Assembly (NCBI RefSeq): GCF_022760755.1 | Contig: NZ_JAIVFP010000001.1 | Coordinates: 451,501-515,500 of the forward strand | Length of the DNA: 64,000 nucleotides | Direction of reading: 5' to 3' | DNA from: Candidatus Rhodoblastus alkanivorans | GTDB lineage: Bacteria; Pseudomonadota; Alphaproteobacteria; Rhizobiales; Beijerinckiaceae | Shown here: piece after piece, positions 1 to 64,000 of the stretch | Layout: each line of letters starts with the position of its first letter | How positions within the stretch are numbered: the stretch's first letter is position 1 | Made by a program: the position numbers and the translations under genes | Notes under the pieces: model-generated | Databases searched by the model: none | What the model saw: only the letters and a program-made list of their open reading frames with translations | What the model was told of the DNA's origin: nothing

Positions 1-182
1 TCATAAAACGTTCTACGAATAAGATCATTCTGATTTCCAATGAACTGGGCATGGGTCTGGCCCCCGAGACGCCTTTGGGCCGGTCATTCCGTGACCTTCA
101 CGGGAAAATGAACCAGGACATCGCTCACGCCTGTGGGAAGGTGACTTTTGTCGCGGCAGGTCTTCCGATCGCCTTGAAATAA
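1..182 (+). CDS. cobU: Adenosylcobinamide kinase/guanylyltransferase, C-terminal end (partial)
   Basis: A plus-strand frame is already open at the left edge and ends at TAA 180-182, giving about 59 C-terminal residues. The motifs SNELGMG, FRDLHGKMNQ and TFVAAGLP match the end of CobU. CobU phosphorylates adenosylcobinamide and transfers GMP to it during assembly of the vitamin B12 nucleotide loop. The P-loop and guanylylated His lie outside the window, so only the tail can be judged. Identification is from residual sequence similarity; the frame is clean and codon use looks normal. Confidence 0.8.
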   Translation, partial: IKRSTNKIILISNELGMGLAPETPLGRSFRDLHGKMNQDIAHACGKVTFVAAGLPIALK

Positions 183-290
183 GGATTTCGACGGAAACTT
201 GGCTTTATTTGCCAACCAGACGTTGGGCGGCGGCGCGGGTAGGAAAGGATTTGGCTTGTCAGCTATCTGTCGAGGCCAGATAAAGGAAAG

Positions 291-366
291 TGGTGCCGCA
301 AGAGAGATTCGAACTCCCGACCCCATCATTACGAATGACGTGCTCTACCAGCTGAGCTATTGCGGC
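291..366 (-). tRNA. tRNA-Thr (anticodon CGU)
   Basis: Read on the minus strand this is a 76-nt tRNA with encoded CCA (291-293). The acceptor stem GCCGCAA pairs with TTGCGGC, the D arm contains AGCTCAGCTGGTAGAGC, and the T arm contains GGTTCGAATC-like sequence. The anticodon stem CGTCA/TGATG closes the loop TTCGTAA, giving anticodon CGT, which reads ACG threonine codons. It lies directly downstream of trmD, where rplS is often found in related bacteria. Confidence 0.95.
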
Positions 367-404
367 GAAAGGGTTCGGTCCTCTTACCAGATTGCGAGGC
401 GCGA

Positions 405-1097
405 TCAAGCCTCTTCGGTCTTGTTCAATAGGTCGGGGCGCCGCGCGCGCGTGAGATTTTCCGCCTGTCCGCGCCGCCAGCGCGCAATTTTGGCGTGATC
501 GCCCGACAAGAGCACGTTCGGAATTGTCCGGCCCTCCCATTCGCGCGGGCGGGTGTAGTGCGGATATTCGAGCAGGCCCCGCTCGAAACTTTCCTCCGCG
601 CCCGATTCGTCTTTGCCCATCACGCCCGGCAGCAGCCGCACGCAAGCGTCGAGCAGGGTCAAGGCCGCGATCTCGCCACCCGAGAGGATATAATCGCCGA
701 CGGAGACTTCCCTGAGGCCTCGGCCTTCGATTACGCGCTCGTCAACGCCTTCGAAACGCCCGCACACGATCACCAGTCCCGGGCCGTTGGAAAAGCCCCG
801 GACCATTTGCTGGGTCAGGGGCGTTCCACGCGGGCTCATCAGCAGACGAGGTCTGGGGTCGTCCGTGGCAACCCCGGCGTCGAGGCTCGCGGCGAGAACG
901 TCGGCGCGCAATACCATCCCGGGGCCGCCGCCCGCCGGCGTGTCATCCACAGCGCGATGCCGCCCGAGGCCATGGTCGCGAATGTTCTCCGCCTCCAACG
1001 CCCAAAGTCCTTTTTCCAACGCGGTCCCAGCCATTGACTGGCCGAGCGGGCCTGGGAACATTTCGGGATAAAGGGTGAAAACACTCGCCGCCCACAT
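405..1097 (-). CDS. trmD: tRNA (guanine-N1-)-methyltransferase TrmD
   Basis: 230 residues, the usual length. TrmD methylates G37 next to the anticodon using S-adenosylmethionine and so prevents frameshifting. The trefoil-knot family motifs are visible: [11 protein letters not shown] (about 51-61), GRFEGVDER (113-121) and [11 protein letters not shown] (132-142), followed by YPHYTRP (178-184). The chosen ATG begins [14 protein letters not shown], one base after the rimM stop, so the two genes are translationally coupled. Longer upstream starts would run through rimM in another frame and are rejected. Last protein gene of the rpsP-rimM-trmD operon. Confidence 0.95.
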
Positions 1098-1098
1098 G

Positions 1099-1614
1099 TC
1101 ATTCGACCGGCGCAGCGTCGTCCTCGGCGGGGGGGACGATGACCACCCTGCCGCCGGCGATGTCAACCACGGGGACGACGGAGCGGGTGAAGGGAAAGAG
1201 CAGAGTGTCCCCGGCGGGCGGAGCGATTTCCAATATGTCGCCCGCGCCATAATTAGGCGTTGCGACCACGACGCCCAAAGCAACGCCCTCAGGGGTCTCG
1301 GCGCGCAGGCCGATCAGATCGTTGCAGTAAAATTCGTCCTCTTCGGGAGGCGGCAGGTTCTTGCGCGCGAGAAACAGTTTTTGATTGGTAAGCTTTTGGG
1401 CCGTGTCGCGGTCGACGACGCCTTTGACGCGCACCACCAGCATGTCGTCCTTGAGGGGACGGGCGGCGAGAAGTCGGTAAGTCTCGCCAGAGGCGCCCGT
1501 GAGCATATCGTGTTCGGTGATGCTCAGCGGAATCTGCATGTAGGATTTCAGCCGGATTTCACCGCGCACGCCATGGGGCGCGCCAAAAACGCCGACCAGA
1601 ATTTTGTCGTCCAT
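1099..1614 (-). CDS. rimM: Ribosome maturation factor RimM
   Basis: 171 residues. RimM helps mature the 30S head, binding S19 and the 3' domain of 16S rRNA. The N-terminal half shows the typical [14 protein letters not shown] start, and the PRC-barrel half contains NDLIGL and YGAGDILEI. An acidic tail follows (EDDAAPVE). The gene lies between rpsP and trmD with a 49-bp gap upstream and a one-base gap downstream, the canonical order. Confidence 0.95.
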
Positions 1615-1663
1615 ACCGGCGCCCTTGAGGAAAGGGCGCCGCCTTCTGGCGGCGCCCGAAAAA

Positions 1664-2023
1664 TCATTCCGAAGCCGCGGCGGCCTTTTCCGCGGCGGCG
1701 GCGGCCGTAGCGGCGCGTTCCTGCGCCTTCTTCTTCGGTTGAGCCTTTTGCGGATTGTTGCGGGGCTCGCGCTTGAGGGCGCCGACGCTATCGAGCAGAC
1801 GGGCGACGCGGTCGGTCGCCTGCGCGCCCTTGCCCAGCCATTCCTTGGCCTTTTCGACGTCGAGCACCAGGCGGGTTTCCGAGTCCTTCGGCGCCAGCGG
1901 GTCGAAAGTGCCGAGTCTCTCGATGAAGCGGCCGTCGCGCGGCGAACGGGCGTCGGCGACGACGACGCGATAGAAGGGACGCTTCTTGGCGCCGCCGCGC
2001 GACAGGCGAATTTTCAACGACAT
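1664..2023 (-). CDS. rpsP: 30S ribosomal protein S16
   Basis: 119 residues. The first 80 or so residues are standard bS16 ([19 protein letters not shown], then [20 protein letters not shown]). The remaining ~35 residues form a low-complexity Lys/Ala/Glu tail, common in alphaproteobacterial S16. The ATG at 2023 has a strong purine-rich ribosome-binding site (AGGAAGAAAAAG) right upstream. An in-frame extension to 2107 lacks family similarity. First gene of the rpsP-rimM-trmD operon, 126 bp downstream of ffh, so possibly co-transcribed with it. Confidence 0.95.
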
Positions 2024-2149
2024 CTTTTTCTTCCTGAGTAAATCCCTTGCGGGAGGTTTCGCCGAGGGGCGGGCGGATGGATCAAACGAACGAAGCCGGC
2101 CCCTCATCCGGCAGGTTCCGAGCCGTGCGGACGCGCCGCGCGGCTGAAG

Positions 2150-3733
2150 TCATTTCTTCTTCCCGAATGGGTTAAGACCGGAGAGCCCGCCAAGCCCGGG
2201 CAGCCCAGCCGGCGGCTTGGGTCCGCTGAGGCCCGGCAGCCCCCCGGGCGCGTTGGCGGGCAAGCCGGGTTTCGGAGCAAAGGCGCCGGGCGGCGGGTTT
2301 TGCGGAATGCCCGCGCCCATCCCGGCGCCGCCGCCAAACTTGTTCTGTAATTCGGCGATCTGCTCGGGCGAGGGCTGTGGCATGCCGCCGCCAAGGCCGA
2401 ACATTTGCGCCATCTGCGCCATCGGCCCGCGCTTGGCGCCGCCGAGCGATTTCATCATGTCCGCCATCGTCCGGTGCTGCTTGAGCAGGCGGTTGACGTC
2501 CTCGACCTTCATGCCCGAACCGGCGGCGATACGCTTTTTCCTCGACGCTTTCAAAATGTCGGGATTGCGGCGCTCCTGCGGCGTCATCGAGAGAATGATG
2601 GCGCGCTGGCGGGCGATCATTTTGCCGTCGATTTTGGCGGCGGCCATCTGCTCCTTGATTTTTCCCATGCCGGGCAGAAGGCCCATGATTCCGCCAAGGC
2701 CGCCGAGCTTGTCCACTTGCGCCAGCTGTTCGGCCATGTCGTCGAGGTCGAACTTGCCTTTGCGCATCTTCTCGGCAATGCGCTGCGCCTTGTCGGCGTC
2801 GATGGTTTCGGCGGCCTTTTCGACGAGGGCGACGATGTCGCCCATGCCGAGAATGCGATTGGCAATGCGCTGGGGATGGAAATCGTCCAGCGCATCCATT
2901 TTTTCGCCAGTGCCGATCAGCTTGATCGGCTTGCCCGTGACGGCGCGCATCGAGAGCGCGGCGCCGCCGCGCCCGTCGCCGTCGGCGCGGGTCAGGACGA
3001 TGCCGGTGATGCCGACGCGCTGGTCGAAATTCTTGGCGAGATTGACCGCGTCCTGGCCGGTGAGTGAATCGGCGACCAGCAGAATTTCGTGGGGATTGGA
3101 AGCGGCCTTGATCTCGGCCATTTCCGCCATCAGCGGCTCGTCGATATGGGTCCGGCCGGCGGTGTCGAGCAGCACGACGTCAAAGCCTTGAAGGCGCGCG
3201 GCCTCTTCGGCGCGCCTTGCGATCTGGACCGGGGTCTGGCCCGCCACGATCGGCAGGGTGGCGACGTCGACCTGGCGGCCCAATACGGCGAGTTGTTCCT
3301 GCGCGGCCGGGCGCTTGACGTCAAGCGAGGCCATCAGCACCCGCTTTTTGAAGCGGTCGGTCAGGCGCTTGGCGATCTTGGCTGTGGTGGTGGTCTTGCC
3401 CGCGCCCTGGAGGCCGACCATCATGATCGCGACGGGCGGCGCCGCGTTGAGGTCGATCGGCTCGGCGTCGGAGCCCAAGGTCTCGATCAGGACGTCATTG
3501 ACGATCTTGACGACCATCTGGCCGGGCGTGACCGATTTCAGCACTTCGGCGCCGACCGCCCGGGCGCGGGCTTTATCCACGAACGAGCGCACGACGTCCA
3601 AGGCCACGTCGGCTTCGAGCAGGGCGCGACGCACTTCGCGCATGGCCGCGGCGACGTCTTCCTCGGTGAGGGCGCCGCGGCGGGTGAGACTGTCGAATAT
3701 GCCGGAGAGCTTTTCCGAAAGGCCCTCGAACAT
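2150..3733 (-). CDS. ffh: Signal recognition particle protein Ffh (SRP54)
   Basis: 527 residues. Ffh binds 4.5S RNA and signal peptides of nascent membrane proteins and delivers them to FtsY. The N domain starts MFEGLSEKLSGIFDSL. The NG GTPase motifs are GLQGAGKTTTTAKIA, DTAGRTHIDEPL and TRADGDGRGG, and the Met-rich M domain lies around residues 320-440. The C-terminal ~85 residues are an extra Gly/Pro/Met-rich tail. The start is the second in-frame ATG, which matches the conserved N terminus; an ATG 18 bases upstream adds only MKKDYF. The partner ftsY is also in this window. Confidence 0.95.
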   Translation of the reverse strand: MFEGLSEKLSGIFDSLTRRGALTEEDVAAAMREVRRALLEADVALDVVRSFVDKARARAVGAEVLKSVTPGQMVVKIVNDVLIETLGSDAEPIDLNAAPPVAIMMVGLQGAGKTTTTAKIAKRLTDRFKKRVLMASLDVKRPAAQEQLAVLGRQVDVATLPIVAGQTPVQIARRAEEAARLQGFDVVLLDTAGRTHIDEPLMAEMAEIKAASNPHEILLVADSLTGQDAVNLAKNFDQRVGITGIVLTRADGDGRGGAALSMRAVTGKPIKLIGTGEKMDALDDFHPQRIANRILGMGDIVALVEKAAETIDADKAQRIAEKMRKGKFDLDDMAEQLAQVDKLGGLGGIMGLLPGMGKIKEQMAAAKIDGKMIARQRAIILSMTPQERRNPDILKASRKKRIAAGSGMKVEDVNRLLKQHRTMADMMKSLGGAKRGPMAQMAQMFGLGGGMPQPSPEQIAELQNKFGGGAGMGAGIPQNPPPGAFAPKPGLPANAPGGLPGLSGPKPPAGLPGLGGLSGLNPFGKKK

Positions 3734-3894
3734 GAAGTAATCCTTTTTCAATGCGGCGGACCGCCGCCGCCATCCCTTCCGGAAAAGCCCTGCAAAGCAA
3801 AGCGCGCCCGGGGGCGCATCGCGCTGCCGGGCGTTGGCCTCCCGCGTCCGGCGCGGGTCGGCTTGACAGGTCTTGTCTCACAAAGAGAGCCGGG

Positions 3895-3923
3895 CTTTTA
3901 CACTTGGCCCGCAGGAAAGTCAA
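3895..3923 (-). promoter_or_regulatory. Candidate sigma70-type promoter upstream of ffh
   Basis: On the minus strand TTGACT (3923-3918) is followed by a 17-base spacer and TAAAAG (3900-3895). The arrangement points at ffh, whose ATG is at 3733, implying a leader of about 155 nt. The -35 lies inside a 21-bp tandem repeat, so a second TTGACT sits 21 bp further upstream. No transcript evidence is visible. Confidence 0.4.
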
Positions 3924-3945
3924 ATTGGCGCGCAGGAAAGTCAAA
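3904..3945. repeat. Two-copy 21-bp tandem repeat between ffh and hemY
   Basis: Two adjacent 21-bp units (3904-3924 and 3925-3945) differ at one base and share the core GCAGGAAAGTCAAA. They lie in the 308-bp gap between the ffh start and the end of the hemY-like gene. No other gene is seen in this gap. The unit carries the likely ffh -35 hexamer on the minus strand. Confidence 0.85.
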
Positions 3946-4041
3946 CACTTGCGAGCGACGCCGCCTGCGTTGGGCGCTCGATTTCGTCTTCCATGACGAC
4001 TTCATGGACCCGCGCACCCAAATGGGCCCGCGCTTAAGCCG

Positions 4042-5667
4042 TCAGAAGAGCCGGGTTTCGGCTTCCTGCTTTTTGGGCCCGGGGTCGTCCGGCGGCGTGG
4101 CGAGGGGGAAGATCACCGGCTCCGGCGCGCTGGGCTGGCGAGGCGGATATTTGGCCGGGGCCTCCTTTGCCGAGGGTTGCCGTGCCGGCGGCTCTTGAGC
4201 GGGCGCCTCTTGGAGGGGCGGCTGCTGGGCCGGATCCTCGATTTTCTCCTCGGGAGCGGGAAGGGCCGGCTCGGGCGCAGCTGGTTCTTCCGGCGGCGGA
4301 GCGAGTTCGGCACGTGGCGCTTCGACCTCGAGCGCGGGCGGCGGCGGAGGCGGGGCATAGGCGGGCGGCGGCTCCTCGACTGGGCCGGCCAGCTCTTCCT
4401 TGGGCTGCATCCAGCGATAGGCGTCGAGTTTGCCGGTGACCGGCGAGACGGGCGCCCATTGTTTCGACCAATGGCCGTCGGCGATCCAGACCGCGTCGCG
4501 CGTCGCGCGCGAGCCGCGCGCCAGCCATTCGCGCACCAACCCTTGAGCGTTGTGTTCGCGCTCTTCCAGCTCGGCCATGATGACGCACATGCGCGAGGTC
4601 GGCCGTTCGCCCATGGCGACGAGCGGCGTCATCGCCTCGCGCGCGGCGGCGAAGTCGCGCGCGCCAAGCGCTGCAGTTGCGACCATCATCGCGCTTTCGG
4701 GGTCTTTGGGGGCGAATTTTGCAAGCGTTTTGGCGCGCGCGAGCCGGTCGGCCGCCGAATCGCCAGACCTCATGTCGACATAGGCCTGGGCGAGGTCGGG
4801 ATGAGGCGTTTTGGCATAGGCCGCCTCGATCAGTTTCGACGCCGAGCGAAGATTGCCACGCCGCGCGAGCAGGCGCGCGAGCAAGGCGGTCGCTGGAACG
4901 AGGTCCGGCGCTTTCCTGACGGCCGCGCGCAACAGGCCGATGGCGCGGTCCGGATCGGTCATTTCCGCTTCCATCGCCAGCGCGGTGTCGATGACCGCCC
5001 TCTGCCGGTTGGCGGTCTCCGAGTCGATGATCTTCGCCTTGAGATTCTGGGCGACGGCGAGGCGCGCGGCGTCCCAGTCGTTCTGGGTGGTATAGCGGTC
5101 GAGCAGGGCCTGGCCAGACCAGGACAGCGGCGTGATGTTCTGGGCTTCAAGCGCGATCTCGTGGGCGCGCTCCTGGTCGCCCCGGCGCAGGGATTCCGCG
5201 TGGAGCCCGCGCAGGCCGAGCAATTTGGTCTCGGAGCGTTCGGTCATCGCCCGAAACGCGCGCTCGGCCCCTTCGCGGTCGCCCGAAAGCTGCGCCGCCT
5301 GGGCTTCCAGCAGCAGCGCCAGCGGTTCGTGCGGCGCGAGCTTTTTGGCGTCCCGGCTGGCTTTTCGGGCTTTGTGCACGTCGCCGACTCCGGCGGCGAT
5401 AATGCCGCGCGCGATCGCCTCGTGCCCCCGGGCGCGCTTGCGGGCGCGCGCGGCGACAGAAACCAGGCTGGGCAGATTGAAGACGAAGCGGATCAGGCCC
5501 CAGGCGACGATCGCAACCAGCGCGACGACGCCGAGGCCGACGAGCGGCGATGTGTCGATATGATAACCGAACCAGGTCAGCGACAGCGAACCGGGCTGTT
5601 CGACGAGAAGGCCCAGCCCCACGGTGGCGAGGCCAATCATGAACAGGAAGACCAGGATGCGGAACAT
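4042..5667 (-). CDS. hemY: HemY-like inner-membrane TPR protein
   Basis: 541 residues from ATG 5667 (MFRILVFLFM). Two transmembrane segments at about 2-22 and 42-63 are followed by a helical TPR-like region of about 370 residues with ALLLEAQAAQLSGDREGAE and LAQAYVDMRSGD. A Pro/Glu/Ala-rich tail starts near residue 440. This is the HemY N-terminal-domain family found beside heme genes in proteobacteria. It is not the protoporphyrinogen oxidase also called HemY, and its biochemical role is unclear. An in-frame extension to 5733 is Arg-rich and not family-like. It lies 69 bp downstream of the mitofilin-like gene, so the two probably share an operon. Confidence 0.85.
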   Translation of the reverse strand: MFRILVFLFMIGLATVGLGLLVEQPGSLSLTWFGYHIDTSPLVGLGVVALVAIVAWGLIRFVFNLPSLVSVAARARKRARGHEAIARGIIAAGVGDVHKARKASRDAKKLAPHEPLALLLEAQAAQLSGDREGAERAFRAMTERSETKLLGLRGLHAESLRRGDQERAHEIALEAQNITPLSWSGQALLDRYTTQNDWDAARLAVAQNLKAKIIDSETANRQRAVIDTALAMEAEMTDPDRAIGLLRAAVRKAPDLVPATALLARLLARRGNLRSASKLIEAAYAKTPHPDLAQAYVDMRSGDSAADRLARAKTLAKFAPKDPESAMMVATAALGARDFAAAREAMTPLVAMGERPTSRMCVIMAELEEREHNAQGLVREWLARGSRATRDAVWIADGHWSKQWAPVSPVTGKLDAYRWMQPKEELAGPVEEPPPAYAPPPPPPALEVEAPRAELAPPPEEPAAPEPALPAPEEKIEDPAQQPPLQEAPAQEPPARQPSAKEAPAKYPPRQPSAPEPVIFPLATPPDDPGPKKQEAETRLF

Positions 5668-5736
5668 CGGCGGAACTCGAATGAGGATATGGCGTCGGCG
5701 GCGGGCCTTACCGCGCCGCCGCTGGAACGGCAAACG

Positions 5737-7422
5737 TCAGCTTTTGGTCTTGGCCAAATTCTGCAAGGCGGCGGCGATTTCCTGCCTGGCGGCGGATTCG
5801 GCGTCGAGCCGGGCCCGGACCGCCGCGGCCCAATCGTCGGACAATGAGCGCGCCGGAGCCGGCAGAAGCGCGTGGTCCGCGAGCGCCGCCGCAAGGTCTC
5901 CGGCGCGCAGATCCTTCTCGATCTTGTGAATCTTGAGGGCGCTCGCGTCCTGGTCGGGCGCGCCGGCAGGCCGAATGCGCACCAGCCGACGCGCCTCCGC
6001 TTCGACATGAGCCCAAATCGATTCTTCCGGATTTTTCTGCGGCTTGGCTTCCGCGGTCGGCTTTGGCGGCGCGGCGGCTTCCGCGAGCCTCGGAGCGAGC
6101 GCCGCGAATTGTTGCGCCAGCGCGCCAATGGTCGGGACGGACAGGCCGGCGCGCAGCCGCGCCAGCCGGGCGGGTTCGGCGCCGAAATTCTGTAGCGCGT
6201 CGATCTGGGCGGAATAATTGTCGCCCTGGCGCAGCGCATTGAGCAGGCTTTGCGCCACCACCAACCGGGCAGCGGCTTCGCCCACATTGCTGGGGCCCGC
6301 CTCGCGCGCGGCCAGGGTTGCGCGCGCCTCGTTCTTCGAAGCGGACAATTGGGTTTCGACAGTCTGAAGCCGCTCCGACAGCCGGGCGACCGTCGCTTCC
6401 GCAGCGGCAAGCTTTGTCGCCATCGCCGTGAGCGCGCTGGCCGTCTCCACGCTCGCTGCGTTGGACGCGGCGGACTTTTCGGCTTCAGCCGTTTTCGCAG
6501 GCTCTGTCACGGGCGCGGCGGGCGCGCTTTCGCTTGGCGGCGTTGGTTCTGCCGGCGCCTCGGCTTCCTTGCCTGGCGCGGCGCCGGTTTTGGGCGATGA
6601 AGTCGGCTTTTCAGCCTCCGCGGTTTTGGCCTGCTCGGGCGCCGAAGCGACGTTTTCGGGAGCGGCTGTGGATGCGGGCGGGGCGGCGGGCCTTTCCTCG
6701 GACGCCGGGCTTTCGCTTGGCGGTTGCGTCTGGGTCGGGGCCGCCGCTTCCTCGGCCGGCGCCGCGCCGGGCTCGGCGGATGGGGCCGTTTTTTCAGTCT
6801 CGGCGGTTTTGGCCTGCTCGGGCGCCGAAGCGGCATTTTCGGGAGCGGGCGCCGGGGTGGCCGGCTTGATCTCGGACGCCGCGCTTTCGCTTGGCGGCTT
6901 TGGTTCGGCCGGAGCCTCGGCCTGCCTGGCGGGCGTGGCGCCGGACTCGGCGGATGGGGCCGGCTTTTCGACCTCGGCCTTTTGTTGGGGCGCCGGCGTG
7001 GTTTCCGGGGGCGCGGACGGCGCGGCGCTCGTTTCGGACGCCGGCGGAGGCGCCGCGACATAGGCGTTCCAGAGATAATAGCCGCCGCCGCCCGCGGCTG
7101 CCGCCGCAATCAAAAAGGCGACCAGCCCCAGGGCGCCGCCCCGGCGCGCCGGTTTCTCTGGAGGCGGCTCGGGGGCGCTTTCGGCGGGCGCCGATTCGGC
7201 TTCAGGCGGCGTCTCGGGCTCGGCTTCAAGCTCGGAGGGTGCCGCATCGCGCTCCTTCGGCTCCGGCGGAGCTGATTCGTCTGGCGGCGGCTCCGCCCCG
7301 ACGTCGTGAGGGACGTCGCCGGCCTTGTCTGTCGCTTCCGCCGCCTGGCGTTGCCTTTCCTCTGGGCTTTTCTGGGCTTCGGCTTCGCCCGCCTCGGTCT
7401 TATTGCCGTCTTGGTCGTTCAT
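5737..7422 (-). CDS. Mitofilin-like (COG4223) inner-membrane protein
   Basis: 561 residues. An acidic cytoplasmic region (1-92) is followed by one transmembrane segment (about 96-117), a Pro/Ala/Glu-rich repetitive stretch (about 125-320), a coiled coil (about 333-365, ATVARLSERLQTVETQLSASK) and a C-terminal conserved region (about 370-561) typical of alphaproteobacterial mitofilin homologues. In this class such genes usually sit between hemD and hemY; mitofilin relatives shape inner-membrane folds in mitochondria. Here the hemY-like gene follows but hemC and hemD are absent upstream. The repeat region probably varies in length between strains. Confidence 0.8.
   Translation of the reverse strand: MNDQDGNKTEAGEAEAQKSPEERQRQAAEATDKAGDVPHDVGAEPPPDESAPPEPKERDAAPSELEAEPETPPEAESAPAESAPEPPPEKPARRGGALGLVAFLIAAAAAGGGGYYLWNAYVAAPPPASETSAAPSAPPETTPAPQQKAEVEKPAPSAESGATPARQAEAPAEPKPPSESAASEIKPATPAPAPENAASAPEQAKTAETEKTAPSAEPGAAPAEEAAAPTQTQPPSESPASEERPAAPPASTAAPENVASAPEQAKTAEAEKPTSSPKTGAAPGKEAEAPAEPTPPSESAPAAPVTEPAKTAEAEKSAASNAASVETASALTAMATKLAAAEATVARLSERLQTVETQLSASKNEARATLAAREAGPSNVGEAAARLVVAQSLLNALRQGDNYSAQIDALQNFGAEPARLARLRAGLSVPTIGALAQQFAALAPRLAEAAAPPKPTAEAKPQKNPEESIWAHVEAEARRLVRIRPAGAPDQDASALKIHKIEKDLRAGDLAAALADHALLPAPARSLSDDWAAAVRARLDAESAARQEIAAALQNLAKTKS
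6475..6969 (-). repeat. Imperfect ~58-60 codon repeats inside the mitofilin-like gene
   Basis: Residues about 152-209, 210-270 and 271-316 repeat a pattern of EKPAPSAESGA..., a PPSES block and an APEQAKTAEA block. The third copy is shorter. The DNA itself repeats, for example a stretch around 6627 recurs near 6808, pointing to tandem duplication rather than protein-level bias alone. Confidence 0.75.
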
Positions 7423-7494
7423 CCCACGCCTCGGTATCTCGCCAGCCCTATAGCTAACGCGCGCGCCGTGGAAAAGAAACCCCGCAATCGGCGG

Positions 7495-8373
7495 TCAGAC
7501 GACGGCGATCGCGTCGGCTATGGCGACAGTGCGGCGCGCCATGTCGGCGTGGAGACGTTCGACCATTTTGCCGTCGATCTGCAACGCGCCTTTCGCCGCA
7601 TTCTCGGGGAGGTCGAAAACGTCAATGATCTTGCGGGCGAAGGCGATCTCCGTTTCCGAGGGCGCGAAAACCTCGTTGCAGAGCGCGACCTGATTGGGGT
7701 GGATCAGGGTCTTGCCGTCCATGCCGAGATCGCGGCCCTGTTCGCATTCGGCCCGGAAACCGGCTTCATTCGAAAAATCATTGTAGACGCCATCGACGAT
7801 CTCCACGCCATGCGCGCGGGCGGCGGCGACGCAGATCGAAAGATAGGCCAGCATGGATTGGCGACCGGGGGTCAGGCGGGCGCGGGTTTCCTTGGCGATG
7901 TCATTGGTTCCCATGACCAGCACGGCGAGCCGCGAATTCGGATCGAGGGCGGTGCGAACGATGGAATCGGCGTTCAATATCGCCACGGGCGTTTCCATCA
8001 TGGCCCAGATGCGGGTGTGGTCGGGGGCGCCGGCGTCGCGCAACGCCATGGCGGTCAGCATGATGTCGCCGGGCGAGGAGACTTTGGGCAGCAGAATGGC
8101 GTCCGGGCCAGCCAGAGCGGCGGCGACGAGATCGTCCTTGCCCCAGGGGGTCGCGGCGCCATTGACGCGAATCACGACTTCGCGGCGACCGAATCCTCCG
8201 GCCTTGACGGCGGCCGTCACCTGATTGCGGGCCAGCTCCTTGGCGTCCGGGGCGACGGCGTCCTCGAGGTCGAGGATCAGCGCGTCGGCGGCGATCGTCT
8301 TGGCCTTTTCCAACGCGCGCGCGTTGGATCCGGGCATGTAGAGAACGCTGCGGCGGGGGCGAAGGCAGGTCAT
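7495..8373 (-). CDS. HpcH/HpaI-type CoA ester lyase (CitE/malyl-CoA lyase-like)
   Basis: 292 residues with a TIM-barrel CitE-family layout: RRSVLYMPGSNARALEKA at the N terminus, LDLEDAVAPDAKE (Mg2+/CoA region), an early conserved Arg in VIRVNG, and MMETPVAILNAD with the metal-binding Glu. The family cleaves or forms CoA esters such as (S)-malyl-CoA, beta-methylmalyl-CoA or citryl-CoA, or hydrolyses malyl-CoA. Substrate cannot be read from the sequence. It is not flanked by other serine-cycle or citrate-lyase genes. It reads away from the DUF2325 gene, with the intergenic region between them. Confidence 0.8.
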   Translation of the reverse strand: MTCLRPRRSVLYMPGSNARALEKAKTIAADALILDLEDAVAPDAKELARNQVTAAVKAGGFGRREVVIRVNGAATPWGKDDLVAAALAGPDAILLPKVSSPGDIMLTAMALRDAGAPDHTRIWAMMETPVAILNADSIVRTALDPNSRLAVLVMGTNDIAKETRARLTPGRQSMLAYLSICVAAARAHGVEIVDGVYNDFSNEAGFRAECEQGRDLGMDGKTLIHPNQVALCNEVFAPSETEIAFARKIIDVFDLPENAAKGALQIDGKMVERLHADMARRTVAIADAIAVV

Positions 8374-8540
8374 GTCGGCTCCGTTTTGGCAAGGCTTTTG
8401 CGGTGCACCATAATGTTTTCACGGCTTTCACGCTATCGTCATTTTGCAGTCCTCGGCCGACTTTGTTTCCGCCGGCGGGCGCCTTTCGCTGCAAGGGTCA
8501 GGCGCGCGACGCGCCGGTCCGTTTTCCAATTCGCCGATAA

Positions 8541-8555
8541 TTAGAATCATTCTAC
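8541..8555. promoter_or_regulatory. ICE-like (Irr-type) palindrome upstream of the DUF2325 gene
   Basis: TTAGAATCATTCTAC is 14/15 symmetrical to the pattern TTAGAA-N3-TTCTAA described for iron control elements bound by Irr in Rhizobiales. It lies about 70 bp before the DUF2325 ATG, a suitable place for an operator. A second close match lies at 10573-10587. Confidence 0.5.
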
Positions 8556-8623
8556 GAAACGCCGATTCGCTTGTTCCGCGATCCGGGCGCGGGGGATATT
8601 CGCCTCGAGCAAGAGGACGAGCG

Positions 8624-9910
8624 ATGACGAAGAAACGGGATTTCGGCGTGCCGGCGGCGTTGACCGCCGCGGCTTTCAATGCGCTCAACCCGCCCTTGAC
8701 CGCCCTGCTTCGGGCGCCGCCCGCCGAATCCCATGCGCTTCGACGCGCCGCGGCGTTGCGGAGGCTGAATATTTGGGAGGTTCGCGGCGCGTCGTTGTGT
8801 TCGATCGTCGGCACATGCCTGACCTTGAATGAATTGCGGCGGATCGCCAAAAAATGCCGCTTCATTGAGGATCCGTACGGTTTGACGGATTACGACATCC
8901 ACGGCCTGATCACGTCGCGCATGAACAACGACAATCGGGTGTCGCGCGCCGTCACCAAACATCTCGATGCGAAATTCGAAGGCGCTGTGCGCAAATGCCG
9001 TGGACTGGACGACGAGGAGGCTTTCCTGCGCTATTGGGAAAGCGCGGTGGAGGGCGGACTTGTCCCGGGCGCATATTGGGCGCTGGTCACTCATCCGAAT
9101 TTGCCCATGAGCGTCGAAGCGCGCGTCTATGGCGAGATTCACATGATGTCGCATATGTGCGGCGCTTCGAATCGCGGCGACGCGCGGGCGATAGCCGAAG
9201 CTCGCCGCGAAAACGGCGAAATCGCCCGCCGCCTCGCCGCGCGGGTCGCGGAACGGGATGAAAGGTTGAATGCGCTTGGCGAACAGCTCGGGGCGCTACG
9301 GGCCAAGCTCCGCGCGCAGGAGCCGCTCGTCGCCGAATGTCTTCGGTTGCGGGAAACCCTTTCGCGCAACGACCTGGCGCAGGAACTCGCGGCGCGCAAG
9401 TCCGAGCTCATCGCCGCGAATCGGGAAAAGGCCGAATTGCGCAAGAGCCTCGCCAAGGCCGAACTGGGTCTGGAGAGCCTTCGGGCTCGTCTCGACGAAA
9501 GCGAACGGCGCGCGGCGGCGCAGGCGGCTTCATCCGGCCAATGTGACGACGGCGTGCCGGCCGTCGAAGGAAACGAGCCGCCTTGCGACAATCTTTGCGG
9601 ACGCTGTTTGCTCTATGTCGGCGGCCGGCCTCAGACGGTCTGCCAGTTGCGCGCTCTCGTCATGGGCCTCAACGGGCGATTGCTGCATCACGATGGCGGA
9701 ATCGAACAGTCGACGGCGCGGCTAGGCGAGCTTGTGCGCCAGGCCGATCAGGTCTTCTTTCCAGTGAATTGCGTCAGCCACGGCGCCATGGATTACGTCA
9801 AGAAATTATGTGAGAGCCACGGCAAGCCGATGGTTCCGCTGCGCACGGCCGGCGTCACCACCTTCATGCGCGCAATCGGCGCATCGGACGGAGGCCAAGC
9901 GACATTGTAA
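8624..9910 (+). CDS. DUF2325 domain protein with Cys/His clusters and coiled coil
   Basis: 428 residues from ATG 8624, preceded by AAGAGGA. The N-terminal domain has CSIVGTC (59-65), YWALVTHP (151-158) and HMMSH (173-177). Residues about 185-300 are a charged coiled coil. The C-terminal DUF2325 domain contains CX3CX2C at Cys321/325/328 followed by YVGGR, HHDGG (355-359), PVNCVSH (Cys383, His386) and Cys396. The function of DUF2325 is not established. The many conserved Cys and His residues suggest metal or Fe-S binding. The ICE-like site upstream and the irr-like remnant downstream hint at an iron-linked role; that is inference. Confidence 0.8.
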   Translation: MTKKRDFGVPAALTAAAFNALNPPLTALLRAPPAESHALRRAAALRRLNIWEVRGASLCSIVGTCLTLNELRRIAKKCRFIEDPYGLTDYDIHGLITSRMNNDNRVSRAVTKHLDAKFEGAVRKCRGLDDEEAFLRYWESAVEGGLVPGAYWALVTHPNLPMSVEARVYGEIHMMSHMCGASNRGDARAIAEARRENGEIARRLAARVAERDERLNALGEQLGALRAKLRAQEPLVAECLRLRETLSRNDLAQELAARKSELIAANREKAELRKSLAKAELGLESLRARLDESERRAAAQAASSGQCDDGVPAVEGNEPPCDNLCGRCLLYVGGRPQTVCQLRALVMGLNGRLLHHDGGIEQSTARLGELVRQADQVFFPVNCVSHGAMDYVKKLCESHGKPMVPLRTAGVTTFMRAIGASDGGQATL

Positions 9911-10150
9911 TCCAAGGCCAGGGCGACGATCGTTCGACAGCGCGTTCTTATGCAGGCTTCGGAGCAGAAATCGCCATAATGTTCGGAAAGGCGCGCAACC
10001 GCCATTTCCGTCAATGCGGCTTCGTCCCATGGTGTGGAAGACGGGGAAGGGCGAATTGCGTCCGGAATTCTGGCGTCGGTCTTTCGGCTTTCGCGTTCGA
10101 TGTCGTAAATGTCCCGGCGCCTCCGCTCTCAGGTCTTCGCCGGGGATGGA
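9911..10150. other. Gap between the DUF2325 gene and the irr remnant
   Basis: No recognised gene. On the minus strand one frame stays open from about 10128 to 9793 with coding-like composition (for example SEHYGDFCSEACIRTRC), but it has no convincing start and overlaps the end of the DUF2325 gene. It may be residue of a gene that followed irr. Confidence 0.25.
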
Positions 10151-10487
10151 TCAGGCCTGGTCCCGAAGGCGGACGATGATGTCGACGCCGACGATCTTGC
10201 GTCCCGGCGGCGGCTGAATCCTCAATTGCTGAACCAGGTCGCGCGGTGCGTCCGAGAGCGTTTCGCGGTCTTCGTCGAAATAATGGGCATGCGGTCCGGT
10301 GTCGGTGTCGTACCAAACGGTCTGGCCGTAAAGGGCGATTTCCCGAATAAGCCCCGAGGCTGATGCGTTGCCGGGTGGGATGCAGATCGACTGCGCGCAG
10401 CGGGGTCCGGATCATGCGCGCCAATGGACCGCCGCGCCAGTCATAGGCGATCTGGGTGTTGGTTTTGCCGATCCCGAAAGTCTCCAT
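10151..10487 (-). pseudogene. irr-like Fur-family regulator, internally deleted and frameshifted
   Basis: From ATG 10487 the frame runs into DLHPTRQRISLG, the characteristic start of the Irr/Fur DNA-binding domain (usually LRPTRQRMALG). At about 10348-10358 the similarity jumps frame and continues as GLIREIALYGQTVWYDTDTG, then HAHYFDEDRETL and a VGVDIIVRLRDQA end with TGA 10151-10153. The 35-40 residues expected between, including the recognition helix (SLATVYNTL in relatives), are missing. The product cannot be a normal DNA-binding Irr. An ICE-like palindrome lies about 86 bp upstream, consistent with former autoregulation. Confidence 0.75.
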
Positions 10488-10572
10488 GACCCCCCCCGAC
10501 GCACGACCTTGTCTTCATTTTCGCGGGGAGGCTAACAATGAGACGGCGCCCGCTCCAGCGACAAGCAATTAA

Positions 10573-10587
10573 TTAGAGCTATTCTAA
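10573..10587. promoter_or_regulatory. ICE-like palindrome between the irr remnant and carbonic anhydrase
   Basis: TTAGAGCTATTCTAA has perfect 5-bp arms (TTAGA/TCTAA) and matches TTAGAA-N3-TTCTAA except at one position. It lies about 86 bp upstream of the irr-like remnant on the minus strand and about 100 bp upstream of the carbonic anhydrase gene on the plus strand, so it could serve either direction. Confidence 0.5.
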
Positions 10588-10685
10588 GTAGATAGCCCGC
10601 GATCGGCAAAGCAAAGGATTGCTCTCTTTGCCACGATGCGGCAGAACTCGCTCGACGGGCGCCGTTGCGGCCGAGCGGAGATACA

Positions 10686-11381
10686 ATGGGCGAAGCGAAA
10701 CTGCCAAAACGCCTGACCGAAGGCTACGAGAACTTCCTCAACGGGCGTTTTCCACGCGAGCGCGAGCGTTTCGAGGAACTGGCCGAGCGGGGACAGAGCC
10801 CGGAAATTCTGTTGATCGGCTGTTGCGATTCGCGCGTTTCGCCGGAGCTGATCTTCGACGCCGGCCCGGGCGAAATGTTCGTGGTCCGCAACGTCGCCAA
10901 TCTGGTGCCGCCCTACAAGCCCAACGACGATTATCACGGCACCTCGGCGGCGATCGAATTCGCGGTGATGGGGCTCAAGGTCAAGGACATCGTCGTCATG
11001 GGCCACGCCCAATGCGGCGGCGTGAAGGCTTTCGCGGAAATGCAGCGCGATCCCTACATGCGGCCGCTGGCGCCCGGCGATTTCATCGGCCGCTGGATCA
11101 AGCTGCTTGCGCCGGCGGCGGAGAGCATCGGCGAGTCAACCGAGCCGCTCCATGTCTGGGCGGAACGGCTGGCCTGGGAATCGATCAGGCAAAGCGTCGC
11201 CAATCTCCGCAGCTTTCCCTATATCGCCACACTCGAACAACGTGGCTGGCTCAACCTGCATGGCGCCTATTTCGGCGTTGCCGGCGGCGAACTCATGGCG
11301 TTGGACCCCAGCGACGGCGGCTTCCGTCAGGTCGCGGCGGAAGCGCATCGGGAAGCGTTCGCAAGGACGCCGCGCTTCTGA
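10686..11381 (+). CDS. Beta-class carbonic anhydrase
   Basis: 231 residues. Catalyses reversible hydration of CO2 to bicarbonate. Zinc ligands are visible as Cys47 in CCDSR (46-50), His107 and Cys110 in GHAQCGG, with the Asp48-Arg50 dyad of the active site. RNVANLVPP (68-76) is the family signature. The ATG at 10686 gives the usual N terminus; an in-frame ATG 21 bases earlier is less likely. It stands alone; the ICE-like site upstream may or may not control it. Confidence 0.92.
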   Translation: MGEAKLPKRLTEGYENFLNGRFPRERERFEELAERGQSPEILLIGCCDSRVSPELIFDAGPGEMFVVRNVANLVPPYKPNDDYHGTSAAIEFAVMGLKVKDIVVMGHAQCGGVKAFAEMQRDPYMRPLAPGDFIGRWIKLLAPAAESIGESTEPLHVWAERLAWESIRQSVANLRSFPYIATLEQRGWLNLHGAYFGVAGGELMALDPSDGGFRQVAAEAHREAFARTPRF

Positions 11382-11431
11382 CGAAATTTTGAGCCCGGGA
11401 CAGGCCGCAGGCGAACGAGAAGAGCGTAGCG

Positions 11432-11794
11432 ATGAACAGAACAGCGATGACGCTCGGGGCGGTCGTCATGATGATCGCGATGGGGTCTTTTCTCGCCCTC
11501 ACGCCGGCCTATTACGTCACGCAGGCCCACCTCAACGGCTATCGCTACCACGAATGGCTCAGCGCGTGCCGCGCGGCGCCGGACGGCGCGTCCTACCGCG
11601 AGGGCTATGTCTATGACGACTCCGGAGCTCTCGCCGCCCGCGTCGCACGAAACAATCCCGGCGACGCCCGGATCGGACTGTCGCCGCCGACCTGGAACGT
11701 CTATCGATACCGGACGAAAGATCTGCTCGACTGCGACAAGGGCGACAGTCTCTATCTCGCCAAGAAAATCGGGCTGGCGGTCAAAGAAAAATAG
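11432..11794 (+). CDS. Small exported or membrane-anchored protein, unknown
   Basis: 120 residues. A hydrophobic segment at about 7-27 (LGAVVMMIAMGSFLALTPAYY) acts as signal peptide or anchor. The rest is polar, with two Cys residues (in SACRAAP and LLDCDKG) that could form a disulfide outside the cytoplasm. I do not recognise the family. A purine-rich GCGTAGCG precedes the ATG, with weak Shine-Dalgarno character. It lies 50 bp after the carbonic anhydrase gene and is followed at once by a hairpin terminator, so the two may be co-transcribed. Confidence 0.6.
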   Translation: MNRTAMTLGAVVMMIAMGSFLALTPAYYVTQAHLNGYRYHEWLSACRAAPDGASYREGYVYDDSGALAARVARNNPGDARIGLSPPTWNVYRYRTKDLLDCDKGDSLYLAKKIGLAVKEK

Positions 11795-11816
11795 CGCCGG
11801 AGCGCGGCGCTGTTTT
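11793..11816 (+). terminator. Rho-independent terminator after the small exported protein
   Basis: A 7-bp stem AGCGCCG/CGGCGCT with a 5-base loop overlaps the stop codon and is followed by GTTTT. It separates the plus-strand pair from the convergent asd gene. Confidence 0.5.
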
Positions 11817-11825
11817 CATGTTTCC

Positions 11826-12860
11826 TCAGGCCGCCTTCTGCTTCGGCGTCAACAGCTTGCGGTTGATCAGCGCTTCGGCGATCTGCACCGCGTTGAGCGC
11901 GGCGCCCTTGCGCAGATTGTCCGCCACGCACCAGAAGGCGAGGCCATTCTCAACGGTGGCGTCTTCGCGAATGCGCGAAATATAGGTGGCGTCCTCGCCG
12001 GCCGCCTCATGCGGGGTGATGTAGCCGCCGGGCTCGCGCTTGTCGATCACCAGCACGCCGGGCGCCTCGCGCAGGATGGCGCGGGCCTCGTCGGCGGTCA
12101 CCGGCTTCTCGAATTCGATATTGACGCTTTCGGAATGGGAGATGAAGACGGGCACCCGCACGCAGGTCGCTGTGAGCTTGATCTTGGGGTCGATAATCTT
12201 CTTCGTTTCGGCCATCATCTTCCACTCTTCCTTGGTAAAGCCGTCCTCCATGAAGACGTCGATCTGGGGAATGAGATTGAAGGCGATGCGCTTGGGGAAT
12301 TTCTTGTTCTCGACCTGATCGGAAACGAAGACCGCGCGGGTCTGGGCGAAAAGCTCGTCCATCGCCTCCTTGCCGGCTCCAGAGACCGATTGATAGGTCG
12401 AAACCACGACGCGCTTGATAGTGAAACGGTCATGCAGCGGCTTGAGCGCCACAACCAGTTGCGCCGTCGAGCAGTTGGGATTGGCGACGATGTTCTTGCG
12501 GCGGAAATCCTTCAGCGCGTCGGCATTGACTTCCGGCACGACGAGCGGCACGTCGGAATCATAGCGCCAGGCCGACGAATTATCGATCACCACGCAATTC
12601 TGCGCGCCGATCTTCGGCGACCATTCCTTGGAGATGGAGCCGCCCGCCGACATCAGGGCAATGTCGCAATCGGAAAAGTCGAACGTGTCGAGATGCTTGC
12701 ACTTCAGGGTCTTGTCGCCATAGGAGACTTCCGTGCCGATCGAGCGCGACGACGCCAGCGCCACCACCTCGTCCGCCGGGAATTGGCGTTCGGCCAGAAT
12801 ATCCAGCATTTCGCGGCCCACATTGCCCGTGGCGCCGACGACAGCGACCTTGTAACCCAT
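11826..12860 (-). CDS. asd: Aspartate-semialdehyde dehydrogenase
   Basis: 344 residues from MGYKVAVVGATGNVGREML, an NADP-binding GATGNVG turn. Asd reduces aspartyl phosphate to aspartate semialdehyde for lysine/diaminopimelate, threonine and methionine synthesis. The catalytic Cys is in NPNCSTAQL, the CVRVPVFISHSES segment follows, and the active-site His is in that segment. An in-frame start 12 bases upstream (MEIS) is possible; the chosen ATG matches family N termini. It stands as a single gene. Confidence 0.95.
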   Translation of the reverse strand: MGYKVAVVGATGNVGREMLDILAERQFPADEVVALASSRSIGTEVSYGDKTLKCKHLDTFDFSDCDIALMSAGGSISKEWSPKIGAQNCVVIDNSSAWRYDSDVPLVVPEVNADALKDFRRKNIVANPNCSTAQLVVALKPLHDRFTIKRVVVSTYQSVSGAGKEAMDELFAQTRAVFVSDQVENKKFPKRIAFNLIPQIDVFMEDGFTKEEWKMMAETKKIIDPKIKLTATCVRVPVFISHSESVNIEFEKPVTADEARAILREAPGVLVIDKREPGGYITPHEAAGEDATYISRIREDATVENGLAFWCVADNLRKGAALNAVQIAEALINRKLLTPKQKAA

Positions 12861-12937
12861 GCTGATCTCCACATTTTGAGCGCGTTTCCCTACAGCAAGC
12901 AGGCGCTTAGGGCAATGCGCCTTCAGTGTCGCAAGGC

Positions 12938-13717
12938 TCAGTCGCCTTCGACTTTCGCCTCAAGCCGGGCCCGTTCGCGCTCATTTTCCCTTTCCTGGCG
13001 CGCAACGATGGTGTCGTCGTCCAAGTTTTGCGTCCAGCCGCAGGCGGCAAGGCGCTTCTTCATATGGTCCGGCGCGCAGGCCTCGACTTCGATGGGCGGC
13101 TTGTTATTCGAAAGCGGTATTTTGACCGCCCTGGCGTGCAGATGGAGAAGCTCCTCCGGTTCGCGGCCGGCGCCATAGATCGGATCGCCAAAGATCGGGA
13201 AATCGAGCGCCGCGCAATGAACGCGCAATTGGTGGGTGCGCCCGGTGAGCGGCGCAAGCTCCAGCCAGGCGAGCGGCGCGCCGTCGCTGTCGTGACCGCG
13301 TCCAAGAACGCGCCAGCGCGTTTGCGCGGGCAGGCCGTCAGGATCGACCTTCATCCACCAGCCCCTCGTGGCGTCGAGCCGGCCGAGCGGAAGGTCGATC
13401 AGGCCCTCGTTCTGTTCTGGTCCGCCTTGGACAACGGCCCAATAGGTCTTCTCGATCCGGCCCTGTTTGAAAAGATGCATGAGCTTTTCCAGCGCCTTGC
13501 GATGGCGTCCCAGCACCAGGCAGCCGGAGGTGTCCCTGTCCAGGCGATGCGCGAGCGACGGGTCGCGCGGCAAACCGAAACGCAGGTGAAAAAAATATTG
13601 TTCGAAATTCTCACCGCCCTTGGGGCCGCGATGGACGGGAAGGCCAGCCGGCTTGTCGAGAACCAGAATGAGCCCATCGCGATAGAGCAGCCGCGCATAA
13701 ATCTCTTCCGGCGTCAT
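12938..13717 (-). CDS. RluA-family RNA pseudouridine synthase
   Basis: 259 residues from ATG 13717 (MTPEEIYARLLYRDG). The catalytic motif HRLDRDTSG carries the Asp nucleophile. Other family blocks are VLDKPAGLPVH, LTGRTHQLRVH and PIFGDPIYG. There is no S4 RNA-binding domain, as in RluA/TruC-type members. The target uridine (23S rRNA or tRNA) cannot be read from sequence. A longer in-frame N terminus to 13792 is not family-like. Divergent from ftsY. Confidence 0.88.
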   Translation of the reverse strand: MTPEEIYARLLYRDGLILVLDKPAGLPVHRGPKGGENFEQYFFHLRFGLPRDPSLAHRLDRDTSGCLVLGRHRKALEKLMHLFKQGRIEKTYWAVVQGGPEQNEGLIDLPLGRLDATRGWWMKVDPDGLPAQTRWRVLGRGHDSDGAPLAWLELAPLTGRTHQLRVHCAALDFPIFGDPIYGAGREPEELLHLHARAVKIPLSNNKPPIEVEACAPDHMKKRLAACGWTQNLDDDTIVARQERENERERARLEAKVEGD

Positions 13718-13836
13718 GCGGGACAGGCTATCGAGAGAGATGAGGGATTTTGCGCGGCGACCGTCATGACCGTTTATCGCAAAATCCGGCACAATTGAGA
13801 AGGGCGCTGGCCCCGAACAGGACGAGACGGAGGCGC

Positions 13837-15054
13837 ATGAGCGCGGAATCGAAAGATAAGAGCGGCTTCATCGGGCGCCTGTTCAAGATGCGGCATGCGG
13901 AAGAGGCCTTTTGGGAGCAAAAGCCCGAGGTCGAAGAGGCCAGGCCCGTTCCCGCGCCTGATGTGGAGCCGGCGCCCGCACCGGAGGCCCCGCCGCCCGT
14001 GACGGAAATCCCGACGCCGATTGCGGAAGTGGCGCCGGAACCCACGCCGCCCGAACCGCCGCCGCTTCCTGAACCTGTTCCCGAGCCCGTTCCTGAGCCC
14101 GTCGTCGAGGCGCCCGCGCCGCCGAAATTGAACTGGTGGGCGCGGCTGCGGCAGGGGCTGGCGCGCTCTTCCTCCTCGATCGCCCAGGGCGTCGCCGATA
14201 TTTTCACCAAGAAAAAGCTCTCCGCCGACATGCTGGAGGATCTGGAGGACGTGCTGGTGCGCGCCGATCTCGGCGTCGCCGCCGCGACCCGGATCGCCGC
14301 CCTGGTCGGCAAGGGGCGCTATGACAAGCAGATTGCGCCGGAGGAAGTGCGCTCCATTCTGGCGGACGAGGTCGAGCGCGTGCTGACTCCCGTGGCGCGG
14401 CCTCTGGAGATCGACGGCGAGAAAAAGCCCTTCGTCATTCTTGTCGTCGGCGTCAATGGCTCCGGCAAGACCACGACGATCGGCAAATTGTGCGCGAAAT
14501 TTTCCGCCGAGGGCAAGACGCTGATGCTCGCCGCCGGCGACACGTTTCGGGCCGCAGCGATCGAGCAGCTGAAAATCTGGGGCGAACGGACGAAGGTTCC
14601 GGTCATCGCGCGCGACACGGGCGCGGATGCGGCCGGCCTCGCCTTCGACGCGATCAAGGCCGCGCAGGAGCAGAATGTCGACATCCTGATGATGGACACG
14701 GCGGGACGCCTGCAAAACCGCACCGAACTGATGGCCGAGCTGGAAAAGATCGTGCGGGTCATGAAGAAGGTCGACGCGCAGGCGCCGCATGCGGTCCTGC
14801 TGGTGCTCGACGCGACGGTCGGCCAGAACGCGCTGAGCCAGGTGGAGATTTTCGGCAAGACCGCGGGAGTCACCGGCCTGGTCATGACCAAGCTCGACGG
14901 CACCGCGCGCGGCGGCATTCTCGTCGCGATCGCCGACAAATTTCAGTTGCCGGTTCATTTCATCGGCGTCGGCGAACAGGCCGACGACCTGGAGCCCTTT
15001 ACCGCCCGCGATTTCGCCCGCGCGATCGCAGGTTTCGAAAGTGAAAGCGCATGA
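13837..15054 (+). CDS. ftsY: Signal recognition particle receptor FtsY
   Basis: 405 residues. FtsY is the membrane-associated GTPase that docks Ffh-bound ribosomes at the translocon. An acidic, Pro-rich A domain (about 20-90, many P-E-P repeats) precedes the NG domain, with GVNGSGKTTTIGKL, DTAGRLQNRTELM and TKLDGTARGG. The chosen ATG (MSAESKDKSG) follows GACGGAGGCGC; an upstream in-frame ATG adds a basic stretch unlike homologues. Its stop overlaps the start of yciB by 4 bases (ATGA). Confidence 0.95.
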   Translation: MSAESKDKSGFIGRLFKMRHAEEAFWEQKPEVEEARPVPAPDVEPAPAPEAPPPVTEIPTPIAEVAPEPTPPEPPPLPEPVPEPVPEPVVEAPAPPKLNWWARLRQGLARSSSSIAQGVADIFTKKKLSADMLEDLEDVLVRADLGVAAATRIAALVGKGRYDKQIAPEEVRSILADEVERVLTPVARPLEIDGEKKPFVILVVGVNGSGKTTTIGKLCAKFSAEGKTLMLAAGDTFRAAAIEQLKIWGERTKVPVIARDTGADAAGLAFDAIKAAQEQNVDILMMDTAGRLQNRTELMAELEKIVRVMKKVDAQAPHAVLLVLDATVGQNALSQVEIFGKTAGVTGLVMTKLDGTARGGILVAIADKFQLPVHFIGVGEQADDLEPFTARDFARAIAGFESESA

Positions 15055-15710
15055 CGAATTCAACGAGCGCAACCAAGGCGCCGGCCAAGCTCAATCCCAC
15101 GCTTAAAATGGCGCTGGAAATAGGGCCGCTCATCCTGTTCTTCGTCGCCAATGCGCGTCCGGCGCTGTTTCATTGGATTGTAGCGCCTGTCCTGCCGCCC
15201 GGGATCACGCCGGAAAAGACCGCTATTCTGACCGCGACAGCGGTTTTGATGGCGGCGGTGGTCGCGGCGCTCGCGGTGTCGTGGATTATGACCCGGCATT
15301 TGCCGATCATGCCGGTCGTCACCGCGATTGCAGTGCTGGTGTTCGGGGGGCTGACCTTCGTCTTCCAGGACAAGAGCTTTATTCAGATCAAGCTGACGAT
15401 CGTCGATTGCCTGTTCGGCGCGGCTTTGCTCGGCGGACTGGCCTTCGGCAAGCTCTTGCTGCCGGTCGCGCTCGACAGCGTGATGCATCTCGACGAGGCG
15501 GGCTGGCGCAAGCTGACGATCCGCTGGGGCCTGTTCTTCTTCGCCCTCGCCGGGCTCAACGAAATCCTGCGCCTGACATTGACCTGGGACAATTGGGTCA
15601 AGTTCAAAACCTTCGGCGTCCTCCCCCTGACCTTGCTCTTCGCGCTCGCCCAGACGCCGTTGATTTTAAAGCATGAAATCAAGCCGGAGGCTGATACGGA
15701 GCATTTTTGA
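15051..15710 (+). CDS. yciB: YciB/IspZ-type inner-membrane septation protein
   Basis: 219 residues with about five to six hydrophobic segments. Family features include LEIGPLILFFVANAR near the N terminus, FVFQDKSFIQIKLTIVD in the middle and WGLFFFALAGLNEI late. YciB family members affect cell envelope synthesis and septation; the precise role is not settled. Its ATG overlaps the ftsY stop (ATGA), so the two are co-translated, the usual alphaproteobacterial neighbour arrangement. Confidence 0.9.
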   Translation: MTNSTSATKAPAKLNPTLKMALEIGPLILFFVANARPALFHWIVAPVLPPGITPEKTAILTATAVLMAAVVAALAVSWIMTRHLPIMPVVTAIAVLVFGGLTFVFQDKSFIQIKLTIVDCLFGAALLGGLAFGKLLLPVALDSVMHLDEAGWRKLTIRWGLFFFALAGLNEILRLTLTWDNWVKFKTFGVLPLTLLFALAQTPLILKHEIKPEADTEHF

Positions 15711-15758
15711 AAAATGCCGCCCTGGCGCCGTTGCGAGTTGCGTTTCCGAGACGCGAAA

Positions 15759-15790
15759 GAGGCGCGGACGGCGCCTCCGATGTCTTTTTT
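15759..15790 (+). terminator. Candidate Rho-independent terminator after yciB
   Basis: A 7-bp stem GAGGCGC/GCGCCTC with loop GGACG is followed seven bases later by six T. The U-tract offset is somewhat long, so strength is uncertain. Confidence 0.45.
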
Positions 15791-15837
15791 GAATGCGCGC
15801 TGAGTCGCATTGCGGCTCGGGTCGGCGGGACGTGGAT

Positions 15838-16359
15838 TTATTTCTTGTATCCGACGTAATATATTCCGATCACGTGGTTTGCCGCATCGTGAATTGGTTC
15901 GTACCCCGTCACGTAAAGTTTGCCGAGGATGTCAACCTCTCCATAAAAGGGTTTATCCTTTTGAATTGATGCGATGGCTTTGCCTTTGGGATCAAGGACC
16001 GTTCCAATGGCGCGCGACCCGTCGTCTTTTTTGATATTCGTAGCGACACGAACAAAGTTGGCGCCGCTTTTCACAAAAATCGTGGCCGTGCCGCCGGCTT
16101 GCATCACGACCCCATCAACCAGGTCATAATTATTATTCATCTTGGTCGAGCCGAAATAAATCGCTGGAACCTGCTTGCCCGCCACGGTGTCGGAGCCTTC
16201 GATTTTGGGAGGACCGAGATTTTCAGCCTTTGATTTCATAACCTCCATTGCCGCCTTCACTTTCGCATCCTGAGCCACGCTCAAGCCTGGCAGGAGCGCG
16301 CCGGCGGCAATAAAGGACACGGCCATCAGCAGGCTGAAAAAACTGTAATTCCATTTCAT
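15838..16359 (-). CDS. Secreted stand-alone Cache-domain protein
   Basis: 173 residues from ATG 16359, preceded by GGGGAGAAAAGCC. Residues 1-30 are a classic signal peptide ending near LSVAQDA. The rest resembles the single extracellular Cache (Cache_3/Cache_2-like) sensor fold: MQAGGTATIFVKSGANFVRV, GTVLDPKGKAIASI, YGEVDILGKLYVTGYEPI and GIYYVGYKK. Such domains normally sit outside the membrane in chemoreceptors or histidine kinases and bind small ligands. Here no transmembrane anchor or output domain follows, so the protein should be free in the periplasm. Codon use is more A/T-rich than its neighbours (many AAA, ATT), suggesting acquisition or relaxed selection. Confidence 0.75.
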   Translation of the reverse strand: MKWNYSFFSLLMAVSFIAAGALLPGLSVAQDAKVKAAMEVMKSKAENLGPPKIEGSDTVAGKQVPAIYFGSTKMNNNYDLVDGVVMQAGGTATIFVKSGANFVRVATNIKKDDGSRAIGTVLDPKGKAIASIQKDKPFYGEVDILGKLYVTGYEPIHDAANHVIGIYYVGYKK

Positions 16360-16625
16360 GGCTTTTCTCCCCTGGATTTTCGCCGGGGCGTTTGGCCGCT
16401 GTTCTCCATTCAACGCGGAAAAAAGTTTTGGGCTTATAGACGCCGGCGGCGTACCCGCTGCTTCGCGTATCATCACGCGATCGCAGACCTAGGGTTAACG
16501 ACGCATGGCGTCAAAAGTTCCCTTATGAGGACCCAATTTCGCAAGTAATGTCGATTGACAACAACTTTCACGCGGGAAACATCCTCCCCGCCGGTCTGGA
16601 AAAACGTATTTGATATTCGAAAATC

Positions 16626-16665
16626 AGTCAAAATAAGAGAGCCGCCGGAAATTCAGGCGGCTCTC
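16626..16665 (-). terminator. Rho-independent terminator downstream of acnA
   Basis: A 10-bp perfect stem (GAGAGCCGCC at 16637-16646 with its complement at 16656-16665) with a 9-base loop. On the minus strand it is followed by TTATTTTGA. It lies 23-60 bp after the acnA stop. The rest of the 328-bp gap 16360-16687 shows no gene; it must contain the promoter of the Cache gene. Confidence 0.85.
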
Positions 16666-16687
16666 GATTCTGAAATAGCAGAGACGT

Positions 16688-19414
<2,727 letters not shown>

Positions 19415-19576
19415 CGCAGGGAGATCCCGAAGAAAAGTGTGGCGGGGCGAGAAGGGCGAATGAGAGGCTTATAGATAAATCTGTACTGGCAGGCTACACA
19501 AACAAAAGTTACATGCGGGCTCGCCGGAAGCCCACGAAACGAGCCCTGCCCAGCGCCGCCCGACCACGAGGATTCT

Positions 19577-20260
19577 GTGCCGCAATCCGAAGCCCGCCCG
19601 CCGGAAACTCAAGCCGTGAAAAGGATTTTCGCCCAAGGTCTGCGCGTCGAACGCGGCGGACGCGCGATTCTGCGCGACCTCGATTTCGATCTGCGCGCGG
19701 GCGAAGCCTTGCTCGTGCTCGGACGCAACGGCGCCGGCAAATCGACTCTGTTGCGCGCGCTGGCCGGACTGTTGCCGTTGCGCGGCGGCGAAATTCGGCT
19801 TGAAGGCGGCGCGTCCGAAACGCCTCTCGCCGAGCAGGCCCATTATGTCGGTCACGCGGACGGGCTGAAGGCGGCGCTCACCGCGCTGGAAAATCTCCAA
19901 TTCTGGTCGCACATGCTGAAGGCTTCGTCCGGCTCGGCGCTGTCGCCCGAAGGCGCTTTGGCGAAGGTGGGACTCGCGCGCGTCGGCGATTTTCCCGTCG
20001 CTTATCTCTCGGCCGGCCAGAAGCGTCGCGTCGCCCTCGCACGGCTGTTCGTCGCGCCCCGGCCGGTCTGGCTGCTCGACGAGCCGGCCACCGCCCTTGA
20101 CGTCGGCTCGCAGGAAAAATTTGCTGAAGCCATGGCGGCCCATCGCGCTGGCGGCGGCTTCGTCATCGCCGCGACCCACGCGCCGCTCGGGCTGATCGGC
20201 GGCAGGGAACTGCGTCTCGACGCGGCGACGCCTCGCAACGGCGCGGGAGAGGCCGCGTGA
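19577..20260 (+). CDS. ccmA: Heme exporter ATP-binding protein CcmA
   Basis: 227 residues from a GTG start. ATPase subunit of the CcmABCD complex, which releases holo-CcmE during cytochrome c maturation. Walker A GRNGAGKST, signature LSAGQKRRVALARL and Walker B VWLLDEPATALD are intact. The start might be a little further downstream, since the first ~17 residues are not conserved. Its stop overlaps the ccmB start (GTGA), so the genes are coupled. Confidence 0.93.
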   Translation: MPQSEARPPETQAVKRIFAQGLRVERGGRAILRDLDFDLRAGEALLVLGRNGAGKSTLLRALAGLLPLRGGEIRLEGGASETPLAEQAHYVGHADGLKAALTALENLQFWSHMLKASSGSALSPEGALAKVGLARVGDFPVAYLSAGQKRRVALARLFVAPRPVWLLDEPATALDVGSQEKFAEAMAAHRAGGGFVIAATHAPLGLIGGRELRLDAATPRNGAGEAA

Positions 20261-20925
20261 CCCCGCTCTCGGCCCTGTTCTGGCGGGAAGTGCGCATCGC
20301 CCGCAGCGTCGGCGGCGGCGGCGCGATGGGCGTGGTCTTTTTCCTGATTCTCGTGAGCCTCATGCCTTTCGCCATCGGGCCGGACCTCAACCTTTTGTCG
20401 CGGATCGGGCCGGCCATATTGTGGATCGCCGCCCTGCTTTCGACTTTGCTCGGGCTCGACCGGCTCTTTCAGGCCGACGCCGACGACGGCTCGCTCGATC
20501 TTTTCGGCATGTCCTCGACGCCGCTGGAGCTGGTCGTGCTGACCAAATGCGCGGCCCATTGGGCGCTGACCGCGCTGCCGCTGATCGCCGCCGCGCCGCT
20601 GCTCGGACTGACGCTCGGAATGGAGCCCGCCGCGCTCGCCGGCGTCGCCGCCTCGCTTTTCGCCGGCACGCCGGCGCTGACGCTGCTCGGGGCGATCGGC
20701 GCGGGTTTGACGGCGGGCCTGCGGCGCGGCGGCCTGCTCATGGCGGTGTTGATCCTGCCGCTGACCACCCCGGTTCTCATCTTCGGCGTCGCCAGCGCGT
20801 CAGCCGCCAGCGGCGGAACCGTGCCCTTCCACACACCCTTCCTGATCCTGTGCGGCCTGTCGCTGATGGCGGTCGCGGGCGCGCCTTTCGCGGCCGCGGC
20901 GGCTTTGCGCGCGCGAGAGGCGTAA
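20257..20925 (+). CDS. ccmB: Heme exporter membrane protein CcmB
   Basis: 222 residues, six hydrophobic segments. Partners CcmA in the cytochrome c maturation ABC complex. The start is GTG overlapping the ccmA stop. Family features: LFWREVRIARSVGGGG near the N terminus, FFLILVSLMPFAIGPD, and the LLGLTLGMEP and LPLTTPVLIFGV blocks. The 176-bp gap to ccmC contains a palindromic repeat. Confidence 0.93.
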   Translation: MTPLSALFWREVRIARSVGGGGAMGVVFFLILVSLMPFAIGPDLNLLSRIGPAILWIAALLSTLLGLDRLFQADADDGSLDLFGMSSTPLELVVLTKCAAHWALTALPLIAAAPLLGLTLGMEPAALAGVAASLFAGTPALTLLGAIGAGLTAGLRRGGLLMAVLILPLTTPVLIFGVASASAASGGTVPFHTPFLILCGLSLMAVAGAPFAAAAALRAREA

Positions 20926-20987
20926 TTTCGCCGTGTTTTCGGTGAGAAGGGTGAGAACAAATTGCAATTGCCGGCGCGCGCGCTTAG

Positions 20988-21062
20988 AGCAGGATGCGCG
21001 CATCCTGCTTGTCGGAGCATGATCTTATCCGAAAATCACCTTCCTTTTCGGGAACATGCTCT
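20988..21062. repeat. Paired palindromes between ccmB and ccmC (REP-like element)
   Basis: A perfect 22-bp palindrome (20988-21009, arm AGCAGGATGC) is followed by an imperfect inverted repeat of about 47 bp (21016-21062) with GAGCATG at one end and CATGCTC at the other, and inner CCGAAAA/TTTTCGG arms. The second unit resembles a GAGCATGATC-type intergenic repeat that I recall as widespread in Rhizobiales genomes. Its family membership was not checked against a database. Confidence 0.7.
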
Positions 21063-21101
21063 GATCAGGCGGCGAAAGCCCGGGGAGGACGGGTCAGGTT
21101 C

Positions 21102-21854
21102 ATGCTCAAATACGCCAATCCGACGAATTTCCTCGCGCTGGCGGCGCGGCTCATTCCCTGGCTCGCCGCGGCGGCCGGTCTTACGCTTGTTGTCGGGCTC
21201 TATCTCACCTTTTTCGTCGCGCCCGACGATTACCAGCAGGGCAATTCGGTCAAGATCATGTATCTCCATGTTCCGGCGGCCTGGCTCGGCATGATGTGCT
21301 ACATGGTCATGACCTCGGCGGCGCTGGGCACTCTGGTGTGGCGTCATCCGCTCGCCGACGCGGCGCAAAAAGCCGCCGCTCCGCTCGGCGCGGCCTTCAC
21401 GCTCATCTGTCTGGTGACCGGCTCGCTGTGGGGCAAGCCGATGTGGGGAACCTGGTGGGTTTGGGATGCGCGCCTGACCTCGGTGCTGGTGCTGTTCCTG
21501 ATCTACCTTGGCCTGGTCGGTCTCTGGCAGACCATTGAGGATCCCGGCCAGGCGGCGCGCGCCGCAGCGATCCTGACCCTGGTCGGCGTCGTCAATATTC
21601 CGATCATCAAATTCTCGGTCGATTGGTGGAACACGCTCCATCAATCGTCTTCCGTCTTCCGTCTCGGCGGGCCGACGATCGCGGCGTCGATGCTGTGGCC
21701 CCTGCTCATCATGGCTTTGGGCTTCACCCTTCTGTTCTTCACTTTGCATCTGATGGCGATACGCAATGAAATCCTGAGCCGCCGCCTGCGCCGCCTGAGC
21801 ATCATGGCCGCCGCGGCGGAAGAGCCGGAATTCACCGCGGAGGCGGCGCAATGA
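21102..21854 (+). CDS. ccmC: Heme exporter protein CcmC
   Basis: 250 residues, six transmembrane segments. CcmC attaches heme covalently to CcmE. The periplasmic Trp-rich WWD motif is visible in GKPMWGTWWVWDARLTS, with flanking His residues in segments such as YLHVPAAW and NTLHQSSS. The ATG at 21102 follows GGGGAGGAC; an in-frame start 108 bases earlier would run through the palindromic repeat and is rejected. Overlaps ccmD by 4 bases. Confidence 0.93.
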   Translation: MLKYANPTNFLALAARLIPWLAAAAGLTLVVGLYLTFFVAPDDYQQGNSVKIMYLHVPAAWLGMMCYMVMTSAALGTLVWRHPLADAAQKAAAPLGAAFTLICLVTGSLWGKPMWGTWWVWDARLTSVLVLFLIYLGLVGLWQTIEDPGQAARAAAILTLVGVVNIPIIKFSVDWWNTLHQSSSVFRLGGPTIAASMLWPLLIMALGFTLLFFTLHLMAIRNEILSRRLRRLSIMAAAAEEPEFTAEAAQ

Positions 21855-21994
21855 AGGATTACACCTTCTATATCGCCTCGGCCTATGGTTTCGCCGCGCT
21901 CGTGGTCGGCGCCGTGGTCGCCAAGATCACGCTCGATTATCGCGCGCTGCGGCGCAAGCTGGCGCGCTTCGACAACAGGGAGCAGGATCGATGA
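21851..21994 (+). CDS. ccmD: Heme exporter protein CcmD
   Basis: 47 residues (MKDYTFYIASAYGFAALVVG, then a basic stretch with RALRRKLARFD). A single transmembrane helix with a basic cytoplasmic tail, the hallmark of CcmD, which helps release heme-CcmE from CcmC. Its ATG overlaps the ccmC stop and its TGA overlaps the ccmG ATG, so it is tightly embedded in the operon. Confidence 0.9.
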   Translation: MKDYTFYIASAYGFAALVVGAVVAKITLDYRALRRKLARFDNREQDR

Positions 21995-22578
21995 CGGCAG
22001 CAAACGAAGCGCCCGCCCCGCGGCGCGGGCTCGTGCTGGCGCTGCCCCTGCTGATTTTTGCGGGCATGGCGGCCTTTCTCGGCTGGCGGCTCTATCTCGG
22101 CCGCGATCCCTCGCTGGTGCCCTCGGCGCTGATCGGCCGCGAGGCGCCGGCCTTCAATCTCCCGGCGGTTCCCGGCGCCGGCAAGCCGGGCCTGTCGGAC
22201 GCCGATCTGCGCAAGGGCGGCGTGACCGTCGTCAATATTTTCGCCTCCTGGTGCGCGCCCTGCCGGCTCGAACATCCGATTTTGCGCGAACTCGCCGAGA
22301 ATCAGGCGCTCAAGGCCATGGGCGTCCGGCTGGTCGGCGTCAATTACAAGGACGATCCGGCCAATGTCACGAAATTCCTCTCCGAGGAAGGCGACCCCTA
22401 TGCGGCGATCGGCATGGACGCCAGCGGCCGGGTCGGGATCGACTGGGGCCTCACCGGCGTGCCGGAAACGTTTATCGTCCGCGGCGACGGCAAGATCGCC
22501 TATAAATTCATCGGGCCGATCACCCAGGACACGCTGGATTCGACCGTCCTGCCGCAGATCGCCAAAGCCTTGCGCTGA
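21991..22578 (+). CDS. ccmG: Thiol:disulfide interchange protein CcmG (DsbE/CycY)
   Basis: 195 residues. A membrane anchor (about 14-33) precedes a periplasmic thioredoxin fold with the active site WCAPCR and the cis-Pro loop TGVPETF. Reduces apocytochrome c or CcmH during heme attachment. It ends the ccmABCDG cluster; ccmE, ccmF and ccmH are not in the window. ATGA overlap with ccmD. Confidence 0.93.
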
Positions 22579-22610
22579 CCTCCCGCCCTTTCGAAAGTTC
22601 CCCGCCGCCG

Positions 22611-23951
22611 ATGTCCCATTCCGTGACCGCAAAACCCTTGACCGCGCGCGCTTGCGGCCCTTTGCGCGGCCGCGCCCGGCCGCCGGGCGACAAGAGCATT
22701 TCGCATCGCGCCTTCCTGCTCGGCCTGCTCGCGGTCGGTGAAACGAAGGTTTCCGGCCTCCTCGAGGGCGAGGATGTGCTCAACACCGGCCGGGCCTGCG
22801 CCCAGCTCGGGGCCACGGTCGAGCGGCTCGGCGAGGGCAGGTGGACGATTCGCGGCATGGGGCTCGGCTCGCTGCTGGAGCCGGCGGGGACGCTCGATTT
22901 CGGCAATGCCGGGACCGGCTCGCGCCTGATGATGGGCGTGGTCGGCGGCCACGGAATCACCGCCCGTTTCGACGGCGACGCCTCCTTGCGCAAGCGCCCG
23001 ATGCGCCGGATTCTCGATCCCCTCGTGCTCATGGGGGCGCAGGTGCTGGAACAGGCGGACGGCGGGCGCTGCCCCATTCTGCTCAAAGGGACACCTGAGC
23101 CGGCGCCGATCGAATATCGCACCCCGGTCGCTTCCGCCCAGATCAAATCGGCGGTCCTGCTCGCCGGCCTCAATGCGCTTGGCCGCACCACCGTCATCGA
23201 GAATGAGGCGAGCCGCGACCACACCGAAAAAATGCTCACCTTTTTCGGCGCTTCGGTCATGTCCGAGCCGTTCGGCGCGCATGGCCGCAAGATCACGCTC
23301 GACGGCCGGCCCGAACTTGCGCCGCGCCCGATCGTCGTCCCGGCCGATCCCTCCTCGGCCGCCTTCCTCATCGCGGCGTCGCTGCTGGTCAAGGGCTCGG
23401 ACATCGTCGTGGAAGGCGTGATGATGAATCCGCTGCGCACGGGCTTTCTCGCCACGCTTCTCGAAATGGGCGCGAATATCGAAATTCTCGACCGGCGCGA
23501 GGAAGGCGGCGAGGAGGTGGCCGATCTGCGCGTCCAGTTCAGCGAATTGACGGGGGTGGACGTCCCCGCCTCGCGCGCGCCGGCGATGATCGACGAATAT
23601 CTCGTCCTTGCGGTCGTCGCGGCTTTCGCGCGTGGCGTCACCCGGATGAACGGCTTGCAGGAATTGCGGGTGAAGGAATCCGACCGCCTCGCCGCGACCG
23701 CCGCCGGCCTCGTCGCCAACCGCGTCAAGGCGACGATCGAGGACGACGATCTCATAGTAGAGGGCGGCGCGGGCGCCTGTCCTGGCGGCGGCCTGGTCGA
23801 AACCCATCTCGATCATCGCCTGGCCATGAGCTTTCTGGTGATGGGGCTCGCCTCCGACAAGCCGGTGACCGTGGACGACGAAACCATGATCGCCACCTCT
23901 TTCCCGACCTTCCGGCCGCTCATGGTCGGGCTCGGCGCGGAATTTTCCTGA
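22611..23951 (+). CDS. aroA: 3-phosphoshikimate 1-carboxyvinyltransferase (EPSP synthase)
   Basis: 446 residues. Sixth step of the shikimate pathway, joining shikimate-3-phosphate and PEP. Motifs: [15 protein letters not shown] (PEP site Lys), [28 protein letters not shown] and [14 protein letters not shown] and GDK resemble the class II EPSP synthases of Agrobacterium type, but the loop reads GNAGTG with Gly where the glyphosate-tolerant CP4 enzyme has Ala, so tolerance is not indicated. Precedes cmk, a common pairing. Confidence 0.95.
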
Positions 23952-24090
23952 ACATTGGACAGGCGGCCGGGCAGATTATAAAAGCGCGGCGCCTTCTCCC
24001 TGTCTCGGCGCGAGGCGTCCGCAAGGACGCCCGTCCTTGGAAGGGCCATGGGGTGCGAAAGAGCCAAGGATCGGGACTGCGAGAAGCGTG

Positions 24091-24720
24091 ATGATCATCG
24101 CCATCGATGGGCCGGCGGCCTCCGGCAAGGGCACGATCGCGCGCCGCCTCGCCGCTTATTTCAGTCTGCCGCATCTCGACACCGGCCTGCTCTACCGCGC
24201 CACCGCCCGGGTTCTGCTCGACGAGGGCTCGAAGCTCGACGATGTCGAAAAGGCGGTTTCCGCGGCGCGGGGCCTGGCCTTGCTCGATTTCGAGGAGGAG
24301 CGGCTGCGCGGCCGCGAAATGGGCGAAGCGGCTTCCGTCGTCGGCGCGATTCCGCAAGTTCGCGCGGCGCTGATCGACATGCAGCGCGCCTTCGCCGCGC
24401 GCCCGCAGGGCGCTGTGCTCGACGGCCGCGACATCGGCACGGTGATCGCGCCCGAAGCCCGTGTCAAAATCTTCGTCACCGCCAGTCCCGAAGCCCGCGC
24501 CCAGCGCCGAGCGCTGGAGCTCCGCGGGCGCGGCGAAAAGGTCGATTACGCGGCGATCCTCGAAGACATAAGGAAGCGCGACAAGCGTGACGCCGAACGC
24601 GCCGAGGCCCCGCTCCGGCCGGCGGAGGACGCGAAAATTCTGGATACGACCGACTTGAACATCGAGGGGGCCTTCGCCGCCGCGCTCAGTATCGTCAATG
24701 GCGCCGAGGCGGCTTCGTGA
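24091..24720 (+). CDS. cmk: Cytidylate kinase
   Basis: 209 residues. Phosphorylates CMP and dCMP. P-loop [16 protein letters not shown] at the N terminus, [12 protein letters not shown], the [13 protein letters not shown] block and the [13 protein letters not shown] lid. The ATG at 24091 directly precedes the IIAIDGP strand; a longer in-frame N terminus is not conserved. The usual partner rpsA lies downstream, but here an unrelated DUF4105 gene separates the two. Confidence 0.93.
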
Positions 24721-24911
24721 AGCTTTTTCGCTGCGCGCCGGCCTTTCGGATCAGTAGCCGCAGCTCCCACTTTCTCAAGCGGATCCTGTTATAGCGGATC
24801 TGGGGCGATTCGTTCCCTCGGCTTGCCCCGGCCGGCGCGTTCGGTTGGAGGATTTTGCTCTTTTCGATCAGCTCAGGATAAGCTCAGCCCGAAATCGGCC
24901 ACGCAAATGGA

Positions 24912-25949
24912 GTGCTCCCCGTGGGGCGTAAGAGACGGGCAATCGTGACGATCGTCTGGGGTTTCGTCGGCGTGTTGGCGATATTTCCGGTCGGCGTCTG
25001 GGCCTCGCTTGCGCTGTGGTTCCGCCTGCCCGGTCCCGAATGGGTCCGGGCGATTGCCGCGGCCGCTTTCGCCGCCTTGGCGCTCGCGACTCTCGTCGCC
25101 CTGTTCTCCGCGCGCCGCTGGCGGATGCTCGCCGCCTTCGCTTTGGCCTTTGGCGCCCTCCTGATGTGGTGGAGCACGATCAAGCCGCTCGATGAGGCGG
25201 ATTGGTCGCCCGATGTCGCCCGGCAGGTCACGGGCGTTGTCGAGGGCAATATCCTGACCCTGAAAAATGTCCGCGACTTCGACTGGAGCAGCGGGACGGC
25301 GTTCAAGGAGCGTTGGGTCGCTGAATCTTATGATCTTTCGAGACTGCGCGAGTTCGATCTCTTTCTCGCCTATTGGGCCGGGCCGGAAATGAGCCATCTC
25401 ATCATGAGCTTCGGCTTCGAAGATGGCCGCTGGCTGGCCTGGTCGGTCGAAGTCCGCAGCCGCAGGGGCGGCGAGTTTTCGCCGATCGCGGATCTGTTCC
25501 GCTCCAATCCGCTGGTGATCATCGCCTCGGACGAGCGTGACGTCGTGCGGCTCCGCTCGAATATTCGCAAAGAGGACGTGCAACTCTATCGGCTGCGCAC
25601 GCCGCCCGACGTGGCCCGCTCGATTCTCCTGCAATATGTCGAGGAATCGAACGCCCTCGCCGCGCAGCCGCAATTCTACAATTCGATCACGACAAATTGT
25701 ACGACCGCCGTGGTGAAGCTGATCCGCGCGGCCGGCGGCCACATGCCCTTCGACTGGCGCTTGATCGTCAATGGCTTCCTGCCCAGCTATCTCTATGACC
25801 GGGGCGCGGTGGACACGCGGATTTCGCTGGCGGAATTGCGGGCGCGCGCGCGCATCGGCGAAAGGGCCCGGCAAGCTGGCGACGCGCCGGATTTCTCGCG
25901 GATCATCCGCGAGGGCGTCCCGTCGCCGCTCGCGTCCGCGTCTCCCTGA
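24912..25949 (+). CDS. DUF4105 (Lnb N-terminal-like) membrane protein
   Basis: 345 residues from a GTG start (24912, or GTG 24921). Three N-terminal hydrophobic segments (about 10-33, 43-65 and 70-83) are followed by a periplasmic domain. Conserved blocks: HLIMSFGFEDGRWLAWSVEVR, RRGGEFSPIADLF, VRLRSNIRKEDVQLYRL and YNSITTNCTTAVVKLI. The last one carries the Cys that looks like the nucleophile of an NlpC/P60-like fold. Substrate unknown. It sits between cmk and rpsA, which are usually adjacent, so it looks inserted here. Confidence 0.75.
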   Translation: MLPVGRKRRAIVTIVWGFVGVLAIFPVGVWASLALWFRLPGPEWVRAIAAAAFAALALATLVALFSARRWRMLAAFALAFGALLMWWSTIKPLDEADWSPDVARQVTGVVEGNILTLKNVRDFDWSSGTAFKERWVAESYDLSRLREFDLFLAYWAGPEMSHLIMSFGFEDGRWLAWSVEVRSRRGGEFSPIADLFRSNPLVIIASDERDVVRLRSNIRKEDVQLYRLRTPPDVARSILLQYVEESNALAAQPQFYNSITTNCTTAVVKLIRAAGGHMPFDWRLIVNGFLPSYLYDRGAVDTRISLAELRARARIGERARQAGDAPDFSRIIREGVPSPLASASP

Positions 25950-25993
25950 TCGGAAGCCGGCGGGGCGCGTCGCGCGATGCGGGGTTTGGCGCC

Positions 25994-26022
25994 TTGTGGA
26001 AAGCCCGTGCGCCTGTTATATC
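25994..26022 (+). promoter_or_regulatory. Candidate rpsA promoter
   Basis: TTGTGG, a 17-base spacer and TATATC lie about 150 bp upstream of the rpsA ATG. The spacing is ideal and the -10 is good. Initiation near 26029 would leave a leader of about 140 nt that contains the hairpin at 26079-26099. Confidence 0.45.
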
Positions 26023-26078
26023 GCCAGCTCTCAAACCCGCTCCCGACCGCCGGCCCGCGCCGGACGTCCTCGCGACAG

Positions 26079-26099
26079 GCGCATCGAATCAAGATGCGC
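26079..26099 (+). other. Hairpin in the rpsA leader
   Basis: GCGCATC and GATGCGC form a 7-bp stem with a 7-base loop about 70 bp before the rpsA start. S1 autoregulates translation in E. coli through leader hairpins; whether this one has such a role is inference. Confidence 0.35.
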
Positions 26100-26170
26100 G
26101 CCGGCTGACACGGAGCAAACGCAACGCCAACCCAACCGGCGCCGCCCTATCGGGCACCTCAGGAGAGAAT

Positions 26171-27892
26171 ATGTCCTCTGCCAATAACGCGGGTATGAAC
26201 CCGTCGCGTGATGATTTTGCCGCTCTGCTTGCCGAATCCTATGGCGAGAGCGAAGCTTTCGAAGGCTCCGTGGTCAAGGGCCACGTGGTCGCCATCGAAA
26301 AGGATGTCGCGGTCATCGACATCGGCCTCAAGACCGAAGGCCGCGTGCCGCTCAAGGAATTCACCGGCCACGGCCGGGACGTCGCCCCGGTGGTTGGCGA
26401 CGAAGTCGAAGTCTATCTCGAACGCGTCGAAAACGCGCTCGGCGAAGCCGTCATTTCGCGCGACAAGGCGCGTCGCGAAGAGAGCTGGGTCAAGCTCGAA
26501 AAGGCTTTCGAAGCCGGCGAGAGGGTTGAAGGCGTGATCTTCAACCAGGTCAAGGGTGGCTTCACCGTCGATCTCGACGGCGCCGTGGCCTTCCTGCCGC
26601 GCTCGCAGGTCGATATCCGTCCGATCCGCGACGTCACCCCGCTGCTCGGCGTGCCGCAGCCGTTCCAGATCCTCAAGATGGATCGCCGCCGCGGCAATAT
26701 CGTCGTGTCGCGCCGCACCGTTCTGGAAGAGAGCCGCGCCGAACAGCGTCACGAGATCGTCGCCAATCTCGAAGAGGGCGTGACGATCGAGGGCGTCGTC
26801 AAGAACATCACCGATTACGGCGCCTTCGTGGATCTGGGCGGCATCGACGGCCTGCTCCATGTCACCGACATCGCCTGGCGCCGCGTCAATCATCCGAGCG
26901 AAGTGCTCAATATCGGCCAGACGGTGAAAGTGAAGATCATCAAGATCAATCACGAGACCCACCGCATCTCGCTCGGCATGAAGCAGCTGCTCGACGATCC
27001 GTGGCAGGGCATCGAGGCCAAATATCCGATCGAAGCCCGCTTCCATGGCCGCGTGACCAACATCACAGACTACGGCGCCTTCGTCGAACTGGAGCCGGGC
27101 ATCGAAGGCCTGATCCATGTCTCGGAAATGTCGTGGACCAAGAAGAACGTCCATCCCGGCAAGATCGTCTCGACCAGCCAGGAAGTGGACGTGCAGGTGC
27201 TGGAAGTCGATTCCGTCAAGCGCCGCATTTCGCTCGGCCTCAAGCAGACCTTGCAGAACCCCTGGGAAGCCTTCGCCGAAAAGCACCCCGTCGGCTCCGA
27301 CGTCGAGGGCGAGGTCAAGAACAAGACCGAATTCGGCCTGTTCATCGGCCTCGACGGCGACGTGGACGGCATGGTCCATCTCTCCGACCTGGATTGGAAC
27401 CGTCCCGGCGAGCAGGCGATCGAGGACTACAAGAAGGGCGACGTCGTGCACGCCCGCGTCCTTGACGTCGATGTCGAAAAGGAGCGCATTTCGCTCGGCG
27501 TCAAGCAGCTTGGCGGCGATCCTTTCGCCACGGCTTCGGCCGGCGAGGACGGCGATCTGAAGAAGGGCGCGATCGTCACCTGCGAGGTGCTCGAGGTCAA
27601 GGACGGCGGCATCGAGGTGAAGATCGTCGGCTCCGACCTTCAGGCCTTCATCAAGCGCAATGAACTCGCCCGCGACCGCGCCGACCAGCGCCCCGACCGT
27701 TTCGCGGTCGGCGAAAAGGTCGACGCCCGCGTCACTTTGTTCGACCGCAAGGCGCGCAAGGTGGCCGTGTCGATCAAGGCTCTCGAAGTGGCCGAGGAGA
27801 AGGAAGCCATCGCCCAATATGGCTCCGCCGATTCGGGCGCCTCGCTCGGCGACATCCTCGGCGCCGCGCTCAAGGCCCGCGAAACCAAGTAA
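26171..27892 (+). CDS. rpsA: 30S ribosomal protein S1
   Basis: 573 residues with six S1 (OB-fold) repeats, the usual number for proteobacterial S1. S1 recruits mRNA to the 30S subunit. Repeats are visible as ITDYGAFVDLGGIDGLLHVT, ITDYGAFVELEPGIEGLIHV, KTEFGLFIGLDGDVDGMVHL and the C-terminal DGGIEVKIVGSDLQAFI. The start is ATG 26171 after CAGGAGAGA; the frame extends upstream to 25994 but without family similarity. Codon use is strongly biased, as expected of a highly expressed gene. Confidence 0.96.
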   Translation: MSSANNAGMNPSRDDFAALLAESYGESEAFEGSVVKGHVVAIEKDVAVIDIGLKTEGRVPLKEFTGHGRDVAPVVGDEVEVYLERVENALGEAVISRDKARREESWVKLEKAFEAGERVEGVIFNQVKGGFTVDLDGAVAFLPRSQVDIRPIRDVTPLLGVPQPFQILKMDRRRGNIVVSRRTVLEESRAEQRHEIVANLEEGVTIEGVVKNITDYGAFVDLGGIDGLLHVTDIAWRRVNHPSEVLNIGQTVKVKIIKINHETHRISLGMKQLLDDPWQGIEAKYPIEARFHGRVTNITDYGAFVELEPGIEGLIHVSEMSWTKKNVHPGKIVSTSQEVDVQVLEVDSVKRRISLGLKQTLQNPWEAFAEKHPVGSDVEGEVKNKTEFGLFIGLDGDVDGMVHLSDLDWNRPGEQAIEDYKKGDVVHARVLDVDVEKERISLGVKQLGGDPFATASAGEDGDLKKGAIVTCEVLEVKDGGIEVKIVGSDLQAFIKRNELARDRADQRPDRFAVGEKVDARVTLFDRKARKVAVSIKALEVAEEKEAIAQYGSADSGASLGDILGAALKARETK

Positions 27893-27915
27893 TCTTTTCG
27901 CTTAACCAAAATTCA

Positions 27916-27947
27916 GCCCCGCGCGAAATTTTCGCGCGGGGCTTTTT
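27916..27947 (+). terminator. Rho-independent terminator after rpsA
   Basis: A 10-bp stem GCCCCGCGCG/CGCGCGGGGC extended by A-T pairs across an AAATTTT loop, followed directly by TTTTT. It begins 24 bp after the rpsA stop. Confidence 0.92.
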
Positions 27948-28016
27948 CATGGGCGGTCAAACCGCATTGTGATTTTATGGGCCGCGGCCTAAATGTGGGA
28001 GCGATTGGAGCGCCCT

Positions 28017-28985
28017 ATGACCGAGCCCACGTCTGTTGAAACGATTCTCGACCGGCGGCAATTGCGCCGCAAACTGACGTTCTGGAGACTTTTCGCCCTC
28101 GCCGCCATCATCGTCGCGCTCGTCGTGGCCGCCGGCCGTTTGGGCAACGCCGAGGCGCATTTCACGCCGCATATCGCCCGGATCGAAATCAGGGGCCTGA
28201 TCACCGGCGACCGGGCGACGCTCAAATTGATCAAGGATGTCGGCGAGTCGCGCGCCAGCGCCGTGATCGTCGATATTTCCAGCCCCGGCGGCACTGTCAC
28301 CGGCTCCGAGCAGATTTACGACGCCTTGCGCCTGCTCGCGAAGAAGAAGCCGGTCGTCGCCGTGGTGAACAGCCTGGCGGCTTCGGGCGCCTATATCGTG
28401 GCGCTCGGCGCCGATCGCATTTTCGCCAGCGACAACGCCCTCGTCGGCTCGATCGGCGTATTGTTCGAATTCCCCAATGTCTACAAGCTGCTCGACAATG
28501 TCGGGGTGAAGGTCGAAACCATCAAATCCTCGCCTTTGAAGGCGTCGCCCAATGGATTCGAGCCGACCAGCCCCGCCGCCCGCGCCGCGATCGATTCGCT
28601 TGTCGTCGATTCCTATGATTGGTTCAAGAAACTGGTGAAAACCCGCCGCAACATGACGGATGCGGAACTGGCGGCGGTTTCCGACGGCCGCGTTTTCACC
28701 GGCCATCAGGGTCTGCCGTTGAAGCTGATCGACGCCTATGGCGGCGAGCGGGAGGCGGTGGCCTGGCTGGAGAAGGAGAAGGGCGTCGCCAAGGGCCTGC
28801 CGGTCCGCGATTGGAAGAAACCCGGCGTTAGCGGCCGTTTCGGCCTGTTCAGCCTGGCGTCCGACGCGCTCGCAATGATGGGCTATCAGCAGGCGGCGGA
28901 GATGGCGCTCAGAGCCGGAAGCGTCCACGACGCAGCGACGCTTGACGGGCTTCTGGCGATTTGGCAGGTTGGCGCGCAAAATTAA
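28017..28985 (+). CDS. sppA: Signal peptide peptidase SppA (S49 family)
   Basis: 322 residues. A transmembrane helix at about 22-40 anchors a periplasmic S49 protease domain. The likely catalytic Ser is Ser123 in NSLAASGAYIVALGAD and the general base Lys175 in ETIKSSPLKASP, the usual short-form SppA dyad. IDISSPGG-like VDISSPGGTVTGSEQI is conserved. Degrades cleaved signal peptides in the membrane. The ATG at 28017 (MTEPTSVE) was chosen over one 24 bases upstream on family alignment. Confidence 0.9.
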   Translation: MTEPTSVETILDRRQLRRKLTFWRLFALAAIIVALVVAAGRLGNAEAHFTPHIARIEIRGLITGDRATLKLIKDVGESRASAVIVDISSPGGTVTGSEQIYDALRLLAKKKPVVAVVNSLAASGAYIVALGADRIFASDNALVGSIGVLFEFPNVYKLLDNVGVKVETIKSSPLKASPNGFEPTSPAARAAIDSLVVDSYDWFKKLVKTRRNMTDAELAAVSDGRVFTGHQGLPLKLIDAYGGEREAVAWLEKEKGVAKGLPVRDWKKPGVSGRFGLFSLASDALAMMGYQQAAEMALRAGSVHDAATLDGLLAIWQVGAQN

Positions 28986-29039
28986 CAGTGAAAGTGAAAC
29001 CACGAGCGCGTTTCTGCGCGCGGAACTGGGACGACTTCA

Positions 29040-29330
29040 GTGATTAAATCGGAACTCGTTCAGCGCATTGCCGATCGCAACCCGCATCTTTATCTTCGCG
29101 ACGTCGAGAATATCGTGAACGCCATTCTCGACGAAGTCACCGAGGCCTTGTCGCGCGGCGATCGGGTCGAACTCCGCGGCTTCGGCGCCTTTTCGGTCAA
29201 AAAGCGCGATGCGCGCGTCGGCCGCAACCCGCGCACCGGCGATCAGGTCGAGGTCGCCGAGAAATTCGTGCCCTTCTTCAAGACGGGCAAGGAATTGCGC
29301 GAGCGCCTCAACGGACAGGACGAGGCCTGA
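29040..29330 (+). CDS. ihfB: Integration host factor beta subunit
   Basis: 96 residues from a GTG start. IHF is a DNA-bending heterodimer acting in recombination and transcription. Family features: [10 protein letters not shown] at the N terminus, [21 protein letters not shown]-type arm with NPRTGDQV, and [16 protein letters not shown] at the end. It follows sppA by 54 bp, the common alphaproteobacterial arrangement downstream of rpsA. Confidence 0.93.
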
Positions 29331-29370
29331 AAAGGCCTCGATCAGCTGCGGCCAGATGAATGGGCAGGAT

Positions 29371-29730
29371 ATGCGCACTTTTTTGAGAGTTCTCGTCCTC
29401 GCGCCTCTGGCCCTGATCTTCCTGGCCTTCGCCATGGCGAATCGCCAGAATGTCGTCGTCTCTTTCGATCCGTTCAGCGGCGGCGACATTCCCTCGCCGC
29501 AGATCGTGCTGCCCTTGTTCATGGTGCTGATCGGGGCGACGATGTTTGGCGTCGTTCTCGGTGGTTTCGCGACCTGGCTGGGGCAGGGACGGCATCGCAA
29601 GGCGCTCCGAGAAGCTCGGGCGCAGGTCCAGGCCCTCCGCAACGAAATTGAATCCCTGCGCGCGCGGGCCAATGGGCCGGTAGCGCCTGCGAGCGCGTCG
29701 ACCGCCATAGTCCCGACGCGCGCCGCCTGA
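29371..29730 (+). CDS. LapA-domain (DUF1049) membrane protein
   Basis: About 119 residues from [20 protein letters not shown]. Two transmembrane helices (about 4-21 and 43-65) and a C-terminal coiled coil ([20 protein letters not shown]) are typical of LapA/YciS proteins, which in E. coli help control lipopolysaccharide synthesis. An in-frame ATG at 29356 would add MNGQD; the later start matches homologues better. It lies 40 bp after ihfB and 7 bp before trpF, so it joins the two units. Confidence 0.75.
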
Positions 29731-29736
29731 GGCGAA

Positions 29737-30390
29737 ATGTCGTTGATCGTCAAGATCTGCGGCCTGAATCGGCCGGAGCCACTCGAAGCGGCGCTGACTG
29801 GCGGCGCGGACATGGTCGGATTCGTCTTTTTCGAGAAGAGTCCGCGCCATATCGACAGCGATCAAGCGCGCCTTCTCTCCAGACAGGTTCAAGGCAAAGC
29901 GGAAAAGGTCGCTCTGGTGGTGGACGCCGACGATTCGCGCGTCGCCGCCATTATCGAGGCTTTGGCGCCGGACTGGCTGCAATTGCATGGCGCGGAATCG
30001 CCCGAACGCGTCGCCGCCCTGCGGAAAACCTTCGGCCTTCCGATTCTCAAGGCGCTCGGCGTCGCGGAAAAGGGCGATTTTTCGCGCGCCGCCGCTTACG
30101 AGGCGGTCGCGGACCGCTTGCTGTTCGACGCCAAACCGCCGAAAGACGCGGTGCTTCCCGGAGGCAACGGCCTGAGTTTCGACTGGACCCTGCTGCGCGA
30201 CGCTTCCCACGATCTGGCGGGGAAAGACTGGATGCTGTCGGGCGGGCTCGATCCGCAGAATGTCGCCGAGGCGATCCGCCTGACCGGGGCCCCTGGCGTC
30301 GATGTCTCCTCCGGCGTCGAAACGGCGCCGGGCGGAAAGAGCGTCGACAAAATTCTCGCCTTCATCGCGGCGGCGCGATCCGCGGCCTGA
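29737..30390 (+). CDS. trpF: Phosphoribosylanthranilate isomerase
   Basis: 217 residues, a TIM barrel. Converts phosphoribosylanthranilate to CdRP in tryptophan synthesis. The catalytic Cys is in KICGLNRPE and the Asp in the LVVDADD strand; [24 protein letters not shown] and [15 protein letters not shown] are family blocks. Starts 7 bp after the LapA-like gene and precedes trpB. Confidence 0.95.
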
Positions 30391-30533
30391 GGCCCGGTTT
30401 CAACTTCGCCTTGGACTCGCCGCTGGAAGCGTTTAAGAGAGCGGATTCAAGAAGCGGTCAATCGGCGCGCCGCCGCGCTTCGTTCAAGGCGCGCGGACGC
30501 CAAGAAAGGCGCGCGGAGACCAAGAGCAGAGCC

Positions 30534-31763
30534 ATGAATCGTCCATCGCCAAATATTGCGGCCAATTCGCTGCGTCAGGGTCCGGATGCGCGCGGCCATT
30601 TCGGCATTTTCGGCGGCCGTTTCGTTGCCGAAACCCTGATGCCGCTGATCCTGTCGCTGGAAAAAGCCTATGAGGAAGCGCGCCAGGACCCGGCCTATCA
30701 TGCCGAACTCAATAATCTCCTCACCCATTATGTCGGCCGCCCGAGTCCGCTCTATTTCGCCGAGCGCATGACGGAAAAGCTCGGCGGCGCCAAAATCTAT
30801 TTCAAGCGCGAGGAGTTGAATCACACCGGGGCGCACAAGATCAACAATGTGCTCGGTCAGATCCTGCTCGCCCGGCGCATGGGCAAGAAACGCATCATCG
30901 CCGAAACCGGCGCCGGCCAGCATGGCGTCGCCACCGCCACCGCCTGCGCGCGCTTCGGCCTCGAATGCGTGGTCTATATGGGCGCGGTGGACGTCGAGCG
31001 CCAGAAACCCAATGTTTTCCGGATGAACCTGCTCGGCGCCAAGGTCGTGCCGGTCCAGTCCGGCGCGCGCACGCTCAAGGACGCGATGAACGAGGCCCTG
31101 CGCGACTGGGTCACCAATGTCGAGGATACTTTTTACTGCATAGGCACGGCGGCCGGGCCGCATCCCTATCCGGCCATGGTGCGCGATTTCCAATGCGTGA
31201 TCGGCGACGAAACCCGCGACCAGATGATGGCGCAGGAGGGGCGCCTCCCGGATTCCCTGTTCGCCTGCATCGGCGGCGGCTCCAACGCCATCGGCCTGTT
31301 CCATCCCTTCCTCGACGATTCTGCTGTCGAGCTTTACGGCGTCGAGGCGGCGGGCCATGGCCTCAATGTGCCGAACGGCCATGCGGCCTCGCTCGCGGGC
31401 GGGCGTCCCGGCGTGCTTCATGGCAACCGGACCTATCTGCTGATGGACGACGACGGCCAGATTCTTGAAGGCCATTCGATCTCGGCGGGCCTCGACTATC
31501 CCGGCATCGGCCCGGAACACGCCTGGCTCAAGGAGAATGGCCGGGTGACCTATCTTTCCGCGACTGATAAGGAGGCGCTCAACGCCTTCCAGCTCTGCTC
31601 GCAGCTCGAAGGGATCATCCCGGCGCTGGAGCCGGCCCATGCTCTGGCGAGGATCATCGAGATCGCGCCGCAAAAGCCGAAGGACCATCTGATGGTGCTG
31701 GGCCTTTCGGGGCGGGGCGACAAGGACATTTTTACCGTCGCCGATCAACTCGGCGGCATGTGA
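30534..31763 (+). CDS. trpB: Tryptophan synthase beta chain
   Basis: 409 residues. PLP enzyme joining indole and serine. The PLP Lys is in [14 protein letters not shown], the indole-channel Glu region is [14 protein letters not shown], and the phosphate loop is GGGSNAIG. The ATG at 30534 ([20 protein letters not shown]) was preferred to a longer start whose first 41 residues are Arg-rich and unlike the family. Unusually, trpA does not follow immediately; two antisense VOC genes and marR intervene. Confidence 0.96.
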
Positions 31764-31766
31764 ACT

Positions 31767-32234
31767 TCAACCTTGGGCGGCGCGCTCCAGCGCTGCGATG
31801 TCTACCTTGGTCATCTCGCAAGCGGCCGCCATCACCCGTCCACCGGTATTGGGATCGCTGATCAGGCGCTTGAACTGTGCTGGAATGATCTGCCAGGTCA
31901 CCCCGAAACGGTCGGTGATCCAGCCGCAGCGCATCGGCTTGCCGCCTGCGGCCAGCCCGTCCCAATAACGATCCACCTCGGCCTGCGTTTCGCACGAGAT
32001 CAGCAGGGACATGGCCGGCGTCAGCGCGAATTCCCCGCCGCCATTTATCGCGGTGATTTTCTGGCCGAACAGCTCCATGGTCACGATGCGGGCCGCGCCC
32101 GGCGCGCCGTGCTCGCCGTCCCCATAGCGCGAAACGTCGATGACCCGCGATTCGGGAAAGAGGCCGGCATAAAGGGCGGTCGCCTCTTCCGCGCAGCCGT
32201 TGAACCACAGACAGAGCGTGATTTTCCGGGTCAT
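31767..32234 (-). CDS. VOC-superfamily (PhnB-like) protein, distal gene
   Basis: 155 residues. A glyoxalase/bleomycin-resistance-like (VOC) fold of the 3-demethylubiquinone methyltransferase/PhnB type: LCLWFNGCAEEATALYAGLF, FALTPAMSLLISCETQAEVD, CGWITDRFGVTWQIIP. Such proteins bind small ligands or metals; substrate unknown. The stop is 4 bp from the trpB stop on the other strand, so transcription converges with trpB. It follows the other VOC gene by 3 bp, forming a two-gene operon opposed to trp. Confidence 0.85.
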   Translation of the reverse strand: MTRKITLCLWFNGCAEEATALYAGLFPESRVIDVSRYGDGEHGAPGAARIVTMELFGQKITAINGGGEFALTPAMSLLISCETQAEVDRYWDGLAAGGKPMRCGWITDRFGVTWQIIPAQFKRLISDPNTGGRVMAAACEMTKVDIAALERAAQG

Positions 32235-32237
32235 CGT

Positions 32238-32687
32238 TCAGGACTTCGACAGGTTGGCGTCGAGTTCTTCGGCAGACCGCGGGCAATCGACCATCCAATG
32301 CAGGCTGAACCGGTCGGCGAACATGGCGAATTGCCGGGAGAAAAAGGTCTCGCCAGGCGGCATGAACATTTTGCCGCCCTCCGACAATTCTTTCGCGATG
32401 CGTTGGGCCTCTTCGACGCTGGCGACGGAAATCGACACCCAATAGATTGGCGGCTGGGCGCCTTCGGAGCGGGGCTGGTTCATGTCGCCGCCCATCAGCC
32501 GAAAACCGTCCTTTTCCAGAGCGACATGCATGATCTTGTCGGGATCGGCGTTCGGCGGCATGGCCACGCCTGCCGGCGCCTGGCTGAAGCGAAGCTGGCG
32601 AATGATTTTCGCCTCCAACACTTTGGCGTAAAAGGCGAAGGCTTCGGCGCAATCGCCATAGAACATGACATAGGGCGTGAATTTCAT
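32238..32687 (-). CDS. VOC-superfamily (PhnB-like) protein, proximal gene
   Basis: 149 residues, PhnB-like: FTPYVMFYGDCAEAFAFYAK at the N terminus, VALEKDGFRLMGGDMN in the middle, FADRFSLHWMVDCPRS at the end. It is a different VOC member from its neighbour, not a recent duplicate, though both share the same ending pattern (DRFG/S..W). It starts 52 bp from the divergent marR gene, and the GTTGATATCAAC palindrome lies in between, so MarR control is likely. Confidence 0.85.
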   Translation of the reverse strand: MKFTPYVMFYGDCAEAFAFYAKVLEAKIIRQLRFSQAPAGVAMPPNADPDKIMHVALEKDGFRLMGGDMNQPRSEGAQPPIYWVSISVASVEEAQRIAKELSEGGKMFMPPGETFFSRQFAMFADRFSLHWMVDCPRSAEELDANLSKS

Positions 32688-32705
32688 GGCGGCCTCGCTT
32701 TGCGC

Positions 32706-32734
32706 TTGACTAAAAAGTTGATATCAACATAAAT
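32706..32734 (+). promoter_or_regulatory. marR promoter with palindromic operator in the spacer
   Basis: TTGACT (32706-32711), a 17-base spacer and ATAAAT (32729-32734). The spacer contains the perfect 12-bp palindrome GTTGATATCAAC (32717-32728), a MarR-type operator candidate. Binding there would occlude RNA polymerase. It also lies about 30 bp upstream of the VOC operon start on the other strand. Confidence 0.65.
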
Positions 32735-32739
32735 GTTCC

Positions 32740-33186
32740 ATGTCAATCGAGACGCTGTCATTCCCTTTCGAGGCGACCCATCGCATCCGCGACGCCTGCC
32801 TCTGCCTTCATGTCCAGCGGGCGGCGCGAGTCCTCGCGCGGACTTTCGATGAGGCCTTGCGCCGGTTCGACCTGACCAATGGCCAGTTCTCCCTGCTCAA
32901 CGCCCTGAATCGTCCCGCGCCGCCCTCCATGGCGCCGGTCGCGGCCCTGCTCGCCATGGATCGCACGACCCTGACCGCCGCCCTGAAACCCCTCGAGCGG
33001 CGCGGCCTCGTCACTGTCGAGGCCGATCCAAACGACCTGCGCAGCCGTCTGCTGCGCCTGACGCCGGAAGGCTTCGCCCTGCTCGCTCGCGCCGCCCCGG
33101 TCTGGGAGCGCGTTCACGGCGAAGTCGAGGCGCGTCTTGGCGAGCGCGCCGAGCCGCTGCGGCAGGCCCTGCGCGATTTGGCCTGA
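32740..33186 (+). CDS. MarR-family transcriptional regulator
   Basis: 148 residues. Winged-helix MarR: the recognition region [20 protein letters not shown], then the wing [21 protein letters not shown], are clear. N-terminal helices contain [18 protein letters not shown] with three Cys. It is divergent from the two VOC genes and precedes trpA by 43 bp. The ATG is only six bases after the -10 element, so the transcript may be leaderless. The module probably senses a small reactive compound that the VOC proteins handle; this is inference. Confidence 0.9.
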
Positions 33187-33229
33187 CGCCGCCGTTTCCA
33201 AGGCCGGCGCGTTGTGCTACCCCCAAAGC

Positions 33230-34072
33230 ATGACTGCTCGCATTGAACATCGCTTCGCGCAATGCCGCGCTAATGGACGCGCCGCCCTCGTCACCTTCGT
33301 CATGGCCGGCGATCCGGACCCGGCGGTTTCGCTGGAGATCGTCAAGGCTTTGCCCAAGGCCGGCGCCGACGTCATCGAAATCGGCATGCCATTTTCCGAT
33401 CCGATGGCGGACGGCCCCGCGATCCAGGCGGCGGGGCTGCGCGCGCTTCACGCGGGCATGACGCTTCATGGCGTGCTGAAGCTCGTCGCCGACTTCCGCA
33501 AGGAGAATGCGGAAACGCCGATGATCCTGATGGGCTATTACAATCCGATCTACGTCTATGGCGTCGACCAATTCCTGGCCGACGCCATGGCCGCCGGTGC
33601 CGACGGACTGATCGTGGTCGATTTGCCGCCGGAGGAAGATGAAGAGCTTTGCCTGCCCGCGCTCAAGGCGGGCTTGAGCTTCATCCGGCTGGCGACGCCG
33701 ACGACGGACGACGCCCGCCTGCCCGCGGTCCTCGCCAATACCTCGGGCTTCGTCTATTATGTATCGATCACCGGCATCACAGGCGCCGGCCGTCCGGATT
33801 ATTCGCGGGTGGCGACGGCGGTGAAGCGGATCAAGGGCCATACCGATTTGCCGGTCGCCGTCGGTTTTGGCGTCAAGGACGCCGCGGCGGCGCGCGAAAT
33901 CGCCTTGAACGCCGATGGCGTCGTGGTCGGCTCCGCTTTGATCGACGCGCTCGCCAAAACGCTCGACGCCGAGGGGCGCGGCGGGCCGGCGACGGTCGAG
34001 GCGGTCGGCAGGTTGGCGGGTGAACTGGCGGCCGGCGTCGCCAGCGCCGCGAAGGAGCGTGCAATCCCATGA
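33230..34072 (+). CDS. trpA: Tryptophan synthase alpha chain
   Basis: 280 residues, TIM barrel. Cleaves indole-3-glycerol phosphate to indole for TrpB. Catalytic Glu and Asp are in [16 protein letters not shown] and VVDLPPEE; phosphate contacts in [10 protein letters not shown] and VGFGVKDA. The ATG at 33230 follows CCCCCAAAGC; weak ribosome-binding site, longer starts run through the marR end. It is overlapped by accD (ATGA). Confidence 0.95.
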
Positions 34073-34953
34073 ACTGGATTTCCAATGTCGTTCCGCCGAA
34101 AATCCGTTCGATCCTGAAGCGCGACACGCCGGAAAATCTCTGGGTCAAATGTCCGGAAAGCGGCGCCCTGGTCTTCCACAAGGATCTGGAGGCCAATCTC
34201 TATGTCGTGCCGAGTTCGGGCTACCACATGAAGATCCCGCCCAAGGCGCGGCTTGAGGCTTTGTTCGACGACGGCCAATACGAGAATGTGGCGGTTCCGG
34301 AAGCGCCCGCCGATCCGCTGAAATTCCGCGACATCAAGCGCTACACCGAGCGGCTCAAGGAAAATCGCGCGGCAACCGGCGCCTATGACGCGGTGACGCT
34401 CGCCGCCGGCGCCCTGCAGGGAACGCAGGTCACGGTCGCGGTGCAGGATTTCGAATTTTTGGGCGGCTCGCTCGGCATGGCGGCGGGCGAAGCGATCGTC
34501 GCCGGCATGTTCCGGGCGATCGAAAAGCAGACGCCCTTTATCATTTTCACCGCCTCGGGCGGCGCGCGCATGCAGGAGGGCATGTTCTCGCTGATGCAGA
34601 TGCCGCGCACGACGGTGGCGGTCCAGCGCCTCAAGGCGGCGAAACTGCCCTATATCGTGGTGCTCACCAATCCGACCACCGGCGGCGTCACCGCCTCCTA
34701 CGCCATGCTGGGCGACATTCACATCGCCGAGCCCGGCGCGGTCATCGGTTTCGCCGGCGCAAGGGTCATCGAACAGACGATTCGCGAGCGCCTGCCCGAA
34801 GGTTTCCAGCGCGCCGAATATCTGCGCGCGCATGGCATGGTCGATATTGTCGTTCCGCGCGCGGAAATGCGCGAGACTTTGGGCCGCCTCTGCCGCCTGC
34901 TGACCAAAACCCCGGTGGAGACCGCGACGGAAACCCCGGCGGAGGCCGCCTGA
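34069..34953 (+). CDS. accD: Acetyl-CoA carboxylase carboxyltransferase beta subunit
   Basis: 294 residues. Transfers carboxyl from biotin to acetyl-CoA, first committed step of fatty acid synthesis, with Acc[14 protein letters not shown] and [17 protein letters not shown] are typical crotonase-fold blocks. The N-terminal zinc ribbon of E. coli AccD (two CX2C pairs) is not preserved: only Cys28 in [10 protein letters not shown] remains and the second pair is absent. Related alphaproteobacterial AccD proteins may share this. Four-base overlap with trpA and 10 bp before folC. Confidence 0.94.
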
Positions 34954-34963
34954 ACGGCCGGAA

Positions 34964-36280
34964 ATGACCACTCCCGACGCACTGCAGGCGCGCCTGCTTG
35001 ACCTCCATCCCAAGCGGATCGACCTGTCGCTGGGCCGCATCCGGCGGCTGCTGGCCGCGCTCGGCGACCCGCAGAAGCGCCTGCCGCCGACCATTCACGT
35101 CGCCGGCACCAATGGCAAGGGTTCGACCATCGCCTTCATGCGAGCGATTTTGGAGGCCGCGGGCTTCGGCGTCCATGTCTATACTTCGCCCCATCTGGTC
35201 GATTTTCGCGAACGCATCCGCCTCGCGGCTCCGGGCGGCGGCAAGCTGGCGTCCGATCCGGAACTGGCGGAAGCCCTGGCGGCGATCGAAAAAGCCAATG
35301 CAGGGGCTCCGATCACCTTTTTCGAGGCGACCACAGCGGCGGCGCTCAAAATGTTCGCCGAGCGGCCGGCTGACGCCCTGCTGCTGGAGGTCGGCCTCGG
35401 CGGCCGTTTCGACGCCACCAATGTGATCGAAACGCCAGCCTGCGCGGTCATTGCGCCGATCTCCATCGACCATGTCGAATTTCTGGGCGACACGCTCGAA
35501 AAAATCGCCTTCGAAAAAGCCGGGATCATCAAGCCCGGCGCGCCCGTGGTCGTTTCCGCGCAGGCTGACGAAGCCTTGGTTGTCGTCGAGCGGCAGGCGG
35601 CGCGCCTGCGCGCGCCTTTTGTCCTTTACGGCCAGGATTTCCTGTGCCGCGCCGAGCGCGGGCGTCTCGTCTATGAAGACGCGCTGGGCCTGCTCGATCT
35701 GCCCCTGCCGCGTCTGCCCGGCCGCCATCAGGTCGTCAATGCGGGTACGGCGATCGCCGCCTTGCGCCAATGCTGGCCGAACCTTTCCTTCGCTTCCTTC
35801 GAACGCGGCGTGGTCACGGCGCACTGGCCGGGACGGCTGCAGAATATCGGCCGGGGCCAACTGGCGGCTTTGGCGCCGGAAGGGGCCGAACTTTGGCTCG
35901 ACGGCGGCCATAACCAAGCGGGGGGACGCGCGCTCGCCGAGGCCATGGCCGATTTCGAGGAAAAGTCGCCGCGCCCGCTGATCCTGCTCTATGGCGGTCT
36001 TCGCAGCAAGGACGCCGGAGCCTTCCTGCGGCATTTCGTCGGTCTCGCGGCGGAGGTCCACGCTTTGCCGGTGCGCGGCGACCAGGTCGGACGGGCGCCC
36101 GAGGAGGTTGCGGCGACCGCCGAAGGGCTCGGGCTCAAGGCTCAGGCCTGGCCGGCTGTCGAGGAGGCGTTGCGCGCATTGGCGGGGCGCGCATGGCCGT
36201 CGCCGCCGCGCATCCTCATCGCGGGATCGCTCTATCTGGTCGGCGAGGTCCTGGCGATCAATGGAACGCCGCCTGAATAG
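34964..36280 (+). CDS. folC: Folylpolyglutamate/dihydrofolate synthase
   Basis: 438 residues, Mur-ligase-like. Adds glutamate to dihydropteroate and folates. P-loop AGTNGKGSTIAFM, HPKRIDLSLGRIRRLL upstream, LEVGLGGRFDATNVI, SIDHVEFLGDTLEKIAFEKA and LDGGHNQAGGRAL. Follows accD by 10 bp, the usual trpA-accD-folC order. Confidence 0.95.
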   Translation: MTTPDALQARLLDLHPKRIDLSLGRIRRLLAALGDPQKRLPPTIHVAGTNGKGSTIAFMRAILEAAGFGVHVYTSPHLVDFRERIRLAAPGGGKLASDPELAEALAAIEKANAGAPITFFEATTAAALKMFAERPADALLLEVGLGGRFDATNVIETPACAVIAPISIDHVEFLGDTLEKIAFEKAGIIKPGAPVVVSAQADEALVVVERQAARLRAPFVLYGQDFLCRAERGRLVYEDALGLLDLPLPRLPGRHQVVNAGTAIAALRQCWPNLSFASFERGVVTAHWPGRLQNIGRGQLAALAPEGAELWLDGGHNQAGGRALAEAMADFEEKSPRPLILLYGGLRSKDAGAFLRHFVGLAAEVHALPVRGDQVGRAPEEVAATAEGLGLKAQAWPAVEEALRALAGRAWPSPPRILIAGSLYLVGEVLAINGTPPE

Positions 36281-36342
36281 TTCTCCCGGCCGTCCCGGAA
36301 TTCGGCTAAGGGGAGAGAACCAAGCTAGGAGCGCGCCCGCCC

Positions 36343-36975
36343 ATGGAAGCAAAAGCGCCGGACCAGCAGATTGACAGCCCCAAGACGTCGGAGTTCGGCG
36401 AGATCGTCGTGCGGCCTTCCTCCGAGGCCGACGCCGCGGCCATGCTCGCGATCTACACCCGTTATGTGACGCATGGGCTTGCCGGCGGCGCGGAATTCGA
36501 GCCCTTGCAGGCCGACGACATCAAGCGCCGGCGCAAGAACATGCAGAAGCACCGCCTGCCTCATCTGGTCGCGGAGCTGAATGGCCAGGTGATCGGCTAC
36601 GCCTATGCCGTTCCCTTCCGCAAGCGCCCCGCCTATCGCTATTGCGTGAAACATTCGATCTATGTCCACGAAAGCCATCTTCGCGCCGGCGCCGGACGAA
36701 GATTGCTTCCGGCCCTGATCGAGGCCTGCGCCAATGCCGGCTATCGGCAGATGATCGCCTATGTCGATTCCGAGAATAAGGCTTCGCTGAAATTGCACGA
36801 AGCCTGCGGTTTCCGCAGGGTCGCCTATTTGGAGGGGATCGGTTTCCGTTTCGGCCGCTGGACCGACAGCGTCATGCTGCAACGCGCGCTGGGGCCGGGC
36901 AGCGGCGCGCCGCCGCCCGGTCATGTCCCGGCCTTACCCGTTGACGTCGGCGACGTAGGTATGGAATCGGATTGA
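36343..36975 (+). CDS. GNAT acetyltransferase (phosphinothricin-acetyltransferase-like)
   Basis: 210 residues. Conserved GNAT elements: IVVRPSSEADAAAMLAIYTR, the P-loop-like SHLRAGAGRRLLPALI that holds acetyl-CoA, and YVDSENKASLKLHEACGFRR. The pattern fits PAT/YncA-type N-acetyltransferases; the acceptor is unknown. A ~25-residue Gly/Pro/Asp tail overlaps the convergent decarboxylase gene by 42 bases. Confidence 0.85.
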   Translation: MEAKAPDQQIDSPKTSEFGEIVVRPSSEADAAAMLAIYTRYVTHGLAGGAEFEPLQADDIKRRRKNMQKHRLPHLVAELNGQVIGYAYAVPFRKRPAYRYCVKHSIYVHESHLRAGAGRRLLPALIEACANAGYRQMIAYVDSENKASLKLHEACGFRRVAYLEGIGFRFGRWTDSVMLQRALGPGSGAPPPGHVPALPVDVGDVGMESD

Positions 36976-39276
36976 GCCGTCCGCCGCGACCTCGCGATAG
37001 ACGCCCTGAATTTCCGCCTCGAAGCCTGGGAAGAGATTGGCGCCGCGCTCGAAAGTCTTGAGATAGGCGAGCATCGGTTTGGCGCGATCGTCGAGGATTT
37101 CGCCCGGCGCGATGGTCGCGATGCCCGGCGGATAAACCACCCAGAGAGTCGTCGCCATCTTGCCCTGGACCTGGTCGATGGGTAGGTACTGGACCTCATT
37201 GCGGGTGAGTCTCTGCACCGCTTCCTGCGGACGCATGGCCGGGCGGGGCAGATGTTCGGGGCGGAACTGCCGGCGCTGGAGGTCGCTGGTGCCGGCGTCG
37301 CGGTAGAAGGCATGCATTTCCTGACAGAGGTCGCGCAGGCGCATCCCGGCATAGCGCTGGCGGCGTCGCGCCACGAATTCGGGAATAACCTCCTCCAGCG
37401 GCGCGTTCTGGTCGTGATAGGTCTTGAAGGCGACGAGCGCCGAGATCAGCGAGCCGGCCTTGCTCGACTCGACGCCGGGCGTCAGCAGGAAGAGCAGGGA
37501 GTTCAGGTCGTTCTTTTCCGCCACGATCCGGTTTTCGCGTAAATATTGAGCAACGACCGGCGCCGGCACGCCGCGCTCGGCATAGGCGCCGGTGGCGCGA
37601 TCGAAGCCCGGGGTGATCAAGGTCAGCTTGCAGGGGTCTGTCAGGGCATAATCAGCGGCGACATGGCGGAAGCCATGCCAGGTCGCCTTGGGCTCGAACG
37701 TCCAAAAAGCCGGATCGCTGACTATATCGTCGGTTGCCGCGTCCTCCCAGGCGATGCGCCCCTCGGGCGTCTCGACCTCGTCGGCGACAAAGGGATCGAA
37801 GAACCAGCCTTGAGCCTTGTTCTTGGCCTTTTCCTTGAATTCCTTTCCGAGCGCCCGGATTTTCTTGCGGATTTCGACGCCGAGACGGATGGTGTCGTCC
37901 CACAAAACCTCGCCCGACTTGCCCTTCATCATCTGCGCGCCGACGTCGAGCGAGGCGAACAGGGGATAGAAGGGCGAAGTCGAGGCGTGCACCAGAAAGG
38001 TCTCGTTGAAGCGGCGATGCTCGATCCGGCGCGGCTGTCCCTTGATATGGCTGTCCTTGACGTGAATTTGCGAGGCCTGCGAAAAGCTCGCCAGCTGCTT
38101 GTGCGTCGATTGGGTGGCGATGATCCCGGGCGCGTCCGCGCCAAGATCCTTCAGGCCCATCGCGAAATGGCGCGCGAACAGCGGATGGAATTTCATGAAG
38201 CCGGCCCAGGCCTCGTCGAACAGGATGTAATCGCAAAGCGGGCCGATCTTGGCGAGAATCGTCTCGGCGTTGTAGATCGTGCCGTCGTAAGAACATTGTT
38301 CGACGACCGCGACGCGGAAGGGCCGCTCCTTTTTCCAGGCTTCCTTATCGACGACGAGGGGGCTGTTTCGGATCTTTTCGCGGATTTTCTTTTCGTCCAG
38401 CGCCTCATAGTCGATCGGGCCGATCAGACCGAAGGCGTTGCGGTCGGTTTCGAGATAGATCGGCGCGCCGCCCGCGAGCATGAGGGCGCCGTGATGGGCG
38501 GCCTTGTGGTTGTTGCGGTCGAACAGCACCAGATCGCCCGGCGCGATGAGGGCCGAAAGGACGATCTTGTTGGAGGCGGAAGTGCCGTTGAGGACGAAAT
38601 AGGTTCGCTCGGCCCCGAAAATCTTGGCCGCCTCCTTTTGCGCGCGCAAGGCGGGGCCTTCGTGGACCAGGAGATCGCCCAGTTCGAGCACGGAATTGTC
38701 GAGGTCGTCGCGGAAAATGGCTTCGCCGAGATGTTCGACGAAAATCCGCCCGATCGGGCTGCGGGAATAAAACATGCCGCCATTATGGCCGGGGCAGGTC
38801 CAGAGCTGGTTGCCTTCCTCGGCATAATCGACCAGTTCGCCGAAAAACGGCGTCTTCATGGTCTCGGCATATTGCTTCAGCCGGCTGACGAGATTCTTGG
38901 CGATGAATTCTGGCGTTTCCTCGGCAAGGAAGACATAGCCGTCGACATTGTCGAGCACGTCGATCGGCAGATCCTCGAAACGCTTGCGGCGCACCAGCAG
39001 GATGATCGGCATTTCCAGGCCGCGGCGGCGGACATAGGAGATCAGGCTCGCCGTCTTGCTGGTCATCCCCTTCTTGCCCCAATCGACGATCATGCAGCCG
39101 ATGGCGGCGTCGGTCTTGATCGCGAGTTCCGCATCCTCGACGCGGCGGGCGCGGACCACCTCGAAACCGGATTTTTCCACCGCGTCGACGATCTGCCTGA
39201 GGCGTTCGCCCTCAAGTTCATCGGCGTCGAAGGCCGGAGCGCAGAGCAGGAAGGTGAAGCGGCGGAAATAATCCAT
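36934..39276 (-). CDS. Orn/Lys/Arg decarboxylase (PLP, fold type I)
   Basis: 780 residues from ATG 39276 (MDYFRRFTFLL). The N-terminal receiver-like domain (about 1-130) contains IGCMIVDWGKKG, then the PLP core: TCPGHNGGMFYSRSP, NGTSASNKIVLSALIAPGD, DEAWAGFMKFHPLF and the Schiff-base Lys near 393 in TQSTHKQLASFSQ. A C-terminal Orn/Lys/Arg domain completes it. Makes putrescine, cadaverine or agmatine; substrate cannot be assigned from motifs. An in-frame extension upstream to 39357 is not conserved. The 155-bp gap to the flippase gene holds no gene. Confidence 0.9.
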   Translation of the reverse strand: MDYFRRFTFLLCAPAFDADELEGERLRQIVDAVEKSGFEVVRARRVEDAELAIKTDAAIGCMIVDWGKKGMTSKTASLISYVRRRGLEMPIILLVRRKRFEDLPIDVLDNVDGYVFLAEETPEFIAKNLVSRLKQYAETMKTPFFGELVDYAEEGNQLWTCPGHNGGMFYSRSPIGRIFVEHLGEAIFRDDLDNSVLELGDLLVHEGPALRAQKEAAKIFGAERTYFVLNGTSASNKIVLSALIAPGDLVLFDRNNHKAAHHGALMLAGGAPIYLETDRNAFGLIGPIDYEALDEKKIREKIRNSPLVVDKEAWKKERPFRVAVVEQCSYDGTIYNAETILAKIGPLCDYILFDEAWAGFMKFHPLFARHFAMGLKDLGADAPGIIATQSTHKQLASFSQASQIHVKDSHIKGQPRRIEHRRFNETFLVHASTSPFYPLFASLDVGAQMMKGKSGEVLWDDTIRLGVEIRKKIRALGKEFKEKAKNKAQGWFFDPFVADEVETPEGRIAWEDAATDDIVSDPAFWTFEPKATWHGFRHVAADYALTDPCKLTLITPGFDRATGAYAERGVPAPVVAQYLRENRIVAEKNDLNSLLFLLTPGVESSKAGSLISALVAFKTYHDQNAPLEEVIPEFVARRRQRYAGMRLRDLCQEMHAFYRDAGTSDLQRRQFRPEHLPRPAMRPQEAVQRLTRNEVQYLPIDQVQGKMATTLWVVYPPGIATIAPGEILDDRAKPMLAYLKTFERGANLFPGFEAEIQGVYREVAADGSIRFHTYVADVNG

Positions 39277-39431
39277 GGCGGCCCCGGAATGGCTTCGATT
39301 CAAGCGTCGCTTTGACGCGAGGCCGTGACTCTTTGATGAAATTCCGCGTTTTGCCAAGCCCGCGCGCGGGCGGAACCGAAATTAAAGGGCGGCGACGCCG
39401 ATCTCTCCGGCGATCATTGCGTCTTTCTGGC

Positions 39432-40883
39432 TCACAGGCCTTGCGCTTGCGCGACGCGGCGTTGGCGTCGCCGCGCCAGCGCTTTCGCCGCCGCGCCACG
39501 GACCACGCCGCCGAGGTCGAGGAGATAAATCACGCCGCCGAAGACCGAGGCGCCGGCGAAAGCGACAAGGACGAGAGCGACGAGCGGCGGATTGATATGC
39601 CGCAGCGGCCACATGACGGCGAGCGCCGCCGCGCCGGCGAGCGCAATGACGCCGACGTCGCTGGCGCGAGGCCAATAGGCGCGCCAGGGAAAGGTGAGCG
39701 CGATCATCAGGACGAATCCGGCTGCGAGGCTCGCCGCATGGATGGCCGCAAGGCTGATGATGCTCACCTGGAAGGGGCCGAACCAGATCACACCGAGATC
39801 GAGCGCCGCCGTCGCCGCAGCCGCGATCAGCGTCAGGCCGGTGCGGTTTTCGAGTTGCACGATGGGGTTGAGGCAGAACTGGCCGATGCAGAACAGGGCC
39901 ACGCCGGGCGCAAGAATAAGGCTCAGCGGCTCGAATGTGTCACGGAATTTTTTCGGCGCGACCAGAGCGGTAAAGGCGGGCAGGCCCGCGATATAGCCAA
40001 GGCAGAGCAGGGTCAGCGCGGCGAGGATGAGGGCGCTGTTGCGCGAAACCTGGGCCGCGCCGGCTTCGGCCCCGGCGGTCGCCCGGCGATGCACCGCGAT
40101 CTGGAACAGCAGGATGTCGAGGGCCGCGCCGGCGACCAGCATCAGCCTCATGGTCATGTCGGTGGCGAGCGACAATTTGCCGGCGGCGGCGAAATCGAGA
40201 TGGGCGGCGGCAAAGCCGCGATTGGCGAGGACGACCGTCTGATAGAAGAAATTGCCGATGACGATCGGCGCGCCATAGCGCAGATAGACCGCGATCTGCC
40301 CGCGACTCGCCTGGGGCAGGCGGCTGTGCGGATCGGCGGTCTGCCGCCACAGGGCGAGCGTGGCGATCACCGCGCTCGCGGCGGCCATGGCCATGACCAG
40401 CGCCGGATCGTGGAAGAAATAGGCCGCGCCGACCATCGCCGCGAAGGCCAGCACATTCTTGAGGATGACCAGGCTGCTGTAACCAAGATTGTGGAAGCGG
40501 GCGCGCAACAGGGCGGCGAAAAATTCAAAGAACCCATTGGCGATGGCGACCACGACGGTCGCGATCACCATTTCCCGGCCCATGCCGAAGTCCCGGCCGA
40601 GCAACAGGGCCGTGGCGGCCAGGGTCGCGAGAATCAGCGCGCCGGAAACATAGCCGGCGTCGAGGGCGGCCCGCAGGTCGGGCGCGGCCGCCCGGGTCTG
40701 TTCGTTGTAATAGCGCGTCGCCGAAAGACGCAGCCAGTCGAAGACCAGGGTCGTGGTCAGGGTCGCGGTCATCAGGGCGATCGAGAACCGCCCATAGGCT
40801 TCGGGGCCCAGCACGGCCGCGACGCAGAGGCCAAGCAGGAAATTGAGGCCGGCGTTGAGGATGAAGGTCAGGATGATCAGCAT
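39432..40883 (-). CDS. Polysaccharide-type membrane flippase (Wzx/MATE-like)
   Basis: 483 residues, about 12-14 transmembrane helices, starting MLIILTFILNAGLNFLLGLC. The layout and the YGRFSIALMTATL block near the N terminus match the O-antigen/polysaccharide flippase (MOP) superfamily, moving lipid-linked oligosaccharides across the inner membrane. No sugar-synthesis cluster surrounds it; the plus-strand Tat beta-helix protein is divergent. ATG 40883 was chosen because a longer start would be translated through the inverted repeat at 40901-40932. Confidence 0.8.
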   Translation of the reverse strand: MLIILTFILNAGLNFLLGLCVAAVLGPEAYGRFSIALMTATLTTTLVFDWLRLSATRYYNEQTRAAAPDLRAALDAGYVSGALILATLAATALLLGRDFGMGREMVIATVVVAIANGFFEFFAALLRARFHNLGYSSLVILKNVLAFAAMVGAAYFFHDPALVMAMAAASAVIATLALWRQTADPHSRLPQASRGQIAVYLRYGAPIVIGNFFYQTVVLANRGFAAAHLDFAAAGKLSLATDMTMRLMLVAGAALDILLFQIAVHRRATAGAEAGAAQVSRNSALILAALTLLCLGYIAGLPAFTALVAPKKFRDTFEPLSLILAPGVALFCIGQFCLNPIVQLENRTGLTLIAAAATAALDLGVIWFGPFQVSIISLAAIHAASLAAGFVLMIALTFPWRAYWPRASDVGVIALAGAAALAVMWPLRHINPPLVALVLVAFAGASVFGGVIYLLDLGGVVRGAAAKALARRRQRRVAQAQGL

Positions 40884-40900
40884 GGCGCGGCCGCTCCCCG

Positions 40901-40932
40901 CTTGCCGGCGCGCCGGGGCGCGCGCCGGCAAG
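40901..40932. repeat. Inverted repeat upstream of the flippase gene
   Basis: CTTGCCGGCGCG pairs perfectly with CGCGCCGGCAAG over 12 bp around an 8-base GC-rich loop. It lies 18 bp before the flippase ATG, in its probable leader, and could hinder translation initiation or act as a transcriptional block. Confidence 0.7.
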
Positions 40933-41049
40933 CCGTCATGCGCGTCGTTTCCGCTTTCTCCATCTTCATGGCGGCAAGGTAGGCGCGAGCCGTCAGGAAA
41001 GGATTAAGCGCTGCGAAGCGCGGAGAATGGGGAGGGCGAGCTTTTGGCC

Positions 41050-42393
41050 ATGCTTTACATTCCGCAAACGCGGCGGAGGCTGATCGCCAGCGCCGCGCGC
41101 GCCGCGGCTTTGGTCCCGTTTTATCGAAGCCTCGCCCGCGCCAATGGCGATGCGATCGGCGCCGCCACCGCCAACCTGCTCTCGTCCTTGAGCGAGGCGG
41201 CCCTGGCGCGCCGGCCTTTCGTCCTGCCTGCGGGCGTGACCACGATCTATCAACTCTTCCTGCCCGACGGGACGCATCTCGTCGGGCGCGGAGCGGGCTC
41301 TACCCTGCGGCTCGGCTATGCCGGGCCGATGATCTCCAACCATGGCGCGCTGCAATCCCTGAGCTTCGAGAACGTGACCTTCGACGGCGCTGATCTGCCG
41401 ATCAACAGCGCCTTTGGGCTGCTCACCTTCAGCGATGTGGCGCGAATGGAAATGGAGAATTGCGTCATACAGCATAGCACGATCGGCCTGATGCAGAAGC
41501 GTTGCGGCGGCCGCATCCGGCTTTCGACCTTCCGCGACCTGACCTGCACGGCGATTCTCGATGAAAATTGCGCCGGGGTGACGATCGACGCCAACAGGAT
41601 CGAGCGCTGCGGCGATAATGGCGTGCATCATTGGAGCGCGCATTCGAAGCGCTATGACGGCTCCCGCATCAGCAACAATACGATCGCCGACATTAGCAAC
41701 CGCTCGGGCGGCGAAGGCCTTTACGGCAATGGCGTGCGGGTCGCCGAATGCGGACCGGTAACGATCGAAAACAATCATATCGAACGCTGCGCCTATACCG
41801 CCGTGCGCAACACCGGCGGCTGGGACGTCGTCATCGCCGACAACCGCTGCAAGAGTTTCAATGAAAAGGCGATGTATGCGGAATTCGGCTTCCGCAATGC
41901 GACTTTCCGCAACAATGTGATCGAGGATTGCGGCGCCGGCATTTCCGCCACCAATTATGTCGGGCCGGGAAATGGCGCCGGAGCGCTGATTTCCGGCAAT
42001 GTCGTTTCGAAAATCCGCCCGTCCCATCCCGATCCCGATTTCGGCCCGCGCATGAACTGGCTCACCGGCGTCGAGGGCGAGGGCGACGTGCGGATGGTCG
42101 GCAATATTGTGGTCGGCTCGCCCTGGTTTGGAATCCTTGCCGGATTCTTCGACGCCCGCAACAATGTGGTCGTTGAAGCCAACCGCTTGATTGACAACGA
42201 ATATGGGATCGGCTTTGCGGCCCAGGGCGATCGGCTCGGCCCTTGCGAGATCGTGGAAAATGACCTCCGCGGGTCGAAAAAGGCGAATATCGTCGCCATG
42301 TTCCAAACGCAAGTGATCAGCGGCGACCTCGCTCTGCCCGGCGCTGTGAACACGTTCAAAAATGTTGTCATTCGCGGCAATCGCATCGTTTAG
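41050..42393 (+). CDS. Tat-exported parallel beta-helix repeat protein (TIGR03808-like)
   Basis: 447 residues. A twin-arginine type N terminus (QTRRRLIASAARAAALVPF) precedes a long right-handed beta-helix with many short repeats: FENVTFDGADLPIN, IDANRIERCGDNGVHHW, IENNHIERCAYTAVRN, FRNNVIEDCGAGISATN. This resembles a rhizobial family described as twin-arg-translocated uncharacterised repeat protein (TIGR03808), often found near gshB, as here. Possible role in binding or cleaving periplasmic polysaccharide; no catalytic residues are recognised. Confidence 0.8.
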   Translation: MLYIPQTRRRLIASAARAAALVPFYRSLARANGDAIGAATANLLSSLSEAALARRPFVLPAGVTTIYQLFLPDGTHLVGRGAGSTLRLGYAGPMISNHGALQSLSFENVTFDGADLPINSAFGLLTFSDVARMEMENCVIQHSTIGLMQKRCGGRIRLSTFRDLTCTAILDENCAGVTIDANRIERCGDNGVHHWSAHSKRYDGSRISNNTIADISNRSGGEGLYGNGVRVAECGPVTIENNHIERCAYTAVRNTGGWDVVIADNRCKSFNEKAMYAEFGFRNATFRNNVIEDCGAGISATNYVGPGNGAGALISGNVVSKIRPSHPDPDFGPRMNWLTGVEGEGDVRMVGNIVVGSPWFGILAGFFDARNNVVVEANRLIDNEYGIGFAAQGDRLGPCEIVENDLRGSKKANIVAMFQTQVISGDLALPGAVNTFKNVVIRGNRIV

Positions 42394-42483
42394 AGCGGCG
42401 GCGCGGACGTTTTGTGTTTATTTACGAAATCGCTAACATCGCCCTTCAGCGAATCCGCGTAAAGGGTCAGGGCATCGGTCGCA

Positions 42484-43449
42484 ATGAGCATCGTCATGAA
42501 AGTCGCCGTTCAGATGGACCCGATCGAACGGATCAATATCGCCGGCGATTCGACCTTCGCTCTGTTGCTGGAGGCGCAGGAGCGCGGCTTCGAACTCGAA
42601 TTTTACACCCCAGACCGCCTTTCGTTGCGCGGGAGCGATGTCATCGCCGTGGCGCAGAGCTTGCGCGTGCGCGACGTCAAGGGCGATCATTTTGACCTCG
42701 GCGCGCCGCGCGAAATTTTTCTGCGCGACATGAACGTCATCCTGCTGCGTCAGGACCCGCCCTTCGACCTCGCCTATATCACTTCGACCCATCTGCTCGA
42801 AAAGATCGGTGGAAGAACTCTGGTGGTCAACGATCCCGTCAGCGTGCGCAACGCGCCCGAAAAGCTGTTCGTCATGGATTTCCCGCAATTGATGCCGCCG
42901 ACCCTGATCACCCGCGACAAGACCGCAATCGACGCCTTTCGCGCCGAACATGGCGAGGTGGTGATGAAGCCGCTGCACGGCTTCGGCGGCGCGGCCGTCT
43001 TCCGGCTGATGAAGCAGGACGCCAATTACGGCTCGCTCTTCGATCTGTTCGCAACGAGCTTCCGCGAGCAATGGGTGGTGCAGAAATACCTGCCCGCGGT
43101 CGCCCAAGGCGACAAGCGCATCATTCTGGTCGATGGCGAGCCGGCTGGCGCCGTCAACCGGGTGCCGGCGGAGAATGACATACGCTCGAACATGGTGCGC
43201 GGCGGGGCGGCTGAGGCGACCGAGCTTTCGCCGCGCGAGCGGGAAATCTGCGCGACCATCGGCCCGGAACTGAAGAAGCGTGGCCTGGTTTTCGTCGGCA
43301 TCGACGTCATCGGCGGCTTCCTCACCGAGATCAACGTGACCTCGCCGACCGGAATCCGCGCGATCAAGCGCACCGGCGGGCCGGATGTCGCTGTGGCGAT
43401 CTGGGACGCGGTCGTCAACAAGGCCGCGGAACTGGAGGCGGTGGGATGA
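42484..43449 (+). CDS. gshB: Glutathione synthetase
   Basis: 321 residues, ATP-grasp. Joins gamma-glutamylcysteine and glycine. [20 protein letters not shown] at the N terminus, [17 protein letters not shown] (ATP loop), [20 protein letters not shown] and [11 protein letters not shown]-like [13 protein letters not shown]. The start is ATG 42484 (MSIVMKVA); ATG 42496 is also possible. The stop overlaps glnD by four bases. Confidence 0.94.
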
Positions 43450-46253
43450 ATCTTCAGGGCCAGATCCCCTCCCGTGACCAGCCGGCGCCGAAATGGACCG
43501 GCCCGCGCATGGAATTGCCGATGAAGGCGCTGTTCGACCGCGCCGCCCTCGACGCCCGCATTTCCGGGCTCGCCGAACGATTCGGCGGCGCGACGCCGGA
43601 ATTCCGCAAGGCCGCGGTGGAGGTTCTCGCCGAATGTCTGGCCCACGGCGCCAGGGTTGCGCGCGCGGCTCTGGAAAACAAGGGCTCCGGCCTTGCCTGC
43701 GGCGCCCATCTCGCTTTTGTCGAGGATGAAATCATCCGCGCCATCTATTGTTGCGTGGCCAAATATATCCTCCCGACGGCGTCGCCGCCACGCCTTTGCG
43801 TCGTCGCGGTCGGCGGCTATGGACGCGGCGCTTTGGCGCCGGGCTCGGACATCGATCTTCTCTTTCTTTTGCCGAGCGGAAACCACGGGGCGGAAGAGGC
43901 CGTCGTGGAGTCCATGCTCTATCTGCTTTGGGACCTGAAGCAGAAGGTCGGCCACGCCACCCGCACAGTCGAGGAATCCCTGCGTCAGGCCAAGGCGGAC
44001 ATGACGATCCGCACGACCCTGCTCGAATGCCGGTTCGTGCTCGGCGACCGTGCGCTGCTCGATGAGCTTCTCGAACGGTTCGATCAGGAAATCGTTCGCA
44101 ACACTGCACCGGAATTCGTCGCCGCCAAGCTCTCGGAGCGCGACGCCCGTATCAGGCGCGCGGGCGCCTCGCGTTATCTGGTCGAGCCCAACGTCAAGGA
44201 GGGCAAAGGCGGCCTGCGCGACCTCAACACTCTGTTCTGGATCGCCAAATATGTCTATCGCGTGCAGGACGCCGACGCTTTGGTCGGCGTCGGCCTGTTC
44301 ACGGAGCAGGAATGGCGCCTGTTCCGCCGCTGCGAGGCCTTTCTGTGGAAGGTCCGTTGCTTCATGCATTTCATGACCGGTCATGCCGAAGAGCGGCTGA
44401 GTTTCGAATTGCAGCGCCAGATCGCGGCTCAGCTCGACTATGCGCCGCGCAGCGGCCTGTCGGCGGTCGAGCGCTTCATGAAACATTATTTTACGGTCGC
44501 CAAAAGCGTCGGCGATCTGACCAATATCGTCTGCGCCGCGCTCGAGGAGCGTCAGGCCAAGCCCCGGGCGGTGTTCGACCGTTTCGTCAGCAAGCTGCGG
44601 CGTCGCTCCAAGCCGCGCGACCTCGGGCCATTCGCGCTCGAGACCGATCGCGTCACGGTTCCTTCCAGCGACGTGTTCGACAAGGATCCGGTCAATCTGA
44701 TCCGCCTGTTCCAGATCGCGGCGCGCAATGAGCTGCCCATCCATCCCGACGCTTTGCGGCTGGTGACGCAATCCCTGCCGCGCATCGACAACAAATTGCG
44801 CGCGGACCCGGAGGCCAACCGGCTGTTCCTCGACATCTTGACCTCGCCGAAATCCTGCGAGCGCGCGCTGCGGCTGATGAACGAGGCCGGGGTGCTCGGC
44901 CGCTTCATTCCCGATTTCGGCCGCATCGTCGCGATGATGCAGTTCAACATGTACCATCATTACACGGTGGACGAGCATCTGTTGCGGGCGCTGGGCGAGC
45001 TCGCCGCAGTCGATCTCGGCCAGTTGACCGCCGAACTGCCGCTCGCCAGCGCCATCATGCCGACCATCAGCCATCGCCGCGCGCTCTATGTCGCGGTGAT
45101 GCTGCACGATATCGCCAAGGGCCGGAAGGAGGATCATTCCATCGCCGGCGTGGAAATCGCCCGCAGGCTCGGTCCGCGCCTCGGCCTGACCGACGCCGAA
45201 ACCGAGGCGGCCGCCTGGCTGGTCGAATATCACCTGACCATGTCCAATATCGCGCAAAGCCGCGACCTCGGCGACAGCCGGACGATCGAAGGCTTCGCCA
45301 AGATCGTGCAGACCGTCGAGCGCCTGAAGATGCTGCTGGTCCTCACCGCCTGCGACATCCGCGCGGTCGGCCCGGGGGTCTGGAACGGCTGGAAAGCGGA
45401 ATTGATGCGCACCCTCTATTGGGAAACCGAACTGGTGCTGGCGGGCGGCCATTCCTCGGTGGACCGCAAACGGCGCGTGCAGAAATCCCAGGCCGAGCTG
45501 CGCGAAAAGCTTCCCGGCTGGTCCGATCCCGAATTTGCCGACTATGCCGCGCGGCATTATCCCGCCTATTGGCTCAAGGTCGATCTGCCGCACCGCATCG
45601 CCCACGCCCGATTGCTGCACGCCACGGCGGTCGAGATGAATTCGCTGGCGACCGAATTTTCGACCGACGCCTTTCGCGCCGTCACCGAAATCACCGTCGT
45701 CGCGCCCGACCATCCGCGCCTGCTGTCGATCATCGCCGGCGCCTGCGCCGCTTCCGGCGCCAATATCGTGGACGCCCAGATCTTCACCACCACCGACGGC
45801 CTGGCGCTGGACACGATCTGCGTATCGCGCGCCTTCGACCACGACGAGGACGAATTGCGGCGCGGTCAACGTATCGCGCGCTCGGTCGAACAGGCTTTGC
45901 GCGGCGAAATCCGCCTGAGCGATGTGGTGGCGGCGAAGACCGCCAAGGCCTCCTCCCATGGCGAAACCTTCAGCGTGCCGCCCGACGTCATCGTCGACAA
46001 CAGCCTGTCCCATATGTATAGCGTGGTCGAAGTGTCGGGCCTCGACCGTCCCGGATTGCTCTATGACCTGACTTTCGCCCTGTCCCGGCTCAACCTCAAC
46101 ATCGCCTCGGCCCATATCGTGACCTTCGGCGAAAAGGCGGTGGACACCTTCTATGTGAGCGACATCACAGGCGCCAAAGTGGTCAATCCGGCGCGTCAGG
46201 CGGCGCTGCGCCGCAATCTGCTGGATGTGTTCGGCGCCGGACGCAAAGCTTGA
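43446..46253 (+). CDS. glnD: Bifunctional PII uridylyltransferase/uridylyl-removing enzyme GlnD
   Basis: 935 residues, the family's usual length. Modifies PII proteins by uridylylation according to glutamine level, the primary nitrogen sensor. The nucleotidyltransferase site is [20 protein letters not shown], the HD hydrolase site is [15 protein letters not shown], and two ACT domains lie at the C terminus (about 710-790 and 840-930) including [20 protein letters not shown] and [23 protein letters not shown] overlap with gshB. Confidence 0.96.
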
Positions 46254-46306
46254 TTTCTGCTTCGTCTCGCCCGATATGCAGGGCGAACCAAAGTGAAGGT
46301 TGACCG

Positions 46307-46891
46307 ATGAACGACGGCAAGAATCCGCAAAACGAAAAGCTTTCGCCAACGGATGAGGCTCCGGCCGCGGAAACGACGCCGGCGCAAGGCGACGCCGAGC
46401 GCGATGCGGCTGCGGTCCAGGCCCTGATCGCGGAGAACGCCGGCCTCAAGGACAGGCTGCTGCGCACCCTGGCGGAAATGGAAAACCTGCGCCGCCGCAC
46501 CGAAAAGGAAGTCGCGGACGCCAAGGCCTATGGCGTGACGACTTTCGCCCGGGACATGCTGACCTTCGCCGACAATCTCCGCCGCGCGCTCGACAATGTG
46601 CCCCCCGAAGCCCGCGAAGCCGCCGACAACACGCTCAAGGCCTTTGTCGAGGGAATCGAACTGACCGAACGCGATTTCCTCTCCCGCCTCTCCCGTCACG
46701 GGGTGCGCAAGCTCGAACCCAAGGGCCAGAAATTCGACCCGAATTTCCATGAGGCCCTGTTCGAGGCCCATGACGAAAGCGTGCCGCCCGGCACTGTCGC
46801 GCATGTCGTCGAGGAAGGCTTCGCCATTGGCGAGCGGGTGCTGCGTCCGGCCAAGGTCGCCGTGGCCAAAGGCGGCGCCAAGACAAATTAG
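46307..46891 (+). CDS. grpE: Nucleotide exchange factor GrpE
   Basis: 194 residues. Stimulates ADP release from DnaK. An acidic disordered N terminus, then the coiled coil [29 protein letters not shown] and the head ending [20 protein letters not shown]. It follows glnD by 53 bp. dnaK/dnaJ are not in the window, nor hrcA. Confidence 0.94.
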
Positions 46892-46909
46892 CAAAGCCGA
46901 ACCGGACGC

Positions 46910-47515
46910 ATGCTGCTCCTCAAGCCCGGCCTGCGCCTTTACAAGGCGGCGCTGGACCGGGCCGGGCAGGAGGACTTGCGGGACGAACTGCGCGTTTTAT
47001 TGCGCGAGGCGCCTCTGTTCAGGCCCAGGATGCCGCGCTCGGGCAAGGAATTCTCAGTCCGCATGAGCAATTGCGGACCGCTCGGCTGGGTGTCCGATAT
47101 TTCCGGCTATCGCTATCAGGCCTGCCATCCGGAGACCGGCCGGCCCTGGCCGCCGATGCCGGAAAGCATATTGCGGCTGTGGCGCGCCTATGCCGAATGC
47201 GCCCGCGAACCGGACGCCTGCCTCATCAATCATTATGACGAAACGGCGCGGATGGGCCCGCATCAGGACCGCGACGAGGCGGATTTTTCCGCGCCGATCC
47301 TTTCCCTTTCGCTAGGCGATTCCTGCCTGTTCCGCTATGGCGGCGAAAGGCGGCGCGACCCGAGCCGGACGATCAGGCTCGATTCTGGCGACATTGTCGT
47401 CTTCGGCGGCCCGGCCCGGCTGATGTTCCATGGCGTGGACCGGACGTTGCCCGAAAGCTCGACCTTGCTCGACCCGCCGGGCCGGATTAACCTCACCCTG
47501 CGCCGGGCGAAATGA
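46910..47515 (+). CDS. alkB: Alpha-ketoglutarate-dependent dioxygenase AlkB
   Basis: 201 residues. Oxidatively removes methyl lesions such as 1-meA and 3-meC from DNA. Fe(II) ligands are in GPHQDRDEADF (HxD) and LMFHGVDRTLP (His), with the 2-oxoglutarate Arg in PGRINLTLRRAK. NHYDETARMG and LSLGDSCLFRYGG are conserved family blocks. Starts 19 bp after grpE. Confidence 0.93.
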   Translation: MLLLKPGLRLYKAALDRAGQEDLRDELRVLLREAPLFRPRMPRSGKEFSVRMSNCGPLGWVSDISGYRYQACHPETGRPWPPMPESILRLWRAYAECAREPDACLINHYDETARMGPHQDRDEADFSAPILSLSLGDSCLFRYGGERRRDPSRTIRLDSGDIVVFGGPARLMFHGVDRTLPESSTLLDPPGRINLTLRRAK

Positions 47516-47676
47516 ACCGTCCGAATCGCTGCCGACTTTTCCAGTAGTTTTTTTTTGCGAAAAGCTGGCCTCCGCTTGCCGGTGGGCCGAGGCAGCCGAC
47601 CCGCATTCGCGCCATCGCAAGACTTCGCCGCGCGGCGTGAAGCAAAGGGCGCCCGGCTTGCGGGAACAGGGGGCCG

Positions 47677-48249
47677 ATGGACGAGCCGATAGACATGGTC
47701 GAGGAAACGAATCTGCCGGCAGCGCTGAGGCCGCTGCACACTCTGGCTTTGCGCGCGATGGGCCTGATCAACGGCTTCGCCCATCTCATCCTCGGGCTCG
47801 CGCTGGCCGCCTCCGTCCTCCTTTTCACCTGGCTCTTCATCGACGATGTCCTGACCGCTCTTCGCCACGACAATCTGGCGCAGGGTTTTCTGCACGGTCT
47901 CGGCACGCTGATGCTGCTATGGACCGTGTCGGCGCTGATCACGGCGGAAATCCGCTATATGCGGGGCTATCCGCTGACCGTCGACACTTTCGTCGAGGTC
48001 ACCATCGTCGTCATCCTGCGCAAGCTCATCACCATGCCGGTGCAATCGACGCTGCCGAGTCCTCAGGAATTTCTTCTGTGGGTAGGATCGGCCGTCTTGC
48101 TGGGCGTCATGTATCTGATCGTGCGCTTCGCGCTCACGATCAGGGTTGGAGAGCCGTCAGCTCCCCATGAAACCGGCGCCGATGTTGATCGTCATGGCCA
48201 GCACGGCGTTGTTGTAGAAAAAGGAAAGAACGCCATGGAGCGTCGCTAG
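47677..48249 (+). CDS. PsiE-family (phosphate-starvation-inducible E) membrane protein
   Basis: 190 residues. Four hydrophobic helices with EIRYMRGYPLTVDTFVEVTIVVILRKLI, the PsiE family core. PsiE is induced by phosphate starvation in E. coli but its function is unknown. The C-terminal ~30 residues (after about 160, APHETGADVDRHGQHG) are encoded antisense to the end of the DUF1345 gene over 93 bases and do not look conserved, so the true stop may be displaced by a small lesion. Preceded by a 160-bp gap with no gene. Confidence 0.8.
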   Translation: MDEPIDMVEETNLPAALRPLHTLALRAMGLINGFAHLILGLALAASVLLFTWLFIDDVLTALRHDNLAQGFLHGLGTLMLLWTVSALITAEIRYMRGYPLTVDTFVEVTIVVILRKLITMPVQSTLPSPQEFLLWVGSAVLLGVMYLIVRFALTIRVGEPSAPHETGADVDRHGQHGVVVEKGKNAMERR

Positions 48250-48852
48250 CCGGCGCACCGGCGCGCTCGTGATATTGACGTCGGCGGTCGCGCAGGCCAC
48301 CCCGATAACATAAGAGAAATAGAGGAAGTCGGGATAATCGGGCCGCTCCGTCCCAGGAAAGGCGATGCCGCTGCACGATTTTCCTTCCGCGTCCGGCTTC
48401 GCGATCCGGAAGAACTCGTGGGCGTAATGGAGCGCAAAGGTCATGTGCAGAAACAGCCACGATCCGATGATGGTGGCGACCGCCAAAGCGATATGGAGCT
48501 CCTTGACCGGGTAGGGCGCCTTGTTGGCCGTGGCGAGCTGGGCGACGATGGCGCCGAACGCCGCGATCGCCGACAGCGCGGCCAGGATCAGGATTGTGTG
48601 CTGACCTTCGTCCTGAAGCGCCGCCCGGCGATGAATGTCCTGATGTTCGGATCGCGCGATCATTATCCCGACCGCGGCGAGATAGGTCCAGACCGCGGCG
48701 TTCCAGCCGACGAGGCCGCGCGTGCCGAGACGCCATTCCTCCGGCAGGCAAAGGCCGACGACCACGCCGAGCGCGGCGCACAGGAACAGGCGCGGCCGCG
48801 CCCGGACGATGCGGAGCGGCTTGGGCAGGCGCCGGGCGGGCGCGGGCGTCAT
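48157..48852 (-). CDS. DUF1345 membrane protein
   Basis: 231 residues with six or so transmembrane segments. DUF1345 features: ALGVVVGLCLPEEWRL, LFLHMTFALHYAHEFFR and DFLYFSYVIGVACATADVNI. Function unknown; often a small stress-related or ion-linked membrane protein. Its start overlaps the ispA stop by four bases, so it is coupled to ispA. Its end overlaps the PsiE-like gene by 93 bases on the other strand. Confidence 0.85.
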   Translation of the reverse strand: MTPAPARRLPKPLRIVRARPRLFLCAALGVVVGLCLPEEWRLGTRGLVGWNAAVWTYLAAVGIMIARSEHQDIHRRAALQDEGQHTILILAALSAIAAFGAIVAQLATANKAPYPVKELHIALAVATIIGSWLFLHMTFALHYAHEFFRIAKPDAEGKSCSGIAFPGTERPDYPDFLYFSYVIGVACATADVNITSAPVRRLATLHGVLSFFYNNAVLAMTINIGAGFMGS

Positions 48853-49781
48853 GACTTTCGGGCGACCGTGAAACGCGCGGCTTCCGCCAGGATCGCGGCG
48901 CTTGCGCCGAAGCCGCCGTCGGCAAGGGCCTGAATCGCTTCCTCGGCAAGGGCGTCGCGCCGCCGGCGCGCCTCCTCCAGGCCGAGCGCGGCAACCAGCG
49001 TCGCCTTGTTGCGGTCGGCGTCCTTGCCCGCGCGCTTGCCCAGGGCCTGTTCGTCGCCCTCGGCGTCGAGAACGTCGTCGGCGACCTGGAAAGCCGCGCC
49101 GAGGGCCGAGCCATAGCGGCTCAAGGCGGCGGTTTGCTTCGCGTCGGCGCCGCCGATCCGCGCCCCGGCCTCGACCGCGAAAAGCAGCAGCGCGCCGGTC
49201 TTCATCGACTGCATCAGGGCGACGAATTCGCGCGTGTGCGGCGCCTTGCTCGCCTCGGCCTCAAGGTCGAGCGCCTGGCCGCCGACCATCCCGCCAAGGC
49301 CAGCTGCGCGCGCGAGCATGAGCGTGAGATCGGCGCGCACCCCGGCGTCGGGATGGGTCGGGGCGTCGGCGATGACGTCGAAGGCAAAAGTGAGGAGGCC
49401 GTCGCCGGCGAGAATCGCGGTGGCTTCGTCGAAGGCCTTGTGGACGGTGGGACGGCCGCGCCGCAGATCGTCGTCGTCCATGGCCGGGAGGTCGTCATGA
49501 ATCAGCGAATAGCAATGGACCATCTCCAGCGCGCAGGCGGCGCGGAGCACGCCGTCGCCCTGCGCGCCGAACAGGCCGGCGGTCTCGACCAGAAGGAAGG
49601 GGCGCAACCTCTTGCCGCCGCCGAGCGCGCCATAGCGCATGGCCTCCAGCAGGCGTTCCGGACGGGTCCTTTCGCCTTTGAGGCGATGGGGCTGAAGCAA
49701 AGCGTCCAGCGTAGACTCGGTCGCCTCGGCGACGGCGACCAGCCGGGCGGCGAAGTCCTGGTTTGCGATCTGAACCGACAT
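48849..49781 (-). CDS. ispA: Polyprenyl synthetase (farnesyl diphosphate synthase, IspA-like)
   Basis: 310 residues. Condenses IPP with allylic diphosphates, probably to FPP. The first Asp-rich motif is DDLPAMDDDDLRRGRPT and the second is FQVADDVLDAEGDEQ; GGGKRLRPFLL binds IPP. In many alphaproteobacteria xseB-ispA-dxs stand together; here neither xseB nor dxs is adjacent and DUF1345 is coupled downstream. Expected chain length is C15, inferred from the family. Confidence 0.9.
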   Translation of the reverse strand: MSVQIANQDFAARLVAVAEATESTLDALLQPHRLKGERTRPERLLEAMRYGALGGGKRLRPFLLVETAGLFGAQGDGVLRAACALEMVHCYSLIHDDLPAMDDDDLRRGRPTVHKAFDEATAILAGDGLLTFAFDVIADAPTHPDAGVRADLTLMLARAAGLGGMVGGQALDLEAEASKAPHTREFVALMQSMKTGALLLFAVEAGARIGGADAKQTAALSRYGSALGAAFQVADDVLDAEGDEQALGKRAGKDADRNKATLVAALGLEEARRRRDALAEEAIQALADGGFGASAAILAEAARFTVARKS

Positions 49782-49872
49782 GCCGCGATCCCCGATTTAC
49801 GCAGAAGATTTGGGGATCGCTTGCCCGATGCGCGCAGCCCGGTCAAGGGCATGTATGGCCGACGGCGCTGTC

Positions 49873-50313
49873 CTATTTGACTTCGATCTCGATTTTCTCG
49901 GATTCGAGCGGCGGATCGTGGGGGATGTGAAAAGCGTCGCCCATGATCAACTGCAGGCTGTGCTTGCCGGGCGGCAGGTCGAGCACGGTCTCGGTCTGTC
50001 CGCCGCCGAAATGCTTGATATGGGCGTTGCTCGGCAGCGGCTGGTTCAGCGCCGCGCCGGTCGGCGCGCCCATGTCGATGAGCAGATGATGATGGGCGGT
50101 ATTGGGCTTGTCGACGCCGGCGGGGGCGACGCCCATGCCGGACAGGCCGAATTTCACCGCGACCTTGCCGTTAACGACCGCGCCATTGGCTGGTTCGATG
50201 AAATAGACCCGGGCCGACGCTGGCCAATGCGATTCGGCCGAGGCTGCGCCCAAAATACCGGGGGAGAGGCCGAAAAGGGCGGCGGCGAAGACGCTGGCGA
50301 GAATTTTTCGCAT
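49873..50313 (-). CDS. DUF4399 exported protein
   Basis: 146 residues from ATG 50313 with a signal peptide (MRKILASVFAAALFGLSPGI, cleavage near ASAES). The mature part matches DUF4399: VYFIEPANGAVVNGKVAVKFGLSGMGVAPAG, HHHLLIDMGAP, KHFGGGQTETVLDLPPG and LIMGDAFHIPHDPPLESE. Conserved His residues suggest a metal or cupredoxin-like role; function not established. A longer start 63 bases upstream lacks a signal peptide. Confidence 0.85.
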   Translation of the reverse strand: MRKILASVFAAALFGLSPGILGAASAESHWPASARVYFIEPANGAVVNGKVAVKFGLSGMGVAPAGVDKPNTAHHHLLIDMGAPTGAALNQPLPSNAHIKHFGGGQTETVLDLPPGKHSLQLIMGDAFHIPHDPPLESEKIEIEVK

Positions 50314-50391
50314 CGATCTGCTCTCCGGCATGCGGGCGGGGCCTGGAACAGGCGCCGCGCGATCCCGAAGAAACATAATGGGACATTCGGA

Positions 50392-50640
50392 TCAATTCAT
50401 GACGATCCAGTCGATCATTCTCCAATCGGAACGATTGGCCAAGGGCAAACCAGCGGCGTCGATTCCTGACCCTTCCGCTTCGAATCTGTCCTCCGCCAGG
50501 TCGAACGTAGCGAGGGGAGGTCTTGGCGCCGGTCTCCGGCGCCCCGGTCAGCGCCGCTTCGAGATCATTGTCCTGAAGCTGCGCCAGCGCGAAACCGGCC
50601 GGAACCACGCCGCCCGCGGGCGCGTCGGGCTTTGTTCGTT
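50392..50640 (-). pseudogene. Frameshifted coding remnant, unrecognised
   Basis: On the minus strand one frame reads PAGFALAQLQDNDLEAAL and then, after a frame change near 50511, LATFDLAEDRFEAEGSG and NRSDWRMIDWIVMN with stop 50392-50394. Both pieces have coding-like composition in successive frames. The protein is not recognised. It accounts for most of the 411-bp gap 50314-50724; the rest shows no gene. Confidence 0.35.
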
Positions 50641-50724
50641 TTCGGTCAAGACGGCCCCTGTCCTTTGATCAGGACGGCTCTATTTCGGCCACCTCTTCGG
50701 TATCTGTCGACGCTCGAATCGGCT

Positions 50725-51126
50725 TCATTCGGCGCGGCGGAAAACCAGCACGGCGTCGCCCTTGCCGTCGGCAAAAGTCAATTCGTCGCCGGCGATATGG
50801 AACGTCCGGGCGGCTTCGAGCGCCGTGCCGTATTTCGCCTCTATGTCGTCGAGCGGCGGCGGGCAGGCCATTTTTGTCATCGCCATCGCCCCGAAAGCGA
50901 TCGCTTCGCCGTCGATTTTCGGCTTTCCGGCGATTCGGTTGCAGCCGACGGTGGTCGCCATGCGCCCGTCGGGCAGGATGTCGAAGGACGCTTTGCTCGC
51001 GTCGAAGGCGCCGACCTCCGCGATCCGCTCGATCCGCCACTTGCCGGAGAGAGCGTTCTCAGCCGCGCTCGCTGGAGCAAGGCCAAAAAAAGCTATCGAT
51101 AATGCCAGACTTGCCGATGCGCGCAT
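50725..51126 (-). CDS. META-domain (HslJ-like) exported protein
   Basis: 133 residues from ATG 51126 with a signal peptide (MRASASLALSIAFFGLAPAS). The mature domain resembles META/HslJ: GKWRIERIAEVG, PDGRMATTVGCNRIAGK, MTKMACPPPLDD and FHIAGDELTF. HslJ in E. coli relates to heat shock and novobiocin resistance. A longer in-frame N terminus would read through the tRNA-Leu region and is rejected. The upstream 156 bp before the tRNA shows no gene. Confidence 0.75.
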   Translation of the reverse strand: MRASASLALSIAFFGLAPASAAENALSGKWRIERIAEVGAFDASKASFDILPDGRMATTVGCNRIAGKPKIDGEAIAFGAMAMTKMACPPPLDDIEAKYGTALEAARTFHIAGDELTFADGKGDAVLVFRRAE

Positions 51127-51282
51127 GAAGGCTTCCTCGATCATCGCAAGTCGCAGCCAAGCATTGCCGGCGGCGCCGGCGCAAGGGGAAACGGAAACGA
51201 CTTTTGCAGGAGAGGTGATCGCCGCGCTCGAGCGCCGGCGAAAACGTTTCGCTCGATTGGGGAGGACGACCAACTTATGTGT

Positions 51283-51367
51283 TGGTGCCCAGGAGAGGAC
51301 TCGAACCTCCACGGCTTGCACCACTGGTACCTGAAACCAGCGCGTCTACCAATTCCGCCACCTGGGC
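51283..51367 (-). tRNA. tRNA-Leu (anticodon CAG)
   Basis: 85-nt class II tRNA on the minus strand with encoded CCA. The acceptor stem is GCCCAGG/CCTGGGC. The anticodon stem CTGGT/ACCAG closes the loop TTCAGGT, giving anticodon CAG, reading CUG. The long variable arm fits tRNA-Leu. The T arm is GGTTCGAGTCC-like. Convergent and independent of its neighbours. Confidence 0.93.
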
Positions 51368-51436
51368 CCGGCGCGTCTTCTACGGGGGCGCCGGGGCGCT
51401 GTCAACATGATCGGGCGCGCAAGCTTCAAGAAAACG

Positions 51437-52222
51437 TCACCCGCCCCGCGGCTGCCCTTCCAGGGTTTCGATCGCCCTGGCCAAGGCCGCAAGATCCTGT
51501 GGGCGGGAGAGGCGATGGTCGCCGTCCTTGATCAAAGCGATCGTCGCCGGATCGGAGGCGAGGCTTTCCATCAGCCGCATGGCGTGGCGCCAGGGCACGT
51601 CGGGATCTTCCATGCCCTGCAGAATCGCCACGGGGCAATGCGTGCGGATTTCGCGCCCGAACAGGCTATTGACCTTTCCGTCCTCGAACAGGGCTCTGGT
51701 CAGGGGATAGGCCTCGCCATAGGCGTCGGCCGGACGCGTCCAGCGGCCCTCGGCGACGATCGCCCGGCGCGCCTCTTCCGGCAAGCGCGGCCAGATCAAT
51801 TCCTCGGTGAAATCGACCGCCGGCGCGATCAGGACCATGCCGGCGAGCCGCGCGCTCTCGCCGGCATCGGCCAAAGCGCGGGCGAGCAGCAGCGCGATCC
51901 AGCCGCCCATGGACGAGCCGACCACGATCTGCGGGCCCCGCGTCAGGGCGCGAAAAACGGCAAGCGCCTGCGCCGCCCATTTGCCGATCGTCCCGTCGGC
52001 GAAAGCGCCATCCGATTTGCCATGGCCGGAATAATCGAAGCGCAGGCAGGGGCGGCTCTGTGCTTCGGCGAGCGAATCGAGAAATTGCGCCTTGGACCCC
52101 CGCATGTCCGAGCGGAAGCCGCCGAGCCAGAACAGGCCGGGTGGAACGTTTCCCGCGCGGGCGAGATAAGCAAGGCGCGGCGCGCCGGGACTCGGCGAAA
52201 AGAATGCGGCTGTGTCGGTCAT
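51437..52222 (-). CDS. Alpha/beta hydrolase
   Basis: 261 residues from ATG 52222. The nucleophile elbow is VVGSSMGGWIALL (GxSxG with Ser); the Asp is near ILQGMEDPDVPW and the His in KDGDHRLSRPQDL. LAYLARAGNVPPGLFWLGGF precedes the fold core. Related to serine-peptidase-like hydrolases; substrate unknown. Divergent from the glycosyltransferase gene. Confidence 0.85.
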   Translation of the reverse strand: MTDTAAFFSPSPGAPRLAYLARAGNVPPGLFWLGGFRSDMRGSKAQFLDSLAEAQSRPCLRFDYSGHGKSDGAFADGTIGKWAAQALAVFRALTRGPQIVVGSSMGGWIALLLARALADAGESARLAGMVLIAPAVDFTEELIWPRLPEEARRAIVAEGRWTRPADAYGEAYPLTRALFEDGKVNSLFGREIRTHCPVAILQGMEDPDVPWRHAMRLMESLASDPATIALIKDGDHRLSRPQDLAALARAIETLEGQPRGG

Positions 52223-52287
52223 TTGGCGATCGGTTTGGGGCAGGGCTAAGGTGCGACCCGTGATTCGTTTGTCAAGCGGGAGCCGGC

Positions 52288-53466
52288 ATGACGCCATGGG
52301 GCGCGGAAGGGGAGATTGACGCTCAGGCGCTGTTCGGCCGCGCGATTCTTCAGGTCGTTCCCGCGCTCGATTCCAGCGCTTCGGCCTGTGTCGAACTGGC
52401 GGCGAGCCTCGCCGAGGTCGGAGCGCGGGCGCTGGTCGCGGGGCGGCCGGGCCGCCTGGTGAGCGAATTGCAGGCGCGCGGCGGCGTTTTCACCTCTTTC
52501 GCGGCGGCGACCCGCAATCCCTGGCAGGCCTGGCGCAACCGGCGGCGGCTCGCCCAGCTCGCGCTGCGCGAGGGCGTGGAGCTGATCCATGTCCGCTCGG
52601 GCGCGGACGCTTATGCCGCGCTCCATGCGGCGCGTCAGGCGCGCGTGCCGCTGGTGGCGGATTTCGAGCCGGGCGACGAGGCGGTCGCGCTCGAAGCCGA
52701 TTCGATCATTTTTTACGCGCGCGAGCTGATGGAGACGGTTCTGGCGCGCCGGCCGGCGCTCGCAGCCAAGGCCGTCCGCGGCTTGCACGGCGTCGATCTG
52801 CGGGTGTTTTCGCCGGAGGCGGTCGAAGCGGCGCGCGTCCGCCGCCTGCGCGAGGCCTTGGGCGTGAAGCCCCATGTGCGCCTGGTCGTCGCCCTGGAGC
52901 TGCCGGCGGAGCGACGGCAGAATTTTCTGGCGGCGGCGGCCCAGCTCAAGGCGCGGAACTTTTTCGCCAATGACGCGCAGGAGGCGCGTTTCGTCTGGCT
53001 GCGCGGCGAGGGCGAGACGGCGTCCCCGGCTTTCGACGCCGAGGCGGCGCGGCTCGGGCTCGGGGAACTGGTGCTGCAGATCGACTGGCCGGACCGCGCC
53101 GCCGCCTGCCTCGCGGCGGCTTTGGTGGTGGCGCCGGCGCAACGATCGGCGCTTTGCGTCGAAGCCCAGGCGCTCGGCGCCCCGCTTGCGGCGCTGCAGG
53201 CGTCGGGCGAGCGCGACGAAGTCGAGGTCGTGCTGGCGCCGCCGCAGGTCGAGGCGGCGCTGCGCACCGGTTGGCTGGCGCAGCCCGGTCCGCCGGCGGC
53301 CCTGATTCGGGCCATCGAGGAGGCCCTGCGTCTCGGCGCGACAGCGCGCGAAAACCTCGCCCATCGCGCCCGCGCTCACGCCCGGAACTTTTCGACCGAG
53401 CGCATGAACGCCATCACCCTGGCGGTTTACGCCCGGCATTTCGGCGCCGGCGATCAGGCGTCCTGA
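52288..53466 (+). CDS. Glycosyltransferase family 4-like protein
   Basis: 392 residues. The N-terminal Rossmann half reads AILQVVPALDSSASACVELA, and the LREGVELIHVRSG block follows GT4 logic. The C-terminal half contains KAVRGLHGVDLRVFSP (donor-site style) and the GVKPHVRLVVALEL start of the second Rossmann domain. The usual E-x7-E is degenerate. It could act on lipopolysaccharide or another surface glycan; acceptor unknown. Directly upstream of the infC promoter region. Confidence 0.7.
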   Translation: MTPWGAEGEIDAQALFGRAILQVVPALDSSASACVELAASLAEVGARALVAGRPGRLVSELQARGGVFTSFAAATRNPWQAWRNRRRLAQLALREGVELIHVRSGADAYAALHAARQARVPLVADFEPGDEAVALEADSIIFYARELMETVLARRPALAAKAVRGLHGVDLRVFSPEAVEAARVRRLREALGVKPHVRLVVALELPAERRQNFLAAAAQLKARNFFANDAQEARFVWLRGEGETASPAFDAEAARLGLGELVLQIDWPDRAAACLAAALVVAPAQRSALCVEAQALGAPLAALQASGERDEVEVVLAPPQVEAALRTGWLAQPGPPAALIRAIEEALRLGATARENLAHRARAHARNFSTERMNAITLAVYARHFGAGDQAS

Positions 53467-53497
53467 TGGAAATCGCGCCTCTTGCGCAAATGCGCCG

Positions 53498-53526
53498 TTG
53501 ACTTTAGCCTGCTTTGTCACAATCTT
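53498..53526 (+). promoter_or_regulatory. Candidate infC promoter
   Basis: TTGACT, 17 bases and AATCTT lie about 155 bp before the infC start. The -35 is good and the -10 weak. No other gene occupies 53467-53680. The long leader may carry regulatory structure, as infC leaders do in other bacteria. Confidence 0.35.
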
Positions 53527-53680
53527 GTCGGCGGTTGGTCCTCGTGGTTTCGGTCGCGGGGACTTTTGCTGTAGATGAAATTTTTCCAGCGTTCTGAAGA
53601 GACCGCAGGCCGAGGTCGCCGCCACCGACCGTTCGCGCGCCCGACCCGGTCTCCCAGAACCTTGCCAAGGAGAACAGACC

Positions 53681-54220
53681 ATTCGCCGCCCCATGAAAGC
53701 CCCCCCGGTACCGCAGAAGGAGGGACCCCGCATCAACCGGGACATTCGCGTCCGTGAAGTGCAACTGATCGATTCGGAAGGCCAGAATCGAGGCGTCGTC
53801 GACGTTCTCGAAGCTTTGCGGCTGTCCGAGGAAGATGGTCTCGATCTGGTCGAGATCGTGCCGAACGCCAATCCTCCGGTCTGCAAAATCCTCGATTACG
53901 GCAAATATCGTTTCAATGAACAGAAAAAGGCCTCCGAGGCCCGCAAGCGCCAAAAGGTCGTCGAGATCAAGGAGATCAAGCTCCGCCCGGGCATCGACGA
54001 CCATGACTACGAGACCAAGATGAAGGCGGTGAAGCGCTTTTTCGAGGAGGGCGACAAGGTCAAGTTCGTCCTGCGCTTCCGCGGTCGCGAAATGGCCCAT
54101 CAGGAACTCGGATTCAAGGTGCTCGAAAGGGTCAAAGCTGAAACCGCCCCGCTCGCCAAGGTCGAGTTGGAGCCGTCGATGGACGGGCGCCAGATGATCA
54201 TGGTGCTTGCGCCGAGGTGA
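53681..54220 (+). CDS. infC: Translation initiation factor IF-3
   Basis: 179 residues if started at AUU 53681, otherwise 175 from ATG 53693. AAGGAG (53667-53672) lies eight bases before ATT 53681, ideal spacing; the ATG is 20 bases from it. AUU starts that restrict IF-3 through its own proofreading are known in E. coli infC. The protein is typical: [37 protein letters not shown] and [16 protein letters not shown]. rpmI and rplT, usual partners, do not follow. Confidence 0.92.
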
Positions 54221-54597
54221 TTCACGCCTTGCCCGTGGCCCGCGCCCGGACTTGACACCCGGCCGCGAATTGGCCGGGCCGCCGCGCGATGAACGCCGCG
54301 CGGCTTGTGACGCGCCGGCCTTCGGCGCGCGCCCACGCGCGGTTAACACAACGTTGCCGAACTCCTCCTTTATTTCGATTCGAACGGAAGTGGCCTGACC
54401 GCGGCGTCTTGACTTCGGTCTGGTTTTGCGAGCGACTTGCCGCTGAAAGGCGGCGCCGTCCGCATTTCAAGGCAAAGGTCGGCGCGGACGCCGCCCGTCG
54501 TCTCGGAGAAATGCGATGAGCCCTTCAGGTCCGCTGAAAGATTTCGTGGACGAGACGGAGCGGGCGCCGTTGCCCCATGTCGGCGCAGGGGGGCGCA
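54221..54597. other. Gap between infC and the exchanger remnant
   Basis: 377 bp with no recognised gene. A stem CCCGGCC/GGCCGGG with a 7-base loop lies near 54260 but lacks a T-tract, so it is a poor terminator. A 29-codon open frame starting at 54516 (MSPSGPLKDF...) has no family and is not called. rpmI-rplT, often found after infC, are absent. Confidence 0.6.
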
Positions 54598-55739
54598 TTG
54601 AATGAACTTGTCCTGATCTGACTGGAATTCGCAGCCTGCCTCACGTTGATCGGCGTCGCCGGGCCGGAATTGTGCCGCAGCGGCGACGTGCTTGCGGAGC
54701 GGACAGGTTTCTCGGGCAATTGGATCGGCATCACGTTGCTGGCCGCCGTGACCTCGCTTCCGGAACTGGCCATCGGCGTCAGTTCGGTCACGCTGGCGGA
54801 CGCGCCCGACATCGCGATCGGCAACGCCTTCGGCAGTTGCAACTTCAATCTGCTGATGCTCGTCGCGCTCGATTTCCTGCTGCGCGGCGAAAGCGTCTAT
54901 CGGCGGGCGCGCATCGGCCACGTGCTCCCGGCCGGATTCGGCGTCATTCTGATTGGCGTCGCGGGCATGAATCTGTCCATGCACGGACATGGCGTCGGAT
55001 TCCGGATCGGCCACGTTGGCGGCTACGCGCCTGTGATCCTGTTGCTCTATGTTCTCGCGATGCGGACGGTCTTCCTCTACGAGCGCGAACATCGCGAGGA
55101 ATATGCCGAGGAGATCGCCGACCGTTATCCGCAGATGACGGCGCGCGCAGCGGCGCTGCGCTTCGCCGCGGCCACGGCGCTGATTGTCGCGGCCGGCGTG
55201 TGGCTGCCCTTCGTTGCGGAACGTCTGGCCGCGGCGATGGGCTGGAACACGACTTTCGTCGGCACGCTTTTCGTCGCCGGCGCGACCTCGCTGCCAGAAG
55301 TGGTCGTGACTGTTTCCGCAGTCCGCATCGGCGCGCTGGACATGGCGATCGGCAATCTTCTCGGCAGCAATCTGTTCAATATGGCGGGCGTCGCGCTGTC
55401 CGATCTCCTCTATCTCAAGGGGCCGATTCTCGCGCATGTCTCGCCGATCCACGCGGTGTCGGCCTGTCGGGCCTGGCGATGACCGGAATATTCATCGTCG
55501 GGTTGCTGTATCGGCCGCAGGTTCGCCTTTTCAAGGCCATAGGCTGGGCCAGCGTCGGGCTTTCCGCCGTCTATCTGTTCAATTCCTATGTGATTTATGT
55601 CTATCAAGGTTCAAGGATCGTGGATGAGATCAGCGCTACCGCCGAGAACGCGGCGCCCGTTTGGCGTCCCGCAACAGGGAGTCATCCACATGCCATGCCT
55701 CGGCGCGATCTTCGTGGCGGCGCCGCTTTCGTCGCCTGA
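54598..55739 (+). pseudogene. Sodium/calcium exchanger-family gene, broken by a stop and a frameshift
   Basis: A CaxA/YrbG-like exchanger: two alpha repeats are visible as LLAAVTSLPELAIGVSSVTL and FVAGATSLPEVVVTVSAVRI with GNAFGSCNFNLLML and GNLLGSNLFNMAGV. Near the N terminus the expected frame reads LVLI-stop-LEFAACLTLIG: TGA at 54619-54621 replaces what looks like a Trp. Near 55462-55466 one base appears lost: frame one ends at TGA 55480-55482, while the sequel LSGLAMTGIFIVGLLYRPQV continues in another frame to 55739. The middle 278 residues remain open, so the damage is recent. It cannot encode a complete carrier as read. Confidence 0.8.
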
Positions 55740-55770
55740 AGGCGGCGTCTACACATGAGCGCCCGTTCGG

Positions 55771-56043
55771 ATGGATGATCGCCCGACCCGGTCCTGGCTC
55801 GAAAAGCTGCGCGATCCGCACTGGCGCCCGCTGCGCATTCCCGTCGGCGTCGTGCTGGTCGTCGCCGGAGTTTTCGGCTTCCTGCCGCTCGTCGGCTTCT
55901 GGATGATCCCATTGGGCCTTTCGCTCCTGGCGGTCGATTTTCCCGCCGCGGCGAAGGCCGATCGCTGGATCGCCCGGAAGTCCCGGAGCGTCGTCGCGTG
56001 GCTGCGGCGGCGCGGCCCGCTCCCGCCGGAAAAGTCAGAATGA
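55771..56043 (+). CDS. Small PGPGW-type transmembrane protein
   Basis: 90 residues. One or two hydrophobic segments around PVGVVLVVAGVFGFLPLVGF and MIPLGLSLLAVDFP, a layout resembling the alphaproteobacterial putative transmembrane PGPGW family. A basic C-terminal stretch follows (WIARKSRSVVAWLRRRG). Function unknown. Overlaps the convergent universal stress protein gene by nine bases at their 3' ends. Confidence 0.7.
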   Translation: MDDRPTRSWLEKLRDPHWRPLRIPVGVVLVVAGVFGFLPLVGFWMIPLGLSLLAVDFPAAAKADRWIARKSRSVVAWLRRRGPLPPEKSE

Positions 56044-56862
56044 ATAGAGCACTGGAACCCTTGCTTCGTTCAGCATCAGGTTGGTTACGCCTCCGATCGC
56101 CAGTTCCACCAGGCGGGAATGAGCGAATGCGCCCATGACCAGCAGGCTGACCGGCATGGAGCCGATGTGCTGCATCAAGGTTCTGCCGGCGTCGGCGCCG
56201 ACGAGGGGAAGATTGGTCACGCTGACATTGGCGCCATGGCGGCTCAGGCGCCGCGCGAGTTCCGCGCCGCGAACGTCATTGGCGTCGTCCGTCGCGCAAG
56301 CCACCTCGACGTAAGCGGCTTTTTCCAGCAAAGGCATGGCGTCGCTGGCGGCGCGCGCCGCCTTGGCGCCGCCGTCCCATGCGACGACGACCTTGTCCAG
56401 GGTCGGGCCGGCGTCCCATTCCTGCGGAACGACCAGGACCGGGCGGCCGGATTTGAAGAGCACGTCCTCGATCAATTTGAGGTCGGCGCGCAGGACGGAT
56501 TTCGGCTGCGAGACAATGACGAGGTCGCTGAGGCGCGACGCGGCGACGAAGGTCTTTCCGGCGTCGTATTGGGAGAGCTGCGCGATCGCGCAATCCAGGT
56601 TGATCCCTGCGAGCCGCGCTGAGGTTTCGATGTGGAGACCGAGGCTTTTCGCCTTGGCGAGGCGCTCGTCATTGACTTCGGCGATGATCGCGTCGGCCAA
56701 AGGCAGAATGTCGATCCCGGGGAAATCGACGCGTTGCGCATTGGCCAGCACGGACAGATGCGCGCCCTCCCGCCGCGCCAATTCGATCGCGTAGTCGATC
56801 GCGGCGTCCGCCTGCGGACTTTCATTCACGTTCAAGAGCAGCTGGATGGTCTTGTAAGTCAA
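56035..56862 (-). CDS. Universal stress protein (tandem UspA-like)
   Basis: 275 residues, two UspA-like halves. The second ends with LPLVGADAGRTLMQHIGSMP-VSLLVMGAFAHSRLVELAIGG, close to the GxxG-x9-G(S/T) nucleotide signature, although the exact ATP motif is degenerate. Typical start MTYKTIQLLLNVNESPQADA. Such proteins help survival under starvation or oxidative stress. It is divergent from ppk2 with a 167-bp gap that shows no further gene. Confidence 0.88.
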   Translation of the reverse strand: MTYKTIQLLLNVNESPQADAAIDYAIELARREGAHLSVLANAQRVDFPGIDILPLADAIIAEVNDERLAKAKSLGLHIETSARLAGINLDCAIAQLSQYDAGKTFVAASRLSDLVIVSQPKSVLRADLKLIEDVLFKSGRPVLVVPQEWDAGPTLDKVVVAWDGGAKAARAASDAMPLLEKAAYVEVACATDDANDVRGAELARRLSRHGANVSVTNLPLVGADAGRTLMQHIGSMPVSLLVMGAFAHSRLVELAIGGVTNLMLNEARVPVLYSF

Positions 56863-57029
56863 TGAGGGACCTTTTCTCTCGATCGAATCAGGTCGAAATC
56901 ATACAGGCGGATTGCGATCCGGCGCCAGTCGCCGATTCATTTCTGCTCGTCGGCCTCCTCTGCTACGCTGCCGAAAAAGCGGCAGGCGGACATTCGACCC
57001 GCCAAGCCCGAAAGGGAGGAGACCGGCCC

Positions 57030-57932
57030 ATGCCGAGAAAGGAAATACTCGATCGCATCGAGAAATATGTCCATCCGTTCCGCGTGACTTCGGGCGCGGG
57101 TTTCCGTCTCAAGGATTTCGACGCCGGCGACACCTGCGGCCTCAAGATGGACAAGGACGAGGCGGCCGAGCTTCTCGCGCGCGGCAGCGAATGGCTCGCC
57201 GAGGAGCAGGATATGCTCTACGCCTAGGACCGCTGGTCGCTGCTGCTCGTGTTCCAGGCGATGGACGCCGCCGGCAAGGACGGCACGATCAAGCACGTCA
57301 TGTCGCGGGTCAATCCGCAGGGCTGCGAGGTGACCTCCTTCAAACAGCCCTCGGCCGAGGAATTGTCGCACGATTTCCTGTGGCGCTACGCCAAGGCCGT
57401 TCCCGCGCGCGGCCGGATCGGCATTTTCAACCGCTCCTATTACGAGGAGGTCCTGGTCGTGCGCGTGCACCAGCAGTTGCTGAGCCTCCAGAAACTGCCG
57501 CCGCGATATGTCTCGAAGAAAATCTGGGACGAACGGCTCGCCGACATAGCCCAGTTCGAGGACTACCTCACCCGTCAGGGCGTCATCGTCCTCAAATTCT
57601 TCCTCAACCTGTCCAGGAAAGAGCAGAAGAAGCGCTTCATGAAGCGGCTCGACGATCCCGACCGGAATTGGAAATTCTCGCCCTCGGACGTGCGCGAAAG
57701 GCGCTATTGGGACGATTACCAGCATGCTTTCGAGGAGGCGATTCGCGCCACCACCACGAAGCGCGCGCCCTGGTATGTCGTGCCGGCCGACAACAAATGG
57801 TTCACCCGCCTGGTCGTCGCCGTGGCGATCGTCGACGTGGTGGAGGGCCTGGACCTCGCTTATCCCAAGGTCGATCCGACGATGAAACAAGAACTCGTCG
57901 CCGCGCGCGCCGAGCTTGAATCAGAAACGTGA
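57030..57932 (+). pseudogene. Polyphosphate kinase 2 (PPK2), interrupted by an amber stop
   Basis: From ATG 57030 (ribosome-binding site AGGGAGGAG) the frame reads MPRKEILDRIEKYVHPFRVT and stops at TAG 57225-57227, codon 66, in LYA-stop-DRWSLLLVFQAMDA. Relatives have LYAQDRW here, so CAG to TAG is the simplest explanation. The rest stays open to TGA 57930-57932: Walker A MDAAGKDGTIKH, Walker B region RIGIFNRSYYEEVLVVRVH and the lid (RKEQKKRF). PPK2 enzymes phosphorylate nucleotides with polyphosphate. A shorter product from GTG 57249 or ATG 57261 could retain Walker A but would lose about 70 residues. Confidence 0.85.
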
Positions 57933-57945
57933 CCGGCCACGCCAG

Positions 57946-57952
57946 AAAAAAA
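57946..57952 (+). repeat. A7 tract at the expected start of the Na/Pi cotransporter gene
   Basis: Seven adenines in an otherwise GC-rich region, 17 bases after GTG 57929. With six A, the frame from GTG 57929 would run straight into the cotransporter (..TAISVLGGIGLFLLGM). With seven it is out of frame. Confidence 0.9.
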
Positions 57953-58034
57953 TCGCGGATCCAAGCGTTGGGAAGGAAGGCGCACGTCGACGGCGATTTC
58001 GGTACTGGGCGGGATAGGCCTTTTCCTTCTGGGC

Positions 58035-59651
58035 ATGACGATCATGACCGATGGCCTCAAGGGCCTTGCGGGCTCGTCCCTGCGCACGGTTCTGGGCAAG
58101 GCCGCCGCCACGCCGCTCTCCGGCGCGCTGTGGGGCGCGCTGGTCACTTTGCTGGTGCAGTCGTCGAGCGCGACGACCATGACCACCATCGGCCTGGTCA
58201 GCGCGGGCCTTCTGACCTTTCCGCAAGGCTTGAGCCTGGTTTTCGGCGCCAATGTCGGCACCACCGGCGCCGGCTGGCTGGTCGCCTTGATCGGCGTGCG
58301 GGTGTCGCTGTCGTCCTATGCCTTGCCGATGATCTTCGTCGGCGCCCTGGCCAGGCTGATGGGCAAGGGGCGCCTCGCCGCGGCGGGCGCCTCGCTCGCC
58401 GGCTTCGCGCTGGTGCTTTATGGACTGACCACGCTCCAGCAAGGCATGGGCGGCGTCGCGGCGCATTTGCATCCTTCCGACCTGCCCGCCGTGCTCGGCA
58501 TGCCGGAGGTCGGCTGGCTCTCCGGCTGGTTCGGGCTGCTGGTTCTGGTCGTGGTCGGGGCGGTCATGACCATCGTCATGCAATCCTCCACCGCGGCGAT
58601 CACCGTCACCCTTTCCGCTTTCTATGCGGGCGCGATCGGGCTCGAACAGGGCTGCGCGCTGATCATCGGCCAGAATATCGGGACGGCGACGAGTTCGGCC
58701 ATGGCCGCGATCGGCGCCAGCGCCACCGCCAAGCGTCTGGCGCTCGCCTATATCCTTTTCAAGGTCATCGCGGCGCTCATCGCCATCGTCTCGTTTCCCT
58801 TCGTCATGCCGCTTGTCCGCGGCGCGGCGGAGCATGTGGGCGGGGTGTCGCTCCTTGCGGCCTATCACACCGCCTTCAATGTCGTGGGCGTCGCGGTCCT
58901 TATGCCGGCGATCAATCCTTTCACCCGTTTCGTCGAATGGCTTTTGCCCGAGACGCGCTCAGCCCTGACGCGCGCTCTCGATCCGGCCGCGCTGGAAAAT
59001 CCGGTCGTGGCGGTCGAGGCGGTCCGGCGCACCATCGCGCTCTCTCTTCGAACCATGTGCCCGAAGATCGGCGCCGCCATTGCGGGGAATGAGGCGGCCG
59101 CTTCTGGCTTGTCACTGGCCGAGCCCGCCGCGGCCTTGCGCCAGGCGCGGGATTTCATTGCGGACGTCAGCGGCCCGCCCGATTCGGAAAGCGAGGACCG
59201 CCGCCTGACCGGCGCGCTGCACGCCCTCGACCATGCGACCCGGCTGGCGGAGACCGCGGGCGAGGAGCCGGAATTTCCAACGGCCCGAGACGGCGAGGAG
59301 GAGCAGCGCGCCGCCGCGCTTTGCGCCGAGGCCATGGACGCCGCGGTTGCGGCGGTGGACGACATTGCGCGGGAGGCCGCCTTCAGCGCCGCCGCCGCGC
59401 CGATCGAAACATTGCAGACCCCCGCCGCCCGCGTGGCGCTCGCGAGGCTCGATCACAGCGCAAGGCAGCTCGAACAGCTCAAGCGCGCCCATCGCGGCCC
59501 GACTCTGCGCAAGGTCGGGACCGGAGGAATCACGGTCGATCAGGCGCTGGGGCGGATCGAGACGGTCCGCCGCCTCGAGGCGCTGGCGCGCCATGCCTGG
59601 CGCGCCAGCGCGCGTCTGTTGGGAGAAGAAGCCGAGACGCCGGCGAAATAG
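58035..59651 (+). CDS. Na/Pi cotransporter family protein with PhoU-like C terminus
   Basis: 538 residues as open from ATG 58035; the conserved frame extends upstream to the ppk2 stop and lacks a normal start, because the N-terminal strand ISVLGGIGLFLLGM begins before 58035. Two NptA repeats: LLVQSSSATTMTTIGLVSAG and MQSSTAAITVTLSAFYAG, with GANVGTTGAG and GQNIGTATSS. The C-terminal ~230 residues are helical, PhoU-like. Imports or exports phosphate with Na+. A GTG at 57929 overlapping the ppk2 TGA (GTGA) looks like the ancestral start, separated by the A7 tract. If translated from 58035 it loses part of the first helix. Confidence 0.75.
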   Translation: MTIMTDGLKGLAGSSLRTVLGKAAATPLSGALWGALVTLLVQSSSATTMTTIGLVSAGLLTFPQGLSLVFGANVGTTGAGWLVALIGVRVSLSSYALPMIFVGALARLMGKGRLAAAGASLAGFALVLYGLTTLQQGMGGVAAHLHPSDLPAVLGMPEVGWLSGWFGLLVLVVVGAVMTIVMQSSTAAITVTLSAFYAGAIGLEQGCALIIGQNIGTATSSAMAAIGASATAKRLALAYILFKVIAALIAIVSFPFVMPLVRGAAEHVGGVSLLAAYHTAFNVVGVAVLMPAINPFTRFVEWLLPETRSALTRALDPAALENPVVAVEAVRRTIALSLRTMCPKIGAAIAGNEAAASGLSLAEPAAALRQARDFIADVSGPPDSESEDRRLTGALHALDHATRLAETAGEEPEFPTARDGEEEQRAAALCAEAMDAAVAAVDDIAREAAFSAAAAPIETLQTPAARVALARLDHSARQLEQLKRAHRGPTLRKVGTGGITVDQALGRIETVRRLEALARHAWRASARLLGEEAETPAK

Positions 59652-59656
59652 GCGCG

Positions 59657-62413
59657 TCACCCCGGCTTGGCTTTGCCCGCCTCGATCGAGACGACCGCCG
59701 AGCGCAGGACCGGCGAAGAGCGGATGATCGCCTTTTCCGCCTCGACCGCGAGGAAGAAGATGGCGCCGCCGACGAGCAGCCACGGCCAGACCCAAAGCGG
59801 GACCGATTCATTGCCGAACAGCGCCTGGAACGGCGGCGCATAAGTGAACAGCAATTGCAGCACGACGACCGCCCCGACGCCAAGCGGCAGGAAGCGGTTG
59901 CCCTGATGCGCCGTCAGGGACAGCGAGGAGGTGATCAGGTATCGGCTGTTCAGCAAGTAAAAAACCTGGCCGAAGGTGATGGCGTTGACCGCGACGGTGC
60001 GGGCAAGACCGTCCGATGCGCCATAGGCCTTCATCTGGAAGAAGGCTGCGAGCGTATAGGCCAGCAGGGCCACGCCGACGAAGAGAATGCGCCACAGCCC
60101 GAAGCCGGTCACGATCGGCCGGTCCACCGAGCGCGGCGGGCGGGTCATGACGTCGGCCTCATGCGGCTCGAAGGAGATGACGAGGCCGAGCGCCACCGAG
60201 GTCACCATATTGACCCACAGAACCTGCGGCGCGGTGATCGGCAAAGTGAAGCCCAGGAAGATCGCGACCGCGATGACCAGGGCCTGCGCGACATTGGTCG
60301 GCAGCAGGAACAGCATCGCCTTTTCGATATTGTTGTAAACGGTGCGGCCTTCCTTCACCGCCGCGCCGATCGAGGCGAAATTGTCGTCGGCGAGGATCAT
60401 GCCGGCGGCCTCTTTGGTGACTTCGGTGCCCTTGATCCCCATCGCGACGCCGATGTCGGCCTTTTTCAGCGCCGGCGCGTCGTTCACGCCGTCGCCGGTC
60501 ATGGCGACGATCTGGCGGTTGGCCTGGATCGCCTTCACCAGCCGTAATTTGTGCTCGGGGCTTGCGCGGGCGAAGACATCGACGTCGCGGACGCAGTCCT
60601 GCAAGGCCGCGTCGTTCATCGCCTCGATCTCGGCGCCGGCGACCGCCGTCTTGCCGTCGCCAATGCCGAGCATCCTGGCGATGGCCGCCGCGGTGATCTT
60701 GTGGTCGCCGGTGATCATGGTGACGCGGATGCCGCCGCGGTGACATTCCTTGACCGCTTCGATCGCCTCCTTGCGCGGCGGGTCGAGCAGGCCGGCGAGG
60801 CCGACCAGCACCAGGTTCTTCGGCAGGTCGGAGGGCTTGAGGCTCCCCGTAACGAGGCCGGGGTTTTCCAGCCAGGCGAGGCCGAGCACGCGTTCGCCCT
60901 GGGCCGCGAGCCGGTCGCCCTCGCGGGCGAAATGATCGCGATCCAGGGGCGCGGGGCCGGCGGCCGTCTGCTGGCGGTCGCAATGTTCGAGAATGACTTC
61001 CGGCGCGCCCTTGACCAGCAGGATTTGATGTCCGTCCGCCGCGCGATGCAGCGTCGCCATGAATTTGTGCTCGGATTCGAACGGGATGGCGTCAATGCGC
61101 GGCAGGGAGGCCTTCTCGGCCTCGCGCGCCATGCCGAGCTTGGTCGCGAAGGGATAGAGCGCGCCTTCGGTCGGATCGCCCTCGACCTTCCAGGCGCCGC
61201 CGTCCTGAAACAATTCGGCGTCATTGCAGAGCATGGAGACTCGCCCCATCAGCTTCAGCGGCAGGGCGGGTTCGCCGATTTTCTGGCCGCTTTCGCGCAC
61301 TTCGCCTTCCGGCGCATAGCCGTCGCCCGTCACTTCATAAGCCGAATCCGCGGTGACGACCGACGTGACCATCATTTCCATGAGGGTCAAAGTGCCGGTC
61401 TTATCCGAGCAGATGCGCGACACCGAGCCGAGCGTCTCGACCGCCGGCAGGCGCCGGACGATGGCGTTTCGTTGCGCCATGCGCTGGACGCCGATGGCGA
61501 GCGTGATCGTGATGAGCGCGGGCAGGCCTTCCGGGATCAGCGACACGGCAATGCCGACCACCGCCTGGAACAGCTCGACGAAAGTCATGTGGCCGAGCCA
61601 ATGGCCATAGGAGAAGATGATGATGCTGAGCACGCCGATCGCGGCGGTGAACTTATAGCCGAATTTCTTGATCTGGCGCAGCAGCGGCGTCTCCAGCGCG
61701 CTGACATCGGCCAGAAGCTGGTTGATGCGGCCGAGTTCGGTGGTGCTGCCCGTGGCTGCCGCCACGCCGGTCGCGCGGCCCGAAACCACCATCGTCCCGG
61801 AAAAGGCCATGCTGTCGCGATCGCCGATCGTCGCCTTCTCGGCCGCGGCGGCGGCCGTCTTCTCCGCGGGCACGGACTCGCCGGTAAGGGCGGCCTCTTC
61901 GGTGCGCAGATTCTTGGCGTCGATCAGGCGCAGATCGGCCGGGACGCGGTCGCCCGATTCCAGCAGCACGATGTCGCCGGGAACGAGCTGTTCGGCCGGG
62001 ATCATGCGGATTTCGCCGCCGCGCAAAGCACGCGCTTCCGCCGAAAGCATGTTGCGGATGGAGTCGAGCGCTTTTTCGGCGCGGCCCTCCTGAATGAAGC
62101 CGAGCAAGGCGTTGAGCACGACCACGGCGAAAATGATGCCGGCGTCGACCCAAAGACTCAGCATCAGCTTCGTGAAGCCGGCGGCGAGCAGCACATAGAC
62201 AAGAATATTGTTGAACTGACCGAGGAACCGCATGAACGGCCCCTGCTTCTTGCCTTCGGGCAGGCGGTTCAGCCCGTATTTCGCCAGCCTGCTTGCGGCC
62301 TCCTTCGCGTCGAGGCCGGTCTCGGCATTTGTTCCAAGCCGCTGGATGGCCTCGATCGCCTCCAAGGCGTGCCACGGTGTCGGGACGTCCTCGACTGTCA
62401 CATTCTGTCCCAT
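59657..62413 (-). CDS. P2-type cation-transporting ATPase (Ca2+ pump-like)
   Basis: 918 residues from ATG 62413 (MGQNVTVEDVPTPW). The phosphorylated Asp is D337 in CSDKTGTLT, the actuator motif is LTGESVP, and the hinge is TGDGVNDAPALKKADIGVAMG. The M4 motif AVSLIPEGLPALITITLAIG resembles SERCA/PMCA Ca2+ pumps, so Ca2+ is a reasonable but unproven substrate. The cation transporter C-terminal helices are present. It reads toward the Na/Pi gene (6 bp apart, tail to tail). An in-frame start at 62458 is possible. Confidence 0.92.
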   Translation of the reverse strand: MGQNVTVEDVPTPWHALEAIEAIQRLGTNAETGLDAKEAASRLAKYGLNRLPEGKKQGPFMRFLGQFNNILVYVLLAAGFTKLMLSLWVDAGIIFAVVVLNALLGFIQEGRAEKALDSIRNMLSAEARALRGGEIRMIPAEQLVPGDIVLLESGDRVPADLRLIDAKNLRTEEAALTGESVPAEKTAAAAAEKATIGDRDSMAFSGTMVVSGRATGVAAATGSTTELGRINQLLADVSALETPLLRQIKKFGYKFTAAIGVLSIIIFSYGHWLGHMTFVELFQAVVGIAVSLIPEGLPALITITLAIGVQRMAQRNAIVRRLPAVETLGSVSRICSDKTGTLTLMEMMVTSVVTADSAYEVTGDGYAPEGEVRESGQKIGEPALPLKLMGRVSMLCNDAELFQDGGAWKVEGDPTEGALYPFATKLGMAREAEKASLPRIDAIPFESEHKFMATLHRAADGHQILLVKGAPEVILEHCDRQQTAAGPAPLDRDHFAREGDRLAAQGERVLGLAWLENPGLVTGSLKPSDLPKNLVLVGLAGLLDPPRKEAIEAVKECHRGGIRVTMITGDHKITAAAIARMLGIGDGKTAVAGAEIEAMNDAALQDCVRDVDVFARASPEHKLRLVKAIQANRQIVAMTGDGVNDAPALKKADIGVAMGIKGTEVTKEAAGMILADDNFASIGAAVKEGRTVYNNIEKAMLFLLPTNVAQALVIAVAIFLGFTLPITAPQVLWVNMVTSVALGLVISFEPHEADVMTRPPRSVDRPIVTGFGLWRILFVGVALLAYTLAAFFQMKAYGASDGLARTVAVNAITFGQVFYLLNSRYLITSSLSLTAHQGNRFLPLGVGAVVVLQLLFTYAPPFQALFGNESVPLWVWPWLLVGGAIFFLAVEAEKAIIRSSPVLRSAVVSIEAGKAKPG

Positions 62414-62551
62414 GGGGCGCTCTCTTGTTCCGGTCGCGTCAAAATGGCGGTGGCGCATTCCCTCCGGCGAGAGCCTGGGCCGGGGAAGGAAGGAAATTTG
62501 GCGCCCGATCGACGCCGCAAGGCCGGGCCCGACGGAGCCGGCCTTTGGCGG

Positions 62552-62812
62552 TCAGTACCAACGCCAGCCGCAGACGCGGCGTCCCCTATGCCACCGGCAG
62601 ACCCAGCGGCGGCGGCGGCGCGGCGCCACGACGACCACATGCGCTTTCGAGATCGGCGCTTCGGGAGTCACGACGCCATGTCCGTCGAGAGCATGTCCGC
62701 CGAAAGGCAGCGCCTCGGCGACGCCAGCGCCCAGAACCGCTCCGGCGGCAGTCGCCGCCGCGCCGACAAGAACGGCGCGAAACAGGCTTCGGCGATCGAT
62801 GGTCCTGGACAT
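62552..62812 (-). CDS. Small Tat-exported protein with Arg/Trp-rich tail
   Basis: 86 residues. A twin-arginine leader MSRTIDRRSLFRAVLVGAAA, then a likely cleavage at AEALP. The mature ~50 residues end in RRRRRWVCRWHRGRRVCGWR-WY, with two Cys that may form a disulfide. Similar short proteins with RRVCGWRW-like endings occur in Rhizobiales; function unknown. Intergenic DNA on both sides holds no gene. Confidence 0.6.
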   Translation of the reverse strand: MSRTIDRRSLFRAVLVGAAATAAGAVLGAGVAEALPFGGHALDGHGVVTPEAPISKAHVVVVAPRRRRRWVCRWHRGRRVCGWRWY

Positions 62813-62977
62813 TTGCGCGCTCCTCTCTCAGGGGGGCCAGACATGGCCTGATTAACGGAACACAAGCGCATCAGATTAGGCTGAAGTCGCAAGATCGACA
62901 ACCGCGGAGAATCGAACCAATGCCGGTGAACCGCGTCGTGTTTGCCGAAGGCTTCAACTTCCAAAGTGGGTGGAGCC

Positions 62978-63120
62978 ATGACGTGCAGGGCGACGAACAA
63001 ATTCTCCACCGAAGTTCGCGCCCGCGCCGTGCGGATGGGCATGGCTCACGAAAGCGAACACCCGTCGCGCTGGAGAGCCGTGATGTCGATTGTTGACGAA
63101 ATCGGCTCATCGCCGCCTTC
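62978..63120 (+). mobile_element. IS3-family orfA fragment
   Basis: From ATG 62978 the frame reads MTCRATNKFSTEVRARAVRM, then HESEHPSRWRAVMSIVDEIG, the N-terminal helix-turn-helix of IS3-family OrfA. Similarity ends near 63120, before the rest of OrfA, and no OrfB is present. So this is an insertion-sequence remnant. Ends and target duplications cannot be defined. It lies next to the truncated VIT-like gene. Confidence 0.7.
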
Positions 63121-63193
63121 GGCGGTCGATGATGTAATCGCGCTCGGTCACGTTCCGGTCAGGGCAATGGCTGGCGCGCGGGCGCGCAGACTG

Positions 63194-63448
63194 TTACGCG
63201 AACAACGACGCGAGGTAGAAAGCCGCGCCGGCGACGATTTCGGCGAGTCCGGCGGTGACGATCACACGCGTTGACGACACCGCCGCCGACAGTCCGGCGG
63301 CGAGCGCGAAGGGGACAGTCAGACCATCGGACATGCCGATCACGACGTCGCGCACCGTTTCGGAACCCATAAAGTGCTTTTCGAGATGGGGCGTGGCGGG
63401 CATCGGGAACTTTCCGGACGCTGGAGGGAAACGCTGAGGGAGGGACAA
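63194..63448 (-). pseudogene. VIT1/CCC1-type iron/manganese transporter, 3'-truncated
   Basis: The readable part, from ATG 63403 (MPATPHLEKHFMG) or 63448, shows the N terminus of VIT1 proteins: SETVRDVVIGMSDGLTVPFA, then LAAGLSAAVSSTRVIVTAGLAEIVAG. Complete proteins continue for about 150 more residues with four more helices. Here similarity ends near 63220 and the frame stops after FYLASLFA. The break lies about 100 bp from the IS3 fragment, pointing to an insertion or deletion event. Not functional as a transporter. Confidence 0.75.
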
Positions 63449-63614
63449 CTCCTAACCGCTCCGCTTGTCAGCCTTCCGTCAAATAGGGCCGGGCGCCAAT
63501 TCGAAGATATCAAAAACTGACAGCGAAACGATAGGAAGCCGGGTCCATAGAGGTCAAAATGGCCAACAGCGCTGATTCAAGCGGATATAACAGGCCGAAA
63601 AGTTAGAGGCGCCC

Positions 63615-64000
63615 ATGACATCCCCGTGGGACGGATGCAGAATCACATCGCCTACAACCAGACTCGTTAAGGGCACGAGCGATCCCTACATCTTTTGGCT
63701 GGACGAATTGCGGAAGATCGGCCCGTCTCTCGACGCTGCCGACGCCGTCCATTATTGGAATCTCCTCGCCGCGATCTACGCGCTGACGGAAGAAGAAAAG
63801 GTAAAATTGCGCGCGACCGACGCTTATGGCTTTTCAGGGAGCAGCGCGACAACCGGCAAACGCAAACTCCTCGCGCTCATCAAGGCCGATCTGGTCCTGA
63901 CGGCGAAGAACCCGGGCCGGCGCAACGAGAAATTCGTCTTCATTTCCGAGGCGGCGAAAGACGCCGTGCTGCGAACGTTGGACGAATGGGCCCATTATTT
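63615..64000 (+). CDS. Winged-helix-like protein, N-terminal part (runs off the window)
   Basis: From ATG 63615 (ribosome-binding site TAGAGGCG) the frame stays open to the edge, at least 128 codons. It contains SDPYIFWLDELRKIGPSLDA, then LLAAIYALTEEEKVKLRATD, GFSGSSATTGKRKLLALIKA and RRNEKFVFISEAAKDAVLRT. The helix-turn-helix then hairpin order resembles a MarR/ArsR-like winged helix. Family not recognised; the end is missing. It lies next to the IS and VIT remnants, so it may be an accessory gene. Confidence 0.6.
   Translation, partial: MTSPWDGCRITSPTTRLVKGTSDPYIFWLDELRKIGPSLDAADAVHYWNLLAAIYALTEEEKVKLRATDAYGFSGSSATTGKRKLLALIKADLVLTAKNPGRRNEKFVFISEAAKDAVLRTLDEWAHY

Follow-up and report, generated by a model that had tools for sequence, protein, structure and literature searches.

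Irr acts on ICE boxes and has an HXH heme site (PMC3413700, PMC7762939). Ferrosome genes have been described separately: the fez cluster of R. palustris CGA009 comprises RPA2333-2338 (PMC12016538), fezAB of C. difficile is repressed by Fur (PMC12574912), and FezC is a DUF4405-like cytochrome (PMC10979944). DUF2325 is noted as a possible encapsulin cargo (PMC6934571), and in Campylobacter violet-blue light induces it strongly (PMC9426514). In the literature searched, no paper combined "ferrosome" with "Irr" or "Rhodoblastus" with "Irr". The locus reported here lies in the window, our term for the whole 64,000-nucleotide stretch analysed, and resembles known Irr in that both of its halves match the protein, the HXH motif is kept and an Irr-box-like palindrome stands upstream, whereas its DNA-binding helices are deleted, its frame is lost and it belongs to a third type at the level of the genus. 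Relatives in which this gene is intact resemble ferrosome fez clusters in that they carry a heavy-metal P-type ATPase whose N-terminus is HMA_2-like, a small protein rich in lysine and an HMA_2 protein that matches DUF4405 weakly; in contrast to the described clusters, any ferrosome of theirs is putative, the genome of the window is without fez-like genes, and the regulator proposed for the genus is Irr, not Fur.

The deletion in the irr-like gene

The irr-like feature at 10151-10487 is a real pseudogene, ordinary in itself. On the minus strand, positions 10487-10353 give 45 codons (METFG...HPTRQRISLG; METFGIGKTNTQIAYDWRGGPLARMIRTPLRAVDLHPTRQRISLG) and positions 10354-10151 give, in the next frame, 67 codons and a stop (GLIREIALYG...VRLRDQA), beginning GLIREIALYGQTVWYDTDTG and reading in full GLIREIALYGQTVWYDTDTGPHAHYFDEDRETLSDAPRDLVQQLRIQPPPGRKIVGVDIIVRLRDQA, which bears out both frames of an internally deleted irr-like gene as a preliminary description had read them. 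The two halves match intact type-B Irr, the type defined below, in the same order and on the same strand: the 5' part (10353-10487) corresponds to residues 2-62 (E 5e-14, the end of the match extending beyond the junction), and the 3' part (10151-10354), which holds the wing and the dimer/heme domain, to residues 87-154 (E 4e-26). Since no Irr match was found elsewhere in the 64-kb window with three Irr queries (E <= 1e-3), the matches of the two halves are not chance.

Alignment with five intact relatives, namely four type-B genes and the type-A gene of the same genome, showed a deletion of 128 nt at the 10354/10355 junction; each of the five has 128 letters opposite the gap, and the broken copy of the related genome G004 has 124. 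The length is not a multiple of 3 and the frame of the pseudogene is shifted. The gap removes 43 residues, positions 46-88 of the L038 protein counted with one codon ahead of its Met, and takes with it most of helix 2 and what follows up to and including the recognition helix; the loss of the recognition-helix region described earlier thus stands, and its size, put at 35-40 residues, was underestimated. In a structural model the lost helices would be 40-52 (most of it), 59-68 and 75-87, although this model comes from a single sequence (mean pLDDT 61, 73-84 in the blocks around the gap, with low confidence for the C-terminal half) and is a guide only. Alignments to 6h1c and 1mzb place the missing residues in the Fur segment through the helix before the wing, which we take to be the recognition helix. 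With 43 residues and the frame lost, the pseudogene is without the winged-helix DNA-binding domain of a working Irr, and because the 128-nt deletion removed helices and shifted the frame, it does not encode a complete DNA-binding Irr.

The C-terminal dimer/metal domain does still read, as had been stated: 10354-10151 is open to the stop, and the HXH motif is present as HAH. Against the NCBIfam models (NF045678 IrrA, cut-off 150; NF045677 Irr, cut-off 170) this remnant reached 53.3 bits with IrrA (E 2.6e-14), below both cut-offs. Neither half is interrupted by a stop; no ATG, GTG or TTG start was found for the second half, over which an ATC opens a 78-aa frame, and a mechanically called ORF of 158 aa continues without a change of frame and, past the junction, bears no relation to Irr. 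Direct repeats at the deletion ends amounted to at most one shared base, judged by eye in the relatives' alignment and not in the lost ancestor, and a plasmid search with the locus DNA gave no match. A run of eight G lies at 10491-10498, just ahead of the pseudogene ATG.

Three types of Irr and the broken copies of type B

The assembly (4.35 Mb, five contigs, 98.3% complete) contains three FUR-family genes above the Pfam cut-off (PF01475): L001, L002 and L003. L001 is the canonical Irr, passing both NCBIfam cut-offs (197.4 vs 150 and 195.5 vs 170 bits), and adjoins a gene that we presume to be fabA-like; L002 is a second intact Irr, here called type A, which falls just under them (149.0 vs 150 and 146.1 vs 170 bits) and whose type is present in 11/11 genus genomes; L003 we take to be Zur-like. 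An intact relative of the dead gene, from G008, scored above the first cut-off (159.3 vs 150 bits) and below the second (148.8 vs 170 bits). The dead gene is a third Irr type, B, found at the level of the genus and neither canonical nor type A. A search for a second intact Irr, recommended in the preliminary description, thus returned two, and that description's alternatives of a lost second copy or the loss of the only Irr both fall away. With two other types intact beside the dead one, the reshaping of global iron control that had been suggested need not follow. Irr-like genes of a further type, C, were seen in G002 (L050 4799-5197) and, cut by the contig end, in G004 (L049 3132-3410); their TTKEVKAGL stands for the usual SLATVYNTL helix and CATPQR for RPTRQR, and judging from these residues the type C protein may have another DNA target or none.

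Type-B irr (irrB) is present in six of the 11 genus genomes, intact in G001, G005, G006 and G008 and broken in the genome of the window and in G004, the former by the 128-nt deletion and the latter by a separate 4-nt gap. All four intact genes are full length and the G004 island locus has no irr, which disposes of a conserved short form in relatives. The METFG start of the pseudogene matches type B. In a tree of the 5' half, the pseudogene, type B and (misplaced) outgroups stood apart from type A (99.4/98), and in one of the 3' half the pseudogene joined type B (89/58), whereas the full-length tree supported the grouping weakly (65.9/38). The pseudogene differs at 2 of 42 positions otherwise invariant, one being the Arg of LRPTRQR; the corresponding number is 0 to 3 for intact type-B genes and 3 for the G004 copy, so that this test shows no heavy decay. 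Pairwise dN of the 5' part was raised in the window copy (0.20-0.28 vs 0.01-0.10 among the other five) at a dS of 0.69-1.08, similar to that of G004 pairs (0.89-1.29); for the 3' part dN was 0.31-0.38 vs 0.07-0.21, with dS also higher for the window (1.03-1.46 vs 0.48-0.90). This pattern fits relaxed constraint, although an older split is possible and dS is near saturation.

The island, its palindromes and the fez and feo genes

The pseudogene belongs to an island between citE and can that occurs in the window and in G004; the other 9/11 genomes have a citE-can gap of 171-339 bases there, so that the idea of the same locus in all relatives was rejected. The window island holds a DUF2325 gene, the remnant of a small partner gene and the irr pseudogene, and the G004 island DUF2325 and the partner gene. 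DUF2325 is intact (8624-9910, plus strand; PF10087, 66.5 bits vs cut-off 33.6). The partner gene follows type-B irr in G001, G005, G006 and G008, and its remnant in the window (9793-10116, minus strand) matches over 9913-10116 at 40% identity (E 1e-6), with ATT in place of the aligned ATG (10110-10108) and a frame that runs on. Elsewhere it encodes about 87-92 aa (for example, L038 5942-6220), and it had no match in Pfam or NCBIfam. irrB, DUF2325 and the partner gene co-occur in the same 6/11 genomes. A tree built from type-A Irr together with five loci, for which asd, rlu and ftsY came from 7/11 genomes, joined G004 with G002 at 100/100 and left the position of the window genome unsupported; because irrB, DUF2325 and the partner gene are all absent from G002, there must have been either more than one loss of the island or its transfer between lineages.

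Two palindromes of the pattern TTAGA-N5-TCTAA (at most one mismatch), which we assume to resemble the ICE consensus, occur in the window, compared with 0.14 expected and with 2/100 shuffles reaching two. One, without mismatch, lies at 10573-10587, upstream of the pseudogene and, on the other strand, of can; the other, with one mismatch, lies at 8541-8555, 68 bases ahead of the DUF2325 ATG, and has a counterpart at the same place in G004. The 140 kb examined of the G004 contig contain only two boxes, at the same two promoters, and a box upstream of can was seen in 2/11 genomes, the two with the island; at the broken G004 irrB, no box was found at two or fewer mismatches. Among the four genomes with fez, boxes precede irrB in 4/4, the HMA/fez operon in 4/4 and DUF2325/feoA in 3/4 (in G006 the box is 1.1 kb off DUF2325/feoA), with two further boxes beyond those promoters and one at type-A irr. 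The same kind of box stands at 10/11 type-A irr genes, and 418 kb of fez surroundings in other genera held four. By their likeness, the palindromes are candidate Irr boxes. The DUF2325 gene of the window is intact with its own Irr-box-like site although fez and feo are absent.

Orthologues of fezB and fezA (at least 88% identity at full length; an ATPase with an HMA-like N-terminus and a small companion) were found in 4/11 genomes, exactly those with intact irrB. FeoB is full length in these four and in G009, G010 has a partial match (30%), and none was found in the window genome (G000), G002, G003, G004 or G007. In the window genome the best ATPase match to fezB reached 36% without the N-terminus and the best fezA match E 0.15, and the two P-type ATPase matches at 60.4-62.0 kb of the window, considered as fez remnants, proved generic (26-33% identity). 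Thus both genomes with a broken irrB lack fez and FeoB; G002, G003, G007, G009 and G010 are without the whole set, apart from the FeoB kept by G009. In G005, irrB, the partner gene, an HMA gene, fezA and fezB, and further on DUF2325-feoA-feoB, all lie inside 19.5 kb. In G006 the genes from irrB to fezB lie together and other contigs carry DUF2325 and feoB, and G001 and G008 have fez-DUF2325-feoAB together, with irrB and the partner gene elsewhere and not beside fez. Adjoining the broken irrB of G004 is a fossil of the fezB 3' end (23 C-terminal residues, 83% identity, E 2e-5). The four genomes with fez fall into a single clade (100/100), so that the 4/4 agreement of fez with intact irrB may reflect one event. 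The name fez itself follows resemblance. The relatives' ATPase matched TIGR01525 strongly, at 473.9 bits, and Pfam support is suggestive: HMA_2 matches were 23.4 bits (below the cut-off of 30) and 30.0 bits (at it), and the DUF4405 match was weak (E 0.018, below cut-off).

FezB-like matches (E <= 1e-110) are sparse, in 15/298 genomes of the family, 14/397 of the order and 2/385 of the class. No Irr-type gene was found near fez at 23 loci outside the genus, drawn from 27 non-genus matches and covering mostly about 8 kb on each side, less at contig ends, so that the link between irrB and fez rests on one genus. FezB-like genes of other genera lay within about 8 kb of feoA/feoB at 5/10 order-level loci (L169, L170, L171, L172 and L176), and that of G401 is broken by an in-frame TAG and a frame change (L135 7853-9830).

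A probable regulator loss after loss of its module

We consider it likely that the type-B Irr pseudogene was a local regulator, orphaned and now decaying after the loss of a ferrous-iron module for uptake and storage. Type-B Irr would have governed the small partner gene, DUF2325, a ferrosome-like fez operon and feoAB, acting through the Irr-box palindromes; in a lineage without fez and feo, such as that of the window, it would have lost its job, irrB and the partner gene would be decaying, and DUF2325 and its box would persist, the box perhaps as a site for the Irr proteins that are left. An ordinary loss of a redundant paralogue, with type B a duplicate of type-A Irr and its fate unrelated to fez and feo, is less probable, at around one chance in five by our judgement. 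The retention of type-A Irr in all 11 genomes, the boxes at 10/11 of its genes and the confinement of the fez correlation to one clade would suit such a loss, against which speak the co-occurrence of irrB with DUF2325 and the partner gene, its position beside fez in two genomes and the fossil of fezB that adjoins the broken irrB of G004.

Two further explanations appear very improbable, to about the same degree. The C-terminal remnant might still be made, from a rare start or by recoding, as a partner dead in DNA binding, titrating heme or the other Irr proteins. The open reading of both halves, the dimer/heme domain with its HXH, the 78-aa frame from ATC and the kept promoter box are compatible with this, but the second half has no ATG, GTG or TTG start, no relative has the same short form, nonsynonymous change is raised and the partner gene is damaged. 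An assembly or sequencing error in a strain with a whole gene is hard to reconcile with a 128-nt loss, which is not a base-calling slip, with the damage to the neighbouring partner gene and with the absence of fez and feo. As a control, 19 ORFs common to the G004 contig and the window (200 aa or longer, 80% identity or higher), some of them maybe antisense shadows, were compared; 18 matched in one frame, and the second match of the exception, FtsY (2837-3538), lies inside a different, Ffh-like gene, leaving 0/19 collinear conserved ORFs broken. A looser set of 95 matches gave seven more with two frames, one of which (o213) is antisense to asd and rlu.

For the genus as a whole, we put forward more tentatively, at slightly under even confidence, that in Rhodoblastus-like bacteria a dedicated Irr paralogue governs a ferrosome-like store, feoAB and DUF2325 via Irr boxes, that this module was lost repeatedly, and that the window and G004 hold fossils of the regulator left after loss of its regulon. 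The intact Irr genes remove the worry that the genome lost its control of iron. More useful is the wider pattern, which suggests that an Irr paralogue, and not Fur, locally regulates a ferrosome-like module. Through it, DUF2325 and the unnamed small partner gene gain an iron context that is testable in Rhodoblastus acidophilus DSM 137.
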